From: Burkholderiaceae bacterium
Lineage (GTDB): Bacteria; Pseudomonadota; Gammaproteobacteria; Burkholderiales; Burkholderiaceae_C
Direction of reading: 5' to 3'
NCBI GenBank assembly: GCA_004299095.1
Contig: SCQQ01000017.1
Location: 1 to 42,662 of the forward strand
Length of the DNA stretch: 42,662 nucleotides
A program made the position numbers and the translations under genes. Numbering within the stretch: position 1 is the first letter of the stretch; every line of letters starts with the position of its first letter. Below the pieces are notes generated by a model, which saw only the letters and a program-made list of their open reading frames with translations, ran no database searches and was not told where the DNA came from. Below are positions 1 to 42,662 of the stretch, piece after piece.

Positions 1-1333
1 CGGAGAGGCTCGGCGGCAGCACCAGCAGCAGGCGGTTCGCAGCGAGCCCGCGGTAGTAGCGGACGGTGCCATCGCTCAGGCGCCGGCCCTTGGACTGTCG
101 TTCGCCCGCGAGGAAGCCAAGCCAGCGCACGACGAGCTCCTCGGCCTGGTGGTTTGCGCCTTCAGCGTTCAGGCACTCGGCGAGCTGCGTAATCCGAGAA
201 TTCCACCCCGCACGCGGCTCGGCCATGATGCGGCGCAGGTCGCTCGCGATGCCCTCCCGTTCGAGGTCGCCTTCGGCCAGTTGCTCGCCCCAGTCCCGCA
301 CCGCTCCCTGATCGATCCCGTCCAAGCGAACCCGGACAGCGCCCGTTGCCGCATTGCCGGCTTCAGCAAGCAAACCAAGCTCCTCCCCACCAGCGTCCGC
401 TTCCGTCTGCCGCGGCGCCTCAAAACCGATGATGCGGCACCAGGTGCCGATCTCGAGCGAGGAGCTGCTGAGCTGCCCCTCGGCGTAAGTCGCGAGCACC
501 GGCAGCGTCGTCACCCTCAAGCGCTGCGCTTCACACGCGCACAGGCGTGTGAGCTCGCGGATGGCGGTGTCTTGGCCTGCTGCGTCGAGATGGCGGCAAA
601 GTGCGCGAAAGCACCGGCTCGCGGCTTGGCGCCAGAAAGCACGCTTGCGCCCCGCCTTGTAGCCGGCAGGCGGCCGCTCGAGCGCTCGCGCGCTCACTGC
701 CGCGAGCTGCCAAGCGGCCAGCGTCGCCGGATCCAGGAAGATGCGCCGCAGCTGCGCGCGGCCGGTCGTGTAGAGCTCGATATCGAGCCAGGCCCAGCGG
801 CCGGCCACAAGCGGACGCGCCCCTGCCGCAAGCGCTGCGAGCACGCCGCCCGCCACTGAAAGCGACGCCTGCCCGAGGCGCGTCACGAGCAGCGCGAGCA
901 CGAGCCCCGCACCTTCCTGCGGCGCGAGCGCCGCCGCGTCCGCCGCTCGAGACCACTTGCGGCCGAGGACGTAACGCTCGAGCGCCGCATCGAAGCGCGC
1001 GAGGTCAGCCAGATCGCCGCCCAGGGTTGCGGCCACGCTGGATCGTTGCTCGGGCGGCAGCAAAAAGAGACGCTGCGGCGTCTCCTTGTCGACCGTCCGC
1101 ATGCGCGCCTGCAGCTCGGAGAGCGCCGCAAGGCGCAGGGTCGGCTCCACCTTCGGGTTGGCGAGCGCGGCGATCGCTTCGGCCATCACGCGCTCGCCCG
1201 AAGCATTACCCGGAGCCCGAAGGACGTCCGGCAACCGCGCGTCGATGCGGTGGAGCGTGCGAATCATGAGCCGATACGCCTGCCGCGCAAGCTCGGGGGC
1301 ATCGCCCTCCGGCGGGTTCCAGAGCGCGTCCAT
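1..1333 (-). CDS. Second large tyrosine-recombinase-like protein (C-terminus beyond left edge)
   Basis: The reading frame stays open for 444 codons and runs off the left edge, so the C-terminus is not visible. Its ATG (1331-1333) overlaps the stop of the upstream 905-codon gene in a TGATG junction, which implies translational coupling. The visible part is Ala/Arg/Leu-rich and mostly helical. Its last ~70 residues, containing SDGTVRYYRGLAANRLL, resemble the SAM-like core-binding domain that precedes the catalytic domain in tyrosine recombinases. The catalytic domain would then lie outside the window. Family assignment rests on this motif and on operon context. No transmembrane or signal segment is seen. 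It is probably a partner recombinase of the same integrated element; the exact role is unknown. Confidence 0.55.
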   Translation of the reverse strand, partial: MDALWNPPEGDAPELARQAYRLMIRTLHRIDARLPDVLRAPGNASGERVMAEAIAALANPKVEPTLRLAALSELQARMRTVDKETPQRLFLLPPEQRSSVAATLGGDLADLARFDAALERYVLGRKWSRAADAAALAPQEGAGLVLALLVTRLGQASLSVAGGVLAALAAGARPLVAGRWAWLDIELYTTGRAQLRRIFLDPATLAAWQLAAVSARALERPPAGYKAGRKRAFWRQAASRCFRALCRHLDAAGQDTAIRELTRLCACEAQRLRVTTLPVLATYAEGQLSSSSLEIGTWCRIIGFEAPRQTEADAGGEELGLLAEAGNAATGAVRVRLDGIDQGAVRDWGEQLAEGDLEREGIASDLRRIMAEPRAGWNSRITQLAECLNAEGANHQAEELVVRWLGFLAGERQSKGRRLSDGTVRYYRGLAANRLLLVLPPSLS

Positions 1334-4050
1334 CAGGAACCCCGCCGCTGGTCAATCCACATCGGCTTGAACGACACCCGGGCGAGCAGGCGGGCCGCCG
1401 CGCCCTCCGCGATTTCCTGCAGCCGCCCCATGGGATAGGTCGAGAGCCGGTCCACAGGCGAGAGACCATCGAACCAGTGTCCCATCCAGGCGTCGAGGTC
1501 CTCACCCGTGAGTCCGTCGTCCTGCGCGAGTTCGGTGCGCACGAAACGGCGCAGCGAATAAAGCTCGAGCCCGAACACCGGGCTGCACAAGTGCTCGAAG
1601 TCACTCGGCCGGAACGCCCGCCAGCGGCCGCTTCTGCGTTTCTTGCCCTTTTTGCTTTCTCCGTCTCGTTCTTCTCCTTCGTCGCCCTCTTCGTTTTCGT
1701 CGCAATAGCGAAATGACGCCGTGCTCCCCGCATTCGCCGCTTTCATCCCGGCGTCGAGCGCCTCCAGGTGTCGCGCGTAGCGGTGGAGGTGCTCCTCAAG
1801 CGCCGCCGGAAGCGCGGTGATGCGACGGTGATAGTCCGAGCGCGCCTTGTCGACGAAGGTCGTGATCGGGTGGCGGCCTATGCCGCTCGCGGGGTCATGG
1901 AAGAAAACGGTGGTGACCGGGCGCATCGCGGTGCCGAGGACGAGCCCCGCCCATGTGTAGGCCGTGTACAGGTTGTGACGCTCGGCGCCCGCGGTATGCC
2001 TGATCTGCTCACGCAGCCACTCGACGAGCTGCGTGACTGCGGCGGCTTCGGGAACACGGCGCGCCCCGTAGCCGTGGCGGTCCGTCTTGGCAGCCGCAGC
2101 AGCAGCCGGAGCCGGCTTTGCCGCCACAATCGGGACGCTCGTATCCTCCTGCCAGCTGCGGCGATAGGCATCCCACACCGCTTCGGCGCGGTAGTACGCA
2201 TAGTGCGCGACGGTGGCGGAATGCGCATGCTCGCGGCCGGTGATGAGCCGCGCGATGCCCAGGTCGCCTCGCGTGACGTCGAGCAGGCGGTAAAAGAGAA
2301 AGTCGCGGCACACATCGGCCGGTGCCGCCACGCCACCGAGCCGATCGCTCACCCAGCGCAGCAACGCGGCGCGGCGCGATTCGGTAAGCCGCCTGATTGG
2401 CATGCCGGGGTGTGCAAGCTCATGCGCCTGAAGCATGCGCCAAAACCCGGTCCGATCGATGAGGCGCACCTGCGGCCAAAGCGCTTGCTCGCACGCGACA
2501 ACCGGCGTTCCCTCCCACGCTGGCGGCGGCGCGAACACCACCCACTGGCGCTCGGTGAGGCCGTAGTGAATGCGACCCGCTCGAAGCTTCGCATGCTGCA
2601 GCGAGGCATGGATTTCGAGCGTGCAGCCCGCTTCAAGCGGCCGGCCGAGGGCGATGGCCGCATGCAGGCAAGCCGCGGCCGCGGCATTCTCGGGCCCGAT
2701 TTTTTCTGGATCGGCGATGGCACCCAAGAGGCCCCGCACCTGCTCGGGCTCAAGCCTGCCCGGCACGAGCGGGTGCGCCATGTGCATGCGCCGCAGCCAG
2801 TCCGCCGCCCAGCGCGAGGCTGTCCCGGGGCGGGCGCCGGGCCGCGCCAGGCGCTCGACGCCGCCTTCCGGCAGGACGAGTGCTTCGATCGCGCCGTCGG
2901 GAACGGCTTCGGCCACCGGCAACCACTCTTGTCCGTCGAGCTGCGCTTCGGCCGCCTCCCGTGCGTCTTTCTCACGTTTGCGTCCCGCAACGACCCATTC
3001 GTCCCGATCAACGGGTCCCCGGGCCTCCAGCAACTCGGCCGTCAACTCCTCCACCGTGACGAGGCTCCGCACCGTGGTCTCCACCGTGGCACCCAAGCCG
3101 GCTTCGCGGATCCACGCGATGCAGGGGCTTTCGGAGACGCGCACGTAGCCGTCGTGGAACTGCCGGCGCTGCATGCGCTGCGGCGCATGCCTGGCCGTGC
3201 CGCCTGCGCTGCCCCTCGACCCGGGCCGGTACCAGTCCGGCACCACGTCCTGCAGCAGGCGGTCGATTGCGTCGAGCGGCTGCTGCAGCCTCTCGGGCCA
3301 GCGCCCGTTTCGCACCGCCACGACCCGCTCGGCGAGAGCCGCTCCGCGCCCGGGATCGGTGAGCGCCGCGAACAACCTGCCATATAACGAATCTGACAGC
3401 CGGCGAAACGCCAGCGACGCATCCGCGACGCGGCTCGCAAGGCGCGAGGACGGATAGAAGGGCCATTTGGGCTGCTCATCGGTCGCGTGCCATTCGCGGC
3501 AGTAGGCGAGGTAGCGCTCGGGCGCGACAGCCGACTGCGCGGCGAGCACGTACATCGAGAATTCCCGCTGGAGTGCTTCGTATGCCTCGTACGCCCGGTC
3601 TGCGTCGCGGGTGCTCGCCGCGGCGGTCGGATCCAGCGCGTAGAAGAGGTTGCCCCAGTGGTGGCAGACCGAAAGCGCGTAGCCGTCGAGCGGATTCGAT
3701 GCGTCGCTTGCCGTCCGCGCCATCTTCGCGAGGCGCGGGTCGGCTGCGGGCCACCCCTGGAATTCGATCCAGGCGAGCAGCGCCCGAAGCTCATCCGCGA
3801 ACTCCGCGGCCGAAAGCGCGCCCGGGACCATGCGCAGGCAGCCGTCAAGCACGCTACCCGATGCATCAATGCATTGCAGCGTGCGCTCGATGCCGTCGCG
3901 CAGGTAACGCAGGTCCGGCGGAACGCCAAGCTGTGTCGCCACCCGTAGGGTACGCTCGCGAGCGGGTGCCGAGCGGCCGTAGGCATCGATCAGGCCGGCC
4001 AAAGGCATCGCGGTTGCGGGGCGAGCGCGCTGCGGCACGATCTGGCTCAA
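1333..4050 (-). CDS. Very large tyrosine-recombinase-like integrase (905 aa)
   Basis: The C-terminal third carries the tyrosine recombinase pattern: box I Arg in LGTAMRP (R710), a lysine in VDKAR (K735), an H/Y-x-x-R box in YSLRR (Y831, R834), MGHWF (H858) and a candidate nucleophile in LSTYP (Y872). An earlier stretch shows a similar order: R470 in IALGRP, R588 in FLFYR, and H608 then Y617 nine residues later. That suggests a second catalytic-like core in tandem (inference). An acidic then basic linker lies at about 785-806. At 905 residues it is far longer than common integrases (300-450). The start is TTG at 4050 with no strong ribosome binding site; ATG at 4008 is an alternative. It sits between a small upstream gene (7-bp gap) and a coupled downstream recombinase. 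Likely role: site-specific integration of the element ending at the tRNA fragment. Confidence 0.7.
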   Translation of the reverse strand: MSQIVPQRARPATAMPLAGLIDAYGRSAPARERTLRVATQLGVPPDLRYLRDGIERTLQCIDASGSVLDGCLRMVPGALSAAEFADELRALLAWIEFQGWPAADPRLAKMARTASDASNPLDGYALSVCHHWGNLFYALDPTAAASTRDADRAYEAYEALQREFSMYVLAAQSAVAPERYLAYCREWHATDEQPKWPFYPSSRLASRVADASLAFRRLSDSLYGRLFAALTDPGRGAALAERVVAVRNGRWPERLQQPLDAIDRLLQDVVPDWYRPGSRGSAGGTARHAPQRMQRRQFHDGYVRVSESPCIAWIREAGLGATVETTVRSLVTVEELTAELLEARGPVDRDEWVVAGRKREKDAREAAEAQLDGQEWLPVAEAVPDGAIEALVLPEGGVERLARPGARPGTASRWAADWLRRMHMAHPLVPGRLEPEQVRGLLGAIADPEKIGPENAAAAACLHAAIALGRPLEAGCTLEIHASLQHAKLRAGRIHYGLTERQWVVFAPPPAWEGTPVVACEQALWPQVRLIDRTGFWRMLQAHELAHPGMPIRRLTESRRAALLRWVSDRLGGVAAPADVCRDFLFYRLLDVTRGDLGIARLITGREHAHSATVAHYAYYRAEAVWDAYRRSWQEDTSVPIVAAKPAPAAAAAAKTDRHGYGARRVPEAAAVTQLVEWLREQIRHTAGAERHNLYTAYTWAGLVLGTAMRPVTTVFFHDPASGIGRHPITTFVDKARSDYHRRITALPAALEEHLHRYARHLEALDAGMKAANAGSTASFRYCDENEEGDEGEERDGESKKGKKRRSGRWRAFRPSDFEHLCSPVFGLELYSLRRFVRTELAQDDGLTGEDLDAWMGHWFDGLSPVDRLSTYPMGRLQEIAEGAAARLLARVSFKPMWIDQRRGS

Positions 4051-4057
4051 GATCGGA

Positions 4058-4567
4058 TCACGGCCGGGTCAAGGGCCGCAGAAGCCGGGTGGGGTCGGGC
4101 GCGAGCAGCGCGATCCCGCGCGCCTTCAGCTCGCGCCGGGCCCGCCGTGCGGCGCGCTCGCTCAACTCCCCGAGCGCGAGCGGAGCGAGATGGCGGTCGA
4201 TGGCTTCGACGTCTTCTGCCTTTACCGATCCCGCCGGCAGCACAAGCGAGTACACATGCCGGGCCGGGTGGCGCTTGAGGGCGTTGGCATGCATAAACCA
4301 CCGCAGCGCGTCGACATTGCCGATTGCCCAGTAGCGCGCCGGCTGCCCATCCGCCTTCATCTCCAAGAGGAGCGGCGCCCGCAGCATCATGATCACGTTG
4401 GCCGACTCCTCGGAGACCGCGATATCAGGCGGCCGCCGACTGCCGGCGAAGACCTCGGCCGGGCAGTCGATGAGATCGAGCTTCACCTGCGCGAGCCGGG
4501 GCCGCGCCGGTCCGGTTTGCGCGCTGCGCCCATGTGGAGTAGTGGTCACCACGCACAATATACACAA
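4058..4567 (-). CDS. Small protein of unknown function, first gene of the recombinase operon
   Basis: A protein of about 169 residues that I do not recognise. It has a central block with ANVIMMLRAPLLLEMKADGQ and YWAIGNVDALRWFMHAN, then a charged helical C-terminus rich in Arg and Ala. No membrane or signal segment is visible. It ends 7 bp before the 905-residue recombinase gene and is probably co-transcribed with it, so it may be an accessory or directionality factor (context only). The first codon in frame is TTG at 4567, with further TTG or GTG codons at 4558, 4552 and 4549. A -10-like TATATT (4557-4562 on this strand) overlaps the first candidates, so translation may really begin at a GTG near 4549. 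Confidence 0.55.
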   Translation of the reverse strand: MCILCVVTTTPHGRSAQTGPARPRLAQVKLDLIDCPAEVFAGSRRPPDIAVSEESANVIMMLRAPLLLEMKADGQPARYWAIGNVDALRWFMHANALKRHPARHVYSLVLPAGSVKAEDVEAIDRHLAPLALGELSERAARRARRELKARGIALLAPDPTRLLRPLTRP

Positions 4568-4704
4568 AACTGACTAAGCTGTATTGATGGCCGTTAGTAG
4601 ACGAGAAAGGATGTTTTCTGGAAGCGCGCAAACCCAGTATCCGTAACGCTTTATGTCCATTTTTGTATTCTTATGGATCTGTATGGTGGCTACCAATATT
4701 CACT

Positions 4705-4742
4705 CCGAAGGGTCGTGGGTTCGAATCCCGCCAGACGCACCA
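4705..4742 (+). other. 3' half of a tRNA gene without its 5' half (putative attachment site)
   Basis: Positions 4715-4731 form a perfect T-arm: stem GTGGG / CCCGC with loop TTCGAAT. Positions 4732-4738 are the acceptor 3' strand CAGACGC, followed by discriminator A and an encoded CCA (4740-4742). The matching acceptor 5' strand (GCGTCTG) and D-arm are absent upstream, so this is not a functional tRNA gene. Integrases that target tRNA genes leave exactly such a 3' duplication at the far end of the integrated element. The recombinase operon lies directly to the left, so I read this as the right attachment site. The intact tRNA would lie beyond the left edge. The amino-acid identity cannot be told from this half. 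Confidence 0.8.
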
Positions 4743-5129
4743 GAATCAAGTACTTGCGTGGTTCCAGTCGAGAACGATGGCGCACTGCATCCCCTAACTC
4801 GGCGCTTCCGAACTGCCATTTCGATCCATGGCCCAATGGCCTGTTTCGGGACAAAAATCGACTCCGGGACGTTCTCGAGACGCGTGCGAGACAGCGGGTT
4901 CGGCAGCGCGCCGGATTTTGACCACTACACGCCGGGACACGCGCGGTGACCCTTGTCCGCAGGCTCAGGCCACCGCGCTGGGCCATGCGTCAGCAGCACC
5001 TTTCGCGCACTTCACGACCGGATGGGAAGAGCTGCCGCTGGCAATGTGTTGACCCGGACGGACAGACGGCAGGTTCGCTTCCCGCATGCTACGATGTCCA
5101 TACCCTGTACATGCACGCTGGAGAACACT
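4743..5129. other. Intergenic stretch between tRNA fragment and small gene pair
   Basis: I see no supportable gene in these 387 bases. Short open frames have no ribosome binding site or recognisable sequence. A TTGACC (5049-5054) and a TACGAT (5090-5095) are present, but with 35 bp between them they do not make a standard promoter. Confidence 0.5.
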
Positions 5130-5405
5130 ATGCCGACCGCCACCGCCCGTATCGTCGTCCAAGCCACGCCTCAGGAAAAGCGCGCACTGGTCGCCAAGGC
5201 ACGTGACCTCGGGATAAGCGTGTCGGAGCTCATGCGCACCGGCGCCGCCAATTTCAATCCGGCGCCAGAAGACCTGCTGGAGTTGGCGCAGGCCGCACAG
5301 GAATCCATCGACCGGTCCCTGGCGGCCATCGACGCGGCCGTGGCCAGTGTTGCCGAGAGCAACGCCCGGATCGCGGCCATGGAAGCCAAGGCGGCGCGCG
5401 CATGA
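5130..5405 (+). CDS. Ribbon-helix-helix-like small protein with C-terminal coiled coil
   Basis: This 91-residue protein opens with a strand-helix-helix pattern (RIVVQATPQEKRALVAKARD, then ISVSELMRTGA), as in Arc/MetJ-type DNA-binding proteins, antitoxins and plasmid mobilisation accessory proteins. The second half (about 48-90) is an Ala-rich heptad-like helix. The start is ATG at 5130, with CTGGAG seven bases upstream; a longer in-frame reading back to 4953 has no ribosome binding site. Its stop overlaps the start of the next gene (ATGA at 5402-5405), so the two are translationally coupled. The likely role is DNA binding and self-regulation in a small two-gene unit next to an integration site. 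Whether it is an antitoxin, a mobilisation factor or something else cannot be told here. Confidence 0.6.
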   Translation: MPTATARIVVQATPQEKRALVAKARDLGISVSELMRTGAANFNPAPEDLLELAQAAQESIDRSLAAIDAAVASVAESNARIAAMEAKAARA

Positions 5406-5608
5406 GCGGGACCACCGAGACCATCTGGAAGACACTGAAATCGGTGATCCAGATCGAGAGCCGCATCGAGCTGCTGGTCAGCACGACGCGCGAGCAGCAG
5501 GCGAAGATCGAGTCGCTGACCGAGCGCGTCATCCGGCTGGAGGCGCAAATGGACATGCTGTTGATCCATGCGAGCGCGCCGGGCACGAGGCGCCTGCCCC
5601 GCCAGTAG
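5402..5608 (+). CDS. Small coiled-coil protein coupled to the ribbon-helix-helix gene
   Basis: A 68-residue protein dominated by one amphipathic helix from about residue 8 to 55 (IWKTLKSVIQIESRIELLVS, then REQQAKIESLTERVIRLEAQ), a convincing coiled coil. A short Arg/Pro-rich tail follows. The ATG overlaps the TGA of the preceding gene by the ATGA junction, which implies coupled translation and probably a stoichiometric partner. I do not recognise the family. It has none of the residues expected of a toxin nuclease, so a structural or bridging role is more likely than a toxic one. A terminator-like structure lies 100 bp downstream. Confidence 0.55.
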   Translation: MSGTTETIWKTLKSVIQIESRIELLVSTTREQQAKIESLTERVIRLEAQMDMLLIHASAPGTRRLPRQ

Positions 5609-6093
5609 GGCCGGCAGCAGTCAGAGAAGGTGGATCGGGTCGCCGCTCGCCACGCATCAGCCAACGCAATAGCAAGTCCCCTGTGGCGCCGCGCCCTGGC
5701 GTGCCACAAAAAAACCGACCTGCCTCGAAAGGTGGATTGGTTCGGTTTTTTGACTGCGCTCAGGCCCGCTTCGGGAAGTAAACCGGGACAGATTCTCTCC
5801 CGTGACTGTGAAGCAAAACCGCTCCAGTCCTGCATGTCCTCGGCGACCACAACATTGACGATTGCACCGGCAACGATCTGATAGGGGGTACTTTCCAGCG
5901 TCCCCCCTGGCCGCCCAGAGGACCGCTGCGTCGGCATGGTGTGCTGCGCACTCGCATTGCCCACCGCCCTCAACAATCGGGGGCAAGAGGAAATCGGAGC
6001 GACGACCACTTATGTCCTCGTGGGGCAATCTTCTCAGATATACCGCGTTGCGATGCGCCGCATGGCGCATCTTGTTCGCGCATTGCGATGGCC
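5609..6093. other. Intergenic stretch between convergent genes
   Basis: These 485 bases separate the coiled-coil gene from the stop of the antiporter gene. Apart from the terminator at 5708-5752 I see no supported gene. A leftward frame across 5750-5890 contains a protein-like stretch (YQIVAGAIVNVVVAEDMQDW) that could be the remains of a coding sequence, but it has no clear start and would run through the terminator. Confidence 0.45.
5708..5752. terminator. Bidirectional Rho-independent terminator
   Basis: An A-run followed by CCGA (5709-5718) pairs with TCGG followed by a T-run (5742-5751), around a loop of about 23 bases. The A-run and T-run let the hairpin act in both directions. That fits its place between the rightward small gene pair ending at 5608 and the leftward antiporter gene ending at 6094. 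Confidence 0.65.
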
Positions 6094-7908
6094 TCACTTG
6101 CTTTCTTGTGCCGACGCCTGTGGAGCGGCCAATGCGGAAGTACCGCCGCGGCGATCCTCGTCCAGCAGGTGCTCAAGTTCTTGTGCGACTTGGCGTGTGG
6201 TCTGGGCGAGCTGGGTCTCGTCACGGAACACCGCAAACTGGCGTTCCAGCAACTGCTGGTCATAGCGTTGAAACCGGTCAAGCAACGCGCGGGTTTCATG
6301 CGCGGCTTGACCCAGACCTTCGAGCACCTGTTCAGTCAGTTTGAGGCTGGAATAAAAGGTTTCACGCACGCTCGCCGTGACGCCGAGTTCGCGCAGCAGA
6401 TGTGCGTGGTGACGGTTGCGGGCGCGCGCATAAATTTGCACCTTGGGAAAATGCGCACGTACGGTCTCGGCAGTGCGCACCGACGCTTCCAGATCGTCAA
6501 TCGCAAGTACGAAGATCTTCGCCTGACCCACTTTGGCAGCGCGCAGAAGGTCGAGTCGCGCAGCGTCGCCGTAGTAAACCTTGTTCCCGTAGCGCCGCAG
6601 TGCGTCTACTTCCTCGATATCGGCATCCAGTGCGGTGAATGCGATCTTCTGCATGCGCAACACCCGGCCGACGATCTGGCCAAAGCGACCAAAGCCGGCG
6701 ATCACCACGGGGTTGCCGGGTTCATCGATGCGGTCGAATTCGGGCGCCTTGCGCTGCTCGGCAAAACGGTGAAGCACGTGCTCGTTGAACAGCACCAGGA
6801 ACGGCATCGAGGCCATGGACAGAGTGACCGCCAGGTTGAGCAGGTCGGCCAATGCCCCGCTGAAAATGTGATAACCGGCCGCGGTGTTGAAAATCACAAA
6901 GGCGAACTCGCCGCCGAGAGGCAGGGTAAAGGCCAGATTGCGCGATGGAGCGGGTGGCAGTTGGTACACGCGGCCCATGCCATACAACACCGCGCCCTTG
7001 ATAAGCAACATGCCGCCAGTCACGCCGATGACCCGAAGCGGTACCGTTTCCAGCAGACCGAGGTTGACGGACATTCCGACCGCCACGAAGAACAACCCGA
7101 GCAGCAGGCCCTTGAAGGGCTGAATGTTGGCCTCCAGCTCGTGGCGGTAGCTCGAGTCGGCCAACAGCACGCCGGCAACGAAGGCGCCCAATCCCATGGA
7201 TAGGCCAATGAGATCGGCGATGAGTGCTGCGCCGATAACAATCAACAGGGCAGCCGCGGTGAAAATTTCCGGGTTGCCGAACCGCACCACGAAGCGGAAT
7301 ACAGGCTTGAGGATGTAGCGTCCACCGAAGAACAGTGCCGCAAGCACCACAAAGGTGGTGATCACGCTGTGCAAGAAATGTGCCTCGGGGGCGGCAGGGC
7401 CGCCATGCAGCACCTTGAGCAACGCCAGCACCGGGATCGCTGCAATATCCTGGAACAGGAGAATACCGAAGGCGGCACGCCCGTGTTGGTCGGTAAGCTG
7501 CCTTTTCTCGGCCAGCATCTGCAGGACAAACGCGGTGGAAGATAGCGACAAGCCGAAGCCCGCGATCAGCGCCATGATCCAATCGAGGCCCAATGCATTG
7601 GCGCCGAGCGCAAGGATGGCCGTGCTGACAATCACCTGCACCGCACCCATGCCGAACACCGTGCGCCGCAATGCCCAGAGGCGAGAGGGTTGCAGCTCCA
7701 GGCCGATGATGAACAACAGCAGGACCACGCCGATCTCTGAAAAGCTCAACAGGGCCGTCACCCCGGTGATGAGCTTGAGCCCCCACGGACCGATCGCCAC
7801 CCCGGCGATCAGGTAGCCCAGCACCGAGCCGAAACCGGATTTGCGCGACAGCGGCACCGCGATGCACGCGGCGACCAGAAACACCAACACCTGCGGCAGG
7901 AACGTCAT
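6094..7908 (-). CDS. KefB/KefC-type monovalent cation:proton antiporter with TrkA-N domain
   Basis: This 604-residue inner-membrane CPA2 antiporter probably exports potassium in exchange for protons, as in protection against electrophiles. Residues 1-375 form about twelve hydrophobic segments, with the LFQDIAAIP motif (Q153, D154) typical of the family. Residues 400-520 form a TrkA-N/RCK domain with the nucleotide-binding GFGRFG (405-410) and the acidic D428/D430 after strand 2. The C-terminal tail is charged and helical. The ATG at 7908 has GGGAG upstream; a longer frame back to 7950 is less likely. No KefF/KefG-type quinone reductase is beside it. KefB versus KefC cannot be settled by eye. 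Confidence 0.88.
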   Translation of the reverse strand: MTFLPQVLVFLVAACIAVPLSRKSGFGSVLGYLIAGVAIGPWGLKLITGVTALLSFSEIGVVLLLFIIGLELQPSRLWALRRTVFGMGAVQVIVSTAILALGANALGLDWIMALIAGFGLSLSSTAFVLQMLAEKRQLTDQHGRAAFGILLFQDIAAIPVLALLKVLHGGPAAPEAHFLHSVITTFVVLAALFFGGRYILKPVFRFVVRFGNPEIFTAAALLIVIGAALIADLIGLSMGLGAFVAGVLLADSSYRHELEANIQPFKGLLLGLFFVAVGMSVNLGLLETVPLRVIGVTGGMLLIKGAVLYGMGRVYQLPPAPSRNLAFTLPLGGEFAFVIFNTAAGYHIFSGALADLLNLAVTLSMASMPFLVLFNEHVLHRFAEQRKAPEFDRIDEPGNPVVIAGFGRFGQIVGRVLRMQKIAFTALDADIEEVDALRRYGNKVYYGDAARLDLLRAAKVGQAKIFVLAIDDLEASVRTAETVRAHFPKVQIYARARNRHHAHLLRELGVTASVRETFYSSLKLTEQVLEGLGQAAHETRALLDRFQRYDQQLLERQFAVFRDETQLAQTTRQVAQELEHLLDEDRRGGTSALAAPQASAQESK

Positions 7909-8053
7909 AAAGGTCTCCCGGCTGCACGATAGCCTGGCTCGATTGGACAATCTAGCTTAGCAAGCAACGCGAAACGCGCATCGTGCGCGATCAGGAAGTG
8001 AGCGGCCGCGCGGGTCTCATGAAGGATTCCGCGGTGGCAGGGCGTTTTGGCGA

Positions 8054-8467
8054 TTAGCCACGCGCTTCGACGCAACGTGCGAAGCGGTCCAGGATGGCTT
8101 GCCAGCCCCGGCGCTGCTGTTCCGCAGAATTTTGGGATTCGGCATCGAACGTGATGCGCACCGTCACACCGCTTCCGCCCGTCACGAATTCGACGACGCC
8201 CGTACGGTCTCCGAACGAATACGCAATCAGCTTGCCGGACACGACCCGGGTGTACGTTCCGGAAAAATCAAAGCCGGCGTTGCCGTCTTTGGCTTCCATG
8301 CGCGAGGCGAACGCTCCGCCCACGCGGGAATCAACCGTGGCTTTCGTGGTGTGCCAATCGGCCGATGCCGCATTTCACCGCTTGATGTCTCCCGGCGCCG
8401 TGCAGGCGCTCCAGACGCGGGCAATAGGCGCGTCGACGACGGTTTCAACGGTGATTTTCGGTGCGAG
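8054..8467 (-). pseudogene. SRPBCC/AHSA1-domain gene broken by an in-frame stop
   Basis: The frame encodes an SRPBCC (START-like) protein: KITVETVVDAPIARVWSACT, then DIKR, a stop, then NAASADWHTTKATV, GGAFASRMEAKDG and a normal C-terminus ending at 8054. The stop (TGA, 8375-8377) stands where homologues have Trp in D-I-K-x-W-N, so a single TGG to TGA change explains it. The frame is otherwise intact. There is also no ATG, GTG or TTG in frame between the upstream gene's stop and the first conserved codons, so the start seems lost too. It is the last gene of the leftward cluster, after another SRPBCC gene. Readthrough or a sequencing error is possible; decay is the simplest reading. Confidence 0.75.
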
Positions 8468-8502
8468 TCCGTCGCAATGACAACCAACGCTTGATCGCCT
8501 CG

Positions 8503-8961
8503 TCAGGCGCCGCCTTCGTCCGGAACCCGCGCCTCGACCAGTTGCGCCAGCAGGGCCAGCGACTCCTGCCAGCCCAGGTAGCACGCCTCTGTGGGAATGG
8601 CCGCCGGAATGCCCTTCTGGACGACGTTCAGTTCCGTGCCGCAGCCCACCGGCTGGAAGGTGACGGTGGTGCGCATTTCACCCGGCAGATTCGGGTCGTC
8701 GAACCGGTCGGTGTAGCTCAGACGCCGGTTCGGGACGACCTCCAGGAAATCGCCACCGAACGAGTGGCTGGATCCAGCGGAGAAGTTGGTGAAAGACATC
8801 CTGTACGAGCCGCCAACCCTCGGGTCGATCGCGTGAACCTTGCCGGTGAACCCGTGTGGCGGCAACCACTTGGCCAGGGCGTCCGCATCGACGAAGGCTT
8901 TGAAGACACGTTCCGCGGGCGCCTTGAGGATGCGATGGAGTTTGACGGTTCCGGTTGGCAT
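8503..8961 (-). CDS. SRPBCC (AHSA1-like) family protein
   Basis: A 152-residue SRPBCC protein of the Aha1/polyketide-cyclase-like fold with a hydrophobic ligand pocket. It opens with TVKLHRILKAPAERVFKAFV, followed by ALAKWLPPHGFTGKV and DPRVGGSYRMSFTNF, and ends with GWQESLALLAQLVE, all typical for the family. The ATG at 8961 has GGAG eight bases upstream; the long frame before it is spurious. It lies 31 bp downstream of the dihydrofolate-reductase-like gene and is probably in the same transcript. Proteins of this kind cluster with VOC, DUF899 and reductase-like genes in many proteobacteria. Substrates are unknown. Confidence 0.85.
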   Translation of the reverse strand: MPTGTVKLHRILKAPAERVFKAFVDADALAKWLPPHGFTGKVHAIDPRVGGSYRMSFTNFSAGSSHSFGGDFLEVVPNRRLSYTDRFDDPNLPGEMRTTVTFQPVGCGTELNVVQKGIPAAIPTEACYLGWQESLALLAQLVEARVPDEGGA

Positions 8962-8992
8962 GCTCGATCTCCGATAGAGGGTCAAAACCCGG

Positions 8993-9655
8993 TCAGGCGT
9001 TCGCGCGCCCTTGGTGCCGCAGGACGACGTGCATCGCCTTCTCCGACGCCACGAATTCGACGCATTCGTATCCCAGAGCCCGCAAGTCGACCCCTTCAAA
9101 CAGCGGTTCTCCGCGGCCGAGCAGGACGGGCGAGACAGCAATGTGCAGCTCATCGATGAGGCGCTCACGAAGATACTGCTGGATGGTGTTCGCACCGCCG
9201 CCGATGCGCACGTCCTTTCTGTCGGCCGTCTCGCTTGCCCTGTCAAGCGCGTCGTGAATGCCGCCCGTGACGAAATGGAATGTCGTGCCGCCTTCCATCG
9301 CCAAGGGCGGACGTGCGTGATGCGTCAGGACGAACACCGGAACGTGATACGGCGGGTTGTCTCCCCACCAGCCTTTCCAGCTCAGGTCCGGCCAGGGCCC
9401 ACGAATGGGTCCGAACATGTTTCTCCCGAGAATCCAGGCCCCGACATTCTCGAAACCGTGGGCGGCGAAGTCATCGTCAACCCCGGTCGTGCCGCCGATC
9501 TTGCCGAACAGGGCCCGCTGGAACGTACGTGTCGGGACCAACCACTGGTGCAGATCCGCTCCGCCAAGGCCGAGCGGATTGTCGATGCCCTGACTCGGGC
9601 CCGCTCCGTAACCGTCGAGCGAGAGGGTGAAGCCGTCAACTCGAACGCGAGTCAT
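8993..9655 (-). CDS. Dihydrofolate reductase / RibD C-terminal family protein
   Basis: A 220-residue protein of the RibD C-terminal/DHFR-like superfamily, predicted to be an NAD(P)H-dependent reductase of unknown substrate. Visible features are an N-terminal strand with FTLSLDGYGAGP, the central VGAWILGRNMFGPIRGPW, and RKDVRIGGGANTIQQYLRE followed by DELHIAVSPVLLGRGEPLFE, the family's nucleotide-binding signature. The ATG at 9655 has GGAGG upstream. Its first codons overlap the last 20 bases of the DUF899 gene, so the two are likely coupled. It appears intact. It is not a true folate enzyme by sequence; that name reflects fold only. Confidence 0.85.
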   Translation of the reverse strand: MTRVRVDGFTLSLDGYGAGPSQGIDNPLGLGGADLHQWLVPTRTFQRALFGKIGGTTGVDDDFAAHGFENVGAWILGRNMFGPIRGPWPDLSWKGWWGDNPPYHVPVFVLTHHARPPLAMEGGTTFHFVTGGIHDALDRASETADRKDVRIGGGANTIQQYLRERLIDELHIAVSPVLLGRGEPLFEGVDLRALGYECVEFVASEKAMHVVLRHQGRANA

Positions 9656-10412
9656 CTGATGCCTCCGTTTGGACGCCTGACGCCTGCAGCGCGCCAGGCC
9701 GCGAAACGCCCAACTGGACAGATTCATGGGTACGCGTCCACTGAGCAACCGGTCGGCCGTCACGCCGCCACCACGAACCCGCGGTGTCCTGTGGCCAGCC
9801 AGCCGGCGAGTCTTCCCAAGTCTCCTGCCTGCCATAGGGCGTGAGGTCCAGCAGCCGGAGCGTGGGCAGCATGGCCTCGATCCCCCGCGCCGTCGTTTCG
9901 TAGGTCTGGAACACATCGCCGCCGACCCGAAGGTAGCAGCGCAGATCGCCGCCGTCTCGGATCGCTGGCAGCGCGTCGCCGGTGTCAGCCGTCGAATACC
10001 ACGGCATCGTCCAACCCATGAAATCCCGATAGGCCGCGATCTCGGCCCAGGGTCCGCTGCTGAAAACGGCGTAGCCCACGTCGCGCTCGGCCAGATAGGC
10101 GCGTACGGCCTCGTTCATCGCCACCTGGCTGTGCGTGCAACCTTCGCACTGCTTTTCGTGCGGCGCGCCGGCATGCCACATGAAGTGATAGACGAGCAGC
10201 ACGCGCCGGTCTTCAAATACGTCGAGCAGGCGGACCGGGCCATGCACACCCACGACCGTGACGGGTTCCATCCGGGTCATCGGCAGGCGCCTGCGGGCCG
10301 CGGCCAGCGCATCGCCGGCGCGGGTGTACGCCTTCTCGCGCACCCGCAGTTCGGCGCGGACGCGTTCCCACGCATCGCGGGGGGCGGTTTGGGGTGTTGC
10401 GGATCCGTTCAT
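9636..10412 (-). CDS. DUF899 family thioredoxin-like protein
   Basis: A 258-residue member of the DUF899 family, distant relatives of thioredoxins. The N-terminal part has the helix WERVRAELRVREKAYTRAGD. Next comes the core LLDVFEDRRVLLVYHFMW with EKQCEGCTHS, which contains a C-x-x-C pair, and FSSGPWAEIAAYRDFMGWTM. The C-terminal ~50 residues include SWWRRDG and are less conserved. The ATG at 10412 has GGGAG eight bases upstream. It lies 36 bp after the truncated VOC gene and overlaps the next gene by 20 bases, as in a compact operon. A redox role is plausible from the C-x-x-C but unproven. Confidence 0.85.
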   Translation of the reverse strand: MNGSATPQTAPRDAWERVRAELRVREKAYTRAGDALAAARRRLPMTRMEPVTVVGVHGPVRLLDVFEDRRVLLVYHFMWHAGAPHEKQCEGCTHSQVAMNEAVRAYLAERDVGYAVFSSGPWAEIAAYRDFMGWTMPWYSTADTGDALPAIRDGGDLRCYLRVGGDVFQTYETTARGIEAMLPTLRLLDLTPYGRQETWEDSPAGWPQDTAGSWWRRDGRPVAQWTRTHESVQLGVSRPGALQASGVQTEASDDSRSS

Positions 10413-10448
10413 GACACGTTCTCCCGGGTTTGAAATGCCCTCCATCCA

Positions 10449-10715
10449 TCAACTGCGCCGCGCTGCCTCGATGGCCGCGACGTCGATTTTTCCCATCTGC
10501 ATCATGGCGTCGAACGCGCGCTTGGCGGCAGCGCAATCGGTGCCGGTGAATGCCTCGGTCAAGACATCCCCTTTCTTGCCGGACGGATAGTCGCCCGGCG
10601 CGCAATGGACGGCGCCGACGGATGAATCGGGAAAGGTGGCGACGTAGAAGCGCGCAGCCTCTTCGGCGCCGCCGTCGTACCAGAGGCGGAGGGTGTTTTT
10701 GGCTGGCTTCGTCAT
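10449..10715 (-). pseudogene. PhnB-like VOC gene with an internal in-frame deletion
   Basis: The product is only 88 residues. The first 53 match the start of PhnB-like VOC proteins (also called 3-demethylubiquinone-9 3-methyltransferase family): NTLRLWYDGGAEEAARFYVA, then FPDSSVGAVHCAPGDYPSGK. The last ~30 match their end (AAAKRAFDAMMQMGKIDVAA). Relatives have about 155 residues. The missing middle normally holds the LGLNGGP, HNEAFSF and CGWCKDKWG segments. The join at codons 51-58 (about 10542-10565) lies where relatives carry two similar stretches (DVLT-x-EFT and ALTEAFT), so recombination between them would explain the loss. The ATG has a good GAGG site and the frame is kept, so a short protein may be made but cannot form a normal VOC fold. 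Confidence 0.75.
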
Positions 10716-10730
10716 GACGCCTCTCCTGAC

Positions 10731-11168
10731 TCAGGCCGCTTCCGCCACATTGACCATCCACGGCGTGCCAAAGCGATCCTTGGTCATGCCGAAGCCAGGC
10801 GACCAAAACGTGGCACCAAACGGCATCACGGTTTGCCCGCCCTGCGCCAAGGCGTCGAACAGGCGCTGACCCTCGGCCACGTCGGCGGCGTGGATCGATA
10901 CCCACAGGCCCTGCGCCGGCTGATAGCCGCCGCACGTGGCGTCGGCGCCCGGCATGGCGTCCGAACCCATCAGCGCCTGGTCGCCGATTTGCAGGTGCAC
11001 GTGCATGATTCGGTTTTTGGCCGATTCGGGTATGAGCGGCATGCCCTCTGACGCCGGCATTTCGCCGAAGGTGCCTTGATAGGCGATGGTGCCTTTGAAC
11101 AGCTTAGCGTAGAAGGCAAAGGCCTCGGCGCAGTTGCCGCCGAAATTGAGATAGGGGGTGAATTGCAT
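10731..11168 (-). CDS. VOC family protein (PhnB/glyoxalase-like)
   Basis: A 145-residue protein of the vicinal oxygen chelate superfamily, PhnB subgroup. It has two beta-alpha-beta-beta-beta units: MQFTPYLNFGGNCAEAFAFY, then MHVHLQIGDQALMGSD, and VSIHAADVAEGQRLFDAL, then FGMTKDRFGTPWMVNV. Function within the family varies and cannot be assigned. The ATG at 11168 has AGGAG upstream. An in-frame ATG at 11237, also with a ribosome binding site, would add 23 residues (SCSICRTESALF...) not seen in relatives. It lies 15 bp before the truncated VOC gene, and the two were probably once a matched pair. Confidence 0.85.
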   Translation of the reverse strand: MQFTPYLNFGGNCAEAFAFYAKLFKGTIAYQGTFGEMPASEGMPLIPESAKNRIMHVHLQIGDQALMGSDAMPGADATCGGYQPAQGLWVSIHAADVAEGQRLFDALAQGGQTVMPFGATFWSPGFGMTKDRFGTPWMVNVAEAA

Positions 11169-11284
11169 GAGTGCTCCTGAGGGCCGGGTGAAGTCTGGAA
11201 ATAGTGCGGATTCGGTGCGGCAGATGCTGCAGGACATAACAAGTTCCTCTGGTCGGACGGATGGCTCCCGTGTGCGCTGGATCG

Positions 11285-11633
11285 TCAAACCGACCGGCCG
11301 TCAAAGTGCTTGACGATCAGCGCATCCAGATCGATCCCTTCGATGCAACGCACGTTGATCGCCGCCATCGGTTTGCCCTGGGGGTCGAGAGCCTCGGCGT
11401 ACGGGCGGATACCGCAAGCAGGGCAAAACCGGTGCTGGATCACGTGCGTGTGGAACGTGGTAGGTCAACGCGGCATCCTCTGGCGTAATCAGTTCCAGTT
11501 GGTCACGCGGCAGGAACCACAGCAACGAGCCTTTGCGCTGGCGGATCGAGCAGTTGCACGACAGCACTTCCTCGATCTCGCCGTCGAACTCAACCGCCAC
11601 GTTCCCGCAGTGACAACTGGCTCCGTATTCCAT
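11285..11633 (-). pseudogene. GFA (CENP-V-like) gene with frameshift and a lost cysteine
   Basis: It belongs to the GFA family of zinc-binding glutathione-dependent formaldehyde-activating-like proteins. The N-terminus MEYGASCHCGNVAVEF and SCNCSI fit, but the next zinc-site cysteine of C-x-C-x-x-C is Arg (SIRQRKG). The original frame continues to about TYHV and then degenerates. A +1 shift restores THVIQHRFCPACGIRPYAEA to a normal end, KHFDGRSV, at 11285. One extra base near 11456 explains this. An alternative start is ATG at 11639. It is first in the leftward cluster and diverges from the TetR gene. Two independent lesions argue for real decay rather than a sequencing error. Confidence 0.8.
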
Positions 11634-11645
11634 GTGCATACCTCG

Positions 11646-11701
11646 TTGTGGACGATGTACACTTTACGCTCGTGAAGAGGAGAAGTGAACAGTGTCCACA
11701 A
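11646..11701. promoter_or_regulatory. Imperfect inverted repeat, candidate TetR-family operator
   Basis: TTGTGGACGATGTACACTT (11646-11664) and AAGTGAACAGTGTCCACAA (11683-11701) are inverted copies matching at 16 of 19 positions, with 18 bp between. They lie between the divergent GFA remnant and the TetR gene. On the leftward strand a TTCACT / TAAAGT promoter-like pair with 17-bp spacing falls inside the region, so a bound repressor could block both transcripts. Binding by the adjacent TetR protein is inferred from position. Confidence 0.5.
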
Positions 11702-11713
11702 AGTTGACTAAAG

Positions 11714-12406
11714 ATGTCGGATAAGGCTTCCGGCGCGGTTCACCGCAGTTTTCACCACGGCGATTTGCGGCACGCGCTGCTGGATCACGGCGTGGCGCTG
11801 GCGCGCGAAGGCGGGCCGAAAGCGGTTGTCTTGCGCGAGGCCACGCGCCGCGCCGGCGTTGTGCCCAATGCGGCGTATCGGCATTTCAAGAATCGCCAGG
11901 CGTTGCTCGAGGCCGTGCGTTCGGCAGCGCTCGCGCAGCTCGCGCACGCGATTGAGACCGAAGTCAACGCCGCGCAGCGATCGCCAGGACTGCGCGGCCG
12001 CGCGCGCGCAGCATTTCACGGCGTGGGGCTCGGCTACTTGCGCTTTGCACGCGAGGAGCCGGGCCTGTTTCGCACGGCGTTCGCGGCACGCCCCTTCAGC
12101 ATGCACGACTCCGCCAACGACGATGACTCGCCGCGAGGTGCAAGCGGCATGGATCCGTTCGGACTGCTCGGCCACGCGCTCGATGGGATGGTCGAGGCCG
12201 GTTTGCTGCTGCCCGCACGGCGGCCAGGCGCCGAGTGGATGGCCTGGTCAGCCGTGCACGGCATGGCGTTTCTCGTGCTCGACGGACCGTTGCGCGGCTT
12301 GAGCGAAGCCGAGTATCAGGCGTTGGCCGAGCGATTGGTGTCCATGGTCGAACGGGGGCTGCTTGCCACGCCGTCGGCACAGCAAATCGCGATCGGTGGC
12401 GCATAA
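11714..12406 (+). CDS. TetR/AcrR family transcriptional regulator
   Basis: A 230-residue regulator. Residues 12-60 hold the TetR helix-turn-helix: HHGDLRHALLDHGVALARE, then LREATRRAGVVPNAAYRHF and KNRQALLEAV. The rest is the all-helical ligand-binding domain typical of the WHG/TetR_C_33 type, with GLGYLRFAREEPGLFRTAF. The ATG at 11714 has only a weak AAAG upstream. It diverges from the seven-gene leftward cluster, with an inverted repeat between, so autorepression and control of that cluster are likely. The inducer is unknown. Most of its presumed targets are partly decayed, yet this gene is intact. Confidence 0.9.
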   Translation: MSDKASGAVHRSFHHGDLRHALLDHGVALAREGGPKAVVLREATRRAGVVPNAAYRHFKNRQALLEAVRSAALAQLAHAIETEVNAAQRSPGLRGRARAAFHGVGLGYLRFAREEPGLFRTAFAARPFSMHDSANDDDSPRGASGMDPFGLLGHALDGMVEAGLLLPARRPGAEWMAWSAVHGMAFLVLDGPLRGLSEAEYQALAERLVSMVERGLLATPSAQQIAIGGA

Positions 12407-12497
12407 ACCCAGCCGTCGTTGAGCAGGTCGCGATACGTGAATTACGAGCGCAACCGCTACGATTGAACGGCGATGGCGCGACGGACTCGCGAACGCA

Positions 12498-13856
12498 TTA
12501 CGCAGGCATGCCCTTGCCTTTCGTTTCCGGCAAAAACCACGGCAGGATGATCCCCAGGATGAACACTGAGCCCACGGTAACAGCCAGGTTGGACGTACCG
12601 CCGAAAAATGCGATGAGACTGCCCGCAATGATCGGAAAGAACCAGGCGACGAATCGTGAGCCGCTAAAAATCGCACTGAGCGCTGAGGTCCGGACAGTGG
12701 ACGTGAAAACCTCACACGGGTAAATCGTGATCCAAACATACGCGCAACCGAGCGTGAAGAAGCCGTTGATGGGCGCAGCGATTTCCATTCCGACGGCCGT
12801 CGTGATCATGCGATAGGTCACGTAGGTGATCGCCAAGCCGCCGACGAACGACAGGCAAACGAACCAGCGCCTGCCGATCACGTCGATGATGAAGCCGGCG
12901 AGCACATAAGCGACGATCGAACCGAGGGTGTAAAGAATCGCTTCGGCTGCTGCCCATTGCCCCGGATTTGCAGCGCCTGCCGCTTTCGCGAGCCCAGCGG
13001 TCGTGCCGGGCAGCCAAGTGGCAATGGCCCAAAAGCCGACATTCGTCACGATGCCGAGGACGATGAAGATCAGGATGTAGCGCAGGGCGGTCGGTTCGGT
13101 GAACAGCTGCTTCAAGGTGAATGGCCGCTTTCCACTTGTCCCGGTATTTGATGCAGTGGTTTGCCCATCGATTTGCGTGGCAACCCAACGCTTTTCTCTC
13201 ACGGCACGCTGCCATTTTTCCGATTCATCGAGCCCGCGCCGGATATACAGCACGACGAGCGCCGGAAATGCCCCCACGAGGAACACCAGGCGCCAGCTCT
13301 CATCGCCAAACGGATGGGTTGCCGATAGCACGAACCACACCAGCGACGCAACCAGCGATCCCCAGCCAAAACCCGACTGCAGGAATCCAAGCCCCTTGGT
13401 TCGAGCGTTTTCCGGCCAGGTCTCGGATACGAGCGCAACGCCGGTGCTCCACTCGCTGCCAAGTGCGAGCCCCGTCAGAAAGCGCATCACGCACAACATC
13501 ACGAAACCGGTCGACAAGGCAGTGAGACCAGAGAACAGGGCATACAACAGGATGGACCACATCATCATGCGTTTGCGGCCGACGTAGTCAGCGAGGACGC
13601 CGCCGACCACGCCGCCGAAAGCCCACCCCAGCAACGTGATCCCGACCACGATGCCGGCATAAACGCTGAAGGTCTTTGCCTCACCCGGCGTCAACAGCGA
13701 ATGCAGCATCGGCCCGAGCACGACGATGAGCGCCATGGCCTCATAGCCATCGAAAATCCAGCCGAGGAAGCTGCCGTTCAGCGTGGCCCAGTGCTTTCTC
13801 GTGAGACCGTCGTACCAATGCGGCGCGGCCGCGGCCCCCAATACCTGTGTCGTCAA
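12498..13856 (-). CDS. MFS transporter (metabolite:proton symporter type)
   Basis: A 452-residue inner-membrane transporter of the major facilitator superfamily with about twelve hydrophobic segments. Family motifs are visible: GVLADYVGRKRMMMW between helices 2 and 3, RFLTGLALGSEWSTGVALVS around helix 4, and IDVIGRRWF in the second half. It resembles sugar-acid or carboxylate symporters, but the substrate cannot be read off. The start is best placed at TTG (13854-13856), because AGGAGG lies six bases upstream; the longer frame to 13961 has no such site. It diverges from the Old Yellow Enzyme gene (236 bp between), so a shared regulatory region is possible. It converges on the TetR gene. Confidence 0.85.
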   Translation of the reverse strand: MTTQVLGAAAAPHWYDGLTRKHWATLNGSFLGWIFDGYEAMALIVVLGPMLHSLLTPGEAKTFSVYAGIVVGITLLGWAFGGVVGGVLADYVGRKRMMMWSILLYALFSGLTALSTGFVMLCVMRFLTGLALGSEWSTGVALVSETWPENARTKGLGFLQSGFGWGSLVASLVWFVLSATHPFGDESWRLVFLVGAFPALVVLYIRRGLDESEKWQRAVREKRWVATQIDGQTTASNTGTSGKRPFTLKQLFTEPTALRYILIFIVLGIVTNVGFWAIATWLPGTTAGLAKAAGAANPGQWAAAEAILYTLGSIVAYVLAGFIIDVIGRRWFVCLSFVGGLAITYVTYRMITTAVGMEIAAPINGFFTLGCAYVWITIYPCEVFTSTVRTSALSAIFSGSRFVAWFFPIIAGSLIAFFGGTSNLAVTVGSVFILGIILPWFLPETKGKGMPA

Positions 13857-14092
13857 AATTTGCCTCCTGATTCGAATTTGTTTGCCCGGCAGTTCATTCA
13901 GATGCGGAGCGTCGAATCCGGGCGACCGGCGTTCTGGGTGCGCGTTACCAGCGCAGCCCACGCATGCTACGCCTCAGTTCGCCGCGCGCGGAATCTCGTT
14001 ATTCTTGGTCGGTAGTCGGCTCTTGCGCCGTCCTGTCATGGTGACTTGCCGGCACGATTCGATTGACCTTTTTCACTGCGAGGCATCCCACC

Positions 14093-15220
14093 TTGGCTTC
14101 AGCCCTTTTTTCACCCCTTGACCTCAAGACCCTTCGACTGGAAAACCGCATCGTCGTGAGCTCGATGTGCCAATACAGCGCCACCAATGGGTCGGCGAGT
14201 GCGTGGCATCGCGCTCATCTGGGCATGCTTGCCGGCAGCGGCGCGGGGCTGTTGATGATGGAAGCGACAGCCGTATCGGCCGAAGGTCGGATTTCCTGGG
14301 GTGATCTGGGGCTGTATTCCGATGCCAACGAGCATGCGCTGGCTGGCGTGCTGGAGGGCGTGCGTGAGTTCAGCGCGATGCCCATCGGCCTGCAGCTTTG
14401 CCACGCCGGGCGCAAGGCGTCGAGTGAAAAGCCCTGGTTGGGCGGCAAGCTGATTCCGGCGGACGATCCCCACGGCTGGCAGCCGCTGGGTGTCTCGGCC
14501 ATCGCCATGAGCGCGTCCGAGCCGCCGCCGCTCGCGCTGGATCACGCGGGCTTGGCGCGCGTGCGCGACGACTTTGTCGCGAGCGCCAGGCGTGCCGCCC
14601 GCATCGGCCTGGACGCGCTGCAATTGCACTTCGCGCACGGCTACCTGATGCACCAGTTTCTGTCGCCGATCACCAATCAGCGTAGCGATGCGTACGGCGG
14701 CTCGCTGGAAAACCGGCTGCGCTTCCCGCTGGAAGTATTTGCCGCGGTGCGCGCAGCGTGGCCCGACAAGCCGCTCGGCATCCGCGTTTCGGCCACCGAC
14801 TGGATCGAAGGCGGCTGGGATTTGCCGCAGACGGTCGAACTTGCGCGACAGGTCCAATCACTCGGCTGCGACTGGATCGACGTGTCTTCGGGTGGTATTG
14901 CGCATGAGCAAAAGATTCCAGTGGGCATCGGCTACCAACTTCCCTTCGCTCGCGAGGTTCGCCGTGCGACCGGGATGCTGACCAGCACTGTCGGCCTCAT
15001 CACCGAGCCCAAGCAGGCCGAGCAAATCATTGCGACTGGGGATGCCGATCTGGTGACCCTGGCCCGCGCAATGCTGTGGGATCCGCATTGGCCGTGGCAC
15101 GCGGCGGCCGAACTGGGCGCCAGCGTCACCGCGCCGCCGCAGTATTGGCGATCGCAGCCGCACGGTGTCCGAGATGTTTTTACCGGGTGGAAGGCGAGTG
15201 CGCGGCGTTCTGGCCAGTGA
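14093..15220 (+). CDS. NADH:flavin oxidoreductase, Old Yellow Enzyme family (YqjM-type)
   Basis: An FMN-dependent ene-reductase with a TIM-barrel fold, about 375 residues. The N-terminal SSMCQYSA puts Cys and Tyr at 26 and 28 if translation starts at TTG 14093. That matches the known C26/Y28 of YqjM-type enzymes, and an AGG lies nine bases upstream. A start at TTG 14063 would add ten residues with no ribosome binding site. LHFAHGYLMHQFLSP (H179, H182) and DAYGGSLENRLRF are the substrate- and FMN-binding signatures. It likely reduces activated C=C bonds of quinones, enals or nitro compounds in the cytoplasm. It diverges from the MFS transporter gene. Confidence 0.9.
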   Translation: MASALFSPLDLKTLRLENRIVVSSMCQYSATNGSASAWHRAHLGMLAGSGAGLLMMEATAVSAEGRISWGDLGLYSDANEHALAGVLEGVREFSAMPIGLQLCHAGRKASSEKPWLGGKLIPADDPHGWQPLGVSAIAMSASEPPPLALDHAGLARVRDDFVASARRAARIGLDALQLHFAHGYLMHQFLSPITNQRSDAYGGSLENRLRFPLEVFAAVRAAWPDKPLGIRVSATDWIEGGWDLPQTVELARQVQSLGCDWIDVSSGGIAHEQKIPVGIGYQLPFAREVRRATGMLTSTVGLITEPKQAEQIIATGDADLVTLARAMLWDPHWPWHAAAELGASVTAPPQYWRSQPHGVRDVFTGWKASARRSGQ

Positions 15221-15406
15221 GACGGCCCCAGCCGCTTGGGCGGGCTGAATCGTCCTTGGTTTGAGAACGTTCCCGTTCAAGCTCGGGCGACAACTCTCCC
15301 GCGCCGCGCTCCAGCGCATACCGCTCACTCTTCTTCGTGCCGGCCAGTCCTTTACACGTGACGCGCCGGGCGGCCCAGGATCGTGCAGGAGCACGGCCCG
15401 CGTCGA

Positions 15407-15940
15407 TCAGCGAATCATTTTTTGCCAGGCGCGGAACGCATCGTGCTCCGCGTCTCCCAGCCATTCGAAGCCGGCCATCTCAGTTGTGATCAGGCGGCAG
15501 CCTACCGCCGCCAGGCGCGCAAACGCGGCGTCGCGGTTGTGCGGAGAGCGCGAGCCCGACGCATCGGTCACGATCCACACGGCCCAATCGGCATCGTTCA
15601 GGTCGAGTGCGGTCTGCATCAGGCAGACGTGCGCTTCGCAGCCGGCGACCACCAGCGCCCTGCGCTCGCCTCGGGCGTGCAGCGGCGCAGCCAGAACGTG
15701 CTCGGCGCTGAAGCGATTTTTGGTGATGGTTTCATCGCAAAGCGCGCCCACGGCCGGCACCAGCGCGCCGAGTTTTGCGGGTGTTTGCTCCGTGCCGAGA
15801 ACCGGGATGTGCAGCAGCCGTGCCAGCGTGCCGAGACGGTGCGCGTTGGCCAGCACCTGCTCCCCGCCAGAGATCGCCGGCATGAGGCGCGCCTGGTAGT
15901 CAATCAGCAGCAACTGGGATTGGTTGGCGTCGAGAAGCAT
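15407..15940 (-). CDS. Isochorismatase-family cysteine hydrolase
   Basis: A protein of about 177 residues with the alpha/beta isochorismatase fold. The catalytic triad can be placed at Asp in LLLIDYQARLMP, Lys in ITKNRFSA and Cys in VVAGCEAHVCLMQTAL. Relatives include nicotinamidases, YcaC-like hydrolases and N-carbamoyl amide hydrolases; the pocket does not decide between them. The start is taken as ATG 15940, giving MLLDANQSQLLLID, the usual family beginning; a TTG at 15955 is possible. Neither has a clear ribosome binding site. It follows otsA on the same strand after 48 bp and may be co-transcribed. It converges on the Old Yellow Enzyme gene. Confidence 0.85.
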   Translation of the reverse strand: MLLDANQSQLLLIDYQARLMPAISGGEQVLANAHRLGTLARLLHIPVLGTEQTPAKLGALVPAVGALCDETITKNRFSAEHVLAAPLHARGERRALVVAGCEAHVCLMQTALDLNDADWAVWIVTDASGSRSPHNRDAAFARLAAVGCRLITTEMAGFEWLGDAEHDAFRAWQKMIR

Positions 15941-15988
15941 GGGTTTTGCGCACAATCATTCAGCCACCCATCGTAACCGGTATGCAGG

Positions 15989-17359
15989 CTACGGACGGGG
16001 GGTGCTGCTCAGCCGCGCGCATGGCGCGGAATTCAGGGCACTCACGAAATCGGCGTACCACCCGAGCGCATCGTGCGTCAGCAAATGCCGATACATGCCG
16101 GACCAGCGCTGCCGGCGTTCCGGCAAGGACAGGGTCAGCGCCCGCTCGATGGCGTACGCGATCTGCTCCGCGTCCTCGGGGTCAACCGGGACGGCGCCGG
16201 CCAACTCGCGCGCGGCGCCGGCGTGCCGCGAGAGAATAAGCACGCCCGGGTCATCCGGATCCTGCGCCGCCACGTATTCCTTGGCGACCAGATTCATGCC
16301 GTCACGCAGAGGGGTGAGCAGCGCCACCCGGGCCGTGCGGTAGAGCCCGATCAGCGCCGGCGCCGCGAGACCTTTCATCATCGTATGGACGGGAACCCAG
16401 CCAGGCTGCCGGTAACGTGCATTGATGGCGGCGGTGCGGGCATTCAGTCGCGCCCGCAACCTCTGGTATCCCGGCACACCGCGGCGCGAATCGGGAATCA
16501 CCTGGAGCAATTCGGTTCTCCCATGCCGATCAGGGTGATCACGCAAAAATGCGTCAAAACCGGCGAGCCGCCGGTCAATGCCCTTGGCGGGGTCAAGCCG
16601 ATCGACGCCGAGAACCCGTTGGCATCCCCGGTCCGGCCGGCAAGCGTGCATTCCGTCATCGCACGCCCGGGCGAGCGCGGCGACGACGCCGGTCGCAATG
16701 CTGGCCGGAAAGACGCCAATCCGGCTGGCGACGAATTCCGCCGCAGGCGCATGAGCCACGGCGGTCAGGAGCCGGCACAAACCATCTGCATCCAGCGCGG
16801 TCTGCACGCCGATCAAGTCGTAGGCCCGCAGCGATGCCAGCAGCGGTCCGTGCATCGGCAAAGCGCGCCACGCAACCGGGCTGGGGCACGGCGTGTGCAG
16901 AAAGAACCCAATGCGGTTGCGCACGCCCAGCGCCCGCAGTTCGGCGCCCAGTGGGATCAGGTGGTAGTCGTGGATCCAGACGCAGTCGTCGGGCTGCAGG
17001 AGCGGTGCGAGCCGCCAGGCGAAGAGGTGATTCACGCTGCGATACGCGCGGTAGTCTTCGGGATTGCCGCGCACCCGGTCGGTCAGACCGTGCAGCAGAG
17101 GCCACAGGGTCTGGTTGCAAAAGCCGGCGTAGTGGTGCCGATACTCCGGCGCCGTCAAATCCAGCCATGCGTAATCGACGTTGGCACGTGTTCCCAGGGA
17201 CAGACGGCGCTCCGCAGCGGCAACGCAGCGGCCGCTCCAGCCCATCCACAAGCCGCCAAAGGCAGTCGCCCCAGGCTTGAGGGCGGTGACCAAGCCGCTG
17301 GGCGCGGCAGACCCAGCGAAGGCGGGCACACGGTGTGAAACCAGAACCACGCGCCCCAC
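15989..17359 (-). CDS. otsA: Trehalose-6-phosphate synthase (GT20)
   Basis: This enzyme makes trehalose-6-phosphate from UDP-glucose and glucose-6-phosphate, the first step of osmoprotectant trehalose synthesis. Signatures: N-terminal VVLVSHR, FGGLWMGWSG, CVWIHDYHLIPL, IGFFLHTPCPSP, the donor-binding VDRLDPAKG and the C-terminal TPLRDGMNLVAKEYVAAQDP. Length is 456 residues, as usual. The start is GTG at 17359 with a weak ribosome binding site. No otsB phosphatase is adjacent. The upstream neighbour (50 bp) is an archaeal-type phosphoglycerate mutase homologue. SHR replaces the commoner SNR near the substrate site, which is a modest change. Confidence 0.9.
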   Translation of the reverse strand: MGRVVLVSHRVPAFAGSAAPSGLVTALKPGATAFGGLWMGWSGRCVAAAERRLSLGTRANVDYAWLDLTAPEYRHHYAGFCNQTLWPLLHGLTDRVRGNPEDYRAYRSVNHLFAWRLAPLLQPDDCVWIHDYHLIPLGAELRALGVRNRIGFFLHTPCPSPVAWRALPMHGPLLASLRAYDLIGVQTALDADGLCRLLTAVAHAPAAEFVASRIGVFPASIATGVVAALARACDDGMHACRPDRGCQRVLGVDRLDPAKGIDRRLAGFDAFLRDHPDRHGRTELLQVIPDSRRGVPGYQRLRARLNARTAAINARYRQPGWVPVHTMMKGLAAPALIGLYRTARVALLTPLRDGMNLVAKEYVAAQDPDDPGVLILSRHAGAARELAGAVPVDPEDAEQIAYAIERALTLSLPERRQRWSGMYRHLLTHDALGWYADFVSALNSAPCARLSSTPRP

Positions 17360-17409
17360 TACCGGCCGCCCATACCCGAAACGCGCAAGGGGTCGACCAT
17401 CCGCGCCAT

Positions 17410-18771
17410 TCAGCTTGCTGGCGGATGGGGCTCGCCCAACGGCATCGGCACCGGCTCATCCGGCAGGACAACGCCCGCGCGCGCGGTGAGCCGGTGGCCC
17501 ATGAACATCGGGCGATTGGCAAAGCTCGCGAGGAGCGGCATGAAGTCCCGTGCCGCCACGGTCTTGAGCCAGCCCCCGGCCGCAAAGGATTCGCCGAATT
17601 GCCGCACGGGATCGGCACGCACGGTGGGTCCGATCACGACCAGCGGCGTCGGATCGCCGGTGTGCATGACGCCGTTGACCGAGGGCGTGGCGTGGTCCCC
17701 GGTGATCGCAATCACGGCCGACTGCGCCATTTCCGGCAGCGCGGCCAGCCCCGCGTCGATGGCCTCCAGAACGTCGCGTTTGGCGAACGGATTCTTGGTG
17801 TGTCCGGCCTCGTCCGTGGCCTTGGTGTGCACGTGCACGAAACGGGCGCCATCGGCAATCAGTTGGCGCGCGCAGTCCAGGCGCCGGGCGACATCGGCGC
17901 CCGGATCCGATGCCGGTTTCAAGTGGACAAATGGCATGCCGAGGTATTCGGCCAGCCCGCGATAGAACGTGGCATCGGTGACCGCCGCGCCACGAATGCC
18001 GTGCAGCGACAAAAACGATGGCGTCGGCAGCCGGCCGCCGGCCCATTTGGTCGTCAGGACGTCAAGCGCCGGTCGGCCTTCCGTCCTGCGCCGCGCATTG
18101 GTCGGGCTCGCCAGCAAGCGGGCGCGCACGGCATGCAGTGCGGCATTCAAATTGGCGGTGAGCCGCGCGGCGCCGGGATCGATTGCCAGCGGCTTCAGCC
18201 AATAGTGGAACGTTTCAAAGAACGGATCCGAATCGGTGACCGACGCAAAACCGCTGCCGGGAATTTTCAGGATCGCCTGACCGCGGCTGCCCAGCGACTG
18301 CAGCGCCATGCCGTGGTTCTGCAGCGGCCCCTGCAGCTCGTCCAGCAACGCGTTGGCATCCGCATCGTCGGGGCCACGTTCGGCGCGGCCGGTGACCAGG
18401 AGCCGGTCGCCTGCGACGCGTGAGGTACGCAGCGCCGCGTAGAGCACGCCCTCGCCATCCGTAACCGCAACGCCGGAGCCCAGCGCTTCGAGCACCGCAC
18501 GACCGGGAAAGGGCTCGTCAGCGTAACCAAACATGGCCCAGTGCGCCCACTCCGAGCTGGGTGCCCTTCCCCAGCCGAACGGGATGTGCCATCCATTCAT
18601 GCCGGCGGCGGCGAGCCGGTCCAGGTTGGGCGTGTTCGCGGCCTCGGACGGGGTCTTGCCGCCGAGCTCCGGAATGGCGCGATCGCCCAAGCCATCCAGC
18701 ACCAGCAGGATCATGGGCAGGCGGTCGTCCTCCAGGCGCGGCTGGTCTTCGCCGTAACCGGCCGGGATCAT
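17410..18771 (-). CDS. Archaeal-type cofactor-independent phosphoglycerate mutase homologue
   Basis: A 453-residue member of the alkaline phosphatase superfamily close to archaeal-type phosphoglycerate mutases. Metal-binding and catalytic segments: MILLVLDGLGDRAIPELGGK, TPNLDRLAAAGMNG, PSSEWAHWAMFGY with GRAVLEALGSG, HTKATDEAGHTKNP and AITGDHATPS. The ATG at 18771 overlaps the stop of the NadM-like gene in an ATGA junction and has GGAG upstream, so the two are translationally coupled. That pairing makes a glycolytic role doubtful. Homologues of this pair (an NMN-adenylyltransferase-like enzyme and a mutase-like enzyme) occur in phosphonate and phosphinate biosynthesis, but no phosphoenolpyruvate mutase is visible here. 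The substrate is unknown. Confidence 0.8.
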   Translation of the reverse strand: MIPAGYGEDQPRLEDDRLPMILLVLDGLGDRAIPELGGKTPSEAANTPNLDRLAAAGMNGWHIPFGWGRAPSSEWAHWAMFGYADEPFPGRAVLEALGSGVAVTDGEGVLYAALRTSRVAGDRLLVTGRAERGPDDADANALLDELQGPLQNHGMALQSLGSRGQAILKIPGSGFASVTDSDPFFETFHYWLKPLAIDPGAARLTANLNAALHAVRARLLASPTNARRRTEGRPALDVLTTKWAGGRLPTPSFLSLHGIRGAAVTDATFYRGLAEYLGMPFVHLKPASDPGADVARRLDCARQLIADGARFVHVHTKATDEAGHTKNPFAKRDVLEAIDAGLAALPEMAQSAVIAITGDHATPSVNGVMHTGDPTPLVVIGPTVRADPVRQFGESFAAGGWLKTVAARDFMPLLASFANRPMFMGHRLTARAGVVLPDEPVPMPLGEPHPPAS

Positions 18772-19322
18772 CGCGATTGCTCCGGCGCAGGCACGACATC
18801 CAGCACACGTTGGCGCCACGCACGCACCAGCGGCACGACGGCGTCGGGCACGTCCGGCTCCCAATCCCCGCCCGCGCGGATCAAAGTGCGGATCGTGCCG
18901 CCGTTGACGCGATGCGCGGCGTCGCCAGCGAGCGCACGCACCGCGTAACCCGCGTTCTTGAGCAAATCCACCTTCGCTTCCTCCCATGGCGAATAGACGC
19001 GAACCAACTGCAGCGCGGTGAGTGGCACATAGGACGCCCAGTACGCCGGTGCGCCCAAATCGAACGGAACGATGGTGGCACGCTCCAGCCAGCCGCGCTC
19101 ACGCAAGACGGCGGCCACGAACCGGCTGCGCTCGAAATACGTGAATGGGTTGTCCTGCGGGCGGTGGCGATGGGTGGACGCGGTTGATTGGTACAAGGCG
19201 CCCTGATCCGGGTTGGTAATGGCAACGATCAGTTGCTCGGCTTCCTGCAGCGCACGCTCGAAGAGTTCCACGTGCTGCCGGTGCAGCGGCTGAAAGCGCC
19301 CGCTGACGCACGCCAGTTTCAC
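18768..19322 (-). CDS. NadM-like nucleotidyltransferase (NMN adenylyltransferase family)
   Basis: A 184-residue nucleotidyltransferase with the N-terminal SGRFQPLHRQHVELF. The HxGH-type signature reads H14-R-Q-H17, with Gln in place of Gly. NPFTYFERSRFVAAVL, VPFDLGAPAYWASYVP, LVRVYSPWEEAKVDLLKNAG and NGGTIRTLIRAGGDW follow the order seen in archaeal NMN adenylyltransferases. It would transfer a nucleotide from ATP or CTP to a phosphorylated substrate. The start is GTG at 19322 with GAGGGG upstream. It is coupled by ATGA overlap to the mutase-like gene and follows the acyl-CoA dehydrogenase by 29 bp. True NAD synthesis is possible, but the neighbours suggest a specialised nucleotide activation. 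Confidence 0.75.
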   Translation of the reverse strand: MKLACVSGRFQPLHRQHVELFERALQEAEQLIVAITNPDQGALYQSTASTHRHRPQDNPFTYFERSRFVAAVLRERGWLERATIVPFDLGAPAYWASYVPLTALQLVRVYSPWEEAKVDLLKNAGYAVRALAGDAAHRVNGGTIRTLIRAGGDWEPDVPDAVVPLVRAWRQRVLDVVPAPEQSR

Positions 19323-19351
19323 CAACGGCCCCTCGTCTCGTCCTGCATGGC

Positions 19352-20590
19352 TCACGAATATTTCATCACGCCGCGGGCTATCGCATTGCGCTGGATCTCC
19401 GACGTGCCGGCCGGGATCCGCAAATTGCGCGCCACGCGAAACAGCTTTTCCTCCGGGCTGCCCAGCAGCAAGCCGACCGCGCCGCGCACCTGTACGGCGT
19501 TGTCGGTCACGCGATAGAAGGCTTCGTCGTTGATGACCTTGACCAAGCTGACGAGGCGTGGCGCACGGTGGTCCAGCGGCACCGCATAGGGGCCGCCCAG
19601 CGCTTCGAGTTCGGTGAGCGCGACCAGCGCCGCGGCGTGCGCCTGATAGATGTTGAGGTCCATATCCGCAATCAGGTGCTGCACCGCCTGCAGATCGGCA
19701 ATCGGGTGGCCGCCCGACTTGCGCTCCCGCGCGAACGTGCGCGCCCGATGCAGCAGCCAGCGGCCCCAGCCCGCGCACATGCCGCCGCGCGAGAGCCGGC
19801 GCCAGTTGATCCAGGCCATCGCCAGGCTGAAACCGTCGCCGATTTCGCCCACGATGCACTCCGCGGGCACGCGCACGTCGTCGAAATGCAGCGTGCCGGT
19901 GAGGCCGTCGTTCAGCATGGTCGGAATGTCCCTGCCGCGCGAGAAGCCTGGCGCCTTGGCGTCCACCAGGAACATCGAAAGCGAGCGCGTGCCCGCGCCC
20001 GGCTCGGTCACGGCAACCACCTGGATCAGGTCGGCAAAGTGCGCGTTGGTGATCCACGCCTTGGTGCCGTTGATGATCCAGTCGGTACCGTCGCGCGCGG
20101 CGTGCGTGCCCATGGCCAGCACGTCAGACCCCACCGATTCCTCGGTGTTGGCGAATGCAGCGCTGATTTCGCCGTGGATGAGCGGCGTGAGCCAGCGCTC
20201 GCGCGCCTCGGCGGAGCAGTGCTCAAGCACCGGGCTCGGCCCCTCGGTCCAGCCGTACGCCGCAAGCCCCAGACCCAAGCCCGAGTGGCGATAAACGAAC
20301 TCCACTGCGTGGTTTTGCTCGATCAGCCCGAATCCGCCGCCGCCTGCCGCCGCGCCGATGTGCGGCGCGTACAGGCCGGCTTTCCCGGACAGGCGCTGCA
20401 CCTCGCGTCGCGCCGCCCACACGGCCGGATGCATGCGCCCCGCTTCGTCCAGCTTCGGATTCCACGGCGTGCCCACACCCTGGCGCGCCAAGTCCTTTTC
20501 GATCGGCGCGACCCGTTCGTCCAGGAACGCCTGAAACTTTTCGTTGTACGCCTTTACGTGAGGCGAAACGCCGATATCGGTGGTATTCAT
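19352..20590 (-). CDS. Acyl-CoA dehydrogenase
   Basis: A FAD-dependent acyl-CoA dehydrogenase of 412 residues. Visible are AAGGGGFGLIEQN, the flavin-contacting FANTEESVGSDV (related to the usual A-x-TEP) and IINGTKAWITNA, then LHFDDVRVPAECIVGE and the C-terminal VRGAVGLLLGSPEEKLFRVA, followed by RIPAGTSEIQRNAIARGVM. The usual YEGT glutamate is replaced (PAGT), as in several subfamilies. The ATG at 20590 has AGGA nine bases upstream. It is first in a leftward run with the NadM-like and mutase-like genes, an unusual set. No other beta-oxidation gene is near. The substrate is unknown. Confidence 0.9.
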   Translation of the reverse strand: MNTTDIGVSPHVKAYNEKFQAFLDERVAPIEKDLARQGVGTPWNPKLDEAGRMHPAVWAARREVQRLSGKAGLYAPHIGAAAGGGGFGLIEQNHAVEFVYRHSGLGLGLAAYGWTEGPSPVLEHCSAEARERWLTPLIHGEISAAFANTEESVGSDVLAMGTHAARDGTDWIINGTKAWITNAHFADLIQVVAVTEPGAGTRSLSMFLVDAKAPGFSRGRDIPTMLNDGLTGTLHFDDVRVPAECIVGEIGDGFSLAMAWINWRRLSRGGMCAGWGRWLLHRARTFARERKSGGHPIADLQAVQHLIADMDLNIYQAHAAALVALTELEALGGPYAVPLDHRAPRLVSLVKVINDEAFYRVTDNAVQVRGAVGLLLGSPEEKLFRVARNLRIPAGTSEIQRNAIARGVMKYS

Positions 20591-20667
20591 GGGCTTTGAT
20601 CCTGTTGGGGCGAGAACTGGCCAAAAAAGGCCCGCTCGTGAATGCAACGGGGGTCGGAGAGCGGCAG

Positions 20668-20684
20668 TGGCACGTCACGTGCCA
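20668..20684. promoter_or_regulatory. Perfect 17-bp palindrome, candidate operator
   Basis: TGGCACGT-C-ACGTGCCA is perfectly symmetrical around a single central base. It lies 78-94 bp upstream of the acyl-CoA dehydrogenase start, a usual place for a repressor or activator of that leftward operon. No regulator gene is adjacent, so the binding protein is unknown. Confidence 0.45.
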
Positions 20685-21118
20685 GCAGCTTACATGGAGC
20701 GACCGCAAGCCAGTTTATCCCGCATGGATTGCGCCGCGGCCAGGTGCATCGCGCCCGCACCTGCGGCGCCAGCGTTGTCGAGTGAGGAAATCCATGGGAA
20801 CGCACACGCTCTGTGTGCAGTGCGCGCGCATCTCGTTGAAATCGACAACCAATCGAGCGGCTTGTCGTTGAAGCGCTGCAGGCAATCGGGCGCTGATCAA
20901 GCGATCTGGACTGGACTTTGTTGGCCCCTCTCTCGTTCTTGGCCAACGCAGAAAACCCCGGCGAACCGTGGACAAAGTCCCGGCTCTTGGGATACTTGGC
21001 GCTTTTTTGACAATAAGAGCTGGACCCCCAGTCGTCTGGTGAAAATCTATTGCTTGCCTTGTGAAAGCTCGTCATGAGTCGCCGCTTTTCGCGGGTTCTA
21101 ATCGCGCCGGACGCGCCA

Positions 21119-21142
21119 GCCGTGAACCGCCGGCGTCACGGC
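21119..21142. promoter_or_regulatory. Inverted repeat upstream of rmlB
   Basis: GCCGTGA (21119-21125) and TCACGGC (21136-21142) are perfect inverted copies around a 10-bp centre that is itself nearly symmetrical. It lies 75 bp before the rmlB start. It could be a protein-binding site or a leader hairpin; nothing else supports either. Confidence 0.3.
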
Positions 21143-21216
21143 CCCGGGTGGACGAGAAACAGGACGTGGCTGCCCGGGCGAGCGGTATCCTGTCACTGTC
21201 CCGACATTCCAATCCG

Positions 21217-22287
21217 ATGACTCTTCTGATCACTGGCGGCGCCGGCTTCATCGGCAGCAATTTCATCCTGGACCACTTGGCGCATGCGGATGAGTCGGTG
21301 ATCAATCTGGATCGCCTGACCTACGCCGGCAACGCGGAAAACCTGGCCGCGTTGCAAGGTGATGTGCGCCACACGCTGGTGTGCGGCGACATCGCCGACC
21401 GTGCATTGGTGGGGCGGCTGCTGGCCGAGTACCCGCCGCGCGCGGTGGTGCACTTCGCGGCCGAGAGCCACGTGGACCGCTCCATCCGCGGGCCGGAAGA
21501 CTTCATCCAGACCAACATCGTGGGCACGTTCCGTTTGCTGGAAACAGTGCGGGCCTGGTGGAGCGCGCTGCCGTCGCCGCAGCAGCGCGGCTTCCGCTTC
21601 CTGCATGTCAGCACGGACGAGGTGTACGGCGCGCTGGCGCCAGACGCTGCGCCATTTGCCGAGGGCCATCAGCATCAACCCAACAGTCCGTATTCCGCCA
21701 GCAAAGCGGCCGGCGACCACCTGGTGCGCGCCTGGTTCCAGACCTACGGCTTGCCCGTGCTGACCACCCACTGCAGCAACAACTACGGGCCGTATCAGTT
21801 CCCGGAAAAACTCATTCCGCTCATGATCGTGAACGCCCTCGCGGGCCAGCCGCTGCCGATCTACGGCGACGGCCTGCAGGTGCGTGATTGGCTGTACGTG
21901 GGCGACCATTGCCGCGCGCTTGAACACGTGCTGGCGGCTGGCAGTCCAGGCGAGACCTACAACATCGGCGGCCAGTGCGAGCAAACCAACCTGCGGATCG
22001 CACGCACGCTCTGCGCGTTGCTCGATCGCCTGCGCCCCAAGCCGGACGGGCGCAGCTACGCCGAGCAAATCACGTTCGTCGCCGATCGCCCCGGGCACGA
22101 CCGCCGTTACGCCATCAATGCCGGCAAGATCGCACGCGAATTGGGTTGGAAGCCAGCAGAGACGCTGGCGACCGGGCTGCTCAAGACCGTGCAGTGGTAC
22201 CTGGACCACCCCGAATGGCTGGCGCACGTCCAGACCGGCGCGTACCGCAAGTGGATGAATCGGCACTACGGAGCGATGCCGACATGA
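21217..22287 (+). CDS. rmlB: dTDP-glucose 4,6-dehydratase
   Basis: Second enzyme of dTDP-L-rhamnose synthesis, converting dTDP-glucose to dTDP-4-keto-6-deoxyglucose in the cytoplasm. The 356-residue extended SDR has the NAD-binding TGGAGFIGS (6-14), HFAAESHVDRSI, catalytic VSTDEVYG (T133, D134, E135), Y159-x-x-x-K163 in SPYSASKAAGDH, and NNYGPYQFPEKLIPLMI. The ATG at 21217 has no strong ribosome binding site, but it begins the conserved MTLLITGGAGFIG; the frame upstream is not conserved. The stop overlaps rmlD by ATGA. It supplies the precursor for LPS or exopolysaccharide rhamnose. Confidence 0.97.
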   Translation: MTLLITGGAGFIGSNFILDHLAHADESVINLDRLTYAGNAENLAALQGDVRHTLVCGDIADRALVGRLLAEYPPRAVVHFAAESHVDRSIRGPEDFIQTNIVGTFRLLETVRAWWSALPSPQQRGFRFLHVSTDEVYGALAPDAAPFAEGHQHQPNSPYSASKAAGDHLVRAWFQTYGLPVLTTHCSNNYGPYQFPEKLIPLMIVNALAGQPLPIYGDGLQVRDWLYVGDHCRALEHVLAAGSPGETYNIGGQCEQTNLRIARTLCALLDRLRPKPDGRSYAEQITFVADRPGHDRRYAINAGKIARELGWKPAETLATGLLKTVQWYLDHPEWLAHVQTGAYRKWMNRHYGAMPT

Positions 22288-23267
22288 AAATCCTGCTGCT
22301 CGGCGGGGACGGCCAGGTCGGATTCGAGCTGCAGCGTGCGCTGGCGCCGCTTGGGCCAGTCAGCGCCTTCGATCATGCCGGCTGCGACGTGACCGACACA
22401 CCGCTGTTGCGCAAGGTGATACGCGGCGCGCATCCCGACGTGATCGTGAATGCGGCGGCCTACACCGCCGTGGACCGCGCCGAAACCGAACCCGCGCTGG
22501 CGCATGCAATCAACGCGGCGGCGCTTGCCGTCATCGGCAGCGAAGCGGCGCGCACCGGGGCACTCGTGGTGCACTATTCCACCGACTACGTTTTCGACGG
22601 CACCAAGGAAGACGCCTACCACGAACGGGACCATCCGAATCCAGTCAACGTATACGGCGCCAGCAAGCTGGCGGGTGAACAGGCGCTGCAGCAATCAGGC
22701 GCGCGCCACCTGATTTTTCGCACCGGCTGGGTTGTCGGCATGCACGGCCAAAATTTTGTCAAAACCATCCTGCGATTAGTGCGCACGAAGACCACGCTGG
22801 ACGTGGTCGCCGACCAGTGGGGTGCGCCCACGCCCGCGGCGCTGATCGCCGACGTGACGGCGGTTTGCCTCCGAGCGGCCGCGCATGCACCCGACGCCGA
22901 CTTCTGCGGTCTGTACCACCTGGTTTCGAGCGGACGCACCCAGTGGCACGAATACGCCTGCCGAATAGTCGACCAGGCGCAGCGCGCCGGCTGCACGCTG
23001 GCCTTGCCGAGCACCGGTATTCGCGCGGTTGCGACCAGCGTCACACCGCGGCAGGCCAGGAGGCCCTGCAATTCGACGTTGGACACGCACAAGCTGCGCG
23101 ACACATTCGGCCTGCACCTGCCCGATTGGCGCGAAGCGGTGGACCCGGTACTGGGCGAACTGTTTCAAACACTGCGCTCGACCGCCGTTGCACCTTGGCG
23201 ACCGAGACCTTCCGACGAACCGGGTTGCATCAGCCATCAGGCGCCCGCGGTTGCTCCTAAGCCGTAA
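22284..23267 (+). CDS. rmlD: dTDP-4-dehydrorhamnose reductase
   Basis: Last enzyme of dTDP-L-rhamnose synthesis, an NAD(P)H-dependent SDR. It shows LLLGGDGQVGFELQ (nucleotide binding), NAAAYTAVDRAETEP, YSTDYVFDGTKEDAY, the catalytic Tyr/Lys in VYGASKLAGEQAL, and RRPCNSTLDTHKL near the end. It has 327 residues, about 25 more than usual. The extra part is a Pro/Arg-rich tail after GELFQTL that looks non-conserved and may come from read-on into intergenic sequence after loss of an original stop. It is translationally coupled to rmlB by ATGA overlap. Confidence 0.95.
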   Translation: MKILLLGGDGQVGFELQRALAPLGPVSAFDHAGCDVTDTPLLRKVIRGAHPDVIVNAAAYTAVDRAETEPALAHAINAAALAVIGSEAARTGALVVHYSTDYVFDGTKEDAYHERDHPNPVNVYGASKLAGEQALQQSGARHLIFRTGWVVGMHGQNFVKTILRLVRTKTTLDVVADQWGAPTPAALIADVTAVCLRAAAHAPDADFCGLYHLVSSGRTQWHEYACRIVDQAQRAGCTLALPSTGIRAVATSVTPRQARRPCNSTLDTHKLRDTFGLHLPDWREAVDPVLGELFQTLRSTAVAPWRPRPSDEPGCISHQAPAVAPKP

Positions 23268-23408
23268 ATCAAAGGGACGCGCTTTGCCCAAAAACGTCGG
23301 GATACCCCATGAAACCCAAAAGCCGTCGTCTTCGCGAAGCCTGCCCACGCCCCCGATCACGGAGCGGGAACCTCGGGCGCTCCTGATGCACCCGACGAAA
23401 GCGCCGGG

Positions 23409-23426
23409 TTCCCGCCTTCGCGGGAA
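23409..23426. repeat. REP-like hairpin between rmlD and rmlC
   Basis: TTCCCGC-CTTC-GCGGGAA is a perfect 7-bp stem with a 4-base loop, followed by TGACGG. It matches the look of the short palindromes scattered between genes in many beta- and gammaproteobacteria. I see one copy in this window. It lies in the 255-bp gap where rmlA is often found in other genomes. Confidence 0.55.
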
Positions 23427-23522
23427 TGACGGGAAGACGTGGAGCGTCGCCATGCCTTCCGACCACTGTGCAAGCACGCCCACCCTGAACGACACACGGG
23501 CTCTTGATCTTTGCGCTGCGCC

Positions 23523-24068
23523 ATGAAAGCCACCCCCACCCGCATTCCCGACGTGCTGATCTTGGAGCCTGAGGTGTTCCACGACGCGCGCGGCTTTTTT
23601 CTGGAAAGTTTCAACCGGCAGGCGTTCGCTGCCGCGACCGGCACGCAGCTCACCTTCGTGCAGGACAACCAGAGCCGCAGCGCGCGCGGCGTGCTGCGCG
23701 GGCTGCACTACCAGATCCTGCAACCCCAGGGGAAGCTGGTGCACGTGGCGCAGGGAGCGGTATTCGACGTGGCCGTCGACCTGCGCCACAGCTCGGCCAC
23801 GTTCGGCCAGTGGGTCGGCACGGAACTGAGCGCCGAGAATCACCGGCAACTCTGGATTCCACCGGGCTTTGCACACGGATTCCTGGTGCTGAGCGATTCA
23901 GCCGATTCGCTTTACAAAACCACCGATTACTACGCGCCAGAGCACGAGCGCTGCATTCGCTGGGACGATCGGACGCTCGGGATCCGCTGGCCGCTGGACG
24001 GCAACCCGCTGTTGTCCGCGCGGGATGCCGCCGGTCAGGATTTCAACGCCGCCAGCGTCTTTGCGTAG
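23523..24068 (+). CDS. rmlC: dTDP-4-dehydrorhamnose 3,5-epimerase
   Basis: Third enzyme of dTDP-L-rhamnose synthesis, a dimeric cupin that epimerises C3 and C5 of the 4-keto sugar. The 181-residue sequence has FHDARGFFLESFN, FVQDNQSRSARGVLRGLHYQ with the catalytic His, QGAVFDVAVDLRHSS, WIPPGFAHGFLVLS, and YKTTDYYAPEHERCIRWDD. Length is standard. The ATG at 23523 is preferred over the in-frame codon at 23511. It follows rmlD by 255 bp, more than within-operon spacing, and converges on manC. It is probably on the same transcript as rmlBD or has its own promoter in the gap. Confidence 0.96.
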   Translation: MKATPTRIPDVLILEPEVFHDARGFFLESFNRQAFAAATGTQLTFVQDNQSRSARGVLRGLHYQILQPQGKLVHVAQGAVFDVAVDLRHSSATFGQWVGTELSAENHRQLWIPPGFAHGFLVLSDSADSLYKTTDYYAPEHERCIRWDDRTLGIRWPLDGNPLLSARDAAGQDFNAASVFA

Positions 24069-24177
24069 CCCTGGCAATGCCGCCAGCAGACATCGGCGAC
24101 GCCACGGCAGCGGGGCTCATTTCGTCAACCGCAACGACTGCCGCCACAGCTTGGGTGCGATGGCGTCGCACCGCCGC

Positions 24178-25593
24178 TCATACGCGCCCATACGCATCGT
24201 CGAACCGCACGATATCGTCTTCGCCGACGTAATCGCCGCTTTGCACTTCGATGATCGCGAGCGGCCCCGGGCCCGGATTCGCCAGCCGGTGTTTGTGCCC
24301 TGCGGGGATGTAGGTGGATTGATTGGTGCGCAGGAGCGACGTGGTGGTGTCGGCCGTGACTTGAGCCGTTCCCCGCACCACCACCCAGTGTTCGCTGCGG
24401 TGATGGTGCATTTGCAGACTGAGCTGGGCGCCCGGCTTGACTTCGATGCGCTTGATCTTGAAACCCACCCCTTCTTCGAGCACGGTGTAGGTGCCCCACG
24501 GCCGATGGACGGTGCGGTGCAATTTGTACGCTTCGCTCCCCCGCGCCTTGAGCCGCGCATAAACCTGTTTCACGTCCTGGCACGATTCCCGGCTCGAGAC
24601 CAGCAGCGCATCCGCGGTATCGACGATGACCAGACCGTGGACGCCGACCACGCCCACCACGCGGCCATCCGCCCGGACGTAGCAATCGGTGGCGCCTTCC
24701 ACGACCACATCGCCGCGGAGCCGGTTGCCGGACGCATCCGCTGGGGTCAACGTACTCACCGCGTTCCACGAACCGATGTCGCTCCAGCCGATCGCGCACG
24801 GCACGACGGCCACGGCATCGGATTTCTCCATGAGCGCGTAGTCGATGGAATTCCTGGGCACGCGATCGAACGCAGCGCGATCGAGTTCGATCTGACGCAT
24901 CCCTTGCCCTTCCGCGATACGCGCCTGGTCGAGCGCTTTCCGCGTCGCCGCCAGGATGTCCGGGCAATGGCGCTCCATCTCGGCCAGCAGCGTCGACACG
25001 GTGAAGCAGAACATGCCCGAATTCCAGAAAAAGCGGCCGGAATCGACGTATTCGCGCGCTTTTTCGGGCGACGGCTTCTCGACGAAACGCAGCACCTTGC
25101 TGCCTTCTGCCTCGATGTAGCCGTAGCCGGTTTCGGGGCTCGTGGGCTGGATGCCGAACGTCACCAACTTGCCCTCGCGCGCAAGTTCGCGCGCCTTGCC
25201 CACGGCAGACTGGAATCCCGCCTGGTCCGCCACCAGATGATCGGCCGCCAGGATCAGCAGTTCGGCGTCCTCGCCGTGAGTGCGCGCGACCTGCAGCGCG
25301 GCCGCGGCCACGGCCGCCGCGGTGTCGCGGCCCAGCGGCTCGAGCACGAACGACACGCTGACATCCGTGACCTCGACTTCCCTCAGGTCATCGACCAGTG
25401 TGAAAAACAGGTCGCGGTTGGAGACCACCAGCACCTCGGTTACGCCCTCCAGCGAGGTGGCGCGCAGAAGCGCTTTCTGCAGCAAGCTTTGGCCATCGGC
25501 CAGCCGCATGAACGGCTTCGGGTACTGCTCGCGCGACACCGGCCACAACCGTGACCCGGCGCCGCCGCACAAAATGACCGGAAACAATGCCAT
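24178..25593 (-). CDS. manC: Mannose-1-phosphate guanylyltransferase / mannose-6-phosphate isomerase
   Basis: A bifunctional enzyme making GDP-mannose for polysaccharides; the isomerase domain converts fructose-6-phosphate to mannose-6-phosphate. The N-terminal pyrophosphorylase domain has LCGGAGSRLWPVSREQYPKP, then FVEKPSPEKA and RVPRNSIDYALMEKS. The C-terminal cupin (about 355-470) has HRPWGTYTVLEEG, VKPGAQLSLQMHHHRSEHW and a typical end, SGDYVGEDDIVRFDD. There are 471 residues; the ATG at 25593 has GGAG upstream. It lies 145 bp after mrdA on the same strand and converges on rmlC. The position normally taken by rodA after mrdA is occupied by this gene. Confidence 0.95.
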   Translation of the reverse strand: MALFPVILCGGAGSRLWPVSREQYPKPFMRLADGQSLLQKALLRATSLEGVTEVLVVSNRDLFFTLVDDLREVEVTDVSVSFVLEPLGRDTAAAVAAAALQVARTHGEDAELLILAADHLVADQAGFQSAVGKARELAREGKLVTFGIQPTSPETGYGYIEAEGSKVLRFVEKPSPEKAREYVDSGRFFWNSGMFCFTVSTLLAEMERHCPDILAATRKALDQARIAEGQGMRQIELDRAAFDRVPRNSIDYALMEKSDAVAVVPCAIGWSDIGSWNAVSTLTPADASGNRLRGDVVVEGATDCYVRADGRVVGVVGVHGLVIVDTADALLVSSRESCQDVKQVYARLKARGSEAYKLHRTVHRPWGTYTVLEEGVGFKIKRIEVKPGAQLSLQMHHHRSEHWVVVRGTAQVTADTTTSLLRTNQSTYIPAGHKHRLANPGPGPLAIIEVQSGDYVGEDDIVRFDDAYGRV

Positions 25594-25738
25594 CGAATTT
25601 CGCTCCATGCTGGTCTTGCCGTGCGCAAGCCCGTCCATTTATCTCTGCCGTTGATTTTGCGGCCTGCCCCATGTTCATCGCGACTGCTCCGCCGTTAGAT
25701 CCGGCCTCGCGCACAGCACCGCGAACCCCGCGCACGGC

Positions 25739-27694
25739 TCAGCGCCCCGCCGGCGCCCTCGACGCATCCAACAGGGCCTCGGCCGGCTGCGGCGTGCCGA
25801 TGGGCGCCAGCGCCTTGCCTTCCTGGATGGCTTTCATGTCTTCCTCGCTCGGAACCAGGCCGGCCACCCAGTAATCGAGCACGCGGCGCACGATGGGCGC
25901 GGCCACTTGCGCGCCGAAGCCAGCGTTCTCGACGATGGCTGCCACCGCGATGGTCGGGTGGTCGGCCGGCGCGAAGGCGATGTAGAGCGAATGGTCGCGC
26001 AAGTGCTCTTTCAGCTTCTTCGCGTTGTAGACCTGGTCGGCGCCGAGCGAAAAGGTTTGCGCGGTGCCGGTCTTGCCGCCCGAGGCGTAGAGCGCGCCGG
26101 CAAACGCGGCGCGCGACGTGCCCTTGACCGGCACGTTCTCCATGTCGCTCAGGATCTCGGCCACGTTCTGCGGCTTGTAGCCCATGTCGTGGCCGGGCGG
26201 CTCCGGCACCGCGACGAACTGGTGCGTGAGCGCGCTGGCGCGCGCTTCCAGCAAGTGCGGTTTGTGACGCACGCCGCCGTCGGCCAGCGTCGCCGTCGCG
26301 TTCGCCAACTGCAGCATCGTGAAGTTGTTGTAGCCCTGGCCGATGCCGAGCGAAATCGTTTCGCCCTTGAACCAGTGCTGCTGCGCCGGTTTGCGATACG
26401 CCTTGCGCTTCCACTCGGTGGAGGGCAGCACGCCGCGGCGCTCACCGGGCAAATCAATGCCGGTCAATTGGCCGAAGCCGAGCGGTTTCATGAAATCGTG
26501 GATCGTATTCACACCCATGTCGTTGGCCAGTTGGTAGAAGTACACGTCGCTCGAATAGGTGATGGCGCGGCGCAAATTGACGGCACCGAGCGCTTCGCCC
26601 GAGCGAAACGTGTGCCCGGCAAAAGTCCACGAACCAGTATCGATGATGGTCGTGCTGGGCGTGCGGAAGCCCAATTGCAGCGCGGCCAGCCCCATGAACG
26701 GCTTGTACGTGGAGCCGATCGGGAAAGTGCCGCGCAGCGCCCGGTCCAGCAGCGGCTTGTCGGGCGAATTGTTCAGTTCGTCCCAGGTCTCTTGGTCCAG
26801 CCCTTCGACGAACAGATTCGGGTCGAACGTCGGCTTGCTCACGAATGCCAGCACGTCGCCGTTGCGCGGGTCGATCGCCACCAGCGCGCCGCGGCGGTCG
26901 CCGTACATGTCCTCGACCAGCTTTTGCAGCCGCAAGTCGAGCGTGAGGCGCACCGAATCGCCCGGAATGGCCGGCCGCCGGGCCAGGCGTCGCACGGCAT
27001 AGCCGCTGGCGCGCGTTTCCAGTTCCTCGACGCCGGTGGTGCCGTGCAGGATTTTTTCGTACTCCGCTTCGATGCCCTCCTTGCCGATGGTGTCGGTGCC
27101 GCGGTAGTTGGCCTCTTCGTCGGAATCGTCGATCCGCTCTTTTTCCTTCTCGTTGATGCGGCCGACATAGCCAATCACGTGCGACGCCACTTCGCCCTGC
27201 GGGTACACGCGGAACAGGCGCACATCGATTGCCACGCCCGGAAAGCGGTATTGCTGCGCTGCGAAGCGCGCCACCTCCTGATCGGTCAGGCGCGTCTTGA
27301 TCGGCACCGACTCGAATCCGCGCGAGCCGGCGCGCAGCCGCTGGAAGCGCTTGCGATCACGCGGCGTGATCTCCACCACGCTGCCCAGGTCATCGATCAC
27401 CTGGTCAAGCGGCCGGTCCAGCTTGGATGGCGTGATTTCCAGCGTGTAGGCCTTGGTGTTGGTGGCCAGCACCACGCCGTTGCGATCCAGGATTTCCCCG
27501 CGCGCGGGGACGATGGGCACGACCGCCGTGCGATTCGATTCGGCCTGGTCCTCCAGATCCTCGTAGTCGATCACCTGCAACGTGTAAAGCCGCCACGCCA
27601 GCCCGCCAAACGCCACCAGCACCGCCAGCACCGCCAGCAGCACGCGCAAGCGAAAGCGCGTGAGGTCTTGCCGGACATCGTGGACTTCGGTCAC
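25739..27694 (-). CDS. mrdA: Penicillin-binding protein 2 (elongasome transpeptidase)
   Basis: A class B PBP that cross-links lateral-wall peptidoglycan with the Rod complex. The short cytoplasmic N-terminus is followed by a membrane anchor (about 14-38), a PBP dimer domain (60-240) and the transpeptidase domain. Catalytic motifs are S328-T-Y-K331, S381-S-D383 and K541-T-G543. There are 651 residues, as usual, with a C-terminal extension after 620. The start is GTG at 27694 with GGGAGG about ten bases upstream. It is the fourth gene of mreB-mreC-mreD-mrdA, 18 bp after mreD. rodA, which usually follows, is absent here. Confidence 0.96.
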   Translation of the reverse strand: MTEVHDVRQDLTRFRLRVLLAVLAVLVAFGGLAWRLYTLQVIDYEDLEDQAESNRTAVVPIVPARGEILDRNGVVLATNTKAYTLEITPSKLDRPLDQVIDDLGSVVEITPRDRKRFQRLRAGSRGFESVPIKTRLTDQEVARFAAQQYRFPGVAIDVRLFRVYPQGEVASHVIGYVGRINEKEKERIDDSDEEANYRGTDTIGKEGIEAEYEKILHGTTGVEELETRASGYAVRRLARRPAIPGDSVRLTLDLRLQKLVEDMYGDRRGALVAIDPRNGDVLAFVSKPTFDPNLFVEGLDQETWDELNNSPDKPLLDRALRGTFPIGSTYKPFMGLAALQLGFRTPSTTIIDTGSWTFAGHTFRSGEALGAVNLRRAITYSSDVYFYQLANDMGVNTIHDFMKPLGFGQLTGIDLPGERRGVLPSTEWKRKAYRKPAQQHWFKGETISLGIGQGYNNFTMLQLANATATLADGGVRHKPHLLEARASALTHQFVAVPEPPGHDMGYKPQNVAEILSDMENVPVKGTSRAAFAGALYASGGKTGTAQTFSLGADQVYNAKKLKEHLRDHSLYIAFAPADHPTIAVAAIVENAGFGAQVAAPIVRRVLDYWVAGLVPSEEDMKAIQEGKALAPIGTPQPAEALLDASRAPAGR

Positions 27695-27712
27695 GGGCGC
27701 GATGCCTCCCGA

Positions 27713-28225
27713 TCAGAGCGGACGCGTGGCATCGGGATGCGGGGCACGGCGCTGCGGCGCCAGCAGCAACACGCTGATGATCGGCCAGAGTGCGGTTTCG
27801 AGAAGCGGCTGCAACACGATCAGCCAGCCGGGAAACGCAGCGCCACCGATCAGCCGCAGCACCAGCACGATCGCGTGCGCCAGCACAAAGACCGGCAGCA
27901 ACTGCAGCGCCTGGCTGGGCACGGTGAACCACAGCAGGCGGCGCCGCGCCAGCAGCGCGCAGTAGGTCAACACCACGTAGGCAAGCGCGTGCTGCCCCAA
28001 GAGCGATACCTGGTGCACGTCAAGCACCAAGCCGAGCAGGAACGCCACCACCAGCCCGACGCGGCGCGGCTGGTACAGGCTCCAGAACACCAGCGCCACC
28101 GCCAGGAAATCGGGCATCCACAACACCCGGCCGAGCGGCAGCAGATCGAGCAGCAGCGCGACGATCAGGCTGGCCCAGATGAACGTGGGGCTGGCGGGCA
28201 GCAGCAGGGGTTGGCCGCGTCTCAT
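27713..28225 (-). CDS. mreD: Rod shape-determining protein MreD
   Basis: A small integral membrane protein (170 residues) of the elongasome, with five to six hydrophobic segments, for example FIWASLIVALLLDLLPLG, DFLAVALVFWSLY and VGLVVAFLLGLVLDV. The family's helical pattern and its place between mreC and mrdA identify it. Its ATG overlaps the mreC stop (ATGA at 28222-28225), implying coupled translation. A longer frame to 28432 would run inside mreC and is rejected. The tail is basic and cytoplasmic. Confidence 0.92.
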   Translation of the reverse strand: MRRGQPLLLPASPTFIWASLIVALLLDLLPLGRVLWMPDFLAVALVFWSLYQPRRVGLVVAFLLGLVLDVHQVSLLGQHALAYVVLTYCALLARRRLLWFTVPSQALQLLPVFVLAHAIVLVLRLIGGAAFPGWLIVLQPLLETALWPIISVLLLAPQRRAPHPDATRPL

Positions 28226-29226
28226 GGCGAACGCTCCCGTTTCTTGGCTGGCGCCTTGATCGGCGCCTTTGAATTCGAGCGCCGGGCCGCCGCCGGTTTC
28301 TCCGGTGCGGCCGGCTTGCTTACCGATTGGGTCAGCGCCGGCAGCCCCATGCCACTGGGCGGCGCGGGCTCGGAGACCGGGTCCAGCACCATCACGAAGC
28401 TCAACGCATTCAACGCCGCCACCGGCTGGCACTCGACGTGCGCAAACCCGGCGTCGCCTTGCGCATCCACGCGCACGACCTGCGCCACCGGCAAGCCCGG
28501 CGGATACACGCCGTCGATGCCGCTGGTGGTGAGCAAATCGCCAACGCGCACGTCTTCGGAGGGCGCTACGTAACGCAATTCGAGCAGGTTGCCGTGAACG
28601 CTGGAATCGCCGTACGCCACGCTGCGCACGCCGGTGCGCGCGTTCAACACCGGAATGACCTGGTTGCGATCGGTAAGCAGCGTGATTTCGCTCATCAGCG
28701 GATACACCTGCGTGACTTGACCGACCACGCCGGCCCCGTCGATCACCGACGAGCCGTCCTCAATCCCCTGCACTCGGCCCTTGTTGATGACGACACGACG
28801 GCTGAACGGGTCGGTGGCGTCGTACAACACCTGCGCCGCGTGCGATTTCACGTGCACGCGCTGCTCCAGCTTGAGCAATCCGCGCAAGCGCGCGTTTTCC
28901 AGCATCAACTGCTCGACCTGGCCGGCGCGCTGCGATTGCGCCAGCAACTGGCGCTGCGCCGCTTCGCCGGTCTTGCGCGCGGTTTTCAGATCAGTCATGT
29001 AGCTGGCCGCGTTTTCGGCCCACTGCACCGGCTGCAGCGCCAGCCACTGCGCCGGGTACAGGACGGTGGCAATGGCCGCACGCAGCGGCTGGACCACGTG
29101 GAAGCGGGCGTCGGCCACCATCAGGAAGAGCGCCAGCGCGCACAGCAGCACGAGACGCGCCAGCGGTGACAAGCCGCGATTGAACGAAGGCGGTACGGAA
29201 CGATCGAGGGTTTCAATCGGCGGCAT
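28222..29226 (-). CDS. mreC: Rod shape-determining protein MreC
   Basis: A bitopic inner-membrane protein that organises the elongasome from the periplasmic side. There are 334 residues: a cytoplasmic start, one membrane helix (about 22-42), a coiled coil (about 75-120, QRAGQVEQLMLENARLRGLL) and a beta-rich domain with VVINKGRVQGIEDGSSVID and VGDLLTTSGIDGVYPPGLPV. An Ala/Pro/Lys-rich tail follows from about 285. The tail is longer and more basic than in enteric MreC, as is common in betaproteobacteria. It lies between mreB (116-bp gap) and mreD (ATGA overlap). Confidence 0.95.
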   Translation of the reverse strand: MPPIETLDRSVPPSFNRGLSPLARLVLLCALALFLMVADARFHVVQPLRAAIATVLYPAQWLALQPVQWAENAASYMTDLKTARKTGEAAQRQLLAQSQRAGQVEQLMLENARLRGLLKLEQRVHVKSHAAQVLYDATDPFSRRVVINKGRVQGIEDGSSVIDGAGVVGQVTQVYPLMSEITLLTDRNQVIPVLNARTGVRSVAYGDSSVHGNLLELRYVAPSEDVRVGDLLTTSGIDGVYPPGLPVAQVVRVDAQGDAGFAHVECQPVAALNALSFVMVLDPVSEPAPPSGMGLPALTQSVSKPAAPEKPAAARRSNSKAPIKAPAKKRERSP

Positions 29227-29342
29227 GGCGGAAACCGAATCCAGGGATCAGTTCCAGATCGGCCGGGAAGCGCCCAGGCGCCGGCGCCTGTGGATGGGAA
29301 GCCGCGTCGCGATCACGCAGGCTGCGGCGCTTCGCGCCGGCA

Positions 29343-30386
29343 TCACTCACTCGTAAAGATGTTCCCCAGCCGGTCCATGCGCTCCAGAGCCATGCCGCAG
29401 CCCCGCACCACGCAGGTGAGCGGGTCTTCGGCCACCAGCACGGGCAACCCGGTTTCCTCGGCCAGCAGGCGTTCCAGATCGTGCAGTTGCGCGCCGCCGC
29501 CGGTGAGCATCATGCCGCGCTCGGCGATGTCGGCGCCGAGTTCGGGTGGGGTCTGTTCCAGCGCCTTCTTCACTTCGGAGACGATGCTGTTGAGCGGCTC
29601 GGTCAGTGCTTCCAGGATTTCGTTGCTGCTGATGGTGAAACTGCGCGGCACGCCTTCGGCCAGGTTGCGGCCCTTGACTTCCATTTCGCGCACTTCGCTG
29701 CCCGGGAACGCGCTGCCGATGGTCTTCTTGACCAGCTCGGCGGTCTGGTCGCCGATCAGCATGCCGTAGTTGCGCCGGATGTAATTGATGATGGCGTCGT
29801 CGAACTTGTCGCCGCCCACGCGCGCCGAGCCCTTGTAGACCATGCCGCCAAGCGAGATCACGCCCACTTCGGTGGTGCCGCCGCCGACGTCGACCACCAT
29901 GGAGCCGCGCGCTTCGCTCACCGGCAGGCCAGCGCCGATCGCCGCTGCCATCGGCTCCTCGATCAAGTAAACGTCGGAAGCACCTGCGCCCAAGGCCGAC
30001 TCGCGGATGGCGCGGCGTTCCACCTGGGTCGAGCCGCACGGCACGCAAATGATGATGCGCGGGCTGGGCTTGAACAGGCCGCGCGGATGGACGATGCGGA
30101 TGAATTGCTTCAGCATCTGCTCGGTGATGGTGAAGTCGGCGATCACGCCGTCTTTCATCGGCCGGATGGCGTCGATGTTGCCGGGCACCTTGCCCAGCAT
30201 GGCCTTGGCTTCGCGGCCCACGGCCTGAATCGTCTTGCGCCCCTGCGGGCCGCCTTCGTGGCGGATGGCCACGACCGAAGGCTCGTCCAGCACGATGCCT
30301 TTCATGCGTACGTAAATCAAGGTGTTGGCGGTACCCAGGTCGATCGCCAAGTCGGTCGAAAAGTACCGACGGAGAGCACCAAACAT
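29343..30386 (-). CDS. mreB: Rod shape-determining protein MreB (bacterial actin)
   Basis: An actin-like ATPase that forms membrane-associated filaments guiding wall synthesis. There are 347 residues with the phosphate 1 loop [17 protein letters not shown], phosphate 2 [18 protein letters not shown], adenosine loop [13 protein letters not shown], and an amphipathic N-terminus (MFGALRRYF) for membrane contact. The ATG at 30386 has AGGA seven bases upstream. It heads the mreBCD-mrdA operon and is divergent from gatC, with 203 bp holding both promoters. Sequence is typical throughout. Confidence 0.98.
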
Positions 30387-30589
30387 GAAAAATCCTTTTG
30401 AGAGAGCGGCTGTCGGCTCTTGCTGCCGCCACGAAGCGACCGTTGCATCGGGGTCACTCAGGCATGCATTGCACTGCGCGCGGCCGCACCGGGCGGTCGC
30501 GGCAAAGGCGGGATAATACAGCATAACCGCGCTTTCGTGGTGCCGAAAACGGCCGGCAAAGCGCTCTTCCCTCGGGACGCTTTGACACC

Positions 30590-30889
30590 ATGGACCTCAC
30601 CCTCGGCGACATCGATCACATCGCGCATTTGGCACAACTCGATCTGGGCAGCGACGCGCGTGAGACGCTGCGAAAACAGCTCAGCGCCTTCTTTGGCCTG
30701 GTGCAGACCATGCGCGCCGTGGACACCGAAGGCATCGAGCCGCTGGCACAGCCGCTGGCCGCGATCGAAGACGTGCCGCTGCGCCTGCGCGACGACGTCG
30801 CCACCGAGCCCAACCAGCGCGACGCCAACCAGAGGAGCGCGCCGGCGGTCGAACAAGGGCTGTTTCTGGTGCCGCGGGTGATTGAGTAG
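30590..30889 (+). CDS. gatC: Aspartyl/glutamyl-tRNA amidotransferase subunit C
   Basis: The small subunit (99 residues) of the GatCAB complex, which converts Glu-tRNA(Gln) and Asp-tRNA(Asn) to the cognate amide forms. It wraps GatA and GatB together. It has the family pattern [18 protein letters not shown], then [39 protein letters not shown] and [11 protein letters not shown]. It is the first gene of gatCAB and is divergent from mreB. A GATAATAC stretch near 30512 could be the -10 of its promoter. 96 bp separate it from gatA. Confidence 0.96.
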
Positions 30890-30985
30890 CAAAGTGCACG
30901 GCCCCGCGAGCAACGGCGACAGCCACGGGTTATTGGCGCCTCGCCGTCGAGCGCACGAACACGTCCAAGAAATACCCTCTTTCCA

Positions 30986-32452
30986 ATGACAGACGAATTG
31001 CATCATCAAACCGTGGCGCAACTGGCCACGCTGCTGCACGCCCGGAAAGTCTCGGCGTTTGAGCTCGCCGAACACTTCATGGCACGCATGCGTCGCCACG
31101 CCGACTTGGGCGCATTCCTGGCCACCGATGACATCGTGACGCTGGCGCAGGCCAAGGCAGCCGACGCCCGCCTGGCCCAAGGCGACGCACCGCTGCTCAC
31201 CGGCGTGCCGCTCGCGCACAAGGACATCTTCGTCACGCGCGACTTTCCATCGACGGCGGGCTCGCGCATGCTGAGCGGCTACCGCTCGCCGTTCGATGCC
31301 ACGGTGGTTCGCAGACTCGCCGAACACGGTGCCGTGGTGCTCGGAAAGCTCAATTGCGACGAATTCGCCATGGGCTCGGGCAACGAAAACTCGGCCTATG
31401 GCCCGGTGCACAACCCCTGGGACACGAGCCGCGTGCCGGGCGGCTCTTCGGGCGGCAGCGCAGCCGCCATTGCCGCCGGCCTGACGCCCGCCGCCACCGG
31501 CACCGACACCGGCGGCTCGATCCGCCAGCCGTCGAGCTTTTGCGGCCTCACGGGCATCAAGCCCACCTACGGCCGCGTGAGCCGCTACGGGATGATTGCG
31601 TTCGCCTCCAGCCTGGATCAGGCGGGCCCGATGGCGCACAGCGCCGAAGACTGCGCGCTGCTGCTCTCGGCCATGGCGGGGCCCGATCTGGACCGCGATT
31701 CGACGTCGCTCGACCGGCCCGAAGAGGATTTCACCCGCGATCTGAACAAGACGATAGCCGGTCTGCGCGTCGGCGTGCCGCCGGAATTCTTCGGCCCGGG
31801 CGTCGCCGACGACGTGCGTGCACCGATTGAAAGCGCCCTCGCCGAACTCGAAAAACTGGGTGCCAGGCGCGTGCCGATTTCGCTGCCGCGCACCGAGCTT
31901 GCCATCCCGGTGTACTACATCATTGCGCCGGCCGAAGCGAGTTCCAACCTGTCGCGCTACGACGGCGTGAAATTCGGCCATCGCGCCAAGGATTTCACCG
32001 ATTTGCAGGACATGTACCGCAAGACGCGCACCGAAGGCTTTGGCGCCGAAGTCAAGCGCCGCATCATGACCGGCACCTACGTGCTGAGCCAAGGCTATTA
32101 CGACGCCTATTACCTGCAGGCGCAGCGCGTGCGCCGCTTGATCGCCAACGATTTCCAGGACGCGTTCAAGGCCTGCGACGTGATTGCCGCGCCGGTCGCG
32201 CCGAGCGTCGCCTGGCAACTGGGCGAACACCGGGCCGATCCGCTCGCCGACTACCTGGCCGACACCTACACCCTGCCGGCGTCGCTGGCCGGCCTGCCGT
32301 GCATGAGCCTGCCGGCCGGTTTCGGCGCGCACGCCATGCCCGTGGGCCTGCAGCTCATCGGCAACTACCTGCAGGAAGCGCGACTCTTGAACGTGGCGCA
32401 CCAGTTGCAGCAGGTGACCGATTTCCACACGCGCCACCCGGAGGGATTTTGA
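30986..32452 (+). CDS. gatA: Glutamyl-tRNA(Gln) amidotransferase subunit A
   Basis: The amidase subunit of GatCAB, which releases ammonia from glutamine for transfer to mischarged tRNA. There are 488 residues with the amidase signature. The Ser-cisSer-Lys triad falls at K79 (LAHKDIF), S154 ([15 protein letters not shown]) and S178 ([11 protein letters not shown]), the positions known for GatA. The N-terminus [20 protein letters not shown] is typical. It ends one base before the gatB start and is surely co-transcribed with it. Presence of gatCAB suggests the indirect route to Gln- and/or Asn-tRNA. Confidence 0.98.
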
Positions 32453-32453
32453 A

Positions 32454-33902
32454 ATGAGCACGCCGGCCCTGATCCAGGGCTACGAAGTCGTGATCGGCTT
32501 CGAGGCCCACATCCACCTGCGCACCGAGAGCAAGATTTTCAGCCGCGCGCCCACGCGTTTTGGCGCCGAGCCGAACACGCAGGCGTGTGCCGTCGACCTG
32601 GCGCTGCCCGGCACGCTGCCGGTGATGAACCGCGAAGCGGTGCATTGCGCCATCAAGCTGGGCCTGGCACTCGGCTCGAAGATCGCGCCGCGCAGCGTGT
32701 TCGCGCGCAAGAACTACTTCTACCCCGACCTGCCCAAGGGCTACCAGATCAGCCAGTTCGAAATCCCGGTGGTGCAAGGCGGCACGGTGTCGTTCTTGCT
32801 GGATGGCGAAAAGCGCGCCGTGCGCCTGGTGCGCGCGCACCTGGAGGAAGATGCGGGCAAATCCATTCACGACGCATTCCCCGGCCATACAGCGCTCGAT
32901 CTGAACCGCGCCGGCACACCGCTCTTGGAAATCGTGACCGAACCGGACATGCGCTCGTCGGCCGAAGCCGTGGCGTATGCGAAAGAGCTGCACAAGCTCG
33001 TCACTTGGATCGATATTTGCGACGGCAACATGCAGGAAGGGTCGTTCCGCTGCGACGCCAACGTGTCGGTGAGGAAGCCCGGCGCTGAGCTCGGCACGCG
33101 GCGCGAAATCAAGAACCTGAACAGCTTCCGCTTCATGCAGGACGCGATCGACTACGAAATCCGCTGGCAGATCGAGCAACTGGAAGACGGCCACGCCATC
33201 CAGCAGGCCACGGCGCTGTTCAACCCGGCCACGGGCGAAACGCGCGCCATGCGCACCAAGGAAGATTCGGCCGATTACCGCTATTTCCCCGATCCGGATT
33301 TGCCGCCGCTGGTGGTGTCGGAAGAATGGATCGAGCAGACGCGCGCCGAAATGCCCGAACTGCCGCACAAGATGGTCGAGCGTTTCGTGCACGACTACGG
33401 ACTGCCCGAATACGACGCGATCACGCTCACGCAGTCGCCCGCGATGGCGGCTTATTTCGAGGCCGTGGCCCAACAGAGCAGCGAGCCCAAGCTGGCAAGC
33501 AACTGGATCATGGGCGACGTGTCGCGCCGGCTGAACGAGACGCAAGCCGGCATCGAAGCATCCAAGGCTTCGGCTGCGCAACTGGCTGCGCTGATCCGCC
33601 GCATCGCGGACGGCACCGTGAGCAACGCCGCGGCACGCAAGGTGTTCGACGCGCTTTGGGATGAAGGCGGCGAGGTCGACGCGATCATCGCGGCCAAGGG
33701 CCTGAAGCAGATGAACGACACCGGCGCGCTCGAGACGATCGTGGACGAGGTGATCGCCGCCAACGCGCACAACGTGGCGCAATACCAGGCCGGCAAGGAC
33801 AAGGCCTTCAACGCGCTCGTGGGCCAGGTGATGAAAGCCACGCGCGGCAAGGCGAATCCGGCGCAGGTCAACGCGCTGCTGCATCAGCGGCTGGACGGTT
33901 GA
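32454..33902 (+). CDS. gatB: Aspartyl/glutamyl-tRNA amidotransferase subunit B
   Basis: The kinase and tRNA-binding subunit of GatCAB. It phosphorylates the misacylated Glu or Asp and amidates it. There are 482 residues: cradle domain with [59 protein letters not shown] and RVHLEED-type ([15 protein letters not shown]), then a helical domain and the C-terminal YqeY-like tail ([20 protein letters not shown]). The ATG at 32454 has GGAGGG upstream, inside the end of gatA. Typical and complete. A weak terminator-like hairpin follows. Confidence 0.98.
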
Positions 33903-33918
33903 GCAGAGGATTGCGGTT

Positions 33919-33939
33919 GCCGCTCAGGCAAGCGGCTTT
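33919..33939 (+). terminator. Weak terminator-like hairpin after gatB
   Basis: GCCGCT (33919-33924) pairs with AGCGGC (33931-33936) around CAGGCA, followed by TTTG. The stem is GC-rich but the T-run is short, so termination may be partial. It lies 17 bases after the gatB stop. Confidence 0.4.
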
Positions 33940-34020
33940 GATGGGTGTCCCCCGTTGAAATCGATACCTGACACTGTCGGATCACGAGTCCCGACTGAGC
34001 TTGATCGAGGGTCCGCACGC

Positions 34021-34125
34021 GAGCACAGCCTTGGGGCGCCCTGTCCCGTTCATGTCCTCCGACTTGGGCCTGCGCCCAAGTCTCCCCCTTGACTTCACTC
34101 CACACGGCGCCCCAAGACTGCACTC
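34021..34125 (-). repeat. Structured element, copy A (conserved boxes in a long paired stem)
   Basis: Read on the minus strand, the outer arms (34106-34125 and 34021-34040) form a 20-bp stem. It includes 11 perfect pairs (CTTGGGGCGCC / GGCGCCCCAAG) and nine more, three of them G-T wobbles. Inside come box 1 AGTGAAGTCAAG (34088-34099), a perfect 9-bp hairpin GACTTGGGC-gcag-GCCCAAGTC (34061-34082) and box 2 GACATGAACGG (34046-34056). Wobble pairs favour function as RNA. GGAG stands just before the ATG of box 2, opening a 23-codon frame. Function unknown. Confidence 0.65.
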
Positions 34126-34178
34126 CATCCGACCGCCGTGGTTCGCAGGCGGAAAGAATGCGGACGCGACGTCGGTTA

Positions 34179-34287
34179 CGGTCGGGAACGCCGGGCGACC
34201 GGCGCAGTGAAGTCAAGAAGGAGGCGCCGGCCCTCAGGCCGACGACGGGTGACATGAACGGAGCCGGTCGCACGGTGTTCCCGGCCG
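34179..34287 (+). repeat. Structured element, copy B (same boxes, different but paired stem)
   Basis: On the plus strand, 34179-34203 pairs with 34263-34287: 24 of 25 positions, two being G-T wobbles and one a G-A mismatch. Inside are box 1 AGTGAAGTCAAG (34206-34217), a hairpin CGGCC-CTCA-GGCCG (34228-34241) and box 2 GACATGAACGG (34251-34261). Both boxes are identical to copy A, while stem and hairpin sequences differ yet still pair. That is covariation within one locus. The copies face away from each other with 53 bp between their 5' ends. Confidence 0.65.
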
Positions 34288-34361
34288 GCGCGCTGCTGTC
34301 CCAATCTGTCTCATCTTCAATCCAACGCGCCAGGCCACTCCAGCCGCGCAGACGTCGGGCG

Positions 34362-35084
34362 TCAGTGCCCCGCGCTCGATCCCGCTTGCGCGCCGCCCCG
34401 TACGCCATAGCGCGCACGGTATGTCAACACCGCCTGGCAATGCATTGCAGCCTCAGGGCCAGTTTGCGCTTGCAAATGCGCCAGCAAGTCGTCAAGGCTC
34501 GCAACGTGGCACACCTGCAGGCCCAGCGTCTCGCGCACGTACTGCACTGCGCTCCAAGCGACGTCCTGGCCGTTCTCCTTGGCCACTTCCTGCCGGTCCA
34601 GCGCAATGGCCACGGCGTGCGGCGTGGCCCCCGCCGCGCGGATGAGCGCAATCGATTCGCGCACCGCGGTCCCGGCCGAAATCACATCGTCGACGATCAG
34701 CACGCGCCCCACGAGCGGCGCGCCCACGAGCGAACCGCCTTCGCCATGGTCCTTGGCTTCCTTGCGGTTGTAGGCGTAGGGCTTGTTCACGCCCAGGCGC
34801 GCCAGTTCGACCGCCAACACCGCGGCCAGCGGTATGCCCTTGTAGGCCGGGCCGAAAATCACATCGAATTCGATCTTCGAGGCGAGCAGCGCGCGTGCAT
34901 AGAATTGGGCGAGGCGGCCCAGTTTGGCGCCATCGTCGAACAGCCCGGCGTTGAAGAAGTACGGCGACAAGCGGCCCGCCTTGGTCTTGAATTCGCCAAA
35001 GCACAGCACGCCGCTGTCGATGGCGAATTGCACGAAGGCTTGGGCCAGTTGATCTTTTTCGGACGCCTTCACGAGAAAGCCCAT
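34362..35084 (-). CDS. pyrE: Orotate phosphoribosyltransferase
   Basis: Pyrimidine synthesis: transfers ribose-5-phosphate from PRPP to orotate to give OMP. There are 240 residues with [56 protein letters not shown] (catalytic flexible loop with the family Lys residues) and the PRPP-binding [20 protein letters not shown]-terminal extension of about 15 Gly/Ala/Ser residues looks non-conserved. The ATG at 35084 stands two bases from the start codon of the divergent exonuclease gene, so its promoter must lie inside that gene. Confidence 0.97.
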
Positions 35085-35086
35085 CC

Positions 35087-35878
35087 TTGTTCAAACTCAC
35101 CAGCCTCAACCTGAACGGCATCCGCTCGGCCGCGCGCAAGGGGCTGGAAAACTGGTTGGTGCGCCACGCGCCCGATTGTATTTGCGTGCAGGAGCTGAAG
35201 GCCCAGATGGCCGATATCGAAGGGCAGCTCGACGCCTTCGGCGGCCTGCGCGGCTATTTCAACCCGGCGGAGAAAAAGGGCTATTCCGGCGTCGGCCTGT
35301 ACACCCGACACGAACCCAGCGCCGTGATTCGCGGCTACGGCTCGGCCGAATTCGACAGCGAAGGGCGCTACCTCGAAGCGCGCTTCGACACGCCGAAACG
35401 CAAGTTGTCCATCGTGAGCTGCTATTTCCCGAGCGGCACCTCGGGCGACATCCGGCAGGCGGCCAAGTACCGCTTCCTGCACGAAATCGAAGCGGTGCTG
35501 CAGCGTCTGAAGGCCGAGCGCGAATTCATCCTGTGCGGCGACGTCAACATCGCGCACCACGAAATCGACCTGAAGAACTGGCGCGGCAACCAGAAGAATT
35601 CCGGCTTCCTGCCGGACGAGCGCGCCTGGGTGAGCCAGATCACCGGCGACGTGGGACTGGTCGACGTGTACCGCACGCTGCACCCCAACGCCACCGGCGA
35701 GGCCTACACGTGGTGGAGCAACCGCGGGCAGGCGTGGGCGAACAACGTGGGCTGGCGCATCGACTACCACTTGGCCACGCCTGCCAGCGCGAGCCTGGCA
35801 CGCAGCGCGGCGGTCTACAAGGATGAGCGCTTCAGCGACCACGCGCCGCTCACGATTGACTATCAGATGAAGCTGTAG
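35087..35878 (+). CDS. xth: Exodeoxyribonuclease III
   Basis: An AP endonuclease and 3'-5' exonuclease in base-excision repair. There are 263 residues of the EEP fold: [27 protein letters not shown] (metal-binding Glu36), [38 protein letters not shown] and the catalytic [15 protein letters not shown]. The start is TTG at 35087, immediately beside the pyrE start, with only a weak GAGAAAG upstream. The conserved [13 protein letters not shown] begins at the second codon, so no other start fits. Converges on comM. Confidence 0.95.
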
Positions 35879-35936
35879 GGCGCCGGACAACCGCGGCTTC
35901 GGGCCGCACCGATTGCATTGAGGTCCGCCAGCGCGT

Positions 35937-37469
35937 TCAGTGGTCCGTGGCGCGCAACGCGCGCCGGTACTGCACCGCTTCGGCCACGTGCGCCGTGGTC
36001 ACGTGCGCACTGCCGGCCAAATCGGCAATGGTGCGCGCCACTTTGAGCGCGCGATGCGTGGCGCGCGCGCTCCAGCCCAGACGCGCCGCGGCGGCCGTCA
36101 AAAACGGCGTCGCGGCCGGGTCGAGCCGGATGTGCGCATCGAGCTGCTGCCCGTGCAAGGCCTGATTGGCCATGCCCTGGCGGTGCAGCGCCCGCTCGCG
36201 CGCCACCGCGCAACGTTGGCGCACGGCCGCGGTCGGTTCGCCCGCCGGCGCGGCCAGCAAATCGTCGGGGTCGAGCGACGCCACGTCGATGTGCAAATCG
36301 ATGCGATCGAGCAGCGGTCCCGAAAGCCGACCCTGGTAGCGCGCCACCTGATCGGGCGTGCAGCGGCAATGGCGCTGGCGCGACCCGAGGTAGCCGCAGG
36401 GGCACGGATTCATGGCGGCGATCAGTTGGAAATGCGCCGGAAAGTGGGCCTGGCGCGCCGCACGGCTGATGGTGATGTGGCCGGTTTCCAGCGGTTCGCG
36501 CAAGGCCTCCAGCGCGGCGCGCGGAAATTCGGGCAACTCGTCGAGGAACAGCACGCCACCGTCGGCCAGTGAAATCTCGCCTGGCCGCGGCGGCGAGCCG
36601 CCGCCCACCAGCGCCACCGCGCTCGCGGTGTGATGAGGAGCCCTCGTTGGGCGCTGGCCCCAGCGGCTCAAATCGAAGCGGCCGTTCAGGCTGGCGACGG
36701 CCGCGCTGCGCAAAGCCTCGCCCGCCTCCATTGGCGGCAGCAACCCGGCAAAGCGCTGCGCCAGCATGGATTTGCCACTGCCGGGCGGCCCGACCATCAA
36801 GAGCGAATGGCCGCCGGCGGCAGCGATCTCGAGCGCGCGCTTGGCGGCGGCTTGTCCCTTGACGTCGCTCAAATCCGGGTACGCCGGCGCCTGCGGTCGT
36901 TCGGCAGGCTCGGCACGCGTCCAGCCTTCGACGTCAAGCGGCGCCTGCCCCGCGGGCACGAACTGCGCCACCACGTCGAGCAAATGGCGCGCGCGGTAGA
37001 CCTTCAGGCCGGACACCAGCGCGGCTTCTTCGGCGCTCTCGGGCGGCAAGACGAGCGCGGGCGACTCACCGCTTGCACGCAACGCCGCCGCCATCGCCAA
37101 GGCGCCGCGCACGGCGCGCAACTCGCCTGAAAGCGACAGCTCGCCGGCAAATTCCCATCCGGCCAGGCGCGCGCCGTCGATCTGCCCGCTCGCAGCCAGG
37201 ATGCCCAGTGCAATCGGCAAATCGAAGCGCCCCGAATCCTTGGGCAAATCGGCTGGCGCCAGGTTGACCGTGATGCGCCGGTTGTGCGGAAACGTGAGGC
37301 CGCTGTTCAAGAGCGCGCTGCGCACCCGTTCGCGCGCCTCTTTCACTTCCGTTTCGGCCAGCCCCACCAGCGTGAAGCTCGGCAGGCCGTTGGCCATGTG
37401 CACTTCCACCGTGACCGGCGGCGCGGACAGGCCCGCCAGCGCGCGGCTTTGCACTGAACTCAAACCCAT
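35937..37469 (-). CDS. comM: ComM/YifB family Mg-chelatase-like AAA+ ATPase
   Basis: A hexameric helicase that promotes branch migration during integration of transforming DNA. There are 510 residues. The N-terminal Lon-protease-like domain has VHMANGLPSFTLVGLAETEV and NLAPADLPKDSGRFDLPIA. The AAA+ domain has Walker A GPPGSGKS (227-234), Walker B GGVLFLDELPEF and the zinc-like NPCPCGYLGSRQRHCRC, then GPLLDRIDLHIDV and the C-terminal helical lid. The ATG at 37469 has AGGA upstream. It is divergent from the metallo-beta-lactamase-fold gene. Complete and typical. Confidence 0.96.
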   Translation of the reverse strand: MGLSSVQSRALAGLSAPPVTVEVHMANGLPSFTLVGLAETEVKEARERVRSALLNSGLTFPHNRRITVNLAPADLPKDSGRFDLPIALGILAASGQIDGARLAGWEFAGELSLSGELRAVRGALAMAAALRASGESPALVLPPESAEEAALVSGLKVYRARHLLDVVAQFVPAGQAPLDVEGWTRAEPAERPQAPAYPDLSDVKGQAAAKRALEIAAAGGHSLLMVGPPGSGKSMLAQRFAGLLPPMEAGEALRSAAVASLNGRFDLSRWGQRPTRAPHHTASAVALVGGGSPPRPGEISLADGGVLFLDELPEFPRAALEALREPLETGHITISRAARQAHFPAHFQLIAAMNPCPCGYLGSRQRHCRCTPDQVARYQGRLSGPLLDRIDLHIDVASLDPDDLLAAPAGEPTAAVRQRCAVARERALHRQGMANQALHGQQLDAHIRLDPAATPFLTAAAARLGWSARATHRALKVARTIADLAGSAHVTTAHVAEAVQYRRALRATDH

Positions 37470-37605
37470 GCCGACGATCCTCCCTGGTGTTCTGCGTTTT
37501 TCGGCCGTCGATGCGACGCGCGCACTTTAACCCGGCTGCACGTCCTCCCGACGCCGCGATCCCCAGGCCGACGTCCATACGCGCCACTTCCTGAATAATC
37601 CCTCC

Positions 37606-38268
37606 ATGACACCGAATCCAGAGACCTGCGCGCTGCGCTACCAGACCATCCCGGTCACGCCGTTCCAGCAAAACTGCTCCATCGTCTGGTGCGACAGCAC
37701 GCGCGACGCCGCGGTCATCGACCCGGGCGGCGACCTACCGCGCATCGAACAAGCCGTGCGTCAACTCGGCGTGCACCTGAAAGCCATCTGGATCACGCAC
37801 GCCCACATCGACCACGCTGGCGGCGCGGCGGCATTCAGCCGCGCGCATGGCCTGCCCATCATCGGTCCGCAGGAAGAGGATCAGTTCTGGATCGATGCCC
37901 TGCCGGAGCAGTCGCGCATGTTCCACTTCCCGGAGGCCGAAGCCTTCGTCCCCAGCCGCTGGCTGCACGACGGCGGCACGGTGCAGATCGGCGCCTGTAC
38001 GCTGGACGTGCGCCATTGCCCCGGCCATACGCCGGGCCACGTGGTGTTCCATTCGCCCGACGCGAAGCGCGCTTTCGTGGGCGACGTGCTGTTTGCTGGC
38101 AGCATCGGCCGCACCGACTTTCCGCGCGGCAATTACGAGCAGCTCATCGCCAGCATCCGCGAGCGCCTCTGGCCCATGGGCGACGACACCGTGTTCATCC
38201 CGGGACACGGGCCGGAGAGCACCTTCGGGCAGGAACGCCGCACCAATCCGTTCGTGCACGATGCGTGA
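37606..38268 (+). CDS. Metallo-beta-lactamase-fold hydrolase (YcbL/glyoxalase II-like)
   Basis: A 220-residue MBL-fold enzyme, probably a thioesterase such as a type II glyoxalase. Metal ligands: THAHIDH (H65, H67, D69, H70), CPGHTPGHVVF, GDVLFAGSIGRTDFP (bridging Asp) and IPGHGPES. The short length and missing C-terminal helical domain match YcbL-type rather than classical GloB. The ATG at 37606 is well placed. The gene is divergent from comM and followed by the AmpG-like gene after 136 bp. A role in methylglyoxal detoxification is plausible, not proven. Confidence 0.9.
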   Translation: MTPNPETCALRYQTIPVTPFQQNCSIVWCDSTRDAAVIDPGGDLPRIEQAVRQLGVHLKAIWITHAHIDHAGGAAAFSRAHGLPIIGPQEEDQFWIDALPEQSRMFHFPEAEAFVPSRWLHDGGTVQIGACTLDVRHCPGHTPGHVVFHSPDAKRAFVGDVLFAGSIGRTDFPRGNYEQLIASIRERLWPMGDDTVFIPGHGPESTFGQERRTNPFVHDA

Positions 38269-38404
38269 CGAGCGTTCGCATTGAGCACCGCCGTGCCGAT
38301 GATGACGCCCGCCGCGAGCGGCACGCGCACAATACGCGCCCTTGTGATCGCCGGACCCGCACTACGCCGGCGCCAGCGGTTCGGGCCGTCCGGCCTTCCG
38401 TTTC

Positions 38405-39736
38405 ATGACTGAACCTTCCCCCGCAAAGCCGCGTCCCTGGCGGAACACGCTTCGGGTTTACCTGGAACCCGCCAGCCTGCGCATGCTGACGCTCGGGTTC
38501 GCGTCCGGCCTGCCGCTCCTGCTGGTGCTGGGCACGCTCTCGTTTCGCCTGCGCGAAGCGGGCATCGACCGCGCCACCATCGGCCACCTGAGCTGGGTCG
38601 GCCTGGCCTACGGTTTCAAGTGGGCCTGGGCGCCGCTGGTGGACCGGTTGCCGATTCCGCTGCTCACGCGCTGGCTCGGGCGGCGCCGCAGTTGGCTGCT
38701 GCTGGCGCAGTTCGGGGTGATGGCGGGGCTGATCGGCATGGCTGCAACCGATCCGCGCAACGCCCTCGAAACCCTGACGTGGTGCGCCTTGGCCGTGGCG
38801 TTTGCTTCGGCCACGCAGGACATCGCGCTCGACGCCTTTCGGATCGAATCGGCGCCCACCGACGTCCAGCCGGCGCTGGCGGCCAGCTACCAGACCGGCT
38901 ACCGCATCGCCATGATCTGGGCCGGCGCCGGGGTGCTCTGGATCGCGGCGCGCAGCCAGGGCGACCTCACGGGTTACGACGACAGCGCCTGGCACGCGGC
39001 CTACATCGCCATGGCGTTCTCGATGCTGGTCGGCAGCTTGACCGTGCTGTTCTCACGCGAACCGGCGCCGCTGCCGCTGCCACCCATCCGCAGTGCCCGC
39101 GCATGGTTGCGCACGGCGCTGATCGAGCCGTTCGTCGATTTCCTGCGGCGCTACGGCTGGCAAGCCGCGCTCATCCTGTCGCTGATCGCGATCTATCGCA
39201 TCAGCGACATCGTCATGGGCATCATGGCCAACCCGTTTTACGTCGACATGGGCTACACCAAGGATGAAATCGCCGCCGTCACCAAGGTGTTCGGGCTGAT
39301 CATGACGCTGGTGGGCGCATTCGTCGGCGGCTCGATGGCGATCCGCATGGGCGTGATGCGCGTGCTCATGTTGGGCGCGATCCTGAGCGCCGGCACCAAC
39401 GTGGCGTTCTCCTGGCTGGCCGGCCTCGGACACAACCTGCCCGCGCTGATCCTGGTGGTGTCAGCCGACAACCTGGCGTCTGGCCTGGCTTCGGCCGCTT
39501 TCATCGGCTACCTCTCGGGGCTCACCAACGTCAGCTATTCGGCCACGCAATACGCGCTCTTCAGCTCGCTGATGCTGCTGCTGCCGAAGTTCGTGGCCGG
39601 GTTTTCGGGCGACTACGTGAACGCCTTCGGCTATGCACGCTTCTTTGCCAGCACGGCATTACTCGGGCTGCCGGTGGTCGTGCTGGTGCTGCTCGCAATG
39701 CGCGCGGAGCGCAGGAAGAAGATCCCAAGTTCGTAA
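38405..39736 (+). CDS. AmpG-like muropeptide permease (MFS)
   Basis: A 443-residue inner-membrane MFS protein with about twelve helices. AmpG-type features are YLEPASLRMLTLGFASGLPL, LSWVGLAYGFKWAWAPLVDR, ATQDIALDAFRIES and MANPFYVDMGYTKDEIAAVT, which match permeases that bring anhydro-muropeptides back for recycling. The charged N-terminus and C-terminal KK ending are cytoplasmic. The start ATG at 38405 follows no strong ribosome binding site. Substrate inferred from family only. It converges on the lpxO gene. Confidence 0.88.
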   Translation: MTEPSPAKPRPWRNTLRVYLEPASLRMLTLGFASGLPLLLVLGTLSFRLREAGIDRATIGHLSWVGLAYGFKWAWAPLVDRLPIPLLTRWLGRRRSWLLLAQFGVMAGLIGMAATDPRNALETLTWCALAVAFASATQDIALDAFRIESAPTDVQPALAASYQTGYRIAMIWAGAGVLWIAARSQGDLTGYDDSAWHAAYIAMAFSMLVGSLTVLFSREPAPLPLPPIRSARAWLRTALIEPFVDFLRRYGWQAALILSLIAIYRISDIVMGIMANPFYVDMGYTKDEIAAVTKVFGLIMTLVGAFVGGSMAIRMGVMRVLMLGAILSAGTNVAFSWLAGLGHNLPALILVVSADNLASGLASAAFIGYLSGLTNVSYSATQYALFSSLMLLLPKFVAGFSGDYVNAFGYARFFASTALLGLPVVVLVLLAMRAERRKKIPSS

Positions 39737-39828
39737 GCGGTTGTGTACATCGGCGCGTCATGCCCGCTCGGACACCCGAGCAGATCATCTGATTCCAACC
39801 AGCGGGTGCGCCAGCCCGAAAACTCAAC

Positions 39829-40749
39829 TCAGCGCGTCAGCCACCAGATGAACAGCGCCAGCACCCCCAGCATCAGGCCGAACTTGGTGACCTTGTAGAC
39901 CGCCGGATTCCACTGCTTGAAGCGCCGCCGGTACTGCCCGGCGTAAAACGAAATCTTGAACAGCTTGCTGATGAGACCGCGCGGGTCGCCTTCCTGGTTC
40001 GGCGAGCTGGCGGCCGCCACCACGTGCGTGCCGACCCAGCGGTTCACCGCCTGCGCCAATCCGTTGGTCATCGGCCGCTCGACGTCGCACAGCAGCACGA
40101 TGCGGTGGCCGTCGGTGTCGTTCTTCACCCAGTGCATGTAGGTCTCGTCGAAGATCACGCCTTCGCCTTCGCGCCAGCTGTAGGACGTGCCGTCGACGTT
40201 GATGAAACAGCGGTCGTCGTTGGGCGACATCAGCGCCAGGTGGTAGCGCAGCGAGCCGGAATAGGGGTCGCGGTGCAAGCCGAGCTTGGCGCCCGGCGGC
40301 AGTTCGGCAAACATGGCCGCCTTCACGCTCGGAATGGCGCTCACCAGCGCCGTGGTTTTCGGGCAAAACTCCAGCGCCGACGGGTGCGCGGTGCCGTACC
40401 ACTTCAGGTAGAAGCGCTTCCAGCCCGATTTGAAGAACGAATTGAAGCCGGCGTCATCGTTGGCGATCGCCTCCCGAATCATCATGTTGCGGCGCAGATT
40501 GAGGGCTTCGTCGCGGATCTCCTGCCAATGCGAACGCAACTGCTCCAGTTCGGGAAACGTGCTCACCGGCAGATACGGCGTGCGCGGCACCCGCGAAAAC
40601 GCCAGCATGAAGACGTTGATCGGCGCCGTGAAGGTGGAATGGTCGAACAACTGCCGCATCGCCTTGTGCCGCACCCGACCGCGCAAGTGCATGTACATGC
40701 CGCTTGCCAGGAAGATCAGCACGATGGCCAGAACGATGATTTTTGCCAT
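39829..40749 (-). CDS. lpxO: Fe(II)/2-oxoglutarate lipid A hydroxylase (LpxO-like)
   Basis: An aspartyl/asparaginyl beta-hydroxylase-fold dioxygenase, 306 residues. LpxO members 2-hydroxylate the secondary acyl chain of lipid A at the inner membrane. It has an N-terminal membrane helix (4-21), the metal ligands H159-R-D161 and H206 (DETYMHWVKN), 2-oxoglutarate-binding R216, and a C-terminal hydrophobic helix (about 290-304). LGLHRDPYSGSLRYHLAL is the family core. The ATG at 40749 starts the conserved MAKIIVLAIVLIFLASGM, but has no good ribosome binding site. Substrate is assigned by family. Confidence 0.88.
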   Translation of the reverse strand: MAKIIVLAIVLIFLASGMYMHLRGRVRHKAMRQLFDHSTFTAPINVFMLAFSRVPRTPYLPVSTFPELEQLRSHWQEIRDEALNLRRNMMIREAIANDDAGFNSFFKSGWKRFYLKWYGTAHPSALEFCPKTTALVSAIPSVKAAMFAELPPGAKLGLHRDPYSGSLRYHLALMSPNDDRCFINVDGTSYSWREGEGVIFDETYMHWVKNDTDGHRIVLLCDVERPMTNGLAQAVNRWVGTHVVAAASSPNQEGDPRGLISKLFKISFYAGQYRRRFKQWNPAVYKVTKFGLMLGVLALFIWWLTR

Positions 40750-41198
40750 GGAGATAGATTGCGCCTTTGACCGGTCCTGCGGCTGCGCGCAGTTGCCGCA
40801 GCGGCTGAGCATAGCGTGGTTTACTTGGCCTTGCCGCATTGGGGCCCTGGGTTTCGACGCCACAGCCAGCAAGGAATCGGTCCGGTCGCGGCGCAGATCG
40901 GGACGCCGCAGCATGTCGGCTCGTGGTGCATCCTTAAAGCATGCCCGAGTCGCTCTGCAACCGCGGCCAAGCCAGCCGACCCTCTTACAATCTGGGCCCG
41001 TCGTTCACATGCCCGCGGAATAGAGTTCGCCATCACGCTGGGCAATACTGCACAGCACCATGCACGCGCAGAAACCGCGCCAGTCAGCTTTCGATCCGAC
41101 TGAAGCAGGGATGAATTGCGCAGGCCGGCCCTTGTGGACACGCTGCCAAGCGCAACCGCGGGCCTCGTCTATGGCCGATTCATTCGGCACCTGAAGCC
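40750..41198. other. 449-bp intergenic region upstream of divergent lpxO and glycosyltransferase
   Basis: No gene is supported. A TACAAT at 40986-40991 resembles a -10 box for the rightward glycosyltransferase but has no good -35. A short GCCGC-A-GCGGC palindrome lies at 40794-40804. Otherwise I see nothing. Confidence 0.45.
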
Positions 41199-41978
41199 TT
41201 GGATCATCAACCGTCACTGACCATTGCCGTCCTGACGCTAAACAGCGCCACGCACATCCGCGCGTGCCTGGAAAGCGCCGCCTTCGCCGATCAAGTCCTG
41301 GTGGTCGACAGCGGCAGCACCGACGACACCCTCAAGATCGCGGAAGCGATGGACGCGGAAGTTCACGTCCACGCCGACTGGCAGGGGTTCGCGGAGCAGC
41401 GCAACCGGCTGCTCAAGCATGCGGCGGGGGACTACATCTTTTTCCTGGATTCGGATGAAATCATCGGGCCAAAACTGAGGCAGGAAATCCAGACGATCGT
41501 TTCGAGTGGCGCAGATGGCGTCTGGAAAATCCGCTGGCGCATCGTCGCGTTTGGCCGCGAACTCACGTATTTCCGCTCCAATTCCGAAGTCGAGCGGCTG
41601 TTCGTGCGCCGAACGGTACGCTGCTTCACCGGGGTGGTGCACGAACAGGCCGAGCTGACCGCCGCCTTGCCGCGGCATGTGATGCGCGCACGCCTGCTGC
41701 ACCACTCACGCGAAACCGTCGCTGCCAGCCTGCAAAAAATGACGCAATACGCAATGCTGGGTGCGGCCAAACGGGCTGAACATTGCCAGCGCGGCGGCGT
41801 TCTGCGCGGCTTGGCGTCGGGCGGCTGGATGTTCTTCCGACTCTATTTCCTGCACCGCGGCTTCTTGTCGGGCGGCGCCGGTTTTCTCTATTGCGCGTTC
41901 TTTTCGCTGGAAGCGTTTTTCAGGTACGCCGCTCTGGGCTACGACAAGGATCTGAAAGGCGACGTGCGCCGCAAGTAG
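41199..41978 (+). CDS. Family 2 glycosyltransferase (WaaE/KdtX-like)
   Basis: A 259-residue GT-A inverting glycosyltransferase of the LPS core type. Donor-binding motifs: TIAVLTLNSATHIRACLESA, VDSGSTDDTLKIAEAM, FLDSDEII (DxD metal site) and VRCFTGVVHEQAEL. The C-terminal third (FFRLYFLHRGFLSGGAGFLY) is amphipathic or membrane-associated, as in WaaE relatives that add glucose to inner-core heptose. The start is TTG 41199 by family alignment; the ribosome binding site is poor and the next Met is far inside. Converges on the O-antigen ligase gene. The exact acceptor is unknown. Confidence 0.85.
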   Translation: MDHQPSLTIAVLTLNSATHIRACLESAAFADQVLVVDSGSTDDTLKIAEAMDAEVHVHADWQGFAEQRNRLLKHAAGDYIFFLDSDEIIGPKLRQEIQTIVSSGADGVWKIRWRIVAFGRELTYFRSNSEVERLFVRRTVRCFTGVVHEQAELTAALPRHVMRARLLHHSRETVAASLQKMTQYAMLGAAKRAEHCQRGGVLRGLASGGWMFFRLYFLHRGFLSGGAGFLYCAFFSLEAFFRYAALGYDKDLKGDVRRK

Positions 41979-42034
41979 GCACGCGACGCGCACCATACAG
42001 CCCTGTTTTCCCACGCAGCCATGCGACAGCCGGC

Positions 42035-42662
42035 TCACGCGAGAGCCCGCGCCCTCTCTGCGAGCACGGGATCGGATCGACGTCCAGGAATGCCCAGCCG
42101 CGCCCCCGAGCACGCGGCCAACCACAGCGACACCGTGAGCAAATACATCAAGTTGCCATTGTTGTGGGCGAACAAGACTTGGGTCAGCCCGAAGCCGATG
42201 AAACCCACTACGGTCACCAACCCGCACAGCGCTGCAGCGCGCTCAGCGTCCGCCACAGGGACCGCCGACTCGTCGGGCGAACGCAACGCGCGCCAGAACA
42301 AAAATCCCGGTACCGCGTAAAACAGCAGCAGCGCCAGCAGACCCAATACGCCGCGCTTGACCAGCATGTCGAGCAGCTCGTTGTGGGCATGACCCAGGGT
42401 CAGCGCTTCACTCGAAATGGCGCCGCGCGCCACCGCTGCGCGTAAGCGCGCCATGAAACCATCCTCGCCGATGCCGACGAATGGCTGGACGCGCACTTCG
42501 TGCAATCCGAGGCGCCAAAGACCCAGACGCAACCCGATCGAGCTCGCGGTATGACCCTGGGTCCATGCCGCGTACTGCTGCACGGCCTGCCGGATACGCT
42601 GATGCACCGGCGGCAAGGCCACCAGCACCACGCAGAACACCGCCACGACACCGACCATTTTC
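42035..42662 (-). CDS. O-antigen ligase family protein (N-terminus beyond right edge)
   Basis: The last ~209 residues of a polytopic membrane protein of the Wzy_C/O-antigen ligase (WaaL) family, which attach O-polysaccharide to lipid A core or polymerise glycans in the periplasm. The periplasmic loop GHAHNELLDMLVKRGVLGLL carries the family HNxxL signature. GLWRLGLHEVRVQPFVGIGE lies upstream of it, and three membrane segments follow. The frame continues past 42662, so the start is not seen. Ligase versus polymerase cannot be told. It fits with the adjacent LPS-type glycosyltransferase. Confidence 0.85.
   Translation of the reverse strand, partial: KMVGVVAVFCVVLVALPPVHQRIRQAVQQYAAWTQGHTASSIGLRLGLWRLGLHEVRVQPFVGIGEDGFMARLRAAVARGAISSEALTLGHAHNELLDMLVKRGVLGLLALLLFYAVPGFLFWRALRSPDESAVPVADAERAAALCGLVTVVGFIGFGLTQVLFAHNNGNLMYLLTVSLWLAACSGARLGIPGRRSDPVLAERARALA

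Follow-up and report, generated by a model that had tools for sequence, protein, structure and literature searches.

Paired structured arms between gatB and pyrE represent a family of small, probably mobile repeats

The bacterial MITEs, such as ERIC, RUP and others, are small, non-autonomous elements that lie between genes and have partly inverted ends, while the insertion sequences of the IS200/IS605 group insert 3' of a short target. A further group comprises the REP, BIME and REPIN sequences with their TnpAREP (RAYT) transposases: a size of 21–65 nt is given for REPs in PMC6006769, and PMC8266576 describes TnpAREP as cleaving at CT. The TIRtrons with their TIRYT repeats (GGGGWSAS) are presented in PMC3733652 as moderate-copy, often dimeric repeats found mostly in species without REPs.

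Here we describe a two-armed repeat from a 42,662-nucleotide stretch of a Burkholderiaceae bacterium (contig SCQQ01000017.1 of assembly GCA_004299095.1), henceforth the window, and its relatives in other genomes. As far as the cited sources describe those systems, the repeat shares with REP, BIME and REPIN sequences the dispersed intergenic hairpins in inverted pairs, the single-strand fold and the CT at most of the presumed cut points, and with the TIRYT repeats the moderate copy number and the often dimeric form. It resembles the IS200/IS605 ends, in a comparison that partly draws on PMC8266576, in its insertion 3' of a short target repeated at the right end, the lack of a clear longer duplication and the presence of hairpins; unlike them, the units examined have no internal transposase gene and their arms are inverted, and no known member with this core was found. 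Like the MITEs, it is small, non-autonomous and intergenic, with partly inverted ends, but its core is structured, conserved and covarying. The element behaves like REP/BIME, yet it fails three REP features, namely the GT[AG]G foot, the size and the associated Y1 transposase.

The unit between gatB and pyrE

The window unit consists of two arms placed head-to-head, with their 5' ends facing each other, between two genes that converge on it:

32454–33902, plus strand: gatB (TIGR00133), left neighbor, converging on the element
34021–34125, minus strand: arm A, left half of the head-to-head unit, with an outer stem (34021–34044 paired with 34102–34125), conserved core and inner hairpin; from the inverted repeat, the fold and a covariance model match at 34018–34128
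34046–34056, minus strand: arm A box 2, GACATGAACGG, by sequence match
34061–34082, minus strand: arm A inner hairpin with loop GCAG, by sequence and fold
34088–34099, minus strand: arm A box 1, AGTGAAGTCAAG, by sequence match
34126–34178, no strand: center separating arms A and B, by sequence and model match ends
34179–34287, plus strand: arm B, right half of the unit, with outer stem, conserved core and inner hairpin; from the fold and a covariance model match at 34177–34289
34206–34217, plus strand: arm B box 1, AGTGAAGTCAAG, by sequence match
34223–34246, plus strand: arm B inner hairpin with loop CTCA, by sequence and fold
34251–34261, plus strand: arm B box 2, GACATGAACGG, by sequence match
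34362–35084, minus strand: pyrE (TIGR00336), right neighbor, converging on the element

The initial annotation, made from the letters of the window alone, had described two boxes occurring once per strand orientation, with inner hairpins and long enclosing stems (20 bp in arm A, 24 of 25 in arm B); the boxes are present in both arms, and both arms fold as described. On the box strand, none of 200 shuffles folded as well as either arm, with RNA parameters (z = −8.5 for A and −4.3 for B) or with DNA parameters (z = −5.4 for A and −4.0 for B), and for both arms the opposite strand folds less well with the two parameter sets alike. A role as an intrinsic terminator was rejected: by eye, no T tract comes after the outer stem, and the scan gave a single terminator-like site, located on the minus strand within the arm B inner hairpin, with 0.4 expected in shuffles. 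The window genome yielded only these two arms at E ≤ 0.1 (150 of 2715 first-look candidates scored), and a near-match to box 1 elsewhere in it (L003) proved not to be an arm. The window copy is probably a single, old insertion between gatB and pyrE.

Copies, carriers and the conserved fold

The genome collection contained 26 matches to the exact two-box pattern; three of these loci (Nitrospirales, Kiritimatiellae and Lachnospiraceae) were judged to be chance matches, with no flanking outer stem by eye. Going by record titles, the 23 loci that were kept include Comamonadaceae bacterium 2FH, Limnohabitans, Roseateles, Paucibacter, Rhizobacter, Hydrogenophaga and Burkholderiales PBB2. Because further copies exist, a chance origin of the two window arms is excluded. 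Within the window's family, the pattern was found in 4 of 150 genomes, with the window genome among the matches listed. We then built a first covariance model from 24 copies found by the exact boxes, and a second one from 138 copies; the search of related genomes, which the annotation had proposed as a check, recovered further copies. With the first model, there were no arms in the two same-genus relatives of the window genome, and 15, 10 and 10 in three other relatives. Arms were detected in at least 13 of 300 genomes of the order and, with the second model, in at least 5 of 321 genomes of the class, the window genome being included in both tallies, which are lower bounds owing to stricter filters and the few candidates scored per genome. 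Among the five class carriers, G532 is weak (E 2.7e-4), and G453 and G713 come from a family outside the order. Closer scoring gave 17 carriers with 1 to 113 arms each, including genome G392 with 27 and genome G333 with 113. Two element patterns had no match in viral contigs, nor did the element L035 in plasmids or the element L134 in phages. The full-text literature matches listed contained only the 11–12-base boxes, not longer strings, under titles that look unrelated, and a search of titles and abstract starts yielded no description of the arm family. The two-arm repeats make up a family of small, probably mobile elements, and we found no name for it.

The architecture of the window unit is the prevalent one. 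Of the aligned arms, 138 in all, 116 are paired. They make up 58 units, of which 53 are head-to-head, 4 tail-to-tail and 1 direct. The other 22 arms are unpaired, for some of which the locus ends there or the partner falls below the threshold. The center, delimited by model match ends, measures 23–152, mostly 36–52. Within a unit, the two arms show 42% identity in the stems and 88% in the core, and by a crude split of stem types 43 of the 58 units join two types while 15 do not. The tail-to-tail set is made up of all four paired units of genome G149 (L047, L066, L070 and L075), the arrangement expected if the usual unit were circularly permuted. The genes neighboring 48 places, single arms included, are convergent at 17, tandem at 26 and divergent at 5; these calls come from a simple caller based on G+C by codon position, some of them being wrong by eye, and two of the places, L033 and L038, apparently hold one and the same insertion, shared by two Limnohabitans. 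At 4 of the 48, the unit is overlapped by a predicted frame, and at 4 more its edge is overlapped by the frame of a neighbor. Genomes thus hold repeated units, most of them in intergenic positions at the 3' ends of genes.

Individual loci display further variation. By eye, four loci of the genus g153 (L093, L094, L109 and L116) seem to have portions of the outer stem in tandem repeats beside the unit, and L107 has a half arm alone next to its intact arm, which suggests slippage or partial events. Separately, a similar double hairpin of about 75 bases is inserted in the arm core of L140 and L144 (both G392), L151 and L208 (G333), by eye at about the same point in these four copies from two genomes, after GGGGG and before CATG; it is possibly a second repeat that targets the arm element.

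The covariance model comprises 112 positions with 39 pairs. In the 24 copies, whose fixed core is a product of their selection by exact boxes, 95.0% of the cells are paired as against 71.1% when shuffled, both sides change in 31 of the 39 pairs, and sliding the partners by 1–3 columns reduces pairing to 34–40%. In the 138 copies from the window's order, which are model matches at E ≤ 1e-9 in 79 sources, standard pairs fill 94.2% of the paired cells as against 67.3% when shuffled, and 36 of the 39 pairs covary, in an alignment that was fitted to the model and hence leans toward structure. In this set, G-T cells outnumber A-C cells by 233 to 28 in the outer stem and by 46 to 6 in the inner stem, a ratio of about 8:1, and in the 53 head-to-head units the excess is present in both left (96:11) and right (89:8) arms. 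This excess of G-T over A-C indicates that the box strand itself folds. Thus, the box-strand fold of each arm is kept by compensatory change, which bears out the annotation's reading of the two differing yet paired stems as the mark of selection on single-strand structure. Its proposal that paired GTC and GAC in the boxes extend the fold held in part, the pairs in question, three in number, being formed in 131, 138 and 53 of the 138 copies, respectively.

The core itself also varies in step: GTGAA occurs with TGAAC, GCGAA with TGAGC, GCGAG with CGAGC and, in G020 and G114, GCGAA with TTCGC. These stepwise variants indicate that a helix is kept, with either a tandem G-A step or Watson–Crick pairs in its place (pairing by eye). 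Two further pairs of columns are coupled outside standard pairing, 44:107 (GG in 121 and AT in 15 of 138 copies) and 45:106 (AG in 108, GA in 14, AA in 10 and CG in 3 of 138). Each of the four positions of the GGAG that precedes the inner hairpin is kept in 136–137 of the 138 copies. C(GNA)G triloops, which are unusually stable in DNA, close the inner hairpin in 59 of the 138 copies and in 15 of 28 genomes or loci, GNRA tetraloops in 18 of the 138; the window arms A and B have neither kind. We dropped a classical kink-turn as a model for the core: such a motif requires a G-A pair adjoining a three-base bulge, and here that pair is absent, 44:107 being GG in most copies.

A fold of this kind might also serve in RNA. 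The arms would then be structured non-coding RNAs, or 3'-UTR modules that bind a protein through the core for mRNA protection, processing or attenuation, and that were spread by a mobile carrier. The internal loops with their non-standard coupling and the tandem G-A step, replaced by Watson–Crick pairs in some genomes, are RNA-like, and the neighbor orientations at the 48 places (17 convergent, 26 tandem and 5 divergent) can be counted on the same side. However, the two arms of a unit point to opposite strands, and at loci taken as tandem the antisense arm keeps G-T over A-C (12:3 in 8 arms) just as the sense arm does (18:6 in 10 arms), in small counts that include, among 10 loci, one (L148) called convergent by the gene caller. 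Further, no sigma-70-like promoter was found within 33880–34420 of the window, and the four tail-to-tail units of G149 rule out outward transcription from the center there. Rfam 15 gave no match in the window, in line with the annotation's view of the boxes as parts of an unrecognised element, and all of its 11 matches in four element loci lie below the gathering scores. We regard an RNA role as unlikely but as the main rival to a mobile DNA element. The annotation's alternative guess of a small RNA family is likewise a lesser possibility, as no promoter-like site was found in the window unit and its arms face opposite strands.

Ends and insertion sites in genome G333

The ends of the element were studied in the 113-copy genome G333, in which 27 units align with sharp ends. 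The element is about 353 bp long (median of 11 elements with both ends measured, 12 given), as measured by a script that required CT and is therefore silent on CT frequency. In G333 the units sit at operon junctions, and at two of these the filled site can be set against empty sites in relatives of the same genus (slashes mark the limits of the element):

ftr junction, filled in G333: GGCCT/GAAATGAAAC...GGAGCACT/GAGATGGACGG, between an FTR1-family permease (PF03239) and a following 4Fe-4S protein (PF12801)
ftr junction, empty in same-genus relatives, read in G763 and G760: G763 GGCCTGAGATGGACGG; G760 GTGACATGGACG
fliG junction (TIGR00207), filled in G333: GATCT/AGGATGAAA...GGAGCCACT/GACATG
fliG junction, empty in relatives, read in G760, G761 and G762, with no element in the bases shown: G761 GATCTGACATG; G762 GTCTGACATG; G760 GATCTAGCGACATG

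We infer that the empty junctions reflect gain in G333 and not loss in its relatives. Together with the multi-copy families, these two empty sites support the annotation's guess of a mobile structured repeat. The element appears to enter after the CT of a stop codon and to bring a GA or AG that rebuilds TGA or TAG, and it appears to finish in CT ahead of a host GANATG (CT/GANATG). With anchors that leave out the junction itself, 25 left ends and 19 right ends were located among the 27 units; in a count of rows by eye, 21 of the left and 14 of the right ones have CT where it is expected. Among the exceptions are the right ends of L180 and L181, which have CA and CC before GACATG. Both the empty sites and the CT ends pertain to one genus. 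The CT at the ends is compatible alike with a two-base duplication and with a single cut 3' of CT, between which it does not discriminate.

A right-end pattern was found at 30 G333 loci, of which 26 are the arm element by eye (4 dropped). N-ATG follows the right end in 25 of these 26, the pattern itself demanding CTGA and not ATG; this ATG starts a gene at ftr and fliG, and seemingly does not at L260. Of the 30 loci, 15 were scanned for arms: 9 are clear, L261 is weak, L256 has none and 4 are not the element. This right-end search in G333 yielded no parent insertion sequence. L256 (contig C16 of G333, near 107789) is an armless derivative in which the left and right ends are joined while both arms and the center are missing, and which still sits between a stop codon and N-ATG. 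We also considered whether box 2 guides target choice, as GACATG occurs both in the core and in the target of G333 and G392; this was rejected, since 2FH and PBB2 have the same core with other ends by eye.

The search for a mobilizing enzyme

Y1 transposases (PF01797) were found in 11 of 14 element-bearing genomes, with no match in the window genome, G020 and G333, and no arms were found around 15 Y1 loci. A profile of one Y1 clade matched 47 of 52 genomes, among them every one of the 44 others tested from the window's family; it matched both same-genus relatives of the window genome, in which no arms were found, and had no match in the window genome itself, in G333 or in G760, G761 and G762. 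The distribution of this Y1 clade accordingly does not track that of the element. A Y1 transposase as the mobilizer is accordingly unsupported by the PF01797 search, by arm proximity and by the clade profile. In G020, however, the clade profile detected a Y1 that had escaped the PF01797 search, so that a missed or different enzyme in G333 is possible.

These results bear on the reading of the arms as a REP/BIME or TIR repeat of a known Y1 (RAYT or TIRYT) transposase. Inverted hairpin pairs between genes, the CT at most of the presumed cut points, as PMC8266576 reports for TnpAREP, and the Y1 genes in most carriers would all accord with it. Yet the arms lack the GT[AG]G tetranucleotide (GTAG or GTGG) 5' of the hairpin foot and have GGAG before the inner hairpin instead; built of a long outer stem and an internal-loop core that is conserved, they measure about 110 nt and exceed the REP size range given in PMC6006769; and their units usually join unlike stems. 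With no arm beside the 15 Y1 genes and no Y1 match in the highest-copy genome either, we consider this origin very improbable. The Y1 gene of G392 (L124:1123–1935; PF01797, below the NF047646 cut-off) is TIRYT-like in being flanked by a 26-base inverted repeat, TAAATGGGGACAG.., which differs from the present arms.

The one candidate for an autonomous copy with a gene between the arms was also rejected. At L208:660–2370, a Fic-family gene (PF02661) lies with its flanks between two direct copies of one arm type. A further arm copy, the third, sits near the first one (model match 651–834) and accounts for this arrangement; the gene is probably outside the element.

That the unit is an ordinary MITE of a DDE transposon, with terminal inverted repeats just outside the arms as its real ends and the arms as passengers, is the least plausible reading: inverted-repeat-like ends do lie outside the arms in some genomes by eye (CTSATACSG.. 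in 2FH, TCGGCAC.. in PBB2), but these ends vary in sequence from genome to genome, unlike the conserved arm core, most units of G333 are by eye not bordered by the same target bases left and right, and no larger element emerged from the right-end search in that genome (15 of the 30 loci scanned for arms).

On balance, we favor the explanation that the window unit is a copy of a non-autonomous, dispersed mobile element with arms that are recognized as single-stranded DNA by a putative enzyme. The presumed CT cut points, the one-strand hairpins, the right end that repeats the target and the lack of a clear longer duplication are traces of the kind left by TnpAREP and IS200/IS605 enzymes (in part after PMC8266576), and they point to the arms as single-stranded DNA folds for an enzyme acting in trans. 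Such an enzyme would bind the arm core while the DNA is single-stranded, for example during replication, cut at CT and join the element again on the 3' side of a different CT, much as HUH single-strand transposases do. Copies that land at stop codons might survive because the stop is rebuilt and a ribosome-binding-like GGAG is brought in. More tentatively, the family could represent a new class of structured mobile element, in which paired arms with a non-canonical core are recognized by a putative HUH-like or RNA-guided enzyme, and insertion 3' of CT at operon stop–start junctions rebuilds the stop and supplies a ribosome-binding site so that the operon survives.

As a covarying family without an Rfam match and untraced in the literature searched, these repeats offer a test object for how hairpin repeats spread without a recognized transposase. 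Precise use of stop–start junctions would clearly exemplify how a selfish element can be shaped so that operons keep working.
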